NCBI RefSeq assembly: GCF_003073045.1
Contig: NC_037595.1
Span: forward strand, 7,305,509-7,369,508
Source: Pomacea canaliculata
Taxonomy: Eukaryota; Mollusca; Gastropoda; Architaenioglossa; Ampullariidae
Length of the DNA stretch: 64,000 nucleotides
Direction: 5' to 3'
Shown here: one piece after another, positions 1-64,000 of the stretch
How positions within the stretch are numbered: the stretch's first letter is position 1
Layout: every line of letters starts with the position of its first letter
Program-made: the position numbers and the translations under genes
The notes under the pieces: generated by a model
The model's input: the letters and a program-made list of their open reading frames with translations, nothing else
Told to the model about the DNA's origin: nothing
Database searches by the model: none

Positions 1-3000
1 TTCGTAGTGTGAATAGAATTTAGAATGTAGACCTGTGGGTGAAGACACATAGTTTGATATACTCCTTATTGCTTATTTGTTTGTGGATTGCTGTCTTTAC
101 TTCTTTTTCTGTTATCCAAGAAAAAAACAAAGATCCGCTTCTTCATAGCTGGAGAAATGGCATCATGTAGACAAATGGCAAAATCTGTTTTTAAATGTTA
201 AGTTAAAGATAATCTCCTGCCCCTTGCATCTTGTGGACCTCACTGAGTTCACCTCCTTGTCAAGAAATGTACTATGTAAATTTTATTATTATGTTTTGTT
301 GCACTTTATATGCATTATAATTAATTATTATTTTGTATGCTCTGGGGTCTAACAGGATGTATACTCCATATTTGCCTTTGTGTTTTACAGGCCAGTTGAA
401 TGAAATTTAATATTTTCCGTCTGATTGTTTCTGTCAGATTGTCTTTTGGGCCGGTAATCTAAATAAAGCATTTTCAGGATTTTCGAATTTTTCTGTCATT
501 CTTCCTTCCTAACCATTCTTCCACCGGGTTATTTTTAGTTCATGACCAACAATGTGTCAGCTTGTCTTGTCTACTGAAGCTGAAGTAATATCCGCAGTTT
601 TTCCACGAAGTCACATCAGGCAAACCGAAAATGATGACACCGAACACTCTACTCCTCTTTCTTTTACTTTCGTTCTCTTCCTGTCATCCTATCATTTCTG
701 TCTACCCTTCTTTACAATTCTTCCTTCCACCCATTTTTTTTTCTCAAGTCATATTTTCTCTTCTCTGATGACATACACAGGGATTATTTTGTAAATATTT
801 TACTTCCTCACGCATAGGGTTAGGGTGTGTTAAACAGTATGAACTATTTTAATCACGTGCTTTTTAGTCATCTGCTTATAGACTTATCGGGAACTGACGT
901 AACTATAAGTTAGTTGACCTATTTTTGGCACATTCTGGTATTTCCGTTTCTAAAAATAAAGAAAAGTACAAGGTAAGCATTTCTTTATCAGCAAATGAAG
1001 TTCTTATTCTAGTGTACTCTAGTGTTGAGGTGATTATTGTTAAGATAATTGTATTCACTGAAGTCATCATGGTCATTGCCACAATGATCATTATCTTCAT
1101 CATACTCGCTGTTATGTTTTCGAAGAAAAGCTCGTCACCAAAACAATAAAGTCTTGGTTTTCACCACCTTAACATCACTGGTGACCTTTTTCTTTTATTA
1201 TTATTGTCTGCTGGACCAGGTCGGGCCTGTATTAATGGCGTTCACACCTGCATTATTAATGCTGCTGTAGCAGATTGCTTTCCTCTTTTCTCGACCTTCC
1301 GTCCAGTGGCAGAAGTCTGTTCAGTCCCGAGAAAGCACCGGTGACAGACGTCGAGCCGGCAAAAACAAAAAACAAAAAAAGCGAATGATGGATATCTAAT
1401 TAGTGCTGGCGGCCCAAAGAAATAAAAAACCCTGACATTTTTTTTCCGGTGCCTGTACCTCACAGACCTCCGCACCCGTGATAAATGAGATCCGGGTGAT
1501 TGGGTTGTCGAGAGCAAGGTTTTTTTTTAGGGTCAGTCGCACTTGAAGAGTAAGACTAATATATAATTCTTAATTCGCATCGGTGTAGATCGGAGCCAGG
1601 TGAGAAACTCCCGAAGTTTTTCCTCGCTGTCATGTCAGTAACGAGGTGAGGACTTTCAGCTCTCACATCACAGACACATCTCACATCAGATGGACTGCTA
1701 GCAGTCCGCCGAGACTATATCGTAAAGAAGTACCTGTCAGGTCTCGGTGAGCCATTTGATCACCATCTGGCAACTATCGAGGATGGACTAGAATGAGATT
1801 CTAACGGTATATACTTACCTTTAATTTGATGCTTAATTATTTTATTTTTATTTTGTTGGTCAAAAGTCATCAACCTCCAATCACCGTGACTTGAGGACCT
1901 TCTTAACCGACAAAATGGAAGGTGGTTCAACCATGTTTGGCAAAGCTCTTTCATAATCGTCATACTAAAACTTTGCCAAAATTCGTCGAAACTTCTTCCA
2001 TTTTTGCTTTATTAAGAAGCGCGTGGATCTGCTGGACTTTCTTAAGGATTGTGATGAAGCCTTTCCTGTCATCACTGCAATAACGATCCAACCTCCAGGG
2101 TTCCGATCTCGTCTCGAGATTCGCTTTGTTTTTTTCTGGATGTGACGATTTCTTACAGGACTCGCCATGAGGGATTTTTACTATTCCTTTCCCGTCAGCA
2201 TCCCAATGCCTCGAAATCATCAAATATGTGGAAGTATCAGACACTCAATTAGAAATCAACAGAAATCCAGTTTCTGAGAATAGTACTGACAACAGCGGTC
2301 GAGTGATAGAGGCTTCCGCCCCCTAAATGAATAAATAATAATTAAATAAGCTGCGCACGTGCTTGTCAAAGCGGAAAGAACGTTGATGACAAAACAGAAA
2401 AGATGAGAGAGCAGAGCATCAGCTTGAAATTACTTTGGGAAGAGCCTGAGATGATGTTTATATCACGACTGTGGACATTAGACTATGATAAGTGATATCG
2501 CTACTTAGTATGGTACTTCACAGGTCTGATAGCGCTTTATTTATAATAATAGGTAAATAAATATCAGACTGCAATTGGACACTTCTAGATGCTTATCAAC
2601 AAGGAACACAGACAATGCGTACGCAGATATATATGAAAATAAGAGTCATACAGGACCACACCAGTTCAGCGCTCTTTCTCTTTCTCTCTCTCACGCGTTC
2701 ATTCACTCAACTACCCACCAACCCATTTACTCACTGAATGATACAATTAATATATTACAGAAAAACGTAAAGAGGTATATACACACGAGTACAGCCATTG
2801 AGAAGAACATTTTGCCTGACGGCAAAGAATTCATTGTTAAGATTTACACACGGGATGAATAAACAACGATTGTACAATCCTCTAAAAGAAGACTGAAATT
2901 ATGCTCTGTTATGACAAACGATTTACAGTCACCAACAAATTTAAGTTAGACTAATTTCTGGATAGCAAAGTCTTGCTTAGAAATTGTCTAAAAGGCTAGT

Positions 3001-3396
3001 CAAAAGGACTTTGTAAAGACATTTTTTTCTCTATTCTTTGAAACGAAACTTCTTTTGGAGGCTGTGGACTGTTTTAATGGCGGCCTCAAGTTGAAATCAC
3101 AGGTATAGGTGTACCCCATCCTACAATACAATTGCGCGTAGGCTCATGGCTGCACGTGTGCTGCAGTGAAAAAAATCCAGTTCTCGTGGGTACGATCATC
3201 TCATCACGTGAGCTTGTTACGTCACATGCGAATAGTTCTTGTCACTGCCGTTTGTCACGTTCTAACAGTACTAATGAGAACGACAATACGTTGCAAGCCA
3301 CGTAAAGGTTTAGCGTCACACCCTCCTGTCACGTAGTTGTGGAGCTGTAATCTCGTCACGTAAATGCATTACGTTGCAGCCACGTACAGTCGCGTG
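1..3396. other. Left flank, no supported gene
   Basis: No gene can be supported in this stretch. AATAAA motifs on the plus strand near 463 and 1144 would suit the 3' end of a gene lying to the left, but no coding exon is seen before them. A minus-strand open frame of about 94 codons at 1960-2244 matches no family I know and has no convincing splice context. The right end of the stretch is unusually rich in ACGT (separate entry). Confidence 0.4.
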
Positions 3397-3417
3397 CTAC
3401 GTTTTGTTCGTCGACGT
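3154..3417. promoter_or_regulatory. Dense cluster of ACGT-core motifs
   Basis: About twelve ACGT tetramers occur in 264 bp (near 3154, 3206, 3219, 3257, 3288, 3300, 3331, 3358, 3371, 3382, 3399, 3414), many as TCACGT, CCACGT or TTACGT. About one would be expected by chance. ACGT is the core of E-box/bHLH (CACGTG) and CRE/bZIP (TGACGT) sites. The cluster lies over the stop codon and downstream flank of the HUNK-like gene. A regulatory role is inference; a degenerate repeat is the alternative. Confidence 0.3.
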
Positions 3418-6400
3418 GATGGTGACGCGTATCACAGGGGTGAGAAACTCCTCTCGGTCCAACGATCCAGAAAAAGGAATGTCTGTCCTCGGCCCCGCCA
3501 CTTCCCCAGCAAAGTTGTCGTCGCAGATGCCGGTGGTGTCGTCATCACTGATGCACACGTCATTTACGTGGTCGTCAGCTTGTGGCTCTCCTCTATGTGG
3601 ACTCGTACCATGCACGGACGGCCGTTTGCGATCTAGTGGAAAGCAAGTACACAGTATTGTATCAGAATTTATATTAGAATAAATGTTGTAGAAAATGTTA
3701 GAAAGATTGTAATGTTCCTTCTGTGGTCAGCAAATGCGACAAATGACACGCACACCGCATACACACGCATACAAACAGGTATGCAAATATATGCGTCATT
3801 TTCTCTATATGTACATACGTGCAATAATAAAACATGTATCCACATTATTACGAATATAATACATACAGACATTAATACACACGTATATAAAGATTAGTAG
3901 TTTGGTTGAGAACCTGCATACGGCATTGACATCTCAACGCTCACAAATTCACACACACAAACACACCAGAAACTACCACAGCGACCAGCAGACAGAAAAA
4001 AAGACAGGTGCATACAGACAAAGGAAAGCAAAGCACCAGGTTTATCTCACGAAGGACGGTTTAGCCTACACTACTACTTGTGACTGGAAGGTGGGCAGCA
4101 AACTTACTCAAGTCGTCTGCGATCTGCTTCAGGACCGAGTGGCCCTGCGACTTGCCGAACCTGTCATCCGCTCGACGCATCAAGGCCTTGCGAGAGGACA
4201 TCGGACCCAGCAACGACACTCCCACCCACTTCCGGTTCTTCGCCTCCTTTTCACCTCCCTCCTCCTGCTGCCTGTTCCACGAGTCGTGACTGCAACCAAA
4301 GGGATCTTTCAGCGTCGACGCAGATCCTGGTGTGACCTTTTCTGGGTTGTGATGAGATCCAACTGGGTTGGGGTCAGAGGCCGAAGGTCGCCACTCCCTG
4401 CCGCGGGCCCCGTACGCCGTGTTCGGCGGTGGCGGTGGTAGAGACACGTCAGTGGCGTGCGATGACGTCACAATATGTCCGTGTTTGCTTGGGAAAAGTG
4501 CAACAGAGGAGCGGTCGGACCCCGAGGGGGTCTTCTTTCCTTGAAAAGGGGACATACCACTGACGTTGAGGTGGATGTTGTGAGTCACGGCAGGGTACAC
4601 GCTGGTCCGAACGGCATCCGTGGGCGTCGTCTGTCGAGACCTGGATTGGTGGAGATGGTGGTTCGAGCCCAGGCTCGCAAAGCTTGTGCTCAGCGATGGA
4701 AGCTTCGGGAGAGAAGACCTTCTGTTGGAGAGTTCGCCGAGACCACTGTGACTGCTGCTGGGGCTGTTGCCAAACAGAGCCAGCTTTTTTAGGCGAGCCT
4801 CTCTGAGGCACAGATGCATTCTTTATAGTCTTTAGCACCTTCACATATTTTGTCGTTGCTGTTGTCTTTCCCCTGCTCGGACACCACGTCAGCTTCCTTC
4901 AAGTTCTGTGACCTCTGAGGAAGATCAAATCCCAGAAAAGAAGGGACAGCCAACTTGTTGCCAGCATCGCCTGCTAACTGCGTTCCGTTGAGTCTGTGTC
5001 CACCGTCCAGGCGTCGTTTGAGCAGGTAGTAAGTCGCCGAGGATGCGTTCAGCTTCCGAGCTGTGATGGAATGGAGGACGTCGCTCTCGTTGAAGCCGAA
5101 CATGGTGGTCATGCACTTTACTATGCTGGTGTCGATGGCAATGGGTGGAGCCTTGGCCACCTCTGGGTGGCGCGTGATTGCCTTATTTCCATTGCATGTG
5201 ATCCAGCTGTGTTTCAAGACATCAGTGATGGTGAGGCGACTGCTTTCTTGAATTTCCAAGAGTCCTGACAACAATTCTTGTAGGCCTAGGGTACGCGTGG
5301 AAAGAAAGAAAAAATACGACTTTTGTTATGTTATGGAAACATCAGTATGAACACAGCCAAACATTAATAAATCAAAGCCTGTGGATATTATCTTTTGTAC
5401 AGTTTTTATAAATTAACCGACATAATTATGCAAACCATGCAATGCAAATGCTCTCCTGTAACATCATCATCATGTATTTACAAGACATTGAAACTGTGTG
5501 TCCACTCTATGAATACTCCAATATTTCTTTCTGGATGTGTTTCTGGTACTGTAGCCGAAGGATATTTTTCAGGTGAGGTATGGGAAAATAAGGACACACC
5601 TGTGGTGAGGAATGAGGGGATCGTTGCTCCCCGAAGAATCAGTGCATGAGTTGCGCCAAATTATCCTGGTGCTCGGACAGGAAGGGCAGGCGACCGATCA
5701 CCATAGCGTAAAGACAAACGCCCCTGAAGAAGATTCAACAAACAATCAATCTCTTTCCTTCTGTTACCATTATCTCCCCCTGGTATAATCAGGTACCGAT
5801 TTATAATAATAGATGGGCAGAGAGTATTTTCCACACACAGGCCCGAGCAGGCTTCAAACCCAATGATCTTCTCCACAGTAAAAAAAGTAACCATCACATG
5901 ATAGGGAGTGTCTCATAAAATCGGACACCACACCAAACACAAGGGGAGACTACTCACAGACTCCACATGTCCACAGAAGCCCCGTAGCGACGGTTGCTGA
6001 AAATTTCTGGAGCGGCATAGGCTGGGGACCCGCACTGAGTGTTCAGAGAGTTCTGTCGCTGACACAACGAGCTTAAGCCAAAGTCTAGAGAAACAGAAAG
6101 AAACACACATTATATACATATATACATATATATTATACGCTCTCTAGAAATATATCCTTTGAGTCCAACTGGCAAGTCATGAAGAAGATGTGAAATACTG
6201 CGGTCCATTAAGTTCCATAATTATACACACGTAATACGAAAAGTCAGTAAAATATATAACTGTAAATTTAAGGGAGACAAGTGAACTGTAAAAGGACTGT
6301 ATTGGTTTAATAAAAATTAGAGTTTTTAACTCAACCATCTGACTTTTTAACTTTTTTGAAAATAACAACAAAGAAGGAAACAATGAATACTGTTGTGTAT

Positions 6401-9400
6401 TAGAGAAGCATGGTGGTTGTGCAACAGTTTGTGTGTAAATGTTATTGTTGTGAAGTGTATCTTAGATTCAAGAGTGGCATTTATTTTTCGATCAAATTAC
6501 GATGCGGGTGTAAAAATGATAGAAACAGTATATACAAAAATACAACTTACCAACGATCTTGATGTCTAATGCAGAATTAAGAAGAAAGTTTTCTAGCTTA
6601 AGATCTCTGAAAATAATTTAGGGAAAAGGTAATTTTTGTAAGAGCAGTTCAAGCCATGTTTTATCGAACGATGACTTGCATCTGAATATTCATCTTTTTG
6701 TCTACATGTGCACACTCACTATATTGCTACTTTCCTTTCTCTCTCACTCACTCACACACATACGAAAATACAATTTTCGGCGCATTATCTAAAATAATTC
6801 TTTTCAGACACATTTTCAAATGTCTGGCTAAAAAACTATTTTCGATGAAGGTTACACAAACTGCCAATCATGTGTTCAACATTAAATGATGCATTCACAG
6901 TTCATTCACACATGGCGGCGTTCAGAAATTACTTGGCTGAAACAACAAAAGGACAGCCAACAGTTCCTTGGTTTTGAGAACTATCGCTGTCCATTTTCAT
7001 GTGCGGAAGTCGTGGGAACAGGGTCCTTAAAGCCACGTGATCATGACGTCTACATTCACACACCTGTGCACAATGCCGGACTGGTGGAGGTGGTCAACCG
7101 CAGACACGATCTGCCGCATGAAGCGGCGAGCTTCTTCCTCCTCCAAACACTTCCTGGCAACAGGAAGACAAGCTCATAATGGCGAAACTTCCGGTACATA
7201 AAAATAGATTGTTTAAGTCCATAACCGCAAACACACACACACATACTGTTTTTTGTCAGTATAAGACAGGACACCATGATGGTTTCTGAATACACACGAG
7301 CTCGGCGTCATCCAGGCCATGCCAGTGGTACGAGAGTAGGCAGGTAGAGAGAGAGAAGTCACCTGTCAGTGATGTAGGCCTGCAGGTGCCCCTTCTCGGC
7401 CAGCTCCAAGACCAGGTAATAGCTGTTGGGCGTTTCCATGGCTTCTAAGCAGCTTCACGACATGCGGGTGGCTGACGTGCTGAAGCAGGAGGGCCTCTCG
7501 CCGGAAATGACGTCGTACAGACTCGCGCTGAATCATCAGACGCTTGGAGATGACTTTTACTGCCACCTGGTTTGAACACACACACACACGATAAGCATTA
7601 TTTAATCAATATATAGAAACAAACACACCTGTACACACGCACGTACACATATGCATACAGATATAGTCGCACACTCACACAATCGTTGGATAATTATACC
7701 GTACACATGAAACACCCGTGAAAGTACTTCAAACCGCTTCATCAAACAAGAAAATAAAGCTCTATGTCATTAGAGTTGTGAGTTAGTTGAAGGTGTTAGA
7801 GAAAAGAAAAGAATGCTTATGTCAGGACTTAAGGAAAAAAAAAAAAGACATCAATGGTAAACTTCACGAAGAAGTAAAGACTGTAAGCATTTCCACAAGA
7901 CTGTGCTTGAGAGAGTGTATGCAGGTGTACACAAGCTGGTCCGACATCAACACTTCATAAAGACAGACCAAAGTGTTCTTTGCCAAAGTGCAAAGCCAAA
8001 TACAATATTTGACAAATTATTTTGATGTCCTGACCATGTTTTCTTAAAAGCTTTTGGTCAAAGGACGGTAGAACACTCCATAGTATATCCGACTGCATAA
8101 ATGTCTTTCCTTTTTTCTGCTTTATTTTTCTGTTCACGATGAAAGGTAAATAACTTCAGGTGGCGCCAGGTTGCGAGGCCTTGCACAAACAGCTCCACCA
8201 GACGTGTGGACACAGCCATTTGGTCCTTGAAATCAATCAAACAGCCTCGTACACCTTCCACAACAGCGGTCCTTTCTGTATGAATGCGATTATCAAAGCC
8301 CGAGTTTGTTTACAGAGATTTGTCATAATGTGAGTGAAGCCTGATAACACATCCACTGCCAGTTATGTGTTTGGCTTCAGTTAAGCTCCGTACACCAGTC
8401 GTGAAGTGTGCTCAGCCCTGTAGGGAGGAAGCTTGCAGCTGTTCATGGCAGTCCAATGGCGGTAAAATTACCTGAGAATGGGTAGAACTAGTAGATTACA
8501 ATAGTGTCAGACAGTTTCCAGTTTGCCAGCTTCCGGGAAGTACCCAGGAAAGCAAGTGATACCCGTTTCCACGTGCTGATGTGAAGTGTGTATGCGAGGA
8601 CTGCAAGAAATGTTTTAGAACCGTTTTGTCTTCGATATCAATGGCGGCTGTCACAGGAATTTTATTGCCAGAAGGCTTTGTATAATAAATGATCTGATGA
8701 TCTGTAGGAAAGTTATTGACCAGAAGGAAGGACAAGTAGAAGATAAAGAGGAGCAAGTGAAGGGGAGGAAGAAGAAGAAAGAAAAATACGCCAAAAATTC
8801 CCAACAACAGGTATGAGAGGTCGGGGGCCCCAAGACGACAGCTAACGATCCCTTGAATACGTCCCATGGTCCTTTGCACACAACCCAGTGAGACAGCATT
8901 AAGGTGCTTAGTGTGTGAAGCAACGATTTATGAGGTGCTCGACTCTGTCATCGCACTAAGCCACCCAGAACAATGGGGCTGTCGTTAAGGACCGGCCAAT
9001 CAAAGTCTCTTATTGCCGATAACTGTCCGCCATCGCCAGGCATTGCGTACGAGGGTCAGAGGTCGCACGCAATGGCAGACTGGCACGCGGAGGCGACGAA
9101 GGGTCACGGGTTCTAGATGGTTCTTCAGCCGTGGCGAGCGTGGGATCGCAAGTGTTTCGCAGTGTGTTCTTCTACCTGTGGACTTGTAAACGTTCACACA
9201 TTTACGTTTGTACAGTTTGCTGTGTTTCAACAGTTTTAAACATTTACACGTGTGAACTTTGACCTTGCTGACGTTCACAGTGGTTTGTGAGGATATGTGA
9301 GGCAGATATGTGCGATGGTGTTGCTGTTTGTTGATATTACCCTATTTGGTTTTTGATTATTGCAGATGATGAGTTGCTTCCTCATTGTTTTGCTTTCTTG

Positions 9401-11066
9401 GACAAATAAAGTTGCACCGTCGTATACTTTTACAGCTGCGAACCTTCATTCTTAAATAAAAATTAATTGACACTTTAAATGACACACATTTCGAGACTAG
9501 ACTGGGGATCATCAAGTACTCAGAAATTCATTTTCGCTCTGGTAATATTTCTGTTTGATTACCAGATGGAAATTTTTGTATTGATTATTTTCTCGTCTAT
9601 TTTCATTCCACTCGTGCCTTTTCCTACCTGCATGCGTGTGCATAAGTGAGCAATCACTGCCAGGTATCTGAAGGAAATATTTTCGCCAAAGTCACGAAAA
9701 GGCCGACGGGAGAAAAAATTTATTCCTTCACAAAAAGTATGACACCCGAAAAACTGTCTAAAACTTCAATAGCTAGATTATGAAATCATTATGTTGCAAG
9801 TAAAAATTCTGTCCTACAGATCAAAAGCGATATGACGATAAGTTTTATCCAAAGAAACTATTATATTTTTGACAGCACTTACTATTAATTGCAGACCGCG
9901 TGAGGGCTGTGCTTTCAACAGAAAAAGAAAAATGAGATACAAATGGTCTTTGCATGATCTTTTGCAAAGGCGGCGAGACTGGCTTTTGGCCTGAAGACCT
10001 ACTGAACAAACTATTCCTCCCTCCACAGAGATGACGACTCTTCGTTTTCACTTTGCTTCAACGGCTGTTGGTCTTTCTATTCATCTCTAGCTCACAGGAA
10101 TTTGATTTACGACCAGAAGGTAGAGAGGTAAACGTAAAGCCCAGACATTGAATGCTTTGACGAAGTCTAACAAGACATACGAGACTGTATCCAGGTCGGA
10201 CTAGGCAAGGTGTGTTTGTGTCAAGGTACACGGAGCTTCACAGGTAGACACTGCCAGTCCTTTCATCGCTGCTGAAATGAGTACAGCTTGATTGTAAAAT
10301 ACTTTTGTCCCCGTTCATACGAGAGAAATGATCGTGCTTGCGGCTATTTTTTTTTCTTCTGACAATCCAGCAAACGTCTTCTCATTTTGCTCCGTCATAC
10401 GGCAGACATAAAGGGGAAGTAATGGAAGAGGGGACGGGGGCAGGGAGATAACCTGTCACGCCTTTCAGTGATAAGCATGACCTGACTTATTTTAACGTGG
10501 AGATCGAACACGTGAAATGATTACCTACCGGACCTTGCGAAGAGCTCAGCACCGAAGCTTTTCACTCGTTAGTCGACGCACAGGTGCGGGAGAAGGGAGA
10601 AGTGTAGAGTGAGAAGAAAGGAAGGGCAATAAAACGGATTAGGTTTTTCCAAAGGCAGGATTATTATTCGTGACATATTGAAAGAAACTGTTGTTAAAAA
10701 CTTTCTATCAAGCTTGTGTGTGTGCTCCCACCCTTATGGAATTGTCAGTCATAAAGAGTTAGAGACAGAGGAAGACAACGAGTGAGAAAAATAAACAAAC
10801 AAAATAAACACGTAAATTCTCTCATTCATCCCATTACACTCATTCTCTTAGCCTCGTTGTGATATCAGACTTTCTCGCGGTCAAACACCTACCTTTTCTC
10901 TTGAGATGATGTGGGTAGCTATCCTCACTTTGGTGAAGGAACCCTCTCCAAGAACTGACCCCAGGATGTAGTGGCCAACCTTCTTCCTCTTCTCGCTGTC
11001 ACCCTCAGGCATATTCTGCATCGTCGTTGTCAGCATCCTTGATATGAACAACATCATCGACAGCAT
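3397..11066 (-). CDS. HUNK: HUNK-like serine/threonine kinase (AMPK-related), eight exons
   Basis: This is a cytoplasmic Ser/Thr kinase of the AMPK-related group, closest in my reading to HUNK. Exons in transcription order are 11066-10893, 7566-7363, 7153-7064, 6606-6551, 6084-5958, 5723-5600, 5285-4108 and 3632-3397. All junctions are GT-AG, and codon phases match except at the three places noted below. Visible motifs are the glycine loop GEGSFTKV (residues 40-47), VAVKV with the ATP lysine, HRDLKLEN, DFGLS, CGSPAYAAPE, then SRLTITDVLKHSWI closing the domain. A UBA-like segment follows (FGFNESDVLHSI, ATYYLLKRRL), as in vertebrate HUNK, then a Ser/Pro-rich tail. About 730 codons, against 714 residues for human HUNK. 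The first Met after an upstream in-frame stop is taken as the start. Frame breaks: one extra base near 7446, one missing near 5640, and a net minus one between about 4795 and 4840. Catalytic residues are all present, so assembly indels are as likely as decay. Confidence 0.85.
7567..10892. other. First intron of the HUNK-like gene
   Basis: About 3.3 kb between coding exons 1 and 2. It holds simple A-rich and CA-rich stretches. A short minus-strand open frame near 8058-8261 might be an old transposon or gene fragment, but I do not recognise it. No other exon, RNA gene or element with clear ends was found. Confidence 0.4.
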
Positions 11067-11548
11067 ATAGGCTTAGCCGAGGTCAGAGGTCGTCGCTATT
11101 CTGACCTTCCGAGATATTGTTCCTCCATCCGACAAACATCAAACTATGAACATCAGCATGCTCGTATCACTTTTCCTGTACCTCTGGACACCCAGCTTCT
11201 CTTCACAACACTTTGAAACGTAGTTTTCAATCCAGTAAGAACACACAAACAGTTTCTCCAGACATGAAAAAGTGAGGCGATTCCTTATTCAAGAAAGTAT
11301 GTTTGTTCATATGTGGACTAGTTTCTATACCACCCTGTGTGAACAGCCCGACAGCGCTGTGGCATGATTCACAGGTGTGACATGCTCGAAGATACTACCT
11401 CTAGACACGCATTTCTTTGAAAGCGAAGGCCCACCGAGGGCTCAGCTTCGAGGCTTGAAGAAGAAAAGAAGAAAAAAAAACTGCGTCAAGATTGTACACG
11501 CCGGTTATGCCACAGATACAGCGTGTCTTCAGCGGAAGGTGTCAAAGG

Positions 11549-11761
11549 TCAAGATTTCGTCACCGTGCAGTTGGCTGTGCAGGGTTTTGGCGATATGAAG
11601 ATAAAGGTGGCTAACAGCACGCTGATGAGATCTGCAATGAGGCTCAGGTAGAAAGGCCACAGTCCTGCTGTCTGCGCCGCTACACGGGGCTCGTGCCGGG
11701 CGGTTGCGAAGGTGCAACGTCGTCTGTTGTTGCGTGGCCCACACACTGGCAATAAGAGCAC
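11549..11761 (-). CDS. Possible terminal exon of a membrane protein (unrecognised)
   Basis: Reading leftwards from a CAG acceptor-like site near 11,751, an open frame contains a strongly hydrophobic stretch (FYLSLIADLISVLLATFIFI), a short Cys-containing tail and a stop. It looks like a last transmembrane helix, but no partner exon was found and I cannot name a family. It may be chance. Confidence 0.25.
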   Translation of the reverse strand: MLLLPVCGPRNNRRRCTFATARHEPRVAAQTAGLWPFYLSLIADLISVLLATFIFISPKPCTANCTVTKS

Positions 11762-12587
11762 AGGCGCTAAAGGAGCACTGTCGCGGATTATTTATTATTA
11801 TTAATATTTCGTTTTGCCCTTAGTTATGCACAGGTGTGCCTTCTTGATTATGTCAAACACAACTGAGTGTATATAAATATAAAAATGGCATGAGCCTGTT
11901 GGCAGCATATTCTTCCACCAGGCATTGCTTCAATATTTGACAGCAACACCATAGCTCTTATTATCAGGTATTATCATCGACAGCGATAGATTGACACATA
12001 AAACATGCTATTTATATAAAAAAAATTCATTTGTCTTTTGTTGCAAAATTATCCAGAAAAATTGTGAACTTTGTGTTTAAACAGCTGGAAAATTTGTTTA
12101 GCAGAAGGATTGACCTCTAATTAAACGATTTTAGTCCTGTATTAAATCTGGTACCACCCTTTTTCTAATAACAATGTTACTTTCTTTTTCATCTTTATCT
12201 CTTTTAGAAAATGACTTAAGTTTCATGCATGCATCAATGCGATTTCATCTCAAATTTTTCTAACAAAAGCCTACCATATCGGATATGGTCTCCTTAAATG
12301 AAACTGTTCTTTCGCAATGGAAGCATTGAAACTTCATATCTACATGGACTAAAATGAATTTTCTTTAACATCAGCCTCAGCTTCCACAGCAAAAACATAT
12401 TTTCGAATATGTGGATCTGTATACAAAGACAGCACCGTAAGTATTAATCGTTGCCCACCAGGAGAGTCTAACCTATGAAATTTTAGAAGCCAGTGGACAC
12501 ACGATCTTTAACTAAAAGCTGAAAACCAGAAAAATGTTAATTTGACTCTCTTCACTTGACCTGAGAAAAATGTGGCAACTTAAAAGT

Positions 12588-12672
12588 TGCTCTGCGCATG
12601 GCCTGGCCGTTCCGGAAGTTGTCTTCGTCAGATGGAGACGTCGGCCATGCATGCGCAGAGCCGGTAAGTAGT
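12588..12672. promoter_or_regulatory. Promoter-like island: NRF-1-like, ETS-like sites and a splice donor
   Basis: The segment has TGCGCATGG at about 12,594 and CATGCGCAGA at about 12,650, which resemble NRF-1 half-sites in inverted arrangement. TTCCGGAAG, an ETS-type site, lies near 12,609, and GACGTC between them. GTAAGTAG follows at about 12,664, a good splice donor for a plus-strand noncoding first exon. NRF-1 plus ETS sites typify start sites of broadly expressed animal genes. The target gene is unknown. Confidence 0.4.
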
Positions 12673-13691
12673 CTGGAAATGCTGGCGAGCACAAGCGACA
12701 GAACAGCTCTTCGCCCTCACATTAAGCTTATCTGCTTCAGTCTGCCCGTTCGTCTGTCAGTCATTCAGGCAGTCAGACTGTCTTTCTTTCTCTCATTCTC
12801 TAACAACTCTTTTTCTGTCGATCCTTGACAGTCTTCCTATCGTCGGACGCTGGCACCCTTAAAACTATCAACAGTTTATCCCAAATGTTTCACTTTGTAT
12901 ATAATTATAAATTCAGATTATTTTTAACAAAATTCCATTTAACGTGTTGTTAATATGATTCATCAATGTGATATGCAGGGAGATGTTCCGTCTAGAGACA
13001 CCTGGCGGGATAACCTGTCACAAGGGTCCTCCCTCACTCAGGGTGCTCGGCACGGCACCTCTCAAGGGAGCCCATGGTGCTCTCGGCTGAACCTTTAAGG
13101 ACGGAAATTTCGTTCACATATATTAAAAAATATTGTGAAGAGCGCGCTGCATATCGGAACAAAAGGTTGTTGCTGGGCACGAACCGAGTGGTTGGCAGGT
13201 TCAGATGTCTGAGCAGACTCGACGAGAGAAGAGGTTTAATCCCGGTCGCTGTATTGAGATGGAAATTATGTTTCACTCCGTTCTTTCGTCGTGTCAAGGC
13301 TATAAAACTACCCTGGGTATGTATGTTAAGAGAACAGAGAGTTTTGGTGGCCGTCGTTATAGAGTTTTTTTCTCCTTCTCTCTCTCACACAAACCTCGTG
13401 TACCTGTTCTTATCACATCTCTTACACATAATATTCCGATAAATATCACGCAGGCCAGACAGGTACTGCTGCGTGAAAGGAGATATGAAAACGTCTTCTA
13501 CCCAGCTGTGTGCAACGGGTAGAATGCTCCGGCACCCTGCACTCAATCTTCTTGGTATTTTCACGGACCAGCGACGTAACATTCAGGTGTGACCCCCAGA
13601 GGTCAAGCCAGACAATCAGAGATCGAAGGCCGGTCTCCGCTTGGCTTCCTCCACGCGCTGTCTGGCTGCTGCACGTACACGCCCTCTGTTG

Positions 13692-13800
13692 TCACGCGCG
13701 CATGCGTGCTTGAAGGGCCGATTGTTATGCAGTAGCGTGGGTTGTGTTCCGCGCAAGTTTTATTGCGCATGCGCCTTGGAACGGAAGTGACGAACGAGGT
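13692..13800. promoter_or_regulatory. Second NRF-1/ETS-type promoter island
   Basis: CGCGCATGCGTGC near 13,697 and TTGCGCATGCGCC near 13,763 are strong NRF-1-like palindromes. CGGAAGTGACG near 13,781 is an ETS-type site joined to a CRE-like half. The surroundings are CpG-rich against an AT-rich background. No first exon could be assigned on either strand. Confidence 0.4.
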
Positions 13801-14338
13801 TGGGAATGTTAGGGTGTGCATAAGTCGTAAATAAATGGGAATTAAGTTCTCGCTCGTCAAATGCTGAACAGAAATCCTCGACGTTCTAATCTCACCACAG
13901 CTCCAGACAAAAAATGAACGACAAAGCAGACGATGGGAAACATCCGGTGGATTTATTAAAAAGGTTTCAGATTCAAGAATACAGACGGATAAAAAGAAGC
14001 AGTGAAGGACAAAGACATAAAACTGAGGAAAGAGACACTGGTTAAAAATATACACAAACTTTAGTTACACTTTTTAGTTTTTCAGAGGGACTGGTAGAAA
14101 TCCAAACCTCAGCAGACAGGGACAAAAGGTCCATACACAAGACAGAAGAGGAAGGGAGAAAAAAGGTTGAATTAAAAATTCAAATTACGGCAGCAAGATA
14201 ATGAGATCGGTTATAAAAAAAATAACATCAACAATGTTACTTGCTGGCTAAGACTTTTAAAGTCAATAAAGCCAGTGAAGGAAAGTATACCCTTCTTCTG
14301 CCGGCATAAACGGACACCAAACGTTCAGCAATTTTATT

Positions 14339-14548
14339 TTAAGTTGACGAACGTGCTTGAATCTCAAGGCTGTTATATGGTCGAAGCCACTCCTTAACGG
14401 TCTCTACATCGAGAGTACAGGTGAGTGACGTGAGCCCATTGTAAGCACCGTTCACCTGCAGGATTATGTTAATGAGGGAGGTAAGAGTTGCATTATAACC
14501 GTCACCCACGGACCCAACGTCTGACTTGACGAGAAAGCATAGGAACAT
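14339..14548 (-). CDS. Candidate terminal coding exon with polyA signal (unknown protein)
   Basis: A minus-strand open frame of about 69 codons ends with TAA, followed within a few bases by AATAAA (complement of 14,333-14,340). Its amino-acid composition looks protein-like (for example TVKEWLRPYNSLEIQ), with no low-complexity bias. The close polyA signal suggests a real 3' end. I recognise no family and found no upstream exon. Confidence 0.3.
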   Translation of the reverse strand: MFLCFLVKSDVGSVGDGYNATLTSLINIILQVNGAYNGLTSLTCTLDVETVKEWLRPYNSLEIQARSST

Positions 14549-15441
14549 TTATACTTTCCAAGCAAAGGAGAACAGTTGTGTTTAGTGCTGCTATCTGTTA
14601 CTGAAGTGTTGACTAACATCGGATTTGAATATCAGTTTATATATACGAGTATAAATTATTTAGACGTAGAGTTCGTGTGTATGTATGTGCACATGCAAAT
14701 GTTTGTATGCATAACTTAGACTAACGGACAAAAAAGTTCACAGAGAGAGTAAAAGTTAACAAAGGTACATGTTTGTTCTAGAGAAAAGATCAAAACAAAC
14801 AACAAACAAACAGACAAACAAAGAGGCACATTCGTTAAAGAGTTAAAGAAATGGATTCACAGTGGAGGTGGTGGCGTCGTTACAGGTGGAAGAGAGGGGA
14901 GAGAAAGTTTAAGGTTGTAAGGTTTTAGTTGGCCAGCCTTTCAACCTGCAGCAGTTTAATTAAACTAGTATATCATGTCTTCTGGCTGAAATTAAAAAAA
15001 AAAAAAATAATATAAATAAAAAGCAAGGCAGGTGAATTCTTTTGATGTCCCTGTTCACCAGGTAGCACTTCCATTTGATCTTACTTCTATATATCATTCT
15101 TATTGAACGTTGAACACTCTGTCACAGACATTTCTCCAGCCTCATCGATTTGCGATGTCTCATGCAATAAATTAAACTCACCTGTACATAATCAGCAAAA
15201 AGAAAAGAAGAAAAAAAGGAAGAATCAAGAATGATAGAAGAAAGAAAAAAAAATAAAAGAAAGAATGCAAAATCCTGCCAAAAATAAAATAGAGTATGCC
15301 GTTAAACAGGCTGAGACTATTGCCTCGCACTTAAAAATTCATTCTCGGCCCATTAGTTGTGGGTTACGGGCCCTGACGTGATCAGATCGATCGTTCAGGT
15401 GACCTTTGTGTGCAGGCCTCGTGTTCTACGGAGGTAGCAGT

Positions 15442-15720
15442 CTATCGATCACTTCCTCTCTCGTCAGCCGCCTCGTCGTCATCGACAAGGATTAATGTCA
15501 ATCGACCTGTGTAGACAACGGGACGCGTTTTGCTGCAAAAGTCTTTTTGCTTCACCGGGACAAAGTAGAGGTTACCCCCGAGTGTGATTATTACATCCTT
15601 GAGTCCAAACAGTTTGGGGACTGGGGATTGTTGTTTGAAAGTTTCATGGAATTTTAGCAAAGAAGTAGTGATGTAGAGGAGTTTGAAATGAGCAGTTTTA
15701 AGTCTATCACGCACATTCAC
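15442..15720 (-). CDS. Candidate coding segment (unknown protein)
   Basis: A minus-strand open frame of 92 codons has an ordinary composition and an acidic, polar C-terminal end (ILVDDDEAADERGSDR) before the stop. It could be an exon of the same unknown gene as the segment at 14.4 kb. No homology or splice site supports that, so it may be chance. Confidence 0.2.
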   Translation of the reverse strand: MNVRDRLKTAHFKLLYITTSLLKFHETFKQQSPVPKLFGLKDVIITLGGNLYFVPVKQKDFCSKTRPVVYTGRLTLILVDDDEAADERGSDR

Positions 15721-16203
15721 TCACACAGGAGCGAAAAAATAAAATACCACAGTCTGTCTTCTTCTCGCTCTTTCATCTCTTCATTTTCAACTACCTCTTC
15801 TTGTCTTCTCCGCTTTGTCCTCTATTTCTGTTTTCTTAATTCGCTATCATATTTCTTCAAACACAACTACACACAACTTCAGTCATCCCCAGTCATCCCG
15901 AATCAAGAACAATTTTCATATCATAGACTTTTAACTAATGTTGTAGATGTTAGATGACGTTGAAGTTATAGCATGATTTGAATTTGAATTTCAAATAACT
16001 GACTTCATAATTAACTGGGGATGAAGTGTCTGGGATTAAAGTCAGTGTCGGGGTATGAAGTGTCTGGGGATTAAGTGACTGGGAACCATTATATATATCT
16101 TACAGCAAAGAGAGAGGAACACACTGGGAGCATGAAGAAGGAAGTAATGTTCCAACCATTCAAAACCAAAAAAAAGACATTGCACACAACTGCAAATATT
16201 GAC

Positions 16204-16283
16204 CAAAAAAAAAAAAAAAACAAAACAAAAACAACAACAAAAACAACAACAACAAAACCAAAAAAACCAACAAAAACAACAAG
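16204..16283 (+). repeat. A-rich/(AAC)n simple repeat
   Basis: A run of A followed by repeated CAAAA and AAC triplets. Translations from this tract on either strand are low complexity and are not genes. Confidence 0.9.
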
Positions 16284-16590
16284 AAGCACTCTTTCATCAC
16301 ATGAAAAGTACTTGACGCAAAAACATACTTTAACAATCCTTTTTGCATTTTTAAGCTAACGAAGAGAAGAATTTTTTACTGCCAATAGTTAACACCACAA
16401 AGAAATGCTAATAAAAACATATTTAGTGCTTACGTTCATACTAATAGTGCTAATGATTATTTATTCGTTAATTAGTAGTGCTAATCAAACAACAAGGCCA
16501 ACTCTTCATTAAACTCTCTCGTTCCACAAATGAACTTGATTGGTCCGACATTAACTTTGTCTGTTTGAAAGGGGCAGTGGCATGTTCAGT

Positions 16591-17868
16591 TTACAAACAC
16601 ATCCTCTGGAAGTGAGTATGGTAGGACCCGTCGCAGTGAAGCTGAAAAGAATTTCGGGCTGTCGCCATGGCGAAACGACACTCTGACCCCTCGTGCCTGT
16701 AGTTCACAGACATGCAGTTGAGGTCTAGAGAACACAGATACAAACAGCCGTCTGCAGACAACGAGTAGTATAAAAAGTTGAAAAGATCGTAATACTCGTC
16801 GGATTTGCAGGAATCTGGATATTCCAAGAAAGTTGAGAGTAGTCTTGTCTGTGGACAATCTGTAACAGAGGAAGATGGCGAGAGCTTAGAATACCTTGGA
16901 ACAGGGTTTGGGTCAGGTAAGAAATATTTACCTAAGATATCACGTGTGCTTAGCCCCGTAAGATGAATATTAAGGTGAGCAACATCTCCACGACGGAGTT
17001 ACAAATAGGTATACATATGCACGCGCACATGCAAGCAGACAGACTTACATGTGTACAAAGGAACGGTCACACAGGTAATATCAATCTCTCTCACACACAC
17101 ACACATATTCGTAGATTAACATTTAACTGTACCTGTCACACAGCTGAGTGAACCTTTGGAGAAGAAATAGCCTGGCGTGCACAGACAGGTGGATGTGACA
17201 GGATAGCACACAGAGTTGTCAACGGGACAGTCCGTGTCGCTGACGCAAGGCCCGTTGAGCCAAGCGGAGCCTGTTAATACATTGTCTACACCTCAGTGAT
17301 ACTCGATTGCAGCAATTTCAAAGATGAAAATGGTGAGTATGAGGAGAGACAAAAAAAAAAAAAAAATGATGATGAGGAGGAGGAGGAAGAAGAGGAGGAG
17401 GAGAATGATGATGATGATGATGATGAGGAGGAGGATCTGAAAGAGAAGCAATAAAGGAAAGACCTGACCATACCCAAAGCTGTGCCTTCACTTCCTGCAC
17501 ACAAGTTAAAGTAACGAGTGCCGGGAGACGTTGTGGAGGTGCTAAACGCGAAGCTGACCTGTGTCACGTGATACGAGAAAGCACGCGCACGCCCCGCCGC
17601 CCTGTGCTGCAGGTGAATACGCCACGGTGAGGGTCGACCCGAGACGCAGGCAGCGACGTACGCAGTCCACAACGGAAACTACGTGAAAGATCTGCAGATG
17701 ATCGCTGGGGAACATCATCCCCGACAGCTGAGGATCCAGACGGAACCGGAAGTAAGAGGCCCTGGGGTCTCCAAGCGTTTGGAGCAATGGTCCAGAGATG
17801 GCCAGGAGAAGAATAACTGCCTCACGCAATGCCATGTGAGCGACCAAGTGCGGAGCCCAAGAGTGCAT
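16591..17868 (-). CDS. Secreted Cys-rich + EGF-like + PAN/Apple-like protein (first of five)
   Basis: Three exons, 17868-17474, 17270-17133 and 16859-16591. The N-terminus starts MALREAVILLLAISG (Met at 17,835), a clear signal peptide; the Met at 17,868 is the alternative start. Then come a Cys-rich segment with DCVRRCLRLGS, a linker ending RYFNLCAG, an EGF-like exon (GSAWLNGPC, TCLCTPGYF) and a PAN/Apple-like exon ending HFQRMCL. Exon phases match the four plus-strand relatives. One frame change is needed in the linker around 17,560. It stands alone in inverted orientation to the other four and is the most divergent. Secreted adhesive or binding modules are the family expectation; the true function is unknown. 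Confidence 0.7.
17350..17440 (+). repeat. (GAT)n/(GAG)n compound microsatellite
   Basis: A poly-A run followed by mixed GAT, GAG and GAA triplets, lying in the first intron of the minus-strand PAN gene. It generates spurious Ser- or His-rich open frames on the minus strand. Confidence 0.9.
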
Positions 17869-18528
17869 CAGTAGCCGTTGGTGGCATCAAGATATACGCC
17901 ATGACAGGCAGCTCTGTGTCGTGGTAACACTACATACCGAGTACTTTGTAATGTGAGACGCATTTCAGAAAAACAGTTTGCAAATAACGAAAAAGAAAAA
18001 TCGTTCAAATACACAGATACTGCAATATCCTCTTTCCCAAATAATACTCTCTGAGTACCTAAACAGAAAAGCTCACGTGTATGCATGTGCTGATACATGA
18101 TATATGATACATGTGCATAAATATTTTTACCTAAAGCCTATAAACCAATCATCATATACAAAGCAATGATGGTTCTGTGCCTATGTACTTTTCTACATTT
18201 TGCCTTAGAAACGAAGAGCCCATGCCCTGATATACCTATAACCTTGTCTACTTTCTTATCTATTCATTACCTGCTTTCTTTCCTGTTTATTTTCTACCTG
18301 TCTGCTTTCTTGTCTATCTGGTCTGCATATATATCTTTCTAACCCACTATCTGTTCCTATCCTACCTGTTAACTTTCCTGTCTATCTTCCTGCTTGCCTA
18401 CATAGGTACCTTCAAGAAAAAGGCTTTTAGACTGTTGGCATCAAGGATGTCCCACACTTTGTGGACTTCCACTTGTTTTTTATGATTTTTTTTAAGGCGA
18501 CTTGATTTGCTCAGATGATGCCATGTAC

Positions 18529-18559
<31 letters not shown>

Positions 18560-20897
18560 AACGAAATTGTGTTTCGCGATCTTGTACACATCATTATTTA
18601 ACACTTGATACTTGGACCTGTCTGTTTATACTGTGGCGAGTGAATTTTGTCCTGGCACCCTCCGGATAGTTCAATGTTGGGAGGTGGTGTGATTTTGTAG
18701 AGAGAAGAACAACACAGTATCGCCCAATCTTTGTGTTTGACCTTCGCTGCCATCTAACATCAACAGCTGAACCTTCATTAAAATTGCAACACACGAATCA
18801 GAGCTTTCCCCAAAGTAAACTTGGTTTCCTCATCTTCAGAATAAAAAATTCATTTACGAGATTGTTCAGACTGATCTTGTTTCATTCTTTTAGGCACGAT
18901 CGTCTTTATTTCTATTTTTAAAAGTCTCTGAATCGAAAAGTATCTTAAGATTTACAAGAAAGTCTGTAATAAACTTACCTTTCCTGCTACAATGGCCTGA
19001 CAAGTTTCAGTTCAGTAAATTTAAATAGAAATTAACCGAAAAATGTTTTTCTTATTCAAATTGACTCAAAAGTTCTTTTTAAATAGATGGGGTATCTTTC
19101 TGCGCTTGTATGTCTGTATCTTTGATTTATTGTCTTCCTGTCATAAGCTGTTTGAATATTATATCTTACGTATAAACAGGTTAATGGCTTCATCAATATC
19201 TCTACCAAGAATGAAAAACAAGGGACGCAACCCAGCAATAAGATCATGACAGTGGTGTTGTCCTCCCCTGGAGTAGCACGAGTACCCGAGCGGTGATTGC
19301 AATCAATGAGCTGAGAGATTAAACCAAAATGTCTCGTATTTCATCTTCGTGAGATCCACTCTAGCAGTTTTTAAGAAATCTTTATTTCAACAGAACTTGT
19401 ACTCAATGCCATCAACATGTAGCTGCATTAAAAATACACAACAACAAACTTCATTGATCAACAAGTAAACCACTGAGGCGGGTACACTACTACTCAAGTA
19501 GCTGGCCACGTTAGAGGGTATTATACGAAGTGGTCTTCTTTTATATGGCCTACCCGGATGATAGGGTGCTTAAAATTATGTGAGAAAGGATTGCTATTTT
19601 ATTTTCCACTAAAAATGCTTGTAAGTGTATAGGATACATCTTTTCAGTCTCTTTCTTATAAGAGTTCCAAATGTTTACAGATTTTTATTTGTAAGTGTTT
19701 TCTGTGTTTTCAGTCTCTTCTGTAAGTACTGCAAGTGCTTTTAGTCTCTTAAAATGTGTTACAATATTTAAAATCTTGTATTACAATTGTTTTAGTCTGT
19801 TTCTTGGATGTCTGACAAATGTTTGAGTTTTGTGAATATTGCAAGTGTTTTAACTCCTTTCTTGTATTACAAGTGTTGTCAGCCTTGTAAGTGTTACACA
19901 TGTTTTTAGTGTTACAAGATTTTTAGTCTTGTAAGTATCACAGGTATTTTTAGTCTCTTTCATTGTGTCTCAGTGTTGTATAATTGTATTACAAATGTGT
20001 GTACATGTAGTCTCTTTTTGGGATGTTCTACAAATGACTTAGTCTTGTAATACAAGTGTTTTAGTCTCTTGTCTCTCATAAACAAAACAAGTAGTTTTTT
20101 TTATCTTGTAAATATTACAAAAGTTTTGGTCTCTTTCTTGTAAGTATTGTCACTATAATTATGTAGTTTCTTGTAAGTATTACAATTGTTTTAGTTTCAT
20201 TTTTAGTAAGTGTTACAGCGACTGTTGAGCACACTGAGAAGAAAGTTTGAATGCGTCTGCTCGTCGTTAGAAAGGACAACAGATCGGTAGAGGGACCTTG
20301 GGCAAGAAATAGTCTGGTCAAATTGTAGGACATAAGAAAGAGTAAGTAAGAGATATGGGATACTGTGTTTTGAAAAATGTTTTTAAAACTCTTTATTCAA
20401 ATATTTTTCCTTCTTCTTTATTTTCTTTATGTACTTTAGTATTCTTTTTAAAGACATCATTAAAGACAAATAATTGCTGAGAATTTCTTTTGTATGAAAG
20501 ACTCGTGAGAAGACAACAGGACACAAGTTTTATGACGGTTGAAGGATTTCCATGGCACACACCTGTAACGATTTTGCGGACCGCTCGTATTTACTTTATG
20601 TACGCAGCTTCGGGTGCGAGCAGACACAAAGCTTAGCTTACCCATAATCTTGCATAATCTTCTGAGTATTCAACAGTATCTTCCCAACCCACTCTTTTTC
20701 TCTGTCTCTGTCTCTCTGGGTGTCGAGTGAGGGGTTGTGGAGAGAGGGGTGGCTCCATGACAACTGTTATTCCGAGCTTCATGTTATTTCAAGTTCAAAC
20801 GATAGCAGCCAGTTCAATATCTGGGTGGTGTGGCAGTCAACATGAGTAGACAAGTGCCTGCAGCTACCTACACACTACATTTCTCCTCTCTCTTTCT
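17869..20897. other. Spacer between inverted PAN genes, two degenerate repeat arrays
   Basis: No gene seen. 18,240-18,415 is a pyrimidine-rich degenerate repeat built on CTGTCTAT/CCTGTC. 19,610-20,215 is a separate palindromic array (own entry). A CT tract lies near 18,530. Confidence 0.6.
19610..20215 (+). repeat. Degenerate tandem array with TTGTAA...TTACAA palindrome in each unit
   Basis: About 600 bp made of roughly 30-35 bp imperfect units of the form CTTGTAAGTATTACAAG, then TGTTTTTAGTCTCTT. Most units carry the palindrome TTGTAA-N-TTACAA, a donor-like GTAAGT inside it, and a T-rich stretch ending TTTTAG that resembles a 3' splice site. Units vary in length and many are mutated, so the array is old. 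No open frame runs through it. Confidence 0.7.
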
Positions 20898-20916
20898 TTG
20901 GAACATCAAAGGAGTC

Positions 20917-22103
20917 ATGGACCTTCCCTTCTCCAAGTATTTCTGGTTCTTCTGAGCGGTCTCCGAGGAGAGCTTATAGTGAAGTCTGTCTACTTGAAGT
21001 CTCTTCCTCAAACATCTATCGCCTCGTTTTCAGGGTGTACACTACAGACCTACATGGTCAGGTCTAAACTGGACTGTGTCCGTCGCTGCTTCAGCCTCAC
21101 TTCCTGCGTCTCACTGACGTACATGGCGCAGGAGCCGGATATGGCGTCATGCGTGTGTCTCCCGTCATGCTCAGCGACAAACAGAAGCGTCATTGCATCT
21201 CCAGGAACCGTTTACATCAACATGTGGGGCGAAAACACACCTACCTTGGCGTCAGGTACTTTTGCACGCATGCGCAAAGCTTGGATTTTCTTTTCTTTTT
21301 TTTTTTTTTTTTTTTGTTTGTTTGTTATATCTTTCTTCAATTAATACGCAATACGTCTTTGTTCAAAACATAATGTTGTAAATCAAAACAGTGACAGAGA
21401 AAAATAATTATACACAATAATATGACTCACAGATAGTGAGAAAGATATAAATATATACATAGTATCAGTCAATCAATCACTAATCTATCCATCCACAAAT
21501 CCATGCTATGTCAGACAAACATGAAGACAATGTACAATACTACGGAGGTGATACCTGGCTCTGTTTTCATGTCAGGTTCTCTGTGGCTCAACAAGACCTG
21601 CACCTACGCTGAGGATTGCTCAGATCAGAACGCCATCTGTTACAATACCTCCTCAACATCCATTTGTCTGTGCACACCTGGGTATTTCTATTCCAACAGT
21701 TGCAACACCTGTGTTCCAGGTAAGCAAATAAACCATCAGTCTCTGAAATATGTCCCCGACAGGCTGGAATATTTTTTTAATATTAAAGTTCCCTTAAAGT
21801 TACCCCACATTTCCATCATCATATCTACAGGAATGTCCACTGTTCCTTCGCAGAATGTGACCAACGCAACCTGCTGGACACGTTCGTGGAATACAAAGGA
21901 GGATGTCTCTACGGATACGATGACATAACGTTCCATGGCGTCACACATGGTTGTGTCGAGCCAGTTGTGCTGCCAACAAGCGATGTCTCACCTTCGATTA
22001 CAACTTCGAGACCACAATGTGTTTCCTAAGCTACCAAACGGCGCTGACGTCACACGCCTTTAGACAAAATTGCTCCAACCACTACCAACGGATGTGTTTC
22101 TGA
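20917..22103 (+). CDS. Secreted Cys-rich + EGF-like + PAN/Apple-like protein (second)
   Basis: Exons end or start at 21255, 21576-21719 and 21854-22103, with GT-AG sites and the same phases as the other copies. Visible parts are a hydrophobic leader (LLQVFLVLLSGLRG), a Cys-rich domain with CTLQTYMVRSKLDCVRRC and CVCLPSC, a short linker, an EGF-like exon (NKTCTYAEDC, CLCTPGYFYS) and a PAN-like exon (RASCAANKRC, ending NHYQRMCF). The start is unclear: the leader frame has no in-frame ATG, and the nearby ATG at 20,917 is in another frame. A second frame change is needed in the PAN exon near 21,947. It could be a decaying copy or suffer from assembly indels. Confidence 0.65.
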
Positions 22104-23876
22104 GAGAACTTTTCTCTCTTGATATGTAGTCTTACAAACGTGTCAACACTACAATTCAGACGCATGTGTTTACCTTCACAAGTTTTATGCAGGTGTCGTC
22201 ACATCATCATCATCATCGTCGTCGTCGTCGTCGTTCTTTTCCTCGTCATCATCACCTTGACCGACACCAGCTGAGGACTTGTTCTGCTGGCTCACCTGTG
22301 CAGGTCTTTTGTTGGTTAATCGCAGCGGCCCACAAGGTTTGTGACTTTGATGCCTACCTGAGTGAACCACCTTGACATTAATCTTAAACTTTCCGAATTT
22401 AACAAAAGTCTGAAAAATTTTAACATTCTTAAACATCATTAGGAACTGTTTTCATTTAGTACTGCGCACGAACACACACAGAGCGTGTGGCGAGAAGTCG
22501 TTTAACAAGTCTTTTGATATGTCATTATCATTAACAACACAAACAAGAAAAGAGCAAGCATGTGTTTACTGCTTGTACAATATAATGACACATGGATCTC
22601 AAAGTAGCAGTTGTTTGTTTGATCGTTAAACTTTGCCAATAATTCTCTAGTGATCGGACTGCGATGTTAAACAGAGCTTCTTCTGTGATAACAATCATGT
22701 TTGTATTGATACCATCAGCTGCAAACAGAAAATAATAAAAAGGAAGATCAAGCTTTTATTGAACGGTTAATTGTTTTTAATTTTCTTGTCTTATATTTTT
22801 ACTGATCCCATGCTTTCAGATTTCTTTTACTGTTGTAGACTGTAGTTGTACATGCTTGATTCTTTGTTTGACTAGAAAATAAACAGTTGCAATGAAAGTC
22901 CACATAATGTGGTTAGGGCATGTTACTTTATGTTAGTCAACTGCATAAAAATTTAGATTTTTGAAATAGAAAGTTGCAGTTTTAAAATACAGTTCAAATG
23001 ACTTTGAAATGCAATTAAAAGAGTTTTAAAATAGTTTTGGAATTTGTCATGGCTTTCAAGGATATCATTTAAGGTTAGAGAAAATACTACATGATGCGAT
23101 GAGTTACCTGTCTTTGCACATCTGCGTGGTACTGTTCCTGGAGTGGGGGGCGATGAACGCTCACTTTTTATCTCCACCTGAAAGTGTGAATATGATCTCC
23201 AGAACAGGAATGAAAGAAAACAGCTCAGACTGAGGGACGAGCAAGTCTAGTCTACATTCAGGATCTGGTGAATAAAACTAGAGGGTCATAGAGGACACAG
23301 AGGGAGACAACTGTAATTGTCTGCCCGAACTGGTAAAGAGGAGGAAAGCCATGACATCGAATCAACCTCAGCAGCAAAGACAGCACAGCAGCAAGTTACA
23401 CAAGTGTTATAATACAGATGGTACACAAGAAAATATTATGCTAGACAATAATTAGTCAACACAACACACCACGATGGATTATAAATGTTTTTACACCCTC
23501 CCTTCTTCCCCCACACATACTGCTTCTTTCTTTCTCTCCGAGGTTGGAATACTTTCTGTGGAGGGCTCTCTCTGAAGTCAACGTGGTACCCATTCTTTCT
23601 CTCTCTCTCTCACTCTCTCACGCACGGACGCACACACCTCACTGCCTCTCTTTACTTAAAGCATGAAAACATCACGTGATCATCGTGAACGACGGACTGC
23701 CAAGGAATAAATATCTCTGACTTCCGACGCTTTTAGTTCAGCTTTTAAAATTATAGACTGGAACTTTCTGGTCTGCACTCTTCGATGCGCATGACTCTCT
23801 TTTATTGTTATTGTTTAAAATTCAAATTATTTTTACGTTAAAATCCTGTTGTACTTGGATAACCTTCATGGGACCG

Positions 23877-24008
<132 letters not shown>

Positions 24009-24296
24009 TCATGTGAGGCAGTAGGACAAACTCCATCGCACCTCCAGAAACCCTTTACCGCAATATTTCTCCTTACTACAATAATACTTTTAAGCTGAAC
24101 ACAACACACGGACATTTTGTAAGTGTGGTTGTTTGTGGAAAGGAGTTGTCTGCTCTAACTGACAAATGGCGTGAATGTCATGAGACTTAATAAACCTTGA
24201 ATAAACAAGGACAGCAAAGCAGCAGCCTTGTGTTTTGTCGTTCAGGGAATTTTGAAAGTTCAGCTAGTAAATAATGTTTTTTCTCTCATTTTTTCA

Positions 24297-24317
24297 CACA
24301 CACACACACACACGTAC

Positions 24318-24402
<85 letters not shown>

Positions 24403-24403
24403 C
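24297..24403 (+). repeat. (AC)n microsatellite, about 107 bp
   Basis: A nearly pure AC array with one GTACAAC interruption. It is the reverse complement type of the GT array about 290 bp to its left, so the two can pair as an inverted repeat. Confidence 0.98.
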
Positions 24404-25452
24404 GCTTGACAATCCCCCGCAGATGACGATGAGGATGAAGAGGTTTCTACACGAAGAGACACAAGTTCAGGAATGTCACTGAGAGAGTCATACAGAAGAT
24501 GGCGGACGAAGACTGTTGTTTTCCAGCTCACGGACATTTTTCGAGCAACTGCTGTTCTCTTATATATGACGTCTTTTTCTGCTTCAAGTGACGTGGAACA
24601 AATGACGCACACAAGACGTCAGACACAAGACGTCATTCGTACACAACCTACCACAACTCATTCCAGTTATATATGCTAAATATAGTAGTTGAACGTTGTT
24701 AGCTTAGCGGTAGTTTTACTATTTGGAATATTTATCTCTTTCACCATATTTTATTCGTTCTTATTTTCTTCCATTCGCTCGTTTTACTAAAATATTTTGT
24801 TGTGGCACAGATCACTTCACCTGCAGTTCTACACCCACAGACAAGAGACAGAGAGAAGGAGATTTCGCTCATGCAGTTCTTTGCACGTTGTTTCGAGAGA
24901 TACCTAGATATTTTCAACAGCTAACGACTTAACAGGCATGAAGTTAAGAAATATAGTTTCACTGAAATATTCAGCAGCAACCAAGCTTTTCGTTTTGTCC
25001 ACAGACAGTTCAGCAAAAAGGAAACAAGAAATGTCCTTCACACAAGTTATTTTTCTTTTGAATGTGAATCCACAGCCACAGGGAATCTGATTTTCTTTGT
25101 TCAACAGCCGTAACTATAAAGCGAGAGTAAGTCTTTTCTCCATTTTTTTTTTACCCTGGGCACTTACACCACCGCCTTATACCTCCGGCTTCAGAGTAAA
25201 AACAGTACGCCCGAGAGGAGATCTCAATCTATAGATTGATTTACTGAAATATTTAAGTGTTTTTGTCTTGATACACTCAATATTTATTTCAAACTTTTAT
25301 CTGACGACTTTATACCACGACATTTGTTTCCCAGACAGCGCGGAGCAGGGAGGACTCATCCAGACACCTTTAGCTCGAGAAACATTTCTACCTTAGAATC
25401 AGACGGTCTTATATTATTCCTCCGCTTTTTATTCGTCTTGGAGACCATCGCC

Positions 25453-26939
25453 ATGAATTTCGCCGTCAAAATGTTTCTTCTTCTGCTTGTATCTGACGCC
25501 CGTGCAGCAAAATTAGAGTTTTCCTACTTACGGCGCATGTCACAGTCCTCAGCCTCGATTCCAGACTGTACTCTACAGACCTACATGGTCAGGTCCAAGC
25601 TGGACTGTGTCCGTCGCTGCTTCAGCCTCACGTCTTGCACCTGGTTGACCTACACGACCCTGGCACCTGATAAAGGCTCTTGTGTGTGTCTGTCATCATG
25701 TGTGACATCATACACAGCCACCACCACCACCACGACCTCAACCACCACCACCACTACTTCTCCGGCAGCAGTTTACTTCAAGATATGCGGGGGCAAAATG
25801 TACAACACAACTTCTGGTAATTGATAACAACTTCTTTTAAGATTGGATCCAGAATACTTATTTTCTATGAAGGTATAATTTTTTTAAATGATGAAGTTGT
25901 GTTTAAACACTCAGTTGCTTCCTGTTTTTATGTAACGGATTTTTTCTTGTCCATCCTGCGTGGTTTTTCTGCTACTTTATAGTATTAGGTGGAGTCACTT
26001 CTTTGTCCATGTGATTATTAATTTAATCAGTTGACGGAAGACTTGGTTAAGGATAACACATGCTACTTTCTACTTCTGTAAGCTGCACGCCACAGATTTA
26101 GACTTTTTTCAAAATAGTTTTAGGTTTAAAATACGACGGAAAATAGCTTTGACTTCTTGTATCAGGTATGTAACCAGTCATTACCTTTGTCGACATCGTT
26201 ACAGGTTTTTCTTGGCTCAACAAAACGTGTTCCAGCAACAGAGACTGTCCAGCGGACAATTCCGTGTGTTACACTCCGTCATCTACCTGTCTCTGTACAC
26301 CTGGATATTACTATTCAGTCCGGTGCACCTCCTGTACTCGAGGTAAATTCGCTTTTATCTAAACACAAAAAAGTACACAAAGAAAAAGCAGGTTAGAGTG
26401 AGTTACGAACATTGTTGTAATCATTTCAGTCAGAGGCGGCTGCCCCATTGGTAGCAGACACTAGAGGCCAACCAAACGGAAACAAGTAAACCACATGTAT
26501 GTGTGAACCTAGTAAAAAGAAAAGGTAAACTTTAAATGAAAACAAATGTATTTACGAACAATATTATTTATCGTTGTTAAAAGCTCATCTATAACGATGC
26601 AAAAAGATGCAAAAAAGAAAAATGAACATTGCTTCAGAACTCCGGCATACTTGACAAAATTTTCTCTTGTATCCCACAGATTGTGACCCCAGTAACCTAC
26701 GGAATACTTTTGTGAAGTTCACAGGAGGATACCTGTTAGGACATGATAACCGTGTGTACTCTGGAGTAACCTATCGGAGGTGTGAAATGATGTGCGCCGC
26801 CGACAGCCGTTGTTTGTCATTCGACTACCCGCCTACTACCTCCGGCTGCTACTTAAGTTACGACACGGCCCTCACATCCAACGACTTTTATTCAAACGCC
26901 ATGAACACCCAAGACTATTATCAACGGATGTGTTTATAA
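25453..26939 (+). CDS. Secreted Cys-rich + EGF-like + PAN/Apple-like protein (third, intact)
   Basis: Exons 25453-25816, 26205-26342 and 26680-26939 give 253 codons plus stop with no frame break; this is the reference copy of the family. Start MNFAVKMFLLLLVSDARA is a signal peptide. Residues about 35-80 form a Cys-rich domain (DCTLQTYMVRSKLDCVRRC, SCVCLSSC). A Thr-rich linker of about 18 residues, likely O-glycosylated, follows, then VYFKICGG. Exon 2 is EGF-like with six Cys (FSWLNKTC, STCLCTPGYYYS). Exon 3 is PAN/Apple-like (CEMMCAADSRCLSFDY, ending DYYQRMCL). Introns are phase 1 at both junctions, allowing module shuffling. It is probably secreted; ligand and role are unknown. Confidence 0.85.
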
Positions 26940-27465
26940 ACGCGATTGTTTACGTTTTGTAGACCCGTTATGTCACAATGTTGACGTCTTGTATTACCCT
27001 TGTGACAAATATTTTGTATAATTGTAACAGTTGGTGACCTAAATGTTTTGGCATTGAAGCTATTTGTTGTGTTTGTGGTTAGTTTTATTCGCTTAGGTAC
27101 ACAGTCGTAGAAAAATCATTTGACTGTGACTTTGACACACTCCACTGTTTGACATCAGAGGCTGTAGTCATGAAGCGAATGTAAGTCGTTGTACTGGGGG
27201 CACCATGAGGAACTCAGGGATAACAGATTGTTTCCAAATCACAAGGCTGTGTTCAGAACCTACAGATGTTATTTTACTCCTGAACCAGTAGTTGTAAACC
27301 GGGAGCACACGTGCGCCTGGGTCAAGAATTTAAACCTGTAGCGTCCACGGGGTCTGAAAATTACTTCGGGAAGAAGACGCTTCTCCTGGAGTTTCCCATG
27401 TGACCTCGGGGAAATGACTCATTCTCGCGTTATAACTACGACCCCAGATGATCGAAATTCTTACG

Positions 27466-29320
27466 CTTCTATCAAACAGACATTCTCATGTTGCTGTAAA
27501 AGTTTAGAAAGACCTTCATAAACTTACAAGCCCCACGACGACTTCAGTGTACCGTAGTGTACAGGTGATAGGCAATTCATTAGGAGCTAGATACTCTTGG
27601 GTAGAAGAGCAGAGGTCAACGTACCCAACGACCGGAATAGACCCGGCGTGTAAAGTTGTTTCTCTTGACAGACGAGACTTTGTCGGGAGTGTGGTAAAAA
27701 CAGACAAGAAAAATAAATAATTTCTTTGCTTAGAGACAAATATATAACTGTCACATCAGTTACGTTGTTGATTAAGACGCCATGTATGGTGGACCAACAT
27801 GTCATGTATAGACACATGAACAGTGTCCCTTGTATTCCCAACTAAAAAGAACTGAGCCAACACAAGTTATGTGTTTTGTTTCTTCGTCATCACCTCCATC
27901 TAAACCATTAAGCTGCCTCTCTATGTCTTTGTCTCTTTCGTTTCAAAAGAGGAAACTGCAGTAATGTCTATAAAATGGCACTCATATTAAACCCGATGTC
28001 AGCAGTTACCGTGATAAAGAGTTGTCCTCGCCTGTGTTCACCACCACCAGCTCTTTTGAATCCGTCTTTATTCAACGCTTCTGTGTGTGACTGTTTTGTG
28101 GTAAATGTCAGAAAACACGCACATCCTCCGCACATTCTCGTCCAGCCCGTAGTCCCCATAATTTTCAGTGATAAAAAAGTAATTAAAAATAACAAAGATA
28201 TGGTTAGCGACTTAATGAAGTCCACTTTATTTTATAACATCGCTGTGCATTTTGTTTTAGAACGAAAATGCCAGACCAATGAGTGCTAATGTATGTCTCT
28301 CTGTGCCACACTGCTTCCGGACAGAACAATGCTGGATATTTTCAGGAACAAAAGCGTAAAATAAAGATTGATTCATTCGCGATCCTTGAAACATAAGCGG
28401 ACTTTCCTGAAAGGAGTTTTTGAATGCCGTAATAAAAAAACAACAAAAAATGTAGGCTTATAAACTGTCAGTCCTGACTGTAGAGACCAGTTCTGCAAAC
28501 ATCTATTCATAACTTTGTTACTTGAGAACTGGACACATCGTATTGCCTGTGTGGAAGAGAACAGTTTGCTCACATACGTGCATCCTCCACGACAGACAGA
28601 CTATTGAAATCACAAACAACTGGTTTTTCTCAGTTTCATAATTTTACTCTCGCGTTTTGTTGGATTATTTTCAGATATTATTCCGTCATGATTCGTGTCT
28701 TAATTTTGTCTTTCCTTCTTGTTGCCTCTGGTGCCAGAGGAATGAAGAAGGAAGAGGCCGTGTACTTACGACCCATGTTGCAGCCCTCAGCCTCGATTCC
28801 AGACTGTACTCTACAGACGTACAGGGTCAGGTCCAAGCTGGACTGTGTCCGTCGCTGTTTCAGCCTCACATCTTCTACCTGGTTGACCTACACGACCCTA
28901 GCACCTGACAGCGGCTCGTGTGTGTGTCTGTCGTCCTGTGTAATATCAGACACCACCACCATCACCTCCACCACAACTCCGACAGCAGTTTACTTCAAGA
29001 TGTGTGGCAGCACTTTGTACAACACAACTTTTGGTAATCGTCCACTAATAACTACATACAAGGACATACTAAGTGGCTCTATGTTAAAATGAAGCATGTC
29101 TGCAATTATCAGTTGCTTGATCGGTGAATGTTCCTATTAATTATGTAATGACTATACTGCAATCATCAGAGAGTTACTTCTTGTAGGATTGCACATCTAG
29201 CTTAACGAGTATATAGTTTTAATGGTACTAGATGTCATAGAAAATGACAGTGATGTTCTGTTAATCGATTTGTTTTGATGTCTTTGTGATTATTTTCTGT
29301 TTTTGTGATTTTGTTGTTGG

Positions 29321-29360
<40 letters not shown>

Positions 29361-32253
29361 GAAGCATCATTTGCGTTTTTGCTGTTTTTTTGTTGTTGTT
29401 ACTTTATAATGGTAGTGCAGTTATTTATTTGTTTATTTATTTACCACTTTGACAGATATCTGGGAGTGTAAGACAATAAATAAAAATATTATGTTTTTTC
29501 TGCTTAAACAATCTCACACGTAAGTAACATATTATAATTTTAAAATAGAATTTTATAAATGTACAATATAATTTAAAATAGTTTAACCGTTTTGCACGCG
29601 AGTATGCAGTCTGTTGTGTATTTTGTGGATGTCATCACAGGTTCTGCATGGCTGAACAAGGTGTGTGCTGGCAATGACGACTGTCCAGCGCCGAATTCAG
29701 AGTGTTTCCAATCGTCGTCTACTTGTCTTTGCATACCTGGATATTACTATTCCATCAAAGGCAACTCTTGCTTTCCAGGTGAGTTCCTCTTATACTTAAA
29801 CACAGAAGTGTATCTATGACATTGTGAATGGCTATGTAAGAACAAAAATCACACTGATAAATAATTTCGGTGATCATTACCTACTAGAGCAGTGGAAATA
29901 AAATTAGAAAATATCAAGGGCTTTGTAATAGGCGGAGATATACGAGACTGATGTATGGGAAGGCCTGATGAATAGAGACCATAGCTCCCTCCATCTGCTT
30001 GCAAAACTTCAAGTTTTAAACTTGTTGTGGAAACAGAACGAGTTCCTATGTCATAGACCTGGACAAGCATAGAAACAACTACTTTCTGTTGAGAAATCAA
30101 GTTTACTGGACTGCTGGCTATATTTCGCTCATAATTATAATATATCTATATATATGATAAGACCAGTTGCGATTCTAACCTTTACGATTTTCCATTTCTG
30201 TTCTTTCTACATATGGTGAATGTTGGAAGTGTTAAGTAATGATGGCCCACCCTGATTCTCATTTTCCAATGTAATCGTGGTGAACAATTGTATTTTTTTT
30301 TGTTTACTGGCCTGGTTCACGCTCATCTCTGTTTAGATGAAAAGTATTAGAATGGCCGTCTTTTATTCCTAATTATCTCTAGCTCAACGTCGGCTCTATC
30401 TTTAGTAAGCAGTTTGCCAGATGATGTTTAACTTACACACACATATATATATCATTGAGGATTATAGCAAATAGCAAACAGTAGATTTTGTGAATAGAAA
30501 CTTAAAGTACAAAAGTGTGCTGTATATGTAAATACAGAAGAGCGACATATCAAACTGAAGTCTTTGCATAGAAATTTACATTTACGAACTTACAGTCTTC
30601 ATTTTAATTTTCCGAACTCTCTCGTCAGAGCTCCTTAAGCTGACTCTTTTATAAAGCTCGCTCAAAATAAAATAAGTTAAAAATAATTTCATTATAACTA
30701 GTTTTATTGGAAATGTGCAAAAAAAGTAAACAAATTTTTTCCTTAGGTCTTGGGATTTTCTTTAATACATTGAACTTAAAATATAAAAGTTTAAGGGGTA
30801 CTCTTACAAATATTTTAGAATAAACTTTCTTTCATTAATAATCTTATAAATGAATAGATAATTCTGAAACTTGTGAAAAGATTTTTGATAGCTTGAGAGA
30901 GTGCCTCTCAATTTTATATTCTATATGTATATTAGAAACATTCCTAAGTACCTAAGAAAACAAATATTGTAGCCCTTTTAGTGCATTTTCATTAAAAGTG
31001 TTTTCAGACATTTTTCCTTATTTATTTCATAAGATACTTTTTCGCCCTAATTTAGATTATAAGTTCTCATACGAGCTATTACATCAAGGATGAAAGGTCT
31101 GGTCGTGTGACCCTGAACGATTTCACGGTTTCTGACGATCTTAATTAGGGGACATAACTTTGTTAGTTCGAGTGCAGCAGTGACTTAGCTCCCCTAGTTC
31201 GGCCTTCAAGCTTTCATAGAAAATTAAATTACAAAAATGTTTACTGCTTGTAGACTGCTAGAAATTTTTGTATATTGCATTGTCACCGGAACTGAGTAAC
31301 TAGTGAAATATTTAGACCTCTAGGACGATGGGGAGTGGGGGAAATTGATTTAATCTGAACCAGACAACGATTAGAGGAATAAAGTGCGTAAACAAAAATT
31401 GCTCAAAAACTCTGATACTCTGCTGCACCTGACTAGAGATTTTTTTTTTTTCTTGTTTCCGCAGATTGTGACCCTCGAAACCTTCTTAACGCTTTTGTGA
31501 AGTATGCAGGGGCGTGCTTACTTAGGACACGACGACCGTACCTTGTATAACCTGACCCATCAGCAGTGTGGAGTCAGGTGCGCCGCCGACACCCGTTGTT
31601 TAACTTTCGACATGGCCCCGTCTGATAACATCTGCTACTTGAGTTCTGACACTGCCCTGACATCAAGTGCCTTTTCTTGGAACTGCGACGGAGATACTGC
31701 GAACCATTACCAACGGATGTGTTCTTAAAGATCATGTTGTAGACATGTAACAAAAGCCGGCTGAGAAGTTGGGAGAGCAGACTGTAGACAAGTCTGCAAC
31801 ATTAGACAAAATGTCAGGCGTCCCCTGTAAACTCAAAACAGGAATGACATTCATAGTTTTATCATTAGTGTTTTTATTATTGTCGTTACTTTTTTAAAAA
31901 AATCAACGTGTCATTCTTCTGCACCTCTGTTGTGGTGGTGTGCAAGTTGCTAAGTTCAGAGCTTTCTCTCTCCCCCTCTTCGTAGAATGTACTGACTGCA
32001 GAAAGAGCATTAACCAAGGAGATATATTAGTTGTATACTTTTCTCATTATTATGTATGCACAATAACAACTTTGATCTTCATTCTTTTTCACCGAATTTG
32101 CTATGATGTTGGTAGTTAGATTAATCTTATAAATTTTGTTAAAACATCTTTCTTGGTGATATCAGATATTTAAACTTGTATGAAATTGGAATATTCCAGC
32201 AGAATTCGCAAAAATAATTTACATCCTGCTCTTTTCAAAAACTGACATAAAAG
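27466..32253 (+). repeat. Segmental duplication unit A (4.8 kb, direct tandem)
   Basis: Unit A begins CTTCTATCAAACAGAC and ends TTTTCAAAAACTGACATAAAAG; unit B starts immediately after with CTTCTGTCAAACAGAC and ends with the same 3' sequence at 38,200. The two units match closely throughout exons and introns of the PAN gene they each carry. Perfect abutment indicates one unequal-crossover or replication-slippage event. Confidence 0.9.
28688..31728 (+). CDS. Secreted Cys-rich + EGF-like + PAN/Apple-like protein (fourth, in unit A)
   Basis: Exons 28688-29033, 29641-29778 and 31465-31728. Signal peptide MIRVLILSFLLVASGARG, then the Cys-rich domain with LDCVRRCFSLTSSTW, where the third copy has SLTSCTW, so one Cys is lost. 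A shorter Thr-rich linker, the EGF-like exon (GSAWLNKVCAGNDDC, STCLCIPGYYYS) and the PAN exon (CGVRCAADTRC, ending NHYQRMCS) follow. One extra T near 31,518 breaks the frame in the PAN exon; all splice sites are good. Intron 1 has a (GTT)n tract at 29,313-29,361. It is nearly identical to the copy at 35.2 kb. Confidence 0.75.
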
Positions 32254-33326
32254 CTTCTGTCAAACAGACATTCTCATGTTGCTGTAAAAGTTTAGAAAGA
32301 CCTTCATAAACTTACAAGCCCCACGACGACTTCAGTGTACAGTAGTGTACAGGTGATAGGCAATTCATTAGGAGCTAGATATTCTTGGGTAGAAGAGCAG
32401 AGGTCAACGTAGCCAACGACCGGAATAGGCCCGGCGTGTAAAGTTGTTTCTCTTGACAGACGAGACTTTGTCGGAGTGTGGTAAAAATAGACACGAAAAA
32501 AAAATAATTTGTTTGCTTAGAGACAAATATATAACTGTCACATCAGTTACGTTGTTGATTAAGACGCCATGTATGGTGCACCAACATGTCATGTATAGAC
32601 ACATTGTATTAATAAACTTTAACTGTTGAAGAAAGATTGGTTTGATGAACTCAAAATAAATCCTTAAGGGACGGACGTGTAAAGAATGAGTGCTCGAGTT
32701 CTATCCACTTGCTGCATCGAAACCTCATGGAAAGTTTTTCTTTTTCTCTCACTGTTATTCTATTCTCCTATTGTTAGACTGCTGTTTTACTGTTTTTCGC
32801 ATTCTCATAACAAGTTCAAAGACTATCCACGTTTAAATCATTCATAAACTTGACCTACGATCCAACAGTCGGAGATAATGCACTCTCCCAACTAAAAAGA
32901 ACTGTGCCAAATACGTTTTTGTGTTTTGTTTCTTCGACATTACCTCCATCTAGACCAGACATGGGCAAAGGCCGGCCTGCGATCCGGATCCGGCCCGCCT
33001 CCTGTCTCTGACCGGCCCGCTTATCTTTTTTTCTTGAACAGTGAAGCAGCTTCGGAAGCCTTCGGAAGCGTGACGTCAGCGACCTTGCACACTTCCCTTC
33101 TAAGCCAACCTCCGCTTCACTCTTTGAAAGCTATGAAACTTGTTCTGGGGGCTAATTCTACAACTTTAAAATACTGTGAAGGGTGGTATAAAGTGAATTG
33201 TGACAGGCAAAATAGCTCAAGGCCTTAAACTGATGACAGGTCAAAGTAAAATCAATGAGGGTCCATCCAACGCAAGCGAGACGATGTTTCTACAAGTACG
33301 TTAGATTGCCATGCTTCGTAAACTTC

Positions 33327-33392
33327 GCCTCTGTAGTCTAGTGGTTAGGTGTGAGGCCTGATGTTTGAAAGTAGGTGTGTTCGAATCTTGGG
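33327..33392 (+). repeat. tRNA-derived SINE-like head (left arm)
   Basis: TAGTCTAGTGGTTAGG fits an A box and GTTCGAATC at 33,379-33,387 a B box, at tRNA spacing. The ends do not form an acceptor stem, so this is a tRNA-derived Pol III promoter of a SINE, not a working tRNA. Confidence 0.6.
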
Positions 33393-33716
33393 GTTTTTAT
33401 TTTGCTTTGGAATGTTTTTCGTTTGATGTGATACTTATATTTCTGAATCTAAAACTTATGAAAGTAAAATTTATTTATTTATGAATTTAGGCGGAATACC
33501 ATAGTGATTCATCAGCAATTATTTAATGCTGTTGAATCTTCAACAAAATTGAGTAAAGAACATTTGAGAACATTATATCACTTTTAAGACTATACGCAGC
33601 TAGATTACATGACTTCTCTGGGCAATCAACAGGTTTTAATGAAAGGCTTGATAGAAAATTGATCATATTAGAGAACCAAAAACATTCCAAAGCAAAATAA
33701 AAACAACCGCCATCCC

Positions 33717-33780
33717 AAGTTTCGAACACACCTACTTTCAAACATCAGGCCTCACACCTAACCACTAGACTACAGAGGCG
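33717..33780 (-). repeat. tRNA-derived SINE-like head (right arm, inverted)
   Basis: Reverse-complement copy of the left-arm head, with CTAACCACTAGACTA (A box complement) and TTCGAACAC (B box complement). It points towards the left copy, so transcripts from the two arms would converge and be complementary. Confidence 0.6.
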
Positions 33781-35201
33781 AAGCTCACAAAGCTTTGCAA
33801 TCTAACGTACTTGTAGAAACATCGTCTCGCTTGTGTTGGATGGGCCCTCAGTGATTTTACCTTTACCTGTCATCAGTTTAAGGCCTTGAGCTATTTTGCC
33901 TGTCACAATTCACTTTATACCACCCTTCACAGTATTTTAAAGTTGTAGAATTAGTCCCCCAGAACAAGTTTCATAGCTTTCAAAGAGTGAAGCGGAGGTT
34001 GGCTTAGAAGGGAAGTGTGCAAGGTCGCTGACGTCACGCTTCCGAAGGCTTCCGAAGCTGCTTCACTGTTCAAGAAAAAAAGATACGCGACCGGCCCGCC
34101 CGCTGGCGAAGGATAGTATATATATACTATACATACAGTACTGGGTAAATCTGAGTTAACTATATTAGTCCTGCCACCTAAAACAATCCCAATTTCTGAT
34201 GCGGCCCCTTGGGAAAATTAATTGCCCACCCCTGATCTAGACCATTAAGCTGCCTCTCTCTGTCTTTGTCTCTTTCGTTTCACGAGAGGAAACTGCAGCA
34301 TTGACTATAAAATATCACTTATCGTAAACCCGATGTCAGCAGTTACCGTGACAAAGAGTTGTCCTCGCCTGTGTTCACCACCAAAAATCTTTTGAATCCG
34401 TCTTTATTCAACGCCTCTGTGTGTTTTGATGTGAGATTAGCTGTCATACGTTTAGCAGCCCGCCATGAAAGTAGTGCCATATGAGAAATATGGTCTGCTG
34501 CATGTGTGTCTGGTTTAGTTTTATTTCGATGATAACCTTGATAGGCAAGCCAATTACACAGCACGATGCATCGTGCACCCAACTCTAACCCAAAACCAAA
34601 GTCTCAAGTGTCAGCATCATAAATGTCAGAAAACACGCACATCCTCCGCACATTCTCGTCCGTAGTCCCCATAATTAATAGTGATAAAAAAGTAATTAAA
34701 AATAACAAAGATATGGTTAGCGACTTAATGAAACCACTTCATTTTATAACATGGCTGTGCATTTTGTTTTAGAACTAAAATGCCAGACCAGTGAGTGCTA
34801 ATGTGTGCCTCTCTGTGCTTCACTGCTTCCGGACAAAACATTGCTGGATATTTTCAGAAATAAAAGCGTGAAATAAAGATTGATTCATTCGCGATCCTTG
34901 AAACTTAAGCGGACTTTGCTGAAAGGAGGTTTTGAATGCCGTAATAAAAACAAACAAACAAAAAAGTAGACTTATAAACAGTCAGTCCTGACTGTAGAGA
35001 CCAGTTCTGCAAACATCTATTCATAACTTTGTTACTTGAGAACTGGACACATCGTATTGCCTGTGTGGAAGAGAACAGTTTGCTCACATACGTGCATCCT
35101 CCACGACAGACTTTTGAAAACACGAACAACTGGTTTTTCTCAGTTTCATAATTCTACGCTCGCTCGCGTTTTGTTGGATTATTTTCAGATTTTATTCCGC
35201 C

Positions 35202-35843
35202 ATGATTCGTGTCTGGATTTTGTCTTTCCTTCTTTTTGCCTCTGGTGCCAGAGGAATGAACAAGGAGGAGGCCGTGTATTTACGACCCATGTTGCAGCCC
35301 TCAGCCTCGATTCCAGACTGTACTCTACAGACGTACAGGGTCAGGTCCAAGCTGGACTGTGTCCGTCGCTGTTTCAGCCTCACATCTTCTACCTGGTTGA
35401 CCTACACGACCCTAGCACCTGACAGCGGCTCGTGTGTGTGTCTGTCGTCATGTGTAATATCAGACACCACCACCATCGCCACCACAACTCCGACAACAGT
35501 TTACTTCAAGATGTGTGGCAGCACTTTGTACAACACAACTTTTGGTAATCGTCCACTAATAACTACATACGAAAAGTACAAGGACATACTAAGTGGCTCT
35601 ATGTTAAAATGAAGCATGTCTGCAATTATCAGTTGCTTGATCGGTGAATGTTCCTATTAATTATGTAATGACTATACTGCAATCATCAGAGAGTTACTTC
35701 TTGTAGGATTCCACATGCAGCTTAACGAGTATATAGTTTTAATGGCACTAGATGTCATAGAAAATGACAGTGAAGTTCTGATAAACAATTGATTTGTTTT
35801 GATGTCTTTGTGATTATTTTCTGTTGACGCATCATTTGCGATT

Positions 35844-35899
<56 letters not shown>

Positions 35900-37677
35900 A
35901 CTTTATAATGGTAGTGCAGTTATTTTTGGTTATTTATTTACCCATTTGACAGATATCTAAGCAGTGTAAGATAATAAATAAGAATATTATGTTACTTTCT
36001 GCTTAAACAATTTACACGTAAGTAAAATATTATAATTTCAAAATAGAATTTTATAAATGTTCAATATAATTTAAAATAGTTTAACCGTTTTGCACGTGAG
36101 TATGCAGTCTGTTGTGTATTTTGTGGATGTCATCACAGGTTCTGCATGGCTGAACAAGGTGTGTGCTGGCAATGACGACTGTCCAGCGCCGAATTCAGAG
36201 TGTTTCCAGTCGTCGTCTACTTGTCTTTGCATACCTGGATATTACTATTCCATCAAAGGCAACTCTTGCTTTCCAGGTGAGTTCCTCTTATACTTAAACA
36301 CAGAAGTGTATCTTTGACATTGTGAATTTCAATTTCAACCATAGCTCCCTTCATCTGCCTGCAAAAACTTCAAGTTTTAAACATGTTGTGGAAACAGAAC
36401 GAGTTCCTTTGTCATAGACCTGGACAAGCATAGAACAAACTAACTTCTGTTGAGAAATCTAGTTTACTGGACTGATGGCTAAATGTCGCTCATAATTATA
36501 ATATATCTATATATATATATTAAGACCAGTTGCGATTCTAACCTTTACGACTTTCCATTTCTGTTCTTTGTACATGTGGTGAATGTTGGAAGTGTTAAGT
36601 AATGATTGCCCATCCTGATTCTCATTTTCCAATTTAATCGTTGGGAGAAATTGTATTTTCTGTTTACTGGCCTGGTTCGCGCTCTTCTCTGTTTAGATGA
36701 AAAGTATTAGAATGGCCGTCTTTTATTCCTAATTATCTCTAGCTCAACGTCGGCTCTTTCTTTAGTAAGCAGTTTGCCAGATGATGTTTAGTTTACATTT
36801 ATATATATATATCATTGAGGATTATAGCAAACAGTAGATTTTTGTGAATAAAAACTTAAAGTGCAAAAGTGCGCTATATCTGCAATAGAGGCACCAGCCA
36901 AACAACAAAATAAAGTCCACCTACGTTTTAACTTTGATTCCCATTGTCACGCTCACATAAAGTGCTTTCGACATTTTTCCTTATTTCATAATAATCTTTT
37001 TCGTCCTAATTTAGATTATAAGTTCTCTTACGAGCTATTACATCTAGGGTGAAAAGTCTGGTCATGTGACTGAACGATTTCACGGTTTCTGCCGATCTTA
37101 ATTAGGGGACATAACTTTGTTAGTTCGAGTGCAGCAGGGACTTAGCTCCCTTAGTTCGGCCTTCAAGCTTTCATAGAAAATTAAGTTACAAAAAGTTTTA
37201 CTTCTTGTGGACTTCTGGAAATTATTGTATATTGCATTGTCACCGGAACTGAGTAACTAGTGAAATGTTTAGACCTCTAGGACGATGGGGAGTGGGGGAA
37301 ATTGATTTTATCTGAACCAGACAACGATTAGAGGAATAAAGTGCGTAAACAAAATTGCTAAAAAATTCTGATACTCTGCTACACCTGACTAGAGTCTTTT
37401 TCTTGTTTCCCGCAGATTGTGACCCTCGAAACCTACTTACCACTTTTGTGAAGTATTCAGAGGCTGCTTACTAGGACACGACGACCGTACCTTGTATAAC
37501 CTGACCCATCAGCAGTGTGGAGTCAGGTGCGCCACCGACACCCGTTGTTTAACTTTCGACATGGCCCCGTCTGAAAACATCTGCTACTTGAGTTCCGACA
37601 CTGCCCTGACATCAAGTGCCTTTTCTTGGAACTGCGACGGAGATATTGCGAACCATTACCAACGGATGTGTTGTTAA
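35202..37677 (+). CDS. Secreted Cys-rich + EGF-like + PAN/Apple-like protein (fifth, in unit B)
   Basis: Exons 35202-35544, 36139-36276 and 37416-37677. Signal peptide MIRVWILSFLLFASGARG; the same domain order and Cys loss (LTSSTW) as the unit A copy, with a slightly shorter Thr linker. The EGF-like exon is identical in protein to its partner. The PAN exon ends NHYQRMCC, adding an odd terminal Cys. One base is missing near 37,461, close to but different from the break in the unit A copy, so the two changes are independent. A (GTT)n tract at 35,848-35,900 lies in intron 1. Confidence 0.75.
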
Positions 37678-40600
37678 AGATCATGTAGTAGACATGTAAC
37701 AAAAGCCGGCTGAAAAGTTGGGAGCAGACTGTAGACAAGTCTGCAACATTAGAAATTATGTCAGGCGTCACCTGTAAATTCAAAACAGGAATGACATTCA
37801 TAGTTTCATTATTAGTGTTTTTATTATTGTCGTTACTTTTTTAAAAAAAATCAACGTGTCATTCTTCTGCACCTCTGTTGTGGTGGTGTGCAAGTTGCTA
37901 AGTTCAGAGCTTTCTCTCTCCCCCTCTTCGTAGAATTTACTGACTGCAGAAAGAGCATTAACCAAGGAGATATATTAGTTGTATACTTTTCTCCATTATT
38001 ATGTATGCACAATAACAACTTTGATCTTCATTCTTTTTCACCGAATTTGCTATGATGCTGGCAGTTAGATTAAACATAAATTTTGTACAAACATCTTGCT
38101 TAGTGTTCTCAGATATTTAAACTTGTGTGAGATTGGAATATTCCAGCAGAATTCGCAAAAATAATTTACATCCTGCTCTTTTCAAAAACTGACATAAAAG
38201 TATGGAGTGGTATTCATACCCAGTTAATGAAGCCATTGTCCAAGGTTGTGTATATAGTAGTGGGTCTTCATGAAATGGTTGACAGAATTGTTCATATTAT
38301 GGAAAGAATGAATAAAAAACAAAAAAAACATAAAAAGTAGCTCCACCTAGACGGCAGACGGCAAATTAAATCAGCCCCCGCCTGTGGATGAGCGACTGGG
38401 TGTGCGTTTGTGTGAGTGTGTGCTCGTGCTAGTGTGCGTTGTGTGAGTGTGTGCTCGTGCTAATGTGTGTTCGTGTGGGTGTGTAAGCGGCGACATTACG
38501 GGCGATCCGCGACATGAGCTTTAATGCCTATGAACTCCATGACAGAAAGACAGAAAAGGGATGTTTTCTTTTTGTATATTTTCTTACATCCTTGACATTT
38601 ACAATAATTCTAATTATTACTTATTATTACTAATTATTATCATACTGCTCGTACTGTTTTCTATTTTCTAAGACTTAGTTTTATGCTAGAATGCTAGATT
38701 CTCCTCTAGCATCTATTGTTTTTTTTTTTCTAGCTTTATATTTTCGAAAACTCTTTGAATTTTATATTTCTTCTTAATTTTTCCATCTCTCACTTCACCG
38801 ACAGTTTCGTTACATGTCTGTAAGTTTGTATACTTCTAAGTTGACATTGTTCAATCCACTGGCTACCCTAAAACTTTCATCCTGTGTTGCTAACATTTTG
38901 AGAAAAAATTCACTTTACTATGATTTTCTTGATGCTGACCCCCTCAGTGACCCCCTAGCAGATGGCAGGGGTAGCGAGGGGGGTACTATGGTCTTGGGGG
39001 TTCTAGGCTTTGGTAGTTATGTTATCCACACTCAAAGTTTTTCTCAACACCGATATAAACAATTAAATGTATAAAAAGAAGAAAAAAATTGTTAGTCTCT
39101 CACTGTTTTAAATTGTTTGTTTCAATGTGACTGTTTTTGTTATCTTTAACAAGATGCATCCTGATGTAACTTTTACAACACAAATATATCACACAGAAAA
39201 GTTAAAGAATGCACGAGGTGACTTTTTCTGTTTATTTATTCTTCTAGTTTTGCCGTTTCCATTCTGAGGCGCCAATGGTTTTTAGTTGTAATATATATAG
39301 AAACACACATGCGGAGAGAGAGAGAGACAGAGGAGAGAGAGAGAGACAGAGAGAGAGAGAGAGACAGAGAGAGAGAGACAGAGAGAGAGACAGAGAGAGA
39401 GAGACAGAGAGAGACAGAGAGAGAGATAGATGATTGTAAGGGGATAACATTATCAAGTATGCTGTGCTCTAATGCTCAAGGCACATATTTATTTATGTGA
39501 ACTTATTTTTAATTGTAAAGTAAACATATAAGAATGCACAAGTAAAGAAACACTATATATAGGGACTTCAGGATTATGTAGAACGGGTGAAATTATGGTC
39601 AAGTCATGTGTAAAATGCTATGAACATCTAATTATATTGACAAACCAGCTGCAGGTATTAAGTATCTGTGGCAAAACTGCAGATCAGGACAAAAAGCTCT
39701 GTCAGAAGCCTGATAAATGTAATTTACTCCATGTTCCACATCTAAACATCGAAACACATCTAAAAGACAAAAACAAAAGACTGTAAACGACTACGCGAAG
39801 AGGCATAACTCTCTCACTCCTGTTGAATGTTGAAGCACAGAATAGCAACAAGGTGTACAGACACCGACAAACGGACTGGCGATCTAAAATAAAAACACAC
39901 ACAAACCCCGCCTTTTAACACGTGTGTCCCTGTGGCTGCCAATGAGATTTGTGCTCCGTACATCGGCCACGTGCTGACCTCGTGCGTGTGATGGCCACCA
40001 GCCAAGGGAGGCAACTAATAGCTGGTATATCGCTGACGGATGAGTTGCCCCGCTTCTACTTTATCAGGCGGGCGATCGGCAACTTAGTGAGCGATGTAGT
40101 ATTTGAGGAGCATTGATAGACAGACAAATTGACCGAGCATGTTCCTCCGTGCTGCCGCACACATCTTCCTTGTCTTCGCCTCAAACAGCCTCGTTATCAG
40201 GTGTTTGATCTTCGTCTGCATCACTGGGGGTTTGCCTTCGTGAGTGTGTGTTTGTGTGTGTTTGTGTTTGCCTGCGTGTGTGTGAGTATACAACTTTATG
40301 CCTTTTTACTTTCAACATTGTTCCTACCGTATGTAAGTATTGGCAATCATTGCAATAGCTTACTTTTGTAACTGCATAACTATTCTTATTTTTTCCTATT
40401 TAAAATAACATTTCACAGCTTTTAAGTGTTATTGTTTAATTTAAAATCACGATAACTAATCAGCTGGTTTCTTCACAGGTTCAGTCATTACCGGTAGAGA
40501 CCAACGGGCATCTTCTAAACATTCATTTCGCTTGTTGTCCAGATCATCCATATTTTTGCTGACAAAATAATTTACAGGTCAGTTGGTATATAAAGATACA

Positions 40601-40780
40601 CTAACAACATTCAAGATTTTTTATTCAAGAAGCGATGTGGTGACGAGAAGACAACTCATCGATCGTCAAGGAGATAATTTGACGACAGAGCAAGCGGTGA
40701 TGAATGACTATGTCTGTTGGTCGTGTGGATCTGCTTGTTACCCTGTCACGCACACAGCATGGAAGTAAACAGGGTACTTA
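37678..40780. other. Spacer after the PAN cluster
   Basis: No gene recognised. GT-rich degenerate repeats lie at 38,400-38,485 (TGTGCTCGTGCTA units), AT-rich sequence at 38,560-38,800 and a GA array at 39,313-39,428. A plus-strand open frame of about 63 codons at 39,595-39,786 matches no family I know. Confidence 0.45.
39313..39428 (+). repeat. (GA)n/(CAGAGAGA)n microsatellite
   Basis: GA array with periodic CAGA interruptions, giving Arg-Glu or Ser-Leu repeats when translated. Confidence 0.95.
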
Positions 40781-40790
40781 TGTCGGGTAC

Positions 40791-42055
40791 CGCCCTTGCA
40801 ACGCGAAGGAGTTGAAGCGGATGTGAACCCTCTGGTCCTCATGTCCTATGAACTTGTAGATGAAGTGCACGTTGTTCGGGAAGGACGGGTACTCGGGAGA
40901 AGTGAAGGTGGCGTTGATGGGGGCGCCGTTGGCAGCAGATATCGTGACGTCACAGTCTGCACAACAAACAAACCTGAGATGAAAAACTCAGAAACCCGGC
41001 GACTGAAAGCCATGGGTCCAGCAAAGCGGCAAGAACAACAGCAGGGAGCGGCTATTCCCACAATAAAAAATAGAAAAGACTAAAATATTAGTTTTATCCC
41101 CCGTTGCCTCGCTGCATGCTCCCTTGTAATATAACTTTGCCAAAAAATAAGCATCTTTCTTATTCTTGGTGTGAAAGTACGGAACAACCCTTTTATTTCT
41201 ATTAATACATATTCGTATATACATGAAGCTCTCATGAACCTTTTTAATATATCATTTTCAAATCAGACATTGTTTTTTAAGTAATTCATTTGTCACAAAG
41301 TCGAAGCAAAGACAACTAGGTAACATTGGATCAAAAATGTGTACAAGAATTTCATATAAATGCATTCAAGTAGATGTTACCATACTTACTGCTGCTGAAG
41401 TCTTTGTCGATAGCTTTAAATTCATCTTGAACATACTTTTCCAACATGTTTCTGCAAAACAGAACAAAATTCAAAGTGTGACTTAAACCCATTTTTCAAA
41501 TTCAGCATATCTGTTAAGAATTGCATGTGAAGAGTTAAACAGCATAAATTGTCTTACTTGGAGATTGATCTCTTAAGCACAATACTGATTGAAAGGTAAC
41601 TGTTGAAAAAAAACCACTTCAAACAGTGGATGTTCCTGATGACAAAAAACAAGGTCTCTACATCTCATGCAAAGCAGGACCCTGAGAAAATTGAGGTCTC
41701 TAACACTTCACTCCCTAACAACCTGAGTTTGTTAACTATATGCAACAGGTGGTTTATAAACACTCATGTAAACTTAAATAGTGCACAGAAAATGAAATAC
41801 TCTATAATGATAATTTCTTGATTGTATTTTACTTTTAATGAATACATTTTTTTTCTAAATTTCAAATTAAAGGTGATTATAAAGAGCTCAAGCGAACAGT
41901 TGGATGGATAAACATGGATTTATGATTGATTTCAAAATCAAATTTATCTGTTTTCAATTAGGAAAAAATGAAAAATGCACATGGAAAATAGGGGAGGAAA
42001 CCACGTAATAAGCTAAAAATGTTACCTTTTGAAGACTGTTAAAATCTCTTTCAGC
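40791..42055 (-). CDS. CUB-domain protein, internal exons
   Basis: Three phase-consistent minus-strand exons: 42055-42026 (LKEILTVFK), 41451-41390 (NMLEKYVQDEFKAID) and 40956-40791. The last is a CUB-domain start: CDVTISAANG, FTSPEYPSFPNNVHFIYKF, then HEDQRVHIRFNSF. SP.YP and QRV.I.F are the CUB hallmarks. CUB domains occur in extracellular proteases, receptors and receptor auxiliary proteins. The exon may end at GGGCG|GTACCC or run to the stop at 40,780. Further exons on either side were not found, so the full protein is unknown. Confidence 0.65.
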
Positions 42056-42542
42056 CTGTTAGGGACAGGAAGGAAAGAATTTTTTTCATTTTACTTTGTG
42101 ACTTTATTTCCTTCTTAAAAATTTTGGGAGATGGCCTATAGGAAACGAGTAATAACCGGTGAAATTTTCAAACCTCTAGGATGATAGGAAAAGTGGGTGA
42201 AAAATCAATTACAAAAAATTCACTGACACCCATGAATGGAGAGTTAAATAAAAGTGTGTAATGATGAAAAAATTGCAATTCAAACATATTTAACCAGATC
42301 AAATGTTTAACAATTTGGAAGAAACATTTTAACCGCTGAGACATTTTTCATAAAATATAAACTTAGCACTTAGTTTTAGTCATACAATAATTTTCTACTT
42401 ATATTCACTTTAAGCAACTCACAGTGGAAGAAGAACCTCCTATTGGACTGACAGTGGAAGGCTGCAACTGTTGTTTACAGGTGTGTGTCTTAGCACCTTT
42501 AAGTACCTCGACCAGCAAAGGTACATGTGGCTCGCCTTCCCT

Positions 42543-42725
42543 GAAGCGGGCAGCTTCACCTTCCACTTGCCGCTGTGAACCTGTGACCGGTGACCCATGA
42601 CCCACGATCTGGGCAGTGACTTTGTCGCCCTCTTTAGTCGCTGTTCCACTGAGGATGGCTCGCTGGGGACCCCGTTGCAGGACCATGTTGTCGCCATGGT
42701 AATTGGACACGTGCAAGGCGGCCTC
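42543..42725 (-). pseudogene. Sialate O-acetylesterase-like N-terminal exon (minus copy)
   Basis: A minus-strand exon after TTTATTTAG encodes ALHVSNYHGDNMVLQRGPQR, GTATKEGDKVTAQIVGHG and, one frame on, HSGKWKVKLPAS. NY.GD.MVLQR.P is the N-terminal signature of sialate O-acetylesterase (SIAE), which removes O-acetyl groups from sialic acids in lysosomes or outside cells. A frame change lies near VTG and similarity stops after KLPAS. No catalytic (GDSL-like) region is found nearby, so it is probably a fragment. Confidence 0.6.
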
Positions 42726-42998
42726 CTAAATAAATAAATTTGTACAGAACCGGGACATTAGCAAGTCATGTTAACAAACTTCGGGTAGAAAGAAGACAGC
42801 AGAAAAAAATGCGATGATCAGCTCCTGCAAGAACATTCTGGCAACGAGAGATTGTCAAAGACCTCCCCTTTGTGCTGAGTCATAACGACATTCGCACGGG
42901 AAGGGGTGGTGGTCGTCGTTATTGGTGTATGTCCCACGCACAAGCACACGCACACAAATATTTAAATTACGGCTTCCACAGCTAAGCATCACTTTCAG

Positions 42999-43192
42999 GT
43001 CAAGCTGCTCTGCAGCTGGCAACTTACTATGGTGACCACATGGTTCTTCAACGAGGACCCAGCGGGATGTACTCTGGGGAACAGCCTCGAAAAACGGAGA
43101 CACAGTTTCTGCTCAGATCGTGGGTCATGGGTCACCGGTCACAGGACAGGTCCAAGGCATCCAGTACGGCAATTGGTTGTTAAAGCTGCCCT
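42999..43192 (+). pseudogene. Sialate O-acetylesterase-like N-terminal exon (plus copy)
   Basis: A plus-strand exon after CACTTTCAG encodes ALQLATYYGDHMVLQRGP and, after one missing base near 43,058, WGTASKNGDTVSAQIVGHG and YGNWLLKLPS. It is a paralogue of the minus-strand exon 270 bp away. Both start at an acceptor-like site and both lose similarity after KLP. The catalytic part is absent here as well. Confidence 0.6.
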
Positions 43193-43370
43193 CTTATTTT
43201 AATAGAAGCTGTTCAAACAAAAGTAAGACGTGCTTTAGTGTTGTTTTTAACCGGGAAACAACTGGACGAAGGAAATGGCGATTCTTTTCGCCTCTTGAAT
43301 ACAAATTTACGTACGTTCAAAAATATATATATATACTGAAAAAGAAAGCGATCCTGATTCGTGGGCCTAC

Positions 43371-44644
43371 CTTCCAGGGAAAAATTTCCTCTGGCGGTGG
43401 AGGCTTTTCTTCGGGTGGAGGTAACCCTTCTCCTCCGGCAGGACGGAGCCCGTCTCCTCCGAGAGGAAGCTGTCCTTCTCCACCGGGTGAAGTTCGCTTT
43501 TCTCCGCCGCCACCATCTCCCTCTGCGATTGCAGAACCACACCTGGAAGGAAGAACCACAATGTTAATATGTGTCTCTTTGAGTCAGGGCTGTTTAGTTA
43601 AACTAGTGGACTAGGCCAGTGGTTCTCAAAGTGTGGTCCGAGGGCATAAGTCAGGTGGTCAGCGGCTGCAGTCGTCATATGTCAGCAAAGTGATGTTTAA
43701 AGTGATGCATTCCTCGCATTAACATTTTAATTACAAATTACGAGGTAGGTAGTTTTATGTCAACTTATTCTACTGTCACAAAAGGACATTTAGTTTTAAA
43801 TTGTAATGAAACAAATGCAGCAATTTAAATTTGAAATTCATCGTACAGAGTGATTTTTAGGCCTTGGTGGTCCGCCATATTTTGTACTTAAGTAAAGTGG
43901 TCCGCGGTCCGAAATACTTTGAGAACCACTGGACTAGGCGTTTACTGTTTACTGTGCTTACCCGGACCGTGGCTGCTGGCAGTCCGGTCGCGCGCTCGAG
44001 ATATTTCCTCCTTGCCAGCCTAGGATACTTATTAATTTCGAACTCGGTGTTCAGGATGCGTAGCTGGTCGGCCGTATATTGCCTCCGTGGCCTACGCACC
44101 CTCATCTGTGGCTGGGCAGGAGCGCTTGCGGTGGGTCCTGCGACAGACAGGATCAGACAAGGCGTCAGGATATTTGTAGATGAATCAGATGTAATAAGAC
44201 GCCACTTAAAGAGGCGTGTTTATCAAATTTTTCTTTGTTTGCTTGATTTTTTTCTTTCCTTAATTTCTTGGCTCATTTTTTTTTTTTTTTGTTCACTTGT
44301 ATTGGTTTCTCCATTTTTCTTTCCCGTTTCATGTTTAAGTACTCACGTGGTTCTGGTTCTGCGTGACTTCTCCAGATAAGCTGGGCCAATGGACTAATTA
44401 AACCGGATTGAACCAGAGATTTCCGAATCCAGCCGAACCTGAAATGATGCCAGTAGTGTAACTCCATAACTTCATTCATTTTTCTGTTGTCTCCTCATAT
44501 TACGTTAGCTTTTCTAGTTTAAACAACTAAAAACACAAACAAACTTATTACTTATGCTTAGAATATCATTTTAGGGACATTTACTCACATATTTTGACTT
44601 GGAAATTTGCAATGTGCAATTGGTACAATCTTCCCTCTTTCTGG
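43371..44644 (-). CDS. Divergent homeobox gene 1
   Basis: Exons 44644-44589 (tentative), 44438-44347, 44137-43962 and 43542-43371, all GT-AG and in phase. The homeodomain starts about PRRQYTADQLRILNTEF, with helix 1 TADQLRILNTEFEINKY, helix 2 LARRKYLERATGL and helix 3 split by an intron: ATVR then VWFCNRRGRW. W48, F49, N51 and R53 are present; Cys at position 50 recalls POU homeodomains, and the 46/47 intron recalls PRD-class genes. The exon after helix 3 reads as an Arg-rich tail in the in-phase frame; the other frames are Gly/Pro- or Glu/Lys-rich, so a shift there cannot be excluded. Its likely role is a nuclear DNA-binding regulator. Its class is uncertain and no stop exon was found. Confidence 0.65.
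43617..43931. mobile_element. hAT-type MITE inside the homeobox 1 intron
   Basis: The 315-bp element starts CAGTGGTTCTCAAAG and ends CTTTGAGAACCACTG, perfect terminal inverted repeats, flanked by GACTAGGC on both sides (43,609-43,616 and 43,932-43,939). The 8-bp TSD and CAGTGGTTCTCAA ends are typical of hAT MITEs. Removing it leaves an intron of about 96 nt. Confidence 0.92.
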
Positions 44645-47600
44645 CTAGGCGGCTGGCAGAGCAATGTACAGTAATCGTTATACTTCATTTTTACGTCATT
44701 GATACACGCATTCTGAAAACTTTCGTCACAGTATTTCGTCATTCACATTTAGAGAAACCTTAGCCAGATCTAGACGAATCTTAAGTGTCATAAATTTAGG
44801 TACTTTAAACAGCAGTTCTCTATGCAGTTTGTTATATTACTGTGATGAGATCGAACTTTACTTTGTACTTGGTTGTCGTAGGTATACCGAGTTGAGAGAA
44901 GAGTGTATTCCTCCCAAGCTCTGTAAATTTTCATCTCACTTTATCTTTTCTGTACTTACGGCTGATAAAAATCTAGGCATAACACTTTGCTTAGCCATTT
45001 ACCTCTACAAAGCATCAGACCGGAGGAATAAGGATGACACACATCGAAGAAATTATTGTTCTCTTTTCAAATAAACTGCGACAAGAACCCTATGCTGTCA
45101 ATCACAATGCCATTTCTCGTCTTTTTGATCAACTGCCTAAACTGGGGACGTTGCAAAAGACGTTTTCCACTCTTGCAGTCAACAGGCTACTTATTTTCAA
45201 TCGAAAACGAAAGAAAAATAATTTGCTCCTATATTTATCCTCCCTACCCTGGAACATTCTAGACCTCCCTCGCAACAATGACATTCTACTTTGTAGCAAA
45301 AAAGACATTTAACAGTGTTCAACATTGCAGAACCTTCTAGAGTCCAGATGCAAAGGAACAAAGACATTCTATTCTACTTTGTCGCAATCAAAGACATGCT
45401 ACCTTGTTACATTACTGCCGTGCTGAACATTCTAGAAGAAATCGGCAAATATTCTACTTTGTACACTACTAGAGTGCTACATATGTTTGTCAGTAATTTC
45501 TGGCAAGTTGAAGCTGCAAGGCACGTGTGGCTACTGAGCCAGGAAAGCTTGCCTTGCTGGTTATCAATTCGATGCACTCGTGGACGTAAGGTGTTAAGTG
45601 TCATTACGGGGATTTCCTATCAGGTGTTTGTGAAATAATAATAGACACACCTAGTACAGTGAACCACACTGAAATGCTTGCAGGAAGTTTTGCTGTTTTA
45701 AGCAATGTTTACATGACAAGTCTAGTATTTGGGGTCTTAATCAGAGTTCTTGGAAGCAAATAGTCAGTTAGGAATTTTCCCGAACATCACCATGTAGACA
45801 AAGGGATTAGCAACACTGTTGTAAGGATGACACATAGGTTTAATTTGCGAAGGCCTTAGATAATAGGAGAGCAGATCAGAACCATATTCTAAAGTTTAAC
45901 CACATGCTGTTCGTCAATTTTTAATCACAACTCGAAATAACTGACCAAGATGTTATATGACAGAGGGTTGATGCCGCAGAAAGGCACAATAAGACCTGGG
46001 TCGTGATGGGATAACTGACCGATGACACGTGCTTTACTCAGTTCTGACATAGATAACTGCTAATATAAGGCTAGGTTCATAGGCAGTTCTGAAAAATAGC
46101 ATCGGCTACAAACCAGTGCTATGAACTCCAGAAGATCAGCTCCATTCGTCATACTCCTCTCTTGCAATCATTATTGTCTGCAATGTAAACCATTGTGCAA
46201 CTACTCTTTTTGTACACTGTTTATAGTATCTATATATATCCATTCACACCTTTATCCATCTTGTGCTTTATCTTTATGCTGCTCAGTGTGTCTATATGCA
46301 TCTTACCGTTCACTGTTATCTAATGTTTATCATCATTGGTCAGCGCAGAGAGTGCGACCTATCTTAGACGGGATGCAATGCGATACAAGTACATAATTAT
46401 TATTGCTACGTGATGCAGGAAAGCTGATGTACAGGGGTACGCAGTGACATAAATAAGTACACGCCATTATGAAAATAAGTACTTTTATGCGCGAACTTAC
46501 GTGCGAGGGGTACCCGCGGCCATGCTTTCCCTTTTTTAGGGGCACGGTCGCGAAAACAGGTTGAGAATCTTTGCTCTAGAAATCCTTATCTTGCGTACCA
46601 ACAGTTTCAGCTTGTTAGGGTTCAACGGAAGTAAAACACACCCACGGGGAACGGATCAAGTCTACGTCATAATTACGGTTGCTGAATTGTACTCTCCTTG
46701 ACCACCAATGTCTTTGTGTGTATTACATCATTAAATCACCTCCAACCCCATCAGAAACTAATAATGCTTTAAACTCGTATTACCCGTCGGCAAAATTCAC
46801 CATTCACCCCGGTTACACAGGAACAGATAAAAGCAAGGAGCAAGATGGTGGGAGCTTGTGATCTCTTGACGCCACTAAAGTTATTTCTTTTCACAAATCA
46901 GCCTGTGAGACACAAAATTTAACTGTGATTCTCGAATAGGACAGCAGTTCAAGGCATCAAAATAACAGGACACTAAAAGTATAATATCACATCTTGAAGT
47001 TCATATGTTCTTTAAATATGAACTATGAAGTTCATCTCTACTTTAAATGTACAGGACGGCTCACTTAGAAGCTTTCCGACTTGTCTGAGCAAACATGGGA
47101 GGAGTAGCCCATAGACAGTTCCAGTCGCCAAGTGCAGCTTCCAGGTCATTGTATGCACGTGACGGTTCCGCGCGCTGGACCCAAAGTTGTCCAGGAACAG
47201 CAGAGCCAGTCCATCTAGTCATCAGCCCTCTGTCGTAGAGACCATCCCTTCCTTGCCAGCGGCTCTTGCAACTGGGTTGCTTATGGAAGGCACGTACACC
47301 CGCTCACCTTGTGGAATTCTACAGCAATTTTGTGTCCACCATTTCTAGTGGCAGACTGTATCATCTGATGTAGGTGGCACTGATGCCATATATGGAACAG
47401 TTTGAACTGTGAAGGTCAAGCAAAGAGGGGCGGGGAAGCGGATTGTCGAGTGGCTAGTGCTCTGTCATACGAAAGTGATTGGGAGTAAGAGAATAACATC
47501 CATTGTTCTTGAACTTGTCCGGGACTATTGTCCATTGTTTGTTTGTGTTTAACGCCGTGCCAGCAACTAGGGCCATATTACGGCAAGGGACTATTGCCGA

Positions 47601-47649
47601 ATAAAGCAGTTGGTTGAGTAGTCACTAGTCAGTCTTATTATGTATGAAC
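44645..47649. other. Spacer with possible GPCR remnant and degenerate repeats
   Basis: 45,240-45,480 has recurring GACATTCTACTTTGT and AACATTCTAGA motifs, a degenerate repeat. 47,549-47,588 (TTTAACGCCGTGCCAGCAA, then GGCCATATTACGGC) looks like the core of a dispersed invertebrate repeat, probably SINE-related. No complete gene is seen. Confidence 0.4.
45770..45890 (-). pseudogene. Possible class A GPCR TM7 remnant
   Basis: The minus strand encodes CHPYNSVANPFVYMVMFG, which fits the TM7 N...NPxxY motif of rhodopsin-like receptors, in an open stretch of about 38 codons. No TM1-TM6 homology was seen to the right, so it is a fragment or a chance match. Confidence 0.35.
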
Positions 47650-49142
47650 TTTGCTCACATTAAGTGGCTATACAGTGGCGGAGCATGCTATGCATTCTGC
47701 ATACGCGGGTGTTTGCAACGAGCCGCATATTGCCTGTACCGATTCCTTGCCAATGGGGTTGTTGTCCGTCAACACAGAGAAGCTGTGACCATATACGTAG
47801 TCGTGGAATTTCTCGCTTGTGCGCCGGGTAGTTCCGCTCCGAGCGGCTCAGTCCCCTGCTTGCAAAACACACCACCCGTTTCTGATTGTCTTGCACCTGG
47901 TACAGCACTGCTCCCAACCCGTGAATGCTGGCATGGGTGTGCAGTTCAAACGACTGAGCGTAGTCTGGAAATGCCAGCACTGGAGGTGGCGACAAGCAGT
48001 CCTTCAATTTCCTGAACGCTTCTTCTTCCCTCGTGCCCAACACCCATTTGACGGATTTATTAGCTTTTTCATCTTTGCCTCCCTTCTTTCTTCCTTTCAG
48101 CACGTCCGGCAGCAAGTCGGTGAGGGGCTTGGCGATTGCCGAAAACCGTCTCACGAAACGCCTATAATAACCTGCGAATCCCAGAAACTGTCGTACCTCC
48201 TCAGGTGTCCTGGGCACTGGCCAGTTTTTCACCTTCTCACATTTTTCCGGATCTGTCTCGACTCCAGCAGCTGACACGATATGTCCCACACATTTCACTC
48301 GATCCTGTGCGAATGTGCACTTCTTGGGGTTCAATTTCAAGCCACAATCCCGTAGTCTGTCTAGCACTCTCTCCACTCTTTCCAGATGCTCATCAAACGA
48401 ACTGGAAAACACAATGATGTCATCGAGAAACACCAGGCATATGTGAAGATGTAGGTCCCCCAAACACTCTTCCATGAGGCGTTGATATGTGGTCGGTGCA
48501 TTCGCCAGCCCCGTTGCCATGCGATTGTATTCATAGAATCCAAGGGGCGCAACTGAGAATGTTGTACGTTCTTTGTGCTCCTCGGTTATCTCTACCTGAT
48601 GATAACCGCTCTTTAGGTCGAGGACAGTGAAATACTTGGACCCCGCTAAGGCGTCGAGCAATTCCTCTATCCTCGGCAGTGCGTATGAGTCTTTGATTGT
48701 CCGTGCGTTGAGCTGTCTGTAGTCCACACATTGCCGTAGGCTACCGTCTTTCTTTTTAACCCAGACAACATTCGATGACCAGGGTGAATGTGATGGTCTA
48801 ATAATCCCACTGTCCAGCAGCTGTTGCTCTCTCACCTGTTCGTACATGCCGGGTGGGATTCGGCGATGCCGTTCTTTAAACGGTGTATCATTTGTCAACT
48901 GTATTTCATGTTTGACCCGTGTGACATGACCAACATCCGTTTCGCCGGTTGAAAAATTCTCGGGGCGGCCGCCAATTAGGTCTCTGATGCGTGCTTGTTG
49001 CTCCATCTCGAGATGAGTCAGACATGTTATTTCGCGAAGTCGCATAGCCCAGTGATAAGCTACTTCCTTGTTTACGAGCGTCAGGGAAAAGTGCGCTGTG
49101 ACGTAGCCATGGCGCCAGAAATGGCGGCAAGATCAGTTAGTG
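47650..49142 (-). mobile_element. Ty3/Gypsy LTR retrotransposon fossil, pol fragment
   Basis: A minus-strand reading frame of about 460 codons covers the reverse transcriptase (VDYRQLNARTIKDSY, LDLKSGYHQVEI, FLDDIIVFSSS) and the start of RNase H (ASIHGLGAVLYQ). The order and motifs are those of Ty3/Gypsy pol. No LTR, gag, protease or integrase is recognised, so it is a broken remnant cut at both ends. It ends on the right where the hAT-type terminus begins at 49,143. The still-open RT region suggests moderate age. Confidence 0.85.
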
Positions 49143-50280
49143 CAGGGATGCCCAACCTACGGCCCGCGGGCCATATCCTGCCCGCGACGCGGTCACATCC
49201 GGCCCGCGAAACTTCTGCCCACAGTACAGGAAATCGGCATGTTAGTAATATATATATATAAAACAAAACCCGAAAAAAAGGGAAGAAGTAGTATTTATCC
49301 CTACGTAAGGGTGTCTCTCAATCTTTTTTTTTTTTCGATGGACGAACATTTCGATTCACTGCTCCGACTGAGAGGAAGGGACGCAAGGCTACCGTATAAA
49401 CTGGCCAGACCACCGTGGCCAGGGGACGAAACTAGGGTGGGAATGGCCGCAGGGCCACCCCCTTCCTCGCTCCGCTACCCGACGGTGCTGAGCCAGCGAT
49501 GCGACACGTTCTATGCCATCTACCGAAACACGGACACATATAGACAAACCAAACAGTATAACACAGATAACTTATGTTGAGTACCAGCCACAGTCGTTGA
49601 TGATAAAAGAGTGCCCTTGTGTAGTTTTAGAAATGTTACTTATGCACTTCCCCCTGAGTCGTAGATAGCAATAATACCAGTCTCTCTGTCTCTAAAGAAA
49701 ACTACCAATATAGGGACTCAGAGTCTTTGCCTTACTTAGGTGAAGTCAAAGCCGTCCATTCGCACTAAACCGTTGGTGCCTAGTAAGATGGAAGTCCTCG
49801 TGCTTCGCTAGCTTTTCACAAAGTGTAAGGGTTCCTGTCTGATTGGCAAGACTGGGGTATTGGTATGCAACTAATTCGTTACTGGCTTTCTGTGTTCCCG
49901 ATGGCCAGTGCGGCCCCTTTGGTTGTAAGCGATAGCAGATAATTTTAGGGTGACAGCGAGTGGGTGGGGGATATTTTATGTTGGACAAACGAAAACCGCC
50001 AAAGAAAAGGCGTCGCATTATGGGGGAGGGGGGAGGGAGACCACACTCGATGTACCGATGTACTGTCCGGCTGCTTTCTTCGCTCAGGCTTCAACACAGC
50101 CTGCAATTAGCATGGCAAACAATACCAAGAGACTGTCCCCGATCTGCTGATCGTCAGAGGTGTTAGAGCCTCCACTTGCCTCAGGGCCCGCTTTTGTGAC
50201 GGTGATGACCGTCTCCTCTCTACGTTCCCCTACCTTTCTTCAGTTCTTTGCTCTTTGTGAGGAATTACGTCTCAAATATT

Positions 50281-50350
50281 GGGGGGGGGGAGGATATTCC
50301 TGCCCCCCCCCCTGTATTTTCCTTGGGGGGGGGGGCTGCCCCCCTGGTTC
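50281..50350 (+). repeat. Poly-G/poly-C runs (G-quadruplex prone) with a TIR-like end
   Basis: Runs of 9-12 G alternate with runs of C, then TTCCTACGCCACTG, which on the other strand reads CAGTGGCGTAGGAA, a common MITE terminus. No matching left terminus was found. Confidence 0.6.
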
Positions 50351-50364
50351 CTACGCCACTGACT

Positions 50365-50500
50365 ATATAACTATAGAATGAAATCTATAAGTACAGAATG
50401 AAATGTATATCTATAGAATGCATTCTATAATTATAGAATTGAATGGCATAAATATAAAATGTATTGTATACGTATAAAATGTATTGTATAGCTATAAAGA
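50365..50500 (+). repeat. AT-rich minisatellite of TATAGAATG units
   Basis: Imperfect units of about 20-24 bp such as CTATAGAATGAAATCTATAA and CGTATAAAATGTATTGTATA, repeated five or six times. Confidence 0.7.
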
Positions 50501-50716
50501 GAAAATTAAGAAAATGCCCCTCTCGGCGCCCCATAACCCTGAACTGTTCATGCACTACAGTGGTGATGTAGCGGGAGTGCTAGTCAGCGTGTACCACTGA
50601 CAATTACTTTTTCCCTCTACCCCGCACCCCCTGCCACCCCATCACTGGTCGCACGAGCTGCGCAGCCTGAGGCAGACCATGCAGCGGATGACGTTGCACC
50701 CAAATATTTTAGTGTA

Positions 50717-51245
50717 TATACTACTACTACTATTACTCTTCGTGCATCAGGTTGCACATATGGCCTCGACCAGAGTCCGCCACCGATGTCGATCGGCTGA
50801 AACCCGCACTAGGTGACCCCATGTCCAGCCCTTTCCTTTCATCTCCCTTTCCGCTGTTCTTCTCCAAGTTTCCTTTTGGCGGCCTCGTTTTCTTCGGCCG
50901 TCTGGAGTCCATCGTAGGGCGACTCTGGAGAGGTCTGCTGTCTGCTGGCGGAGCACATGTCCAATCCATCGTTGAACTTGTGTGTTGATGGACTCGGTTT
51001 CAGTTCTTCGGTGGAGTTCTTCATTGGTGATGGTGTTTGGCCAAAAGATGTTAAGTATGCGCCTGAGACATCTGTTTTGAAAGACGACAAGTCTGTTACT
51101 GATGGTTTTGCTCATCTTCCATGATTCTGATCCGTAAAGGAGGGTGCTGATGACAGTTGACTGGAAGATTCTCAGCTTGATCTTCTTACTGATGTTTGTT
51201 GCCTTCCATGTGCTCCTGAGTGAGGCGAAGGCGTGGCTGGCTTTT
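50717..51245 (-). mobile_element. LINE 3' fragment (end of reverse transcriptase ORF)
   Basis: The minus strand encodes the C-terminal end of a non-LTR reverse transcriptase: AFASLRSTWKATNISKK, then STVISTLLYGSE, FQNRCLRRILNIFWP, RWIGHVLRQ, RKRGRQKETWRRT and DRHRWRTLV, with a stop soon after and a short (TAG)n tail at 50,717-50,740. These motifs are shared by endonuclease-type LINEs widespread in molluscs and flatworms; the clade (RTE or a relative) is not certain. The 5' part, including the catalytic RT core, is missing, and a TA-rich tract abuts at 51,245. Confidence 0.75.
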
Positions 51246-51461
51246 TATATTATTATTATTTTATATTATTATTATTTTATATTATTATTCAAATATCCCA
51301 CTAATTCCTACATAATTAATGGTAAGTACAACTTGTTTCAAATAAAAATGGTATCTGCCATATTTTTTCTTCTTTTTTTGTATTTTTGCGGTGAGGCGGC
51401 CCGTGACACGCGTGTCATAAATGTATATGGCCCCCAGGCCGAAAAAGGTTGGGCATCACTG

Positions 51462-53530
51462 ATATAGAAGAAACGCAGCGACGACAAGAACCAGGACGAG
51501 GTCGATAAGATCGCTTGACCAAGATATATGTTCAAACGCAGCTCGCGCGTGAGCAGCAGCGCCACCACCAGCGGAGGCCACGATCGACGGCGTCTGGTGT
51601 GAGACTACGTCACTCCTGTCATATGGGACCATGTCACTTGGGACCATATGTCACTCCTGTCACTAATTGGGACCATATCACTCCTGTCCTTCGTTCTCTT
51701 AACTTGATACCCATATTTTGTCGCTTTCTATACAAACTGTCTCTGTTGTCTTTTAATGTCTTTGCAGGCTATGACTACTTCTCTGTACTTTTCTTCTTGT
51801 CCATCCAGGCCAAACTACTCCGCTCTTCGTCTGATCACGAACTTGTATCACTGGACTGCTGGCAGACGAGCTTTTTTCCAGTTTACTACTAAAACGAGGC
51901 GGATGTGTACAAAGCTTCCGGTTTATTTATACTTCAGAGTTCAGATTAACTACTAAAACGAGGCATGCTTTGAGAACCGCGTTTGAGAACCGCGGCCTTA
52001 CACCCTTTCCCATTGCTAGTCCTTTATCACACCCTTCCTTTTGCAATATCATGTTGCTCTCAGCTTGTTATTTGGTTTCTTTTTGTGTTTTCTGTATTTG
52101 ATTTTATTCTTCGTTTAGTACGGTTATTTTTACTGTTTATATATAGTTCATATGTTTGTTTGCTTTTCTGTCACTCGTATGCTGTCCATGTTTCGTTCTT
52201 TTACATAGGCGCCAAGAGTACACTCCTTTGTAGTGAGAGTATGCGCTTTACAAATTTTGTATTATTATTAAAGGCCCCTTGTTTTACATAAAGGGCCGAG
52301 AATTAATTCCCACATTATTTAATCAAGCTAATTTATATTAACTGAACAATAGATGAGATGATGATGATAATGATAATGATAACTGACTGGCATACGACAT
52401 TGTCCCGCGACGAGAGATTCGAATGGGAGAACACTCGTATTTTATATCACTTATTTCCCTTTACACAAATTCAGGAGGTCACGGGCTGATGGCTCTCAAA
52501 TTCCTTTGCGCGTCATGACGTGATGCAATTCATAAAAGGCGTCACATGGTCACATGCTGTCCTGAATCGTAAGTATGTCACACTCTTATGTATTATCTAC
52601 AAATGGTGCTTTCAAAGTTTTTAAGGACTGTTACATGACAAAAGCACATTTCAGTAACTGGGCAAAGTCATGAAGCGTCAAACTCTCCGATATGCCCCAA
52701 AGCCACCATTGTACTGGCATTGACTGAATGTTCCGAACAATCGCCTCAAACCATTGTTTTCCTGTGGCCTTAATAATAATGTGAGAAATATAGCGAAAAT
52801 CTCAGCCAAAGGCACACGCACTGCGGGGAACAATATCATGAAATAGTCACACAGATGTAGAACGAGTAACAATGCGAAGATTCAATGCATTCCGTCAGTA
52901 AAGGGTGATCACTGCACGTTTAACGGTAACGACTCCAGAGAATGTATAGAAATACATAAATGTAGACACTGTGTTTGGTTTAATGCATAGGTGGTCCTTT
53001 GGCTGCCTTAAAAATTCTTAAATGTTTCCAATGTAATATTTTATAATTTTAAAATGACTTTTTTCTTGATAGGAAATGAGAACAAGAAAAAAGGTACGTC
53101 CCTCGTTTCTGGTTTTATGTACAGCCTGGGGGAAAAAAATAATATAACGTGACGGCTGTGTTTACTTTCCATGCTTGTATTTACTTTGCATGTTTGCTCA
53201 AAAAAGCATGTAATGTTGCTTTTTTTTTTACTTCTTTGTGACAGTTTTATTCCATATATTTTTAAAGTTTAATAGTAGGTTTTTTATAAATGTTTTACAA
53301 AGGTTTAAGCAAAAACCTTTCATAATGTTAAATTTTAAACCACGCATACTCTCTGAAGTTCCACTTCAAACATGGCAACAATGACATACACAGATTTTCA
53401 TTTCCTTTTCATGAAAACATATTTAATGTCATTGAGCATAAACCCAGGAAACATTTACATCATAATTAATCTTACATGTACAACAAATGTTGACCATTTA
53501 TGATAAAGCTTATGTACAGTTTCTGCAGAT
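51462..53530. other. Repeat-rich spacer, no gene seen
   Basis: 51,600-51,690 has short tandem repeats of GGGACCATATCACTCCTGTC type. 51,885-51,965 has two copies of ACTACTAAAACGAGGC. The remainder is AT-rich without splice-supported open frames. Confidence 0.45.
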
Positions 53531-53754
53531 AACAAAATGGGAAAATTGGGATTTTGTGATGATGACCCTTCTCCCACTCCCTTCCCCTCCTTACCACCGT
53601 CACCTACCCTCTCCAAAGCCTTCCCCTCCCCTGAAAATCCCTGGCCCCCCTCCCCCATAGTGCGAAATCGCCTTGAGGTGGAAGACCTCTCCCTTTCAAG
53701 CTCAACAACAACATGGCCCCGACCGTATCGGAGCATCGCAAAGTTTACCCTTTC

Positions 53755-53850
53755 CCAGAGGTATATAAGGGCAGAGCTGAGACGAAACGAAAATGACGTC
53801 ATCAGCAGCTTGTTGAATGGAATGAGTTAATAAAGTCCTTTTTTTATTAT
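53755..53850 (+). promoter_or_regulatory. TATA/CRE-containing repeated segment
   Basis: GTATATAAGGG at 53,761 is a good TATA box; about 30 bp on is TGACGTCATCAGCAGCTTG with a perfect CRE (TGACGTCA), then AATAAAG. The part from TGACGTCA onwards, about 57 bp, recurs nearly identically at 63,776-63,832. A TATA box followed by AATAAA recalls a fossil LTR, but no ends were found. Confidence 0.4.
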
Positions 53851-53965
53851 TTGCATCCAAAGGCAAAACGACGCCCCACGGCCCAGCAGCGAGAAGGTGG
53901 GAGGAGGGTGGAGGTCCCCCGTCTTGTAGCCGCAGTCAGGGTTCCAGGACGTCCTCGCCATCCAG

Positions 53966-54543
53966 GACGTCAAGCACATCAAGCACGCCAAGCACCTCAA
54001 GCACGCCCAATGGGTCATCTGGCCACGGTGCCTTATGTCGCAGGTATGACAAGATCCGAAGTCGTAGAAGACAGAAGAGACGGACTCGCTAGGATTGTCG
54101 GCATTAAGTTGACAATGTATCCTGAAGAGGATTTCCCTTAATATCAGCATATTCACTTTGAGTAGCATTATGTAGCACTTCATACAGCATAGGAGGCACT
54201 GAAACAGTTGATGCGTTATTCCTTTAAACAAGTTTTAGTTTTTTTTATATTCACGACGTCAAGCACGTCAAGCACGCAAAGCACCTCAAGCACGCCCAAT
54301 GGGTCATCTGGCCACGGTGCCTTATGTCGCAGGTATGACAAGATCTGAAGTCGTAGAAGACAGAAGAGACGGACTCGCTAGGATTGTCGGCATTAGGTTG
54401 ACGATGTATCCTGAAGAGGATTTCCCTTAATATCAGCATATTCACTTTGAGTAGCATTATGTAGCACTTCATACAGCATAGGAGGCACTGAAACAGTTGA
54501 TGCATTATTCCTTTAAACAAGTGTTTAGTTTTTTTTATATTCA
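53966..54543 (+). repeat. 289-bp direct tandem duplication
   Basis: Unit 1 spans 53,966-54,254 and unit 2 spans 54,255-54,543, nearly identical, each from GACGTCAAGCAC to TTTTTTATATTCA. Each has a Ser/Thr/Pro-coding stretch in one plus-strand frame followed by GCAGGTATGAC. No larger gene could be assigned. Confidence 0.85.
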
Positions 54544-56133
54544 GTGTAATTTATGTAAGTTCTATAGATACACAGTGATTTATGTAAGCAGTAACTGCTG
54601 CTGTGTGCATGCACATAAGTCTACAATGTGATTGCTATTGACAGCAGCTGCTTTACACTATTTCATTGTAACCACTACAAGCAGATCTGTTGTTTGATTT
54701 TATAATAAACAACTGCTATAGACTGTAACTGCTGCTGTTTGGTTATAGTATGCATTTTGATGGCACTAATGATGTTCCCTAGCAGGATGTGATCTGGTGT
54801 TTTCTTCTAAAGGCATCGATGATATGGTCTCTATACAAACAGGGATGTACAGGGCTGTAGACAGCTGTAGAGTTGATCGCTGTAAATAAGCTTATGTATT
54901 AAACATCACCAACAATTGTAACAAAATTTTGGCTCAAGATTTAAAAAAAATACAAATGCTTGTCATTAATTGTTGATTGCAACATAAAGATAAAAGTGGT
55001 TATAAATGATGCCTAGTTTAAATATAATTTTTTTCTGTTGAGAATTATATTTGTGTTATTAGAGAAATTTGAAACTCTACTAGCTTAAAATATTGCCAGC
55101 TAGTTTGTGTTGCTAGAATAAGGAAGAAAATGCATATACAAGAGAAAGCTAAGACTAGTTAATAGAAAATATAACATTTCAAGGTTTTCCTTATAGGTAC
55201 ATGGTAACAAAGAAAACAAATCTCATTTTTAGAACTTATTAGTACTGTAGTGCTGCCCATTTCAGCCAAGATTTATTTATTATTATTGCCACTAAATAAA
55301 TAAAGCATGATACTGAGCCATTAACGAATTTAATAACCCAATGTCATTTTTTTATAGTGACTTTTTCTACACTTTTCTTTTCTCAAATTTTCTAGACTTT
55401 TACAGTACTAATAAGTTCTAAAAATGAGATTTGTTTTCTTTGTTAACACCAACCAGCATTGAAAAGGTAAAAGATACTGGTGAATATGACAAACTAAAGA
55501 TAAAATTGTCTGGCTACATGGAGGTATTAAAATTAGGAACACATACACTGCCAAGTAGTTTGAAAATGTACACATTCAGCATCATGCAGAAACTGTAGCA
55601 TGTATCTAGAATGAGTCTTACCAACTGCAAAAATAATATCCTTGGTGTCCATATGATCGATCTGTTCACTACAACTTTGACATACAGTTCCTATCCGTCA
55701 CAGCAAGAAGAGGGCGGTGATTCACCTACCTACCTAGCCTACTAAAACGTAGCACCTAATTCCCTAGGGTGGGAAAAGAGGGGGTTGAGTGACGTGAGCC
55801 GCTTTCCAGAGGGACCAAAGCACCTTGCGACAAATCGGTACTACAAGAGAGGCTAGATATCCTCTCTGGTACTACTCTCGTACTCAGGGTGGACAGGACT
55901 AAAGGTTTACTAAGAGAGGGGTTTGAGTGACTTGAGCCGCTTTCCATGTGGATCAAGACACCTTGAGGTAAAATGGTGCTACTCTCGTACTGAGAAGCAA
56001 AGTTTTACTGCTTTTCCAAGCAGGACCAGTCGCCTTTCAGTAAACTGGTGTAATCACTGAACTTTGCCTGCTATATACACTAAAATATGTGTAATATATA
56101 TAATATAAAGTAATAATATAAAATAATAATAAT
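54544..56133. other. AT-rich spacer with a hairpin element and a degenerate duplication
   Basis: No gene seen. The hairpin element at 55,204-55,446 is listed separately. A degenerate duplication of about 136 bp (55,775-55,911 and 55,912-56,045) shares GAGTGAC.TGAGCCGCTTTCCA. Confidence 0.5.
55204..55446. mobile_element. Hairpin element with 45-bp perfect inverted ends
   Basis: TAACAAAGAAAACAAATCTC and the following 25 bases recur as a perfect reverse complement about 150 bp later. Such long identical inverted ends suggest a young MITE or a recent fold-back event. No coding capacity. A TSD was not resolved. Confidence 0.65.
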
Positions 56134-56335
56134 AATAATATAAAAAGCCAGCGACGCCTTCGCCTCACTCAGGAGCACATGGAAGGCAACAAACATCAGT
56201 AAGAAGATCAAGCTGAGAATCTTCCAGTCAACTGTCATCAGCACCCTCCTTTACGGATCAGAATATTTAATTCCCAAAGTAGCATATGAAGCAAGGCACT
56301 GTGACCAACAGCAAAAAGAGAAGAATATAAACTTC
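56134..56335 (+). mobile_element. LINE core fragment joined to a 60-bp non-LINE segment
   Basis: From AAAAAGCCAGCGACG to TTTACGGATCAGAA is the LINE segment encoding AFASLRSTWKATNISKK, identical over about 105 bp to the piece at 51.1 kb (opposite strand). It is followed by AATTCCCAAAGTAGCATA and about 45 more bases, which also follow the copy at 61.1 kb. Confidence 0.7.
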
Positions 56336-56446
56336 TTTGGTCTTTGTTTTTTATATCTGTTGAAATAGGTTTGATCAATGAATATATATATATTTCTAAC
56401 ACCTCTAGAAATAAAAATCTCTTAAATACTTAGAAAGACAATGTAC

Positions 56447-58914
56447 CCCTCCCTCCAGCTGTGGTAAAACCAGCTGCACGGACTGCTGTCATAGGTCTAG
56501 GGGCACCCTCTCCATCTATATTCCCAGTGATGGGTCGGCCTAAAGATGATGGCAGCCCCATTCGTCCTCTGGCAGCTGTTCCCATTCGAGCAGCAGTCCC
56601 TAGTCTTCCACCAGGTGCCATCCCCCCAATGCCTCCTCCCATGGCCATGCCACCCCTTGCTGCTGTCTGTTTGCACACAATTAATATTATAGGCACATGC
56701 TTTTCCAAATACAAAAAAAGCAACACCTTAAACAATAACAAATAATACAACAAACCTATACCTAAAGAGCAAGGCATTTTCCCTGCTCTATAGAAAATAA
56801 TGTTAGACTTTGCTTTACAGTTTAACTTAACTGTTACTTGTCTTAAAGTGCATATTGGCACTTACATTGTTAAATGTTTTGCATTAAACTGTTTTAAATT
56901 TCAGTTTTTATCTGAAATATGGACCCCAAAAGTGATTTATTAGCCACTCAAAAAATAGTAGTAGTTTAATAATATTTCACCAGTTATTAAACATAAGCAT
57001 TTCCACAAACAGCATATGAATTTGTCATTTCTTCATCTTTGATTTTTTTTAGCTAATGATAGCAGGTAATTCCCCATGGGTCTTTTAAGTTGATAGAGTT
57101 ATGAAAAGCACCAGTTGATTGTACAGCATACTGAACACACTACCTGCAGATGTGGTAGAGGAAGTGTTTGGTCAGCAAGTGTTTGGCATGCATGCCTTTT
57201 TGGTCCAGAGAGTAAAGACAAAGCGTCCCCTACTCCCAGCAATGCAAACAGCATTGTCCTCTAATGCTGCCAACCATCTATGGCACAAGATTCCAGATTC
57301 CCTAAGTACTGCTCTCTGAGTCATAAATTGCAGCATAACTCTACATAGCCACCAAAAGAATAATAATGATGTTTTAGCTTGTATAGCACCTTATCCTGGG
57401 CTGTGGACAGCTCAAGGCGCTTCACAAATGACAGAAGGTGCAGAAGTGCAGAAGGTGATCTGATGTTAAAATAAGGTGACGACAAAATAAAATGATGACA
57501 AAATGTCGGTGTTTAGCGGACCGTCCTTCACACCATAGGGAAGCATCCACATACAGCACGAGTAACAATTCAAAGTCCAAATATCAAAACATCATACCCG
57601 CCACAATACACTCCATGGCAAATGGAACACATCCAAGAGAGAATGTCTGACTGGAATGACGAACGAGTCCAGCACATACGAAAGTTCTCTGATCAACAGA
57701 ATTAAAGACGACATGAAGCCCACACAACTGTGCTGATCATGAAGTCTGCACATCGGAAAATTAAGCCACCAACATGGAAGAGACAGCACATATTCCAAGC
57801 ACACGATGGCAGGCCCATCAAAAACGCACGATCACAAGTCCAACATGAGGAAGACCTCAGATAAAACAAAAAAACAACAGAACATTGCCCCCTACAGCCA
57901 GTTAGGCAAGGCGACATCACTCTATATCTATATATAAAACATGCCAAGAAGAAACTCTTGCCACCTCATTGGTCGCTCGGTTGATAACAAAGGGAACCAA
58001 TAGATGGGTATCCATCATCCTGAATGCCACGGTTGCATCACCAGCCCTGACTGTTTCACTTTGCACACTAGACCACATAGTGTACTGGCCAGGACTTGAT
58101 CAATGTACACTCTTGGCTTATGAGACTATGAAAGTTTGCTCTGCTGTATTGTCAACCATCATGCTAAAAGCTGTAGCAACAAGCAAGCAATCGCCAGAAT
58201 AAAATTGTAACACCTAACAACCACTTGTTTCATGTTATCTCCACAAATTATTCCCAAGTACGTATCATGTAGTAGGCTACCCAGTTACAATGATAGCATA
58301 AAGATTAGGGCATCAGTATCTAGTGGTCCATTGAAACTTTTCTGCTCTTTGTTTCTGCAAGTCTGAGCATCTTTTCAGTAGAAAACCTAGAACAAAAAGA
58401 AAAGCTGATGACTTTTCAATCCCAGTGTTGTAATTTGCTTACTGGTGGTGGCCGTCTGCCATGACTTGTTCTTAAGACTGCCTTTTGGAAAATCTCATCA
58501 TGGGCAAGATCCTGAAAAATGTTTTACGAACAAACAATGTAGTAAGAATAATCTATCTTTGAGACAGAGGCTACTTAAACAGATCCTGCAATTTCAGACA
58601 AAACATCTCATAGTTAGAAAAATACATTGCATTTTGTTACAGTTACTATTACAAAAATTTACCTGTACCTGGTCAGAACATTGTCTACTTTCACAAATCT
58701 TTCTTTCCTCAAATTTCTTTCAATGCTACCATTTTTCTTTATTACATTGTAGCATTAACATGAGATGCAAATTTACAAACGTGTTGTATGTTTATTTTGC
58801 TATATAACCTAGCTAGTCAAAACTTACATCTGTATCCAGAGCAGCACTGTATTCATTAAAACCTCCATAAATATCCTCCTCTTCTTCTCCAGCAGGAGGA
58901 ATATGCTCCATCAT
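56447..58914 (-). CDS. IFT88: IFT88 homologue, first three coding exons
   Basis: IFT88 is a TPR protein of the intraflagellar transport B complex, needed to build cilia. Exon 1 (58914-58828) starts MMEHIPPAGEEEEDIYGGF, exon 2 (58511-58443) encodes DEIFQKAVLRTSHGRRPPP, and exon 3 (56666-56447) is Gly-rich and ends SSLGRPITG, then RPMTAVRAAGFT. Human IFT88 has AFQQAVRTSHGRRPP, SSIGRPMTG and RPMTAVRAAGFT in the same order. Exons 1 and 2 end in phase 0 with GTAAG donors; the exon 3 donor (AGGG|GTACAT) is weaker. The TPR part is not found anywhere to the left, so the gene is split by a very long intron, rearranged, or only a 5' copy. An LTR element begins about 20 bp upstream of the ATG. Confidence 0.85.
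56667..58442. other. Second intron of the IFT88 homologue
   Basis: Near 57,375-57,425 is TTGTATAGCACCTTATCC with AAGGCGCTTCACAAATG, a pattern common at the 3' ends of dispersed invertebrate repeats. Plus-strand open frames at 57,119-57,319 and 57,969-58,202 match nothing I know and have no splice support. No gene is assigned. Confidence 0.4.
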
Positions 58915-58934
58915 GTTAAGCCGAGTGAGCCCAG

Positions 58935-59273
58935 TGTAGAAAATGTATTTTCTACATTTTATCTTTTTTAAGGTGTAGTGTGTTTACTGTGTTTATTTAC
59001 TTTGTAATGTTTGATTAGAGTGGTTAAATTGGTTACTTGGACAAAACATCGTGTGCGGGCCAAGCTGGCACATCTCCTCTGGCTGGCGCGACAACCATCT
59101 CGCTGCCGGTGTCCAGATGTGTGATGTGTATAAATTTATCCATGTATTTTTGAAATTATATTCTTTAATTATTATCACAAACTACAGTGAATTGTTGTAA
59201 TTAGTTGTGTGGGCAAGTGTATGAATAAAAGAGTATCCATTGCGCAGCAGGACCCACGTAACCATCCATTACA
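58935..59273 (+). repeat. Left LTR
   Basis: Full LTR of about 339 bp, TGTAGA...TTACA, next to the TSD CCCAG. It includes AATAAA near its right end (GAATAAAAGAG). Confidence 0.85.
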
Positions 59274-60550
59274 ACTGGCGAGCCTGACGTAGAGTATTCA
59301 TTTATTAAGTTAAATTAATCTGATGCGAACTGTGGAATTTTTTCTGATTATTTGTGCCCTAGCATTTGTATTTATGCTATTGTTCAAAGTGCGTTAACAT
59401 TTATAAGTGGAAGTTGCATTATTTTCCTGATATTGGAACCATGGGGGGCAATAACATAGAGTTTCTAGAAAAGGCGCTCGAGGTTATGGAACAGCTAGAG
59501 CGAGAGGGGGAAACGAGGGGATATAGTGGTGATACCCTCGGTAACTTTATTCTGGAGGGACTTGACGGGTTTGACAGACAAAGACCAAGGGGTTGCTGCA
59601 TAAATTGTAATATGTAATGTATGTGATGGGTTGACCGCCGTTTTTTCCACCAAGCGGAACATGCGGTACCCAAGGGCGGCAGAGTAAGCGTCTGCGCGCC
59701 AGCAGAACCCTAGGGGTTGCTGCGCAGCGTCGGGGACGTACGGTCACGACGAGTTTTATTTTCTGACGGGGGATGACTGCCAGCTAAGTCCACTCAGTGG
59801 TAAAGTGGCGTACCCCTAGTGTAACCGGCACGGCTAAAGTGTCAGAGCCTCAGTGACTAGGCAGGTGTGAAAAAAAAAAGGGCCTTTACTGCTGCATGAA
59901 ACAGATTGTTGGACAGGCTGTGTAAAACGCACATTTTTATCACGAGGAGATGGTTGTACGTGTGAACAGACAATGCCCGATTATGTAGAGTAGTCTTAGC
60001 AACACGCAATTTTTTTTTTTTTTTTTTGAGGTGAATTGGTTTGTGGTGACTATGCTTTATTGATGATTAGTTGTTATATTTTGATTTTTGGCTGTGCTAT
60101 ACATTTGGGCATGTGTACTAATCGTTTTGGCTATCGGATGGATTTGTATTTCGAAAAAATTGTGCCTTAGCAGGCACAATTTTTCCCCCGGAGGAAGGGG
60201 TGATGTAGAAAATGTATTTTCTACATTTTATCTTTTTTAAGGTGTAGTGTGTTTACTGTGTTTAGTTACTTAGTTAACTAGAGGTAAGTAGATGCACTTC
60301 TAGTTTTTACTGCTGTGTCTTAAATGTCTGTATATGTATGCCTGCCCTTGTGAGCGAAGACAAATTTCTGTCCTGGGTATCCTCGACAGACAATAAAGTT
60401 TGTTTTGATTTGATTTTTTTGATTTTGAACATTTTTTTTTAATTTGTACGAGTCTAACCCATTGAAGAATTACACAAAATAAACGTGTAAAAACTAAAAT
60501 TTTCCGTACACCAGCTCACTGACTCACTCATTCTGCTTTATCATTTCAGT

Positions 60551-61038
60551 ATGGAATACATCCTCAGAGCTGCTTTCCAAGCTGTCAAAGCCGGAATTCA
60601 ATACATCATTGGGCATCGCCAACAACAGCCAGCCAATCAACAAATAATTAGACCAGCAAGGAGACAGGCACAAAGACCAAGAAGACTTAGGAACGTGTTA
60701 AATCCAAGACAAAGACAAGGAAGAAATCAACATCCCAGAATACATAATCAGAGAGTGAGAAGACAACAGCCAAGAAGAAGACACAGAAGACGACAAATAC
60801 TCAAACCATGGCAGTCGACTATGCTGAAAGATCAATTTAATATAAATCAATATGCGACTGCAGAAGTCGTCGCAACTATTTCCAGGCATACCCATTTGAA
60901 TTATATTTGGATTAGGGTAAGCACAGTAAACAGGCTCGGTGTCTAGTCCTAGTTGTTAACTAAACAGTCTTGACTTCAGAGACACGTTTTAACATTTTGG
61001 TTCTTCCTTTCCAGAGGTGGTTCGCCAACAGACGTGCC
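60551..61038 (+). CDS. Divergent homeobox gene 2 (truncated, inside the LTR element)
   Basis: Exon 60551-60916 follows ATTTCAG and opens MEYILRAAFQAVKAG. It continues through an Arg/Gln-rich stretch into a homeodomain-like region: helix 1 WQSTMLKDQFNINQY, helix 2 ATAEVVATISRHT, and helix 3 split as NYIWIR then RWFANRRA in exon 2 from 61,015. W48, F49, N51 and R53 are present, with Ala at position 50. The intron (60,917-61,014) is at the same codon as in homeobox gene 1 and aligns to it along nearly its whole length, starting with an identical GTAAGCACAGTAAACAG. Exon 2 runs straight into LINE sequence after NRRA, so this copy is truncated. The basic N-terminus may bind nucleic acid. Whether it is expressed is unknown. 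Confidence 0.6.
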
Positions 61039-61197
61039 TCACTCAGGAGCACATGGAAGGCAACAAACATCAGTAAGAAGATCAAGCTGAGAATCTTCCA
61101 GTCAACTGTCATCAGCACCCTCCTTTACGGATCAGAATTCCCAAAGTAGCATACGAAGCAAGACACTGTGACCAACAGCAAAAAGAGAAGAATATAA
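61033..61197 (+). mobile_element. LINE core fragment plus 60-bp segment, third copy
   Basis: Joined to homeobox 2 exon 2 at a shared GCC, then identical to the 51.1-kb and 56.1-kb LINE pieces over about 100 bp, then AATTCCCAAAGTAGCATA and following bases as at 56.3 kb. It ends where the second LTR-element internal copy begins (CGGCACGGCTAAAG). Confidence 0.7.
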
Positions 61198-61579
61198 ACC
61201 GGCACGGCTAAAGTGTCAGAGCCTCAGTGACTAGGCAGGTGTGAAAAAAAAAAGGGCCTTTACTGCTGCATGAAACAGATTGTTGGACAGGCTGTGTAAA
61301 ACGCACATTTTTATCACGAGGAGATGGTTGTACGTGTGAACAGACAATGCCCGATTATGTAGAGTAGTCTTAGCAACACGCAATTTTTTTTTTTTTTTTT
61401 TTTGAGGTGAATTGGTTTGTGGTGACTATGCTTTATTGATGATTAGTTGTTATATTTTGATTTCTGGCTGTGCTATACATTTAGGCATGTGTACTAATCG
61501 TTTTGGCTATCGGATGGATTTGTATTTCGAAAAAATTGTGCATTAGCAGGCAAAATTTTTTCCCCGGAGGAAGGGGTGA

Positions 61580-61915
61580 TGTAGAAAATGTATTTTCTAC
61601 ATTTTATCTTTTTTAAGGTGTAGTGTGTTTACTGTGTTTAGTTACTTTGTAATGTTTGATTAGAGTGGTTAAATTGGTTAGTTGGACAAAACATCGTGTG
61701 CGGGCCAAGCTGGCACATCTCTGGCTGGCGCGACAACCATCTCGCTGCCGGTGTCCAGATGTGTGATGTGTATAAATTTATCCATGTATTTTTGAAATTA
61801 TATTCTTTAATTATTATCACAAACTACAGTGAATTGTTGTAATTAGTTGTGTGGGCGAGTGTATGAACAAAAGAGTATCCAATGCGCAGCAGGACCCACG
61901 TAACCATCCATTACA
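61580..61915 (+). repeat. Right LTR
   Basis: Full LTR with the same start and end as the left one, preceded by the polypurine tract GGAGGAAGGGG and followed by the TSD CCCAG. Confidence 0.85.
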
Positions 61916-61920
61916 CCCAG

Positions 61921-63775
61921 TCATGGTTGAATCTCACTGTTGACAAAATTCAGATGCATGCAAACACCCTTACAATTTTAATCTATTCAGCATTTTCCTA
62001 ACAGTCTCCTGGACTAGAATTGTGAGTCTGATCAAAATAGTTAACAATTTTTTTACCCCACAAGAAATTAATGTAAAACTGCATCATGAGAATACTCAGT
62101 TAATATGAAATGCTTCTGTTTACACATTTAGAAAAAGCTCTAAACTAATACATGAAGTTGAATAAATAAATATATTCCTATATATGTTTCTGAGAGCTAG
62201 AAGGGGAATGAGGGGGGAAAATAGGCATAAGAATCGTTCTGTTATTGCTAAAATTGCAATTGATTCACGAAGAAAAGTTTTAAATCAGTACATGAAGAAG
62301 TATATCTATGCTATTCTCAAGTATGCTGCTGAGTGCTATGGGTGTTGATGTCAGCGCTTAGATTTGTTTACGCTGGTTAACGTATTTATTGATGACAAAT
62401 TTGACTTTGTCCCTAGTTGTGGTCTCTATAAAACAGTTTAAGCAAAACTGATTGACTTCTCCTTTTTAATGCTTTTACTGGTATTACAATACTGATGAAT
62501 GAATCAGCATACCTGCTGTGTGTAGTCAAATCCCAGTCTATTCGGCTTTCAGTTACTGAAGTCTAGAAGAATGGTATTTATTCCCGTCGTGCAAAGCACA
62601 CAAAAGCTAGCGTGTAGAAGCTAGACCTGACCATATAAGAATGGAGGATTAAATAGGAAGAAAGTGTGTACGGCGTACTATAATTAAGAAAACTGTGTAA
62701 TATATTGAACAAATAATGAAATGGAGCTAATTTTATAGGTATTTTAGCTTTTTTACATTATATAACATTCACATATTGTAAAAAAAATGGAAAAGTAGAA
62801 AGTTTTCAAATTTCGTTTCAGTTTAATGACATTGATAGGTAATTACGACGATAGCTCAAAAACTCCTCGTAATTCTTTTTTTCTGTGAGTTTTTCCATGT
62901 GAAAACGTCATTCTTGAAAAACCTGTTTTTTGACTAAGGTCGTGTTTATTATAGTCCATTTTTTCTCCCCTCTTCCTTAATGTCGTCTGCTACTTTTGGA
63001 TCTTCTGCACTGAAGTTAGCTATAGACGAGCACGCATCTGGCGCGTTGAATCAAGGTGGACGAGCAAGGTAGACTCCAACAGTCGCTAAAGGGTGATCGT
63101 GTATAGCGTACGTCTTGGATGTAGTCAGGGCTAATGGGGCTAAGGCTGCCACCGATGGTGTTTCGCCTGACCATTTTTCTTCGCCAGACTGATTGTTAAT
63201 ACGACGAAAGATGGAGTTAGGTGCAACAAAACTGCGCCTTGGTGGGATCAACAATCTTTTAAACGGTAAATTATACTTTATTTTTTCAATAATTATATTT
63301 CCTTATCGTGCTTTTGTTTGGCTATAGGGATCAGTGTAACTCTGGCAACCTTTGATGTCTGATGACTTCATTGAAGTCTGACATAACATGATTTTCGTGT
63401 ATTGATTCTGATAGTAAAATCTTTGTTTGGGGGGGTGCTGATAAGAGATGAGAGTTCCTTTCTATGTGGAGAAGCAGAATTTCTTTTCCCATTCTCTATG
63501 TGTGTGGGTGTGTGAGGTGAGAGAGAGAGAAACTGAGTGCTGTCTCTTCTTATGGGATTCTAAATAATGAAAAGAATCATCCTTTGAAACAAAAAGTTCT
63601 TAGCTTCTCTTCATCCAGCGGTTTCACATCACATTTATAATCTTCCCCATAATTTGTAAGCCATTAAAAAATCCTACAGTATTATAGGTGTAGTCTACAG
63701 GGCTGGCTGCTTGCCGTAATATAGCCTCAGTTGCTGACACGGCGTAAAAACACCAATTCTCCCCCCCCCCAACCC
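61921..63775. other. Right-hand spacer upstream of the displaced IFT88 5' end
   Basis: The DNA beside the right TSD is the likely former 5' flank of the IFT88 gene (minus strand). It is AT-rich, with no clear promoter motif. A minus-strand open frame at 63,051-63,254 has protein-like composition but is unrecognised. A C-run lies at 63,760-63,771. Confidence 0.4.
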
Positions 63776-63832
63776 TGACGTCATCAGCAGCTTGTTGAAT
63801 GGAATGAGTTAATAAAGTCCTTTTTTTTATTA

Positions 63833-64000
63833 CAGTGATACCTCGGTTCTCGAACATAATTCGTTCCGGGAGGACGGTCGAGAACCAAATTGTTCGAAAA
63901 CCGAAGCAATGAAACCCATAGGAAATAATGGAAACTGGATTAATTCGTTCCAAGCCCCAGAAAATGCCTATTTACTGGCCTAATTTGTATATAATATGTA
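63833..64000 (+). mobile_element. pogo/Tigger-like DNA transposon end, cut by the window
   Basis: It starts CAGTGATACCTCGGTTCTCG directly after TA (63,831-63,832), resembling Tigger/pogo termini (CAGGCATACCTCG) of the Tc1/mariner superfamily, which duplicate TA. Internal GAACATAATTCG and GAGAACCAAATTGTTCG are imperfect inverted motifs. It is inserted at the right edge of the repeated TGACGTCATCAGC segment. Confidence 0.65.

Follow-up and report, generated by a model that had tools for sequence, protein, structure and literature searches.

Homeobox genes are textbook examples of conserved genes. Many of those in the PRD class carry an intron at homeodomain position 46/47, a position that is common in the class although not exclusive to it (PMC2211742). 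Mammalian ETCHbox genes such as TPRX and LEUTX are fast-evolving, duplicating PRD-class genes for which gene conversion between paralogues has been reported, most commonly in the 5' part that includes the homeobox, with the effect of homogenising the homeobox (PMC8208926, PMC10246821). Outside homeobox genes, the salivary gland protein (SSSGP) genes of the Hessian fly have conserved introns around variable coding regions, and concerted homogenisation has been proposed for them (PMC2955719).

Here we describe two homeobox genes of the snail Pomacea canaliculata that share an intron sequence between very different homeodomain exons, and we compare them with their relatives across the genome. The window is the whole stretch of 64,000 nucleotides that was analysed (contig NC_037595.1, positions 7,305,509 to 7,369,508), and feature coordinates are counted from its first letter.

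Results

Gene 1 lies on the minus strand and consists of a P-type exon A (43962..44137, with homeodomain residues 1-46 at 43962-44099), a 419-nt intron (43543..43961) and an exon B (43216..43542) that begins VWFCNRRG, remains open until a stop at 43216 and has a possible donor at 43371. A probable upstream coding exon on the same strand (44347..44438), recognised by its acceptor CATCATTTCAG and donor GTGAGT, is in frame with exon A, and the region around it (44330-44499) has copies 74-88% alike close to other family clusters. Inside the intron lies an unstranded MITE of about 315 nt (43617..43931; TIR CAGTGGTTCTCAAAGT, 8-bp TSD GCCTAGTC), which we take to be hAT-like; its inverted-repeat arms (43611-43632 and 43916-43937) are 95% complementary, with GCCTAGTC on both sides, and the element is also found in the introns of all eight other P-type loci compared.

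Gene 2, on the plus strand, is preceded by a non-coding block (60275..60549) that is 94-99% alike in the X, Y and Z type loci at 8.58 Mb. Its X-type exon A (60550..60916, ATG at 60551, homeodomain residues 1-46 at 60779-60916) is followed by a 98-nt intron (60917..61014) and a Y-type exon B (61015..61149), which reads RWFANRRA, passes into a LINE-derived tail (61036-61138) starting at codon 8 of the exon, and ends at a stop. Pfam Homeodomain scores are 59.9 bits for gene 1 and 37.4 bits for gene 2 (cut-off 22.9).

As the sequence-only reading had claimed, both genes split the homeodomain at the identical codon (46/47, phase 0), and removal of the inserted element and one GCCTAGTC copy leaves a gene 1 intron of 96 nt beside the 98 nt of gene 2. 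Their initial 17 nt are identical and the alignment runs nearly end to end, with 80.2% BLAST identity counting gaps (E 3e-17 in the window), or 0.895 over 95 aligned bases with gaps excluded. The global alignment score of 107 (z 12.5 against 2000 shuffles of mean -17.5, sd 10.0 and maximum 20) rules out chance likeness. Over the homeodomain part of exon A the two genes share 49 of 138 nucleotides and 12 of 46 residues, and GC content differs strongly, at 0.58 in gene 1 vs 0.38 in gene 2. The earlier claim of almost no nucleotide similarity between the exons is thus right as to weakness but not as to absence, since 49 exceeds the shuffle mean of 34.0 (sd 5.0). Exon divergence lies far above intron divergence, so the reading of gene 2 as a gene 1 copy in neutral decay was rejected.

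Judged by sequence, both window genes are members of a large clustered PRD-type homeobox family of P. canaliculata. A genome search for the intron, of the kind proposed with the original observation, gave 37 matches, of which 35 adjoin homeobox-like exons, two are remnants within the same arrays and none lies in a non-homeobox context; the intron was accordingly rejected as a dispersed repeat, and these contexts indicate that its copies belong to a gene family and are not mobile introns. The first 17 intron nucleotides have 15 exact matches in the genome, compared with none for a reversed-pattern control. Copies of exon A of the W and P types lie 594 bp from each other. Both window genes, and all 10 of the other spliced members submitted, exceed the cut-off of Pfam PF00046, and a PDB search returned chiefly ordinary homeodomain chains; assignment to the PRD class is provisional, resting on the homeodomain and the 46/47 intron. 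Protein searches with gene 1 (117 aa) and gene 2 (131 aa) yielded 181 and 31 word-sharing candidates, respectively, none under threshold, and because ordinary homeodomains were likewise missed, this absence of relatives is uninformative on rarity. Viral and genome contigs scanned for the intron pattern gave no match, nor did viral contigs searched with gene 1. A hand-picked set of 21 distinct exon B types, with interrupted ones dropped, varies strongly at residues 50 and 54 and is invariant at the fold residues.

Introns and exons differ greatly in divergence across the family. For 16 genes, with insertions cut out of four introns, tree length is 0.53 substitutions per site for the intron vs 7.93 for the exon; the exon data reject the intron tree (AU P 6e-8) and the intron data reject the exon tree (P 0.0016), the intron trees depending on few sites because the introns are short. 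Both trees place X, Y and 4224833 together. The extreme case is the pair 3155432 and 4228858, 1.07 Mb apart, whose introns are identical over 268 nt, insertion included, beside exons A that are 61% alike in nucleotides (pS 0.73) and agree in codon at just 11 of the 25 degenerate residues that are conserved. In nine P-type introns the MITE, compared over the first third of the element only, is 93-100% identical over 100-111 nt, with exon pS there of 0.05-0.80.

Intron identity was also set against synonymous and non-synonymous divergence, as the sequence-only reading had advised, in a table of 231 pairs from 22 genes (13 of 35 donor sites, with no acceptor by the rule used, were omitted; introns of 8584393 and 8586702 were taken as 98 nt; identities exclude gaps). 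Removing 8582153, 8583449, 4216645 and 3065576, whose exon A is frameshifted, interrupted or partly foreign, leaves 153 clean pairs. Near-identical introns stand beside highly diverged synonymous sites: where intron identity is 95% or more (16 clean pairs), the median pS is 0.59 and the median pN 0.31. The decoupling is incomplete, in that intron and exon similarity are correlated (r 0.52 over 231 pairs, 0.59 over the 153 clean pairs) and some close pairs are alike in both parts, 4226790/4230138 and 8584393/8586702 being identical in exon and intron.

A closer view of possible exon exchange comes from the X and Y types at 8.58 Mb, which are 98.5% alike upstream (394 columns), 97.2% in the 3' flank (393 columns) and 95-96% in the intron, and only 51-54% in the homeodomain exon; in exon B the first 24 nt are 79% alike and the remainder divergent. 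Gene 2 matches the X type in exon A and in the 5' part of the intron (alleles at nt 19 and 22), and the Y type in the 3' part of the intron (alleles at nt 61 and 72) and in exon B, which places the switch between 60938 and 60977. Upstream of intron nt 23, gene 2 is like X at 106 informative sites and like Y at 10, with 8 falling in neither class; from there on it is like Y at 52 and like X at none (Fisher P 1e-33 if sites are taken as independent). Separately, a run of variant codons in exon A is common to gene 1 and 6241344 and absent from 6214574 and 6253088. The gene 2 pattern points to recombination within the intron, with either gene 2 or the X genes as the hybrid, the direct evidence being one three-way comparison and one exon patch in a single species.

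Discussion

We consider it likely that, in this family, ectopic recombination between stretches of shared non-coding DNA separates the history of the introns from that of the exons and re-pairs the halves of the homeodomain. The homeodomain is built from half-exon A (residues 1-46) and half-exon B (47 onward), separated by a short intron whose 46/47 position is ancestral, and family members would recombine ectopically, by gene conversion and/or crossover, with shared non-coding DNA serving as homology. Introns and flanks would thereby stay young and alike, while the half-exons would retain old, separate histories or swap whole, so that one paralogue's half A could end up beside another's half B. 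Recombination is supported because gene 2 changes type at the intron and because exon and intron trees conflict; of the two forms suggested at the outset, exon replacement and homogenisation of the intron, the data fit either. We infer that gene conversion predominates and that the differences between exon types are maintained by selection.

The alternatives fare less well. One alternative is that the genes duplicated recently and that diversifying selection on point mutations then pushed their homeodomain exons apart, with neutral introns lagging behind. The variability of residues 50 and 54 between fixed fold residues speaks for it, and the pattern resembles that of effector and venom families. 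However, synonymous divergence is at least as great as non-synonymous divergence and the codon-model omega averages 0.21-0.38 (four overlapping sets), so diversifying selection alone, one of the causes first proposed, is insufficient; point mutation could not give the X-then-Y pattern of gene 2, and we regard this explanation as very unlikely. Functional constraint on the intron, through splicing or regulation, beside exons that are merely old, is more plausible but still improbable. The intron can be recognised on three contigs, C6 and C11 agree at about 80-85% over its first 60 nt, and many columns are invariant among 14 introns; constraint may still add to ancient intron similarity. Yet elements inserted within the introns are as similar as the intron itself, the flanks beyond it are equally similar, and RNAalifold finds no conserved RNA fold in the 14 introns (z 0.76).

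Targeted hypermutation, by which coding exons would mutate much faster than adjacent non-coding DNA, draws on the pair 6214574/6241344, with 13 of 138 differences in the homeodomain exon, several of them synonymous, vs 12 of 917 in non-coding DNA (Fisher P 2e-6). Part of that exon difference is accounted for by the patch shared with gene 1, certain pairs are identical in both exon and intron, and hypermutation would not predict discrete A/B combinations; it appears highly improbable. A mobile intron inserted at the same site of unrelated homeobox genes, also raised initially, would explain an identical codon and like sequence between unlike adjoining exons, but the match contexts given above speak against it, 46/47 is a standard PRD-class intron position (PMC2211742), and conservation extends to DNA outside the intron, leaving it a nearly negligible probability.

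Beyond ectopic recombination itself, it is conceivable, if rather doubtful, that the family is a cassette system for DNA-binding specificity, in which the 46/47 intron is a recombination platform and continual A/B re-pairing maintains a diverse homeodomain repertoire. Such a system might, we suggest as tentatively, have a fold-bearing A half and a recognition-helix B half with its very variable residues 50 and 54, and the repertoire perhaps follows mobile DNA or another moving target. A family with alike non-coding DNA and re-paired divergent halves suggests that transcription-factor repertoires can grow by recombination besides point mutation, and its members form a natural panel for tests of homeodomain specificity and ectopic recombination. 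It also cautions that paralogue dates taken from intron similarity can be badly wrong.

Cassette loci, for example fungal mating-type loci, likewise hold unlike coding blocks between like flanks, but they have two alleles where the snail family has many loci. With PRD-class genes that have the 46/47 intron the family has in common its homeodomain and intron position, and it differs in extreme homeodomain divergence within one genome and in a shared intron sequence (PMC2211742, PMC2938728). Like TPRX and LEUTX it is fast-evolving and duplicating, and gene conversion between paralogues, reported there, is proposed here; in contrast to ETCHbox genes, the snail homeodomain exons are unlike and the introns alike, and positive selection is described for LEUTX, against an average omega of 0.21-0.38 in the snail (PMC8208926, PMC10246821). 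ETCHbox genes are eutherian-specific CRX duplicates and the host is a snail, so membership is impossible by definition.

The pattern had been put forward as undescribed. This holds insofar as no report was found of the snail family, or of the pattern in homeobox genes, in a literature search that covered few subscription papers and no bioRxiv preprints; it does not hold for the arrangement as such, since conserved introns beside variable coding sequence are known in the Hessian fly (PMC2955719). Both families consist of clustered duplicates with non-coding DNA more conserved than coding, but SSSGP products are secreted and effector-like whereas the snail genes are homeobox genes, and moderately diverged SSSGP members have dN/dS above 1 as opposed to the snail average of 0.21-0.38; a probable two-parent gene with an intronic switch occurs in the snail family and is not among the SSSGP features compared (PMC2955719). 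The snail family works like the SSSGP pattern, minus dN/dS above 1.

Two homeobox genes with similar introns and dissimilar exons

The two homeobox genes in the window are separated by about 16.4 kb, with gene 1 on the minus strand (exon A 44137-43962, intron 43961-43543, exon B from 43542) and gene 2 on the plus strand (exon A 60550-60916, intron 60917-61014, exon B 61015-61149). In both, a phase-0 GT-AG intron lies directly 5' of xWF.NRR and splits the homeodomain between residues 46 (the last of exon A) and 47 (the first of exon B), and the spliced predicted products match the Pfam homeodomain at 59.9 bits (gene 1) and 37.4 bits (gene 2). Without an inverted-repeat element bearing an 8-bp direct repeat (43617..43931, called a MITE in the sequence-only reading), the gene 1 intron measures 96 nt and aligns end to end with that of gene 2 at 80% identity, gaps counted, far above shuffled sequences (z 12.5). 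In the homeodomain portion of exon A, the two genes agree at 49 of 138 nucleotide positions and at 12 of 46 residues. The earlier description of the split, the 96-nt intron, the alike introns and the unlike exons A is borne out.

Several other features share the window. LTR-like repeats, 98% alike and remnants of an LTR element, flank gene 2 (58935-59273, 59823-60274, 61197-61915), and a retroelement at 47663-49132 (minus strand) has a single open frame with a reverse transcriptase domain (Pfam RVT_1, 123.9 bits) and an RNase H domain. Inverted segments at 42580-42715 and 43011-43145, 78% alike, are presumably sialate O-acetylesterase-like exons, with no Pfam match in either frame, and minus-strand exons at 56433-58940, which we take to resemble the start of IFT88, also gave no Pfam match. 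Tandem plus-strand frames at about 20.8-36 kb repeat the motif CVRRCFSLTS; two such frames had no Pfam match, and one frame near them contains a PAN domain (42.5 bits).

Family size and genomic distribution

The genome searched comprises 440,159,624 bases in 24 contigs, C6 (NC_037595.1) contributing 31,531,291, of which the window takes up 7305509-7369508. A search with the first 17 intron bases gave 15 hits, all of them at 3.07-8.59 Mb of C6 (reversed control, 0), and the whole gene 2 intron has at least 37 matches (30 on C6, 6 on C11, 1 on C9; all lower bounds). Among 23 matches examined in longer stretches, 21 adjoin a homeodomain half-exon, 18 of them at most 27 nt 3' of an exon A match and three immediately 5' of exon B, and the other two are remnants within arrays. 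The remaining 14, read in short stretches, include nine after an open exon A, three after a degenerate one, one with a Pfam homeodomain match plus exon B, and one with exon B alone.

A family HMM found 57 exon A pieces in 264 kb of C6 (200 kb plus the window). Thirty-six have a donor; 28 of these are open across 46 codons, encoding 26 distinct proteins with a median pairwise identity of 28%, and eight contain stops. Genome-wide, 150 of 271 candidates were scored with PF00046; at least 22 of those are from the C6 region and at least 28 from C11, not all belonging to this family. Three homeodomain matches are spaced about 180 bp apart at C11:17173004-17173511, and an intronless match across the 46/47 joint, with one TAG, lies at C6:8579123-8579254 (minus strand).

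The homeodomain of gene 2 runs out in transposon-derived sequence. Because of this and the eight exon A copies with stops, some family members, perhaps including gene 2, may be decaying. At five loci, xWFANRRA is followed in frame by a C-terminal piece of a LINE reverse transcriptase (DUF6451), namely 61036-61138 in gene 2 (24.5 bits, under the cut-off of 28) and C6 8582153, 8583449, 8585775 and 8588064. Twice, an exon A of type W lies exactly 594 bp 5' of one of type P, the gene 1 type, on the same strand (C6:6240750/6241344 and 6252494/6253088). No W-type acceptor was found near these pairs, which are possibly mutually exclusive homeodomain halves; the W copy at 6252494 has one stop.

Divergence and constraint

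Among 18 genes with clean exons (153 pairs), the 16 pairs with introns at least 95% identical have exon medians of pS 0.59 and pN 0.31, and the 67 pairs with introns 90-95% identical have 0.80 and 0.45. The C6 loci 3155432 and 4228858 lie 1.07 Mb from each other; their introns do not differ across 268 nt, a common insertion included, but exon A identity is 61% and the same codon is used at only 11 of 25 conserved degenerate residues. For 16 genes, tree length is 0.53 substitutions per site for the intron versus 7.93 for the exon; the exon alignment rejects the intron tree (AU P 6e-8) and the intron alignment the exon tree (AU P 0.0016). The MITE, which serves as a neutral yardstick against exon divergence, is 93-100% identical over 100-111 nt at nine loci where exon pS is 0.05-0.80. 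These comparisons point to young introns and old homeodomain exons. Full decoupling is argued against by the correlation of intron and exon identity (r 0.52, 231 pairs; r 0.59, 153 pairs) and by some recent duplicates that are identical in both.

In codon models of four overlapping sets of exon A (22, 7, 5 and 4 genes), omega was 0.21-0.38, and the exons look constrained on average. With synonymous sites diverged too, this disfavors diversifying selection, one of the earlier suggestions, as the sole explanation. Residues 50 and 54, which we take to be base-contacting, vary widely among 21 hand-picked, distinct exon B types, in which 48, 49 and 53 are nearly fixed.

A switch inside the intron

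Genes of two dissimilar types, X and Y, take turns in a tandem array at C6 8.58 Mb. Between them, identity is 98.5% in the upstream DNA (394 columns), 95-96% in the intron and 97.2% in a 3' stretch (393 columns), versus 51-54% in the homeodomain exon; exon B is 79% identical over its first 24 nt and diverges beyond. Gene 2 has the exon A of X and the X allele at both nt 19 and nt 22 of the intron, then the Y allele at nt 61 and at nt 72 and a Y exon B with its LINE-derived tail, an order that places a switch at 60938-60977. Informative sites 5' of intron nt 23 are 106 X-like, 10 Y-like and 8 neither; 3' of it, there are 52 Y-like sites and none that is X-like. Gene 2 would be the hybrid, or else the X genes would have gained a different 3' half, and either change requires recombination. 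In addition, a run of variant codons in exon A, common to gene 1 and 6241344 and absent from the latter's close relatives 6214574 and 6253088, looks like a short conversion tract. This patch and the three-way comparison of gene 2, X and Y constitute the direct evidence for recombination, which agrees with the gene conversion or exon replacement proposed in the sequence-only reading.

Discussion

Most likely, paralogues would pair via their common non-coding DNA. Conversion tracts ending at unlike exons would homogenize introns and flanks, and tracts or crossovers ending within the intron would create new pairings of exon A with exon B. Either the exons would be old and the introns homogenized, or the duplicates would be young and their exons replaced.

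Constraint on the intron may help to explain the ancient similarity of introns on different contigs, but it leaves the equal likeness of inserted elements and flanks unexplained, and no conserved RNA fold was found in 14 introns (z 0.76). A mobile intron inserted at the same site, also raised earlier, finds no support in the genomic contexts, where matches adjoin homeobox-like exons or are array remnants. Exons mutating faster than non-coding DNA could not produce the X-then-Y pattern of gene 2.

The 46/47 intron is present in many PRD-class genes (PMC2211742; PMC2938728), the ancestral Paired homeodomain is reported to have had an intron at homeobox position 139 (PMC1779571), and PRD clades specific to Lophotrochozoa are known from oyster (PMC5322547). 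Work on Hessian fly salivary genes describes conserved introns flanking highly variable coding regions and proposes homogenization (PMC2955719), and that on mammalian TPRX and LEUTX describes conversion among fast-evolving PRD genes, with the homeobox-bearing part converted most (PMC8208926). Relative to the literature searched, what is new here is the combination of an animal homeobox family, synonymous and amino-acid divergence beside near-identical introns, and a switch resolved within the intron.
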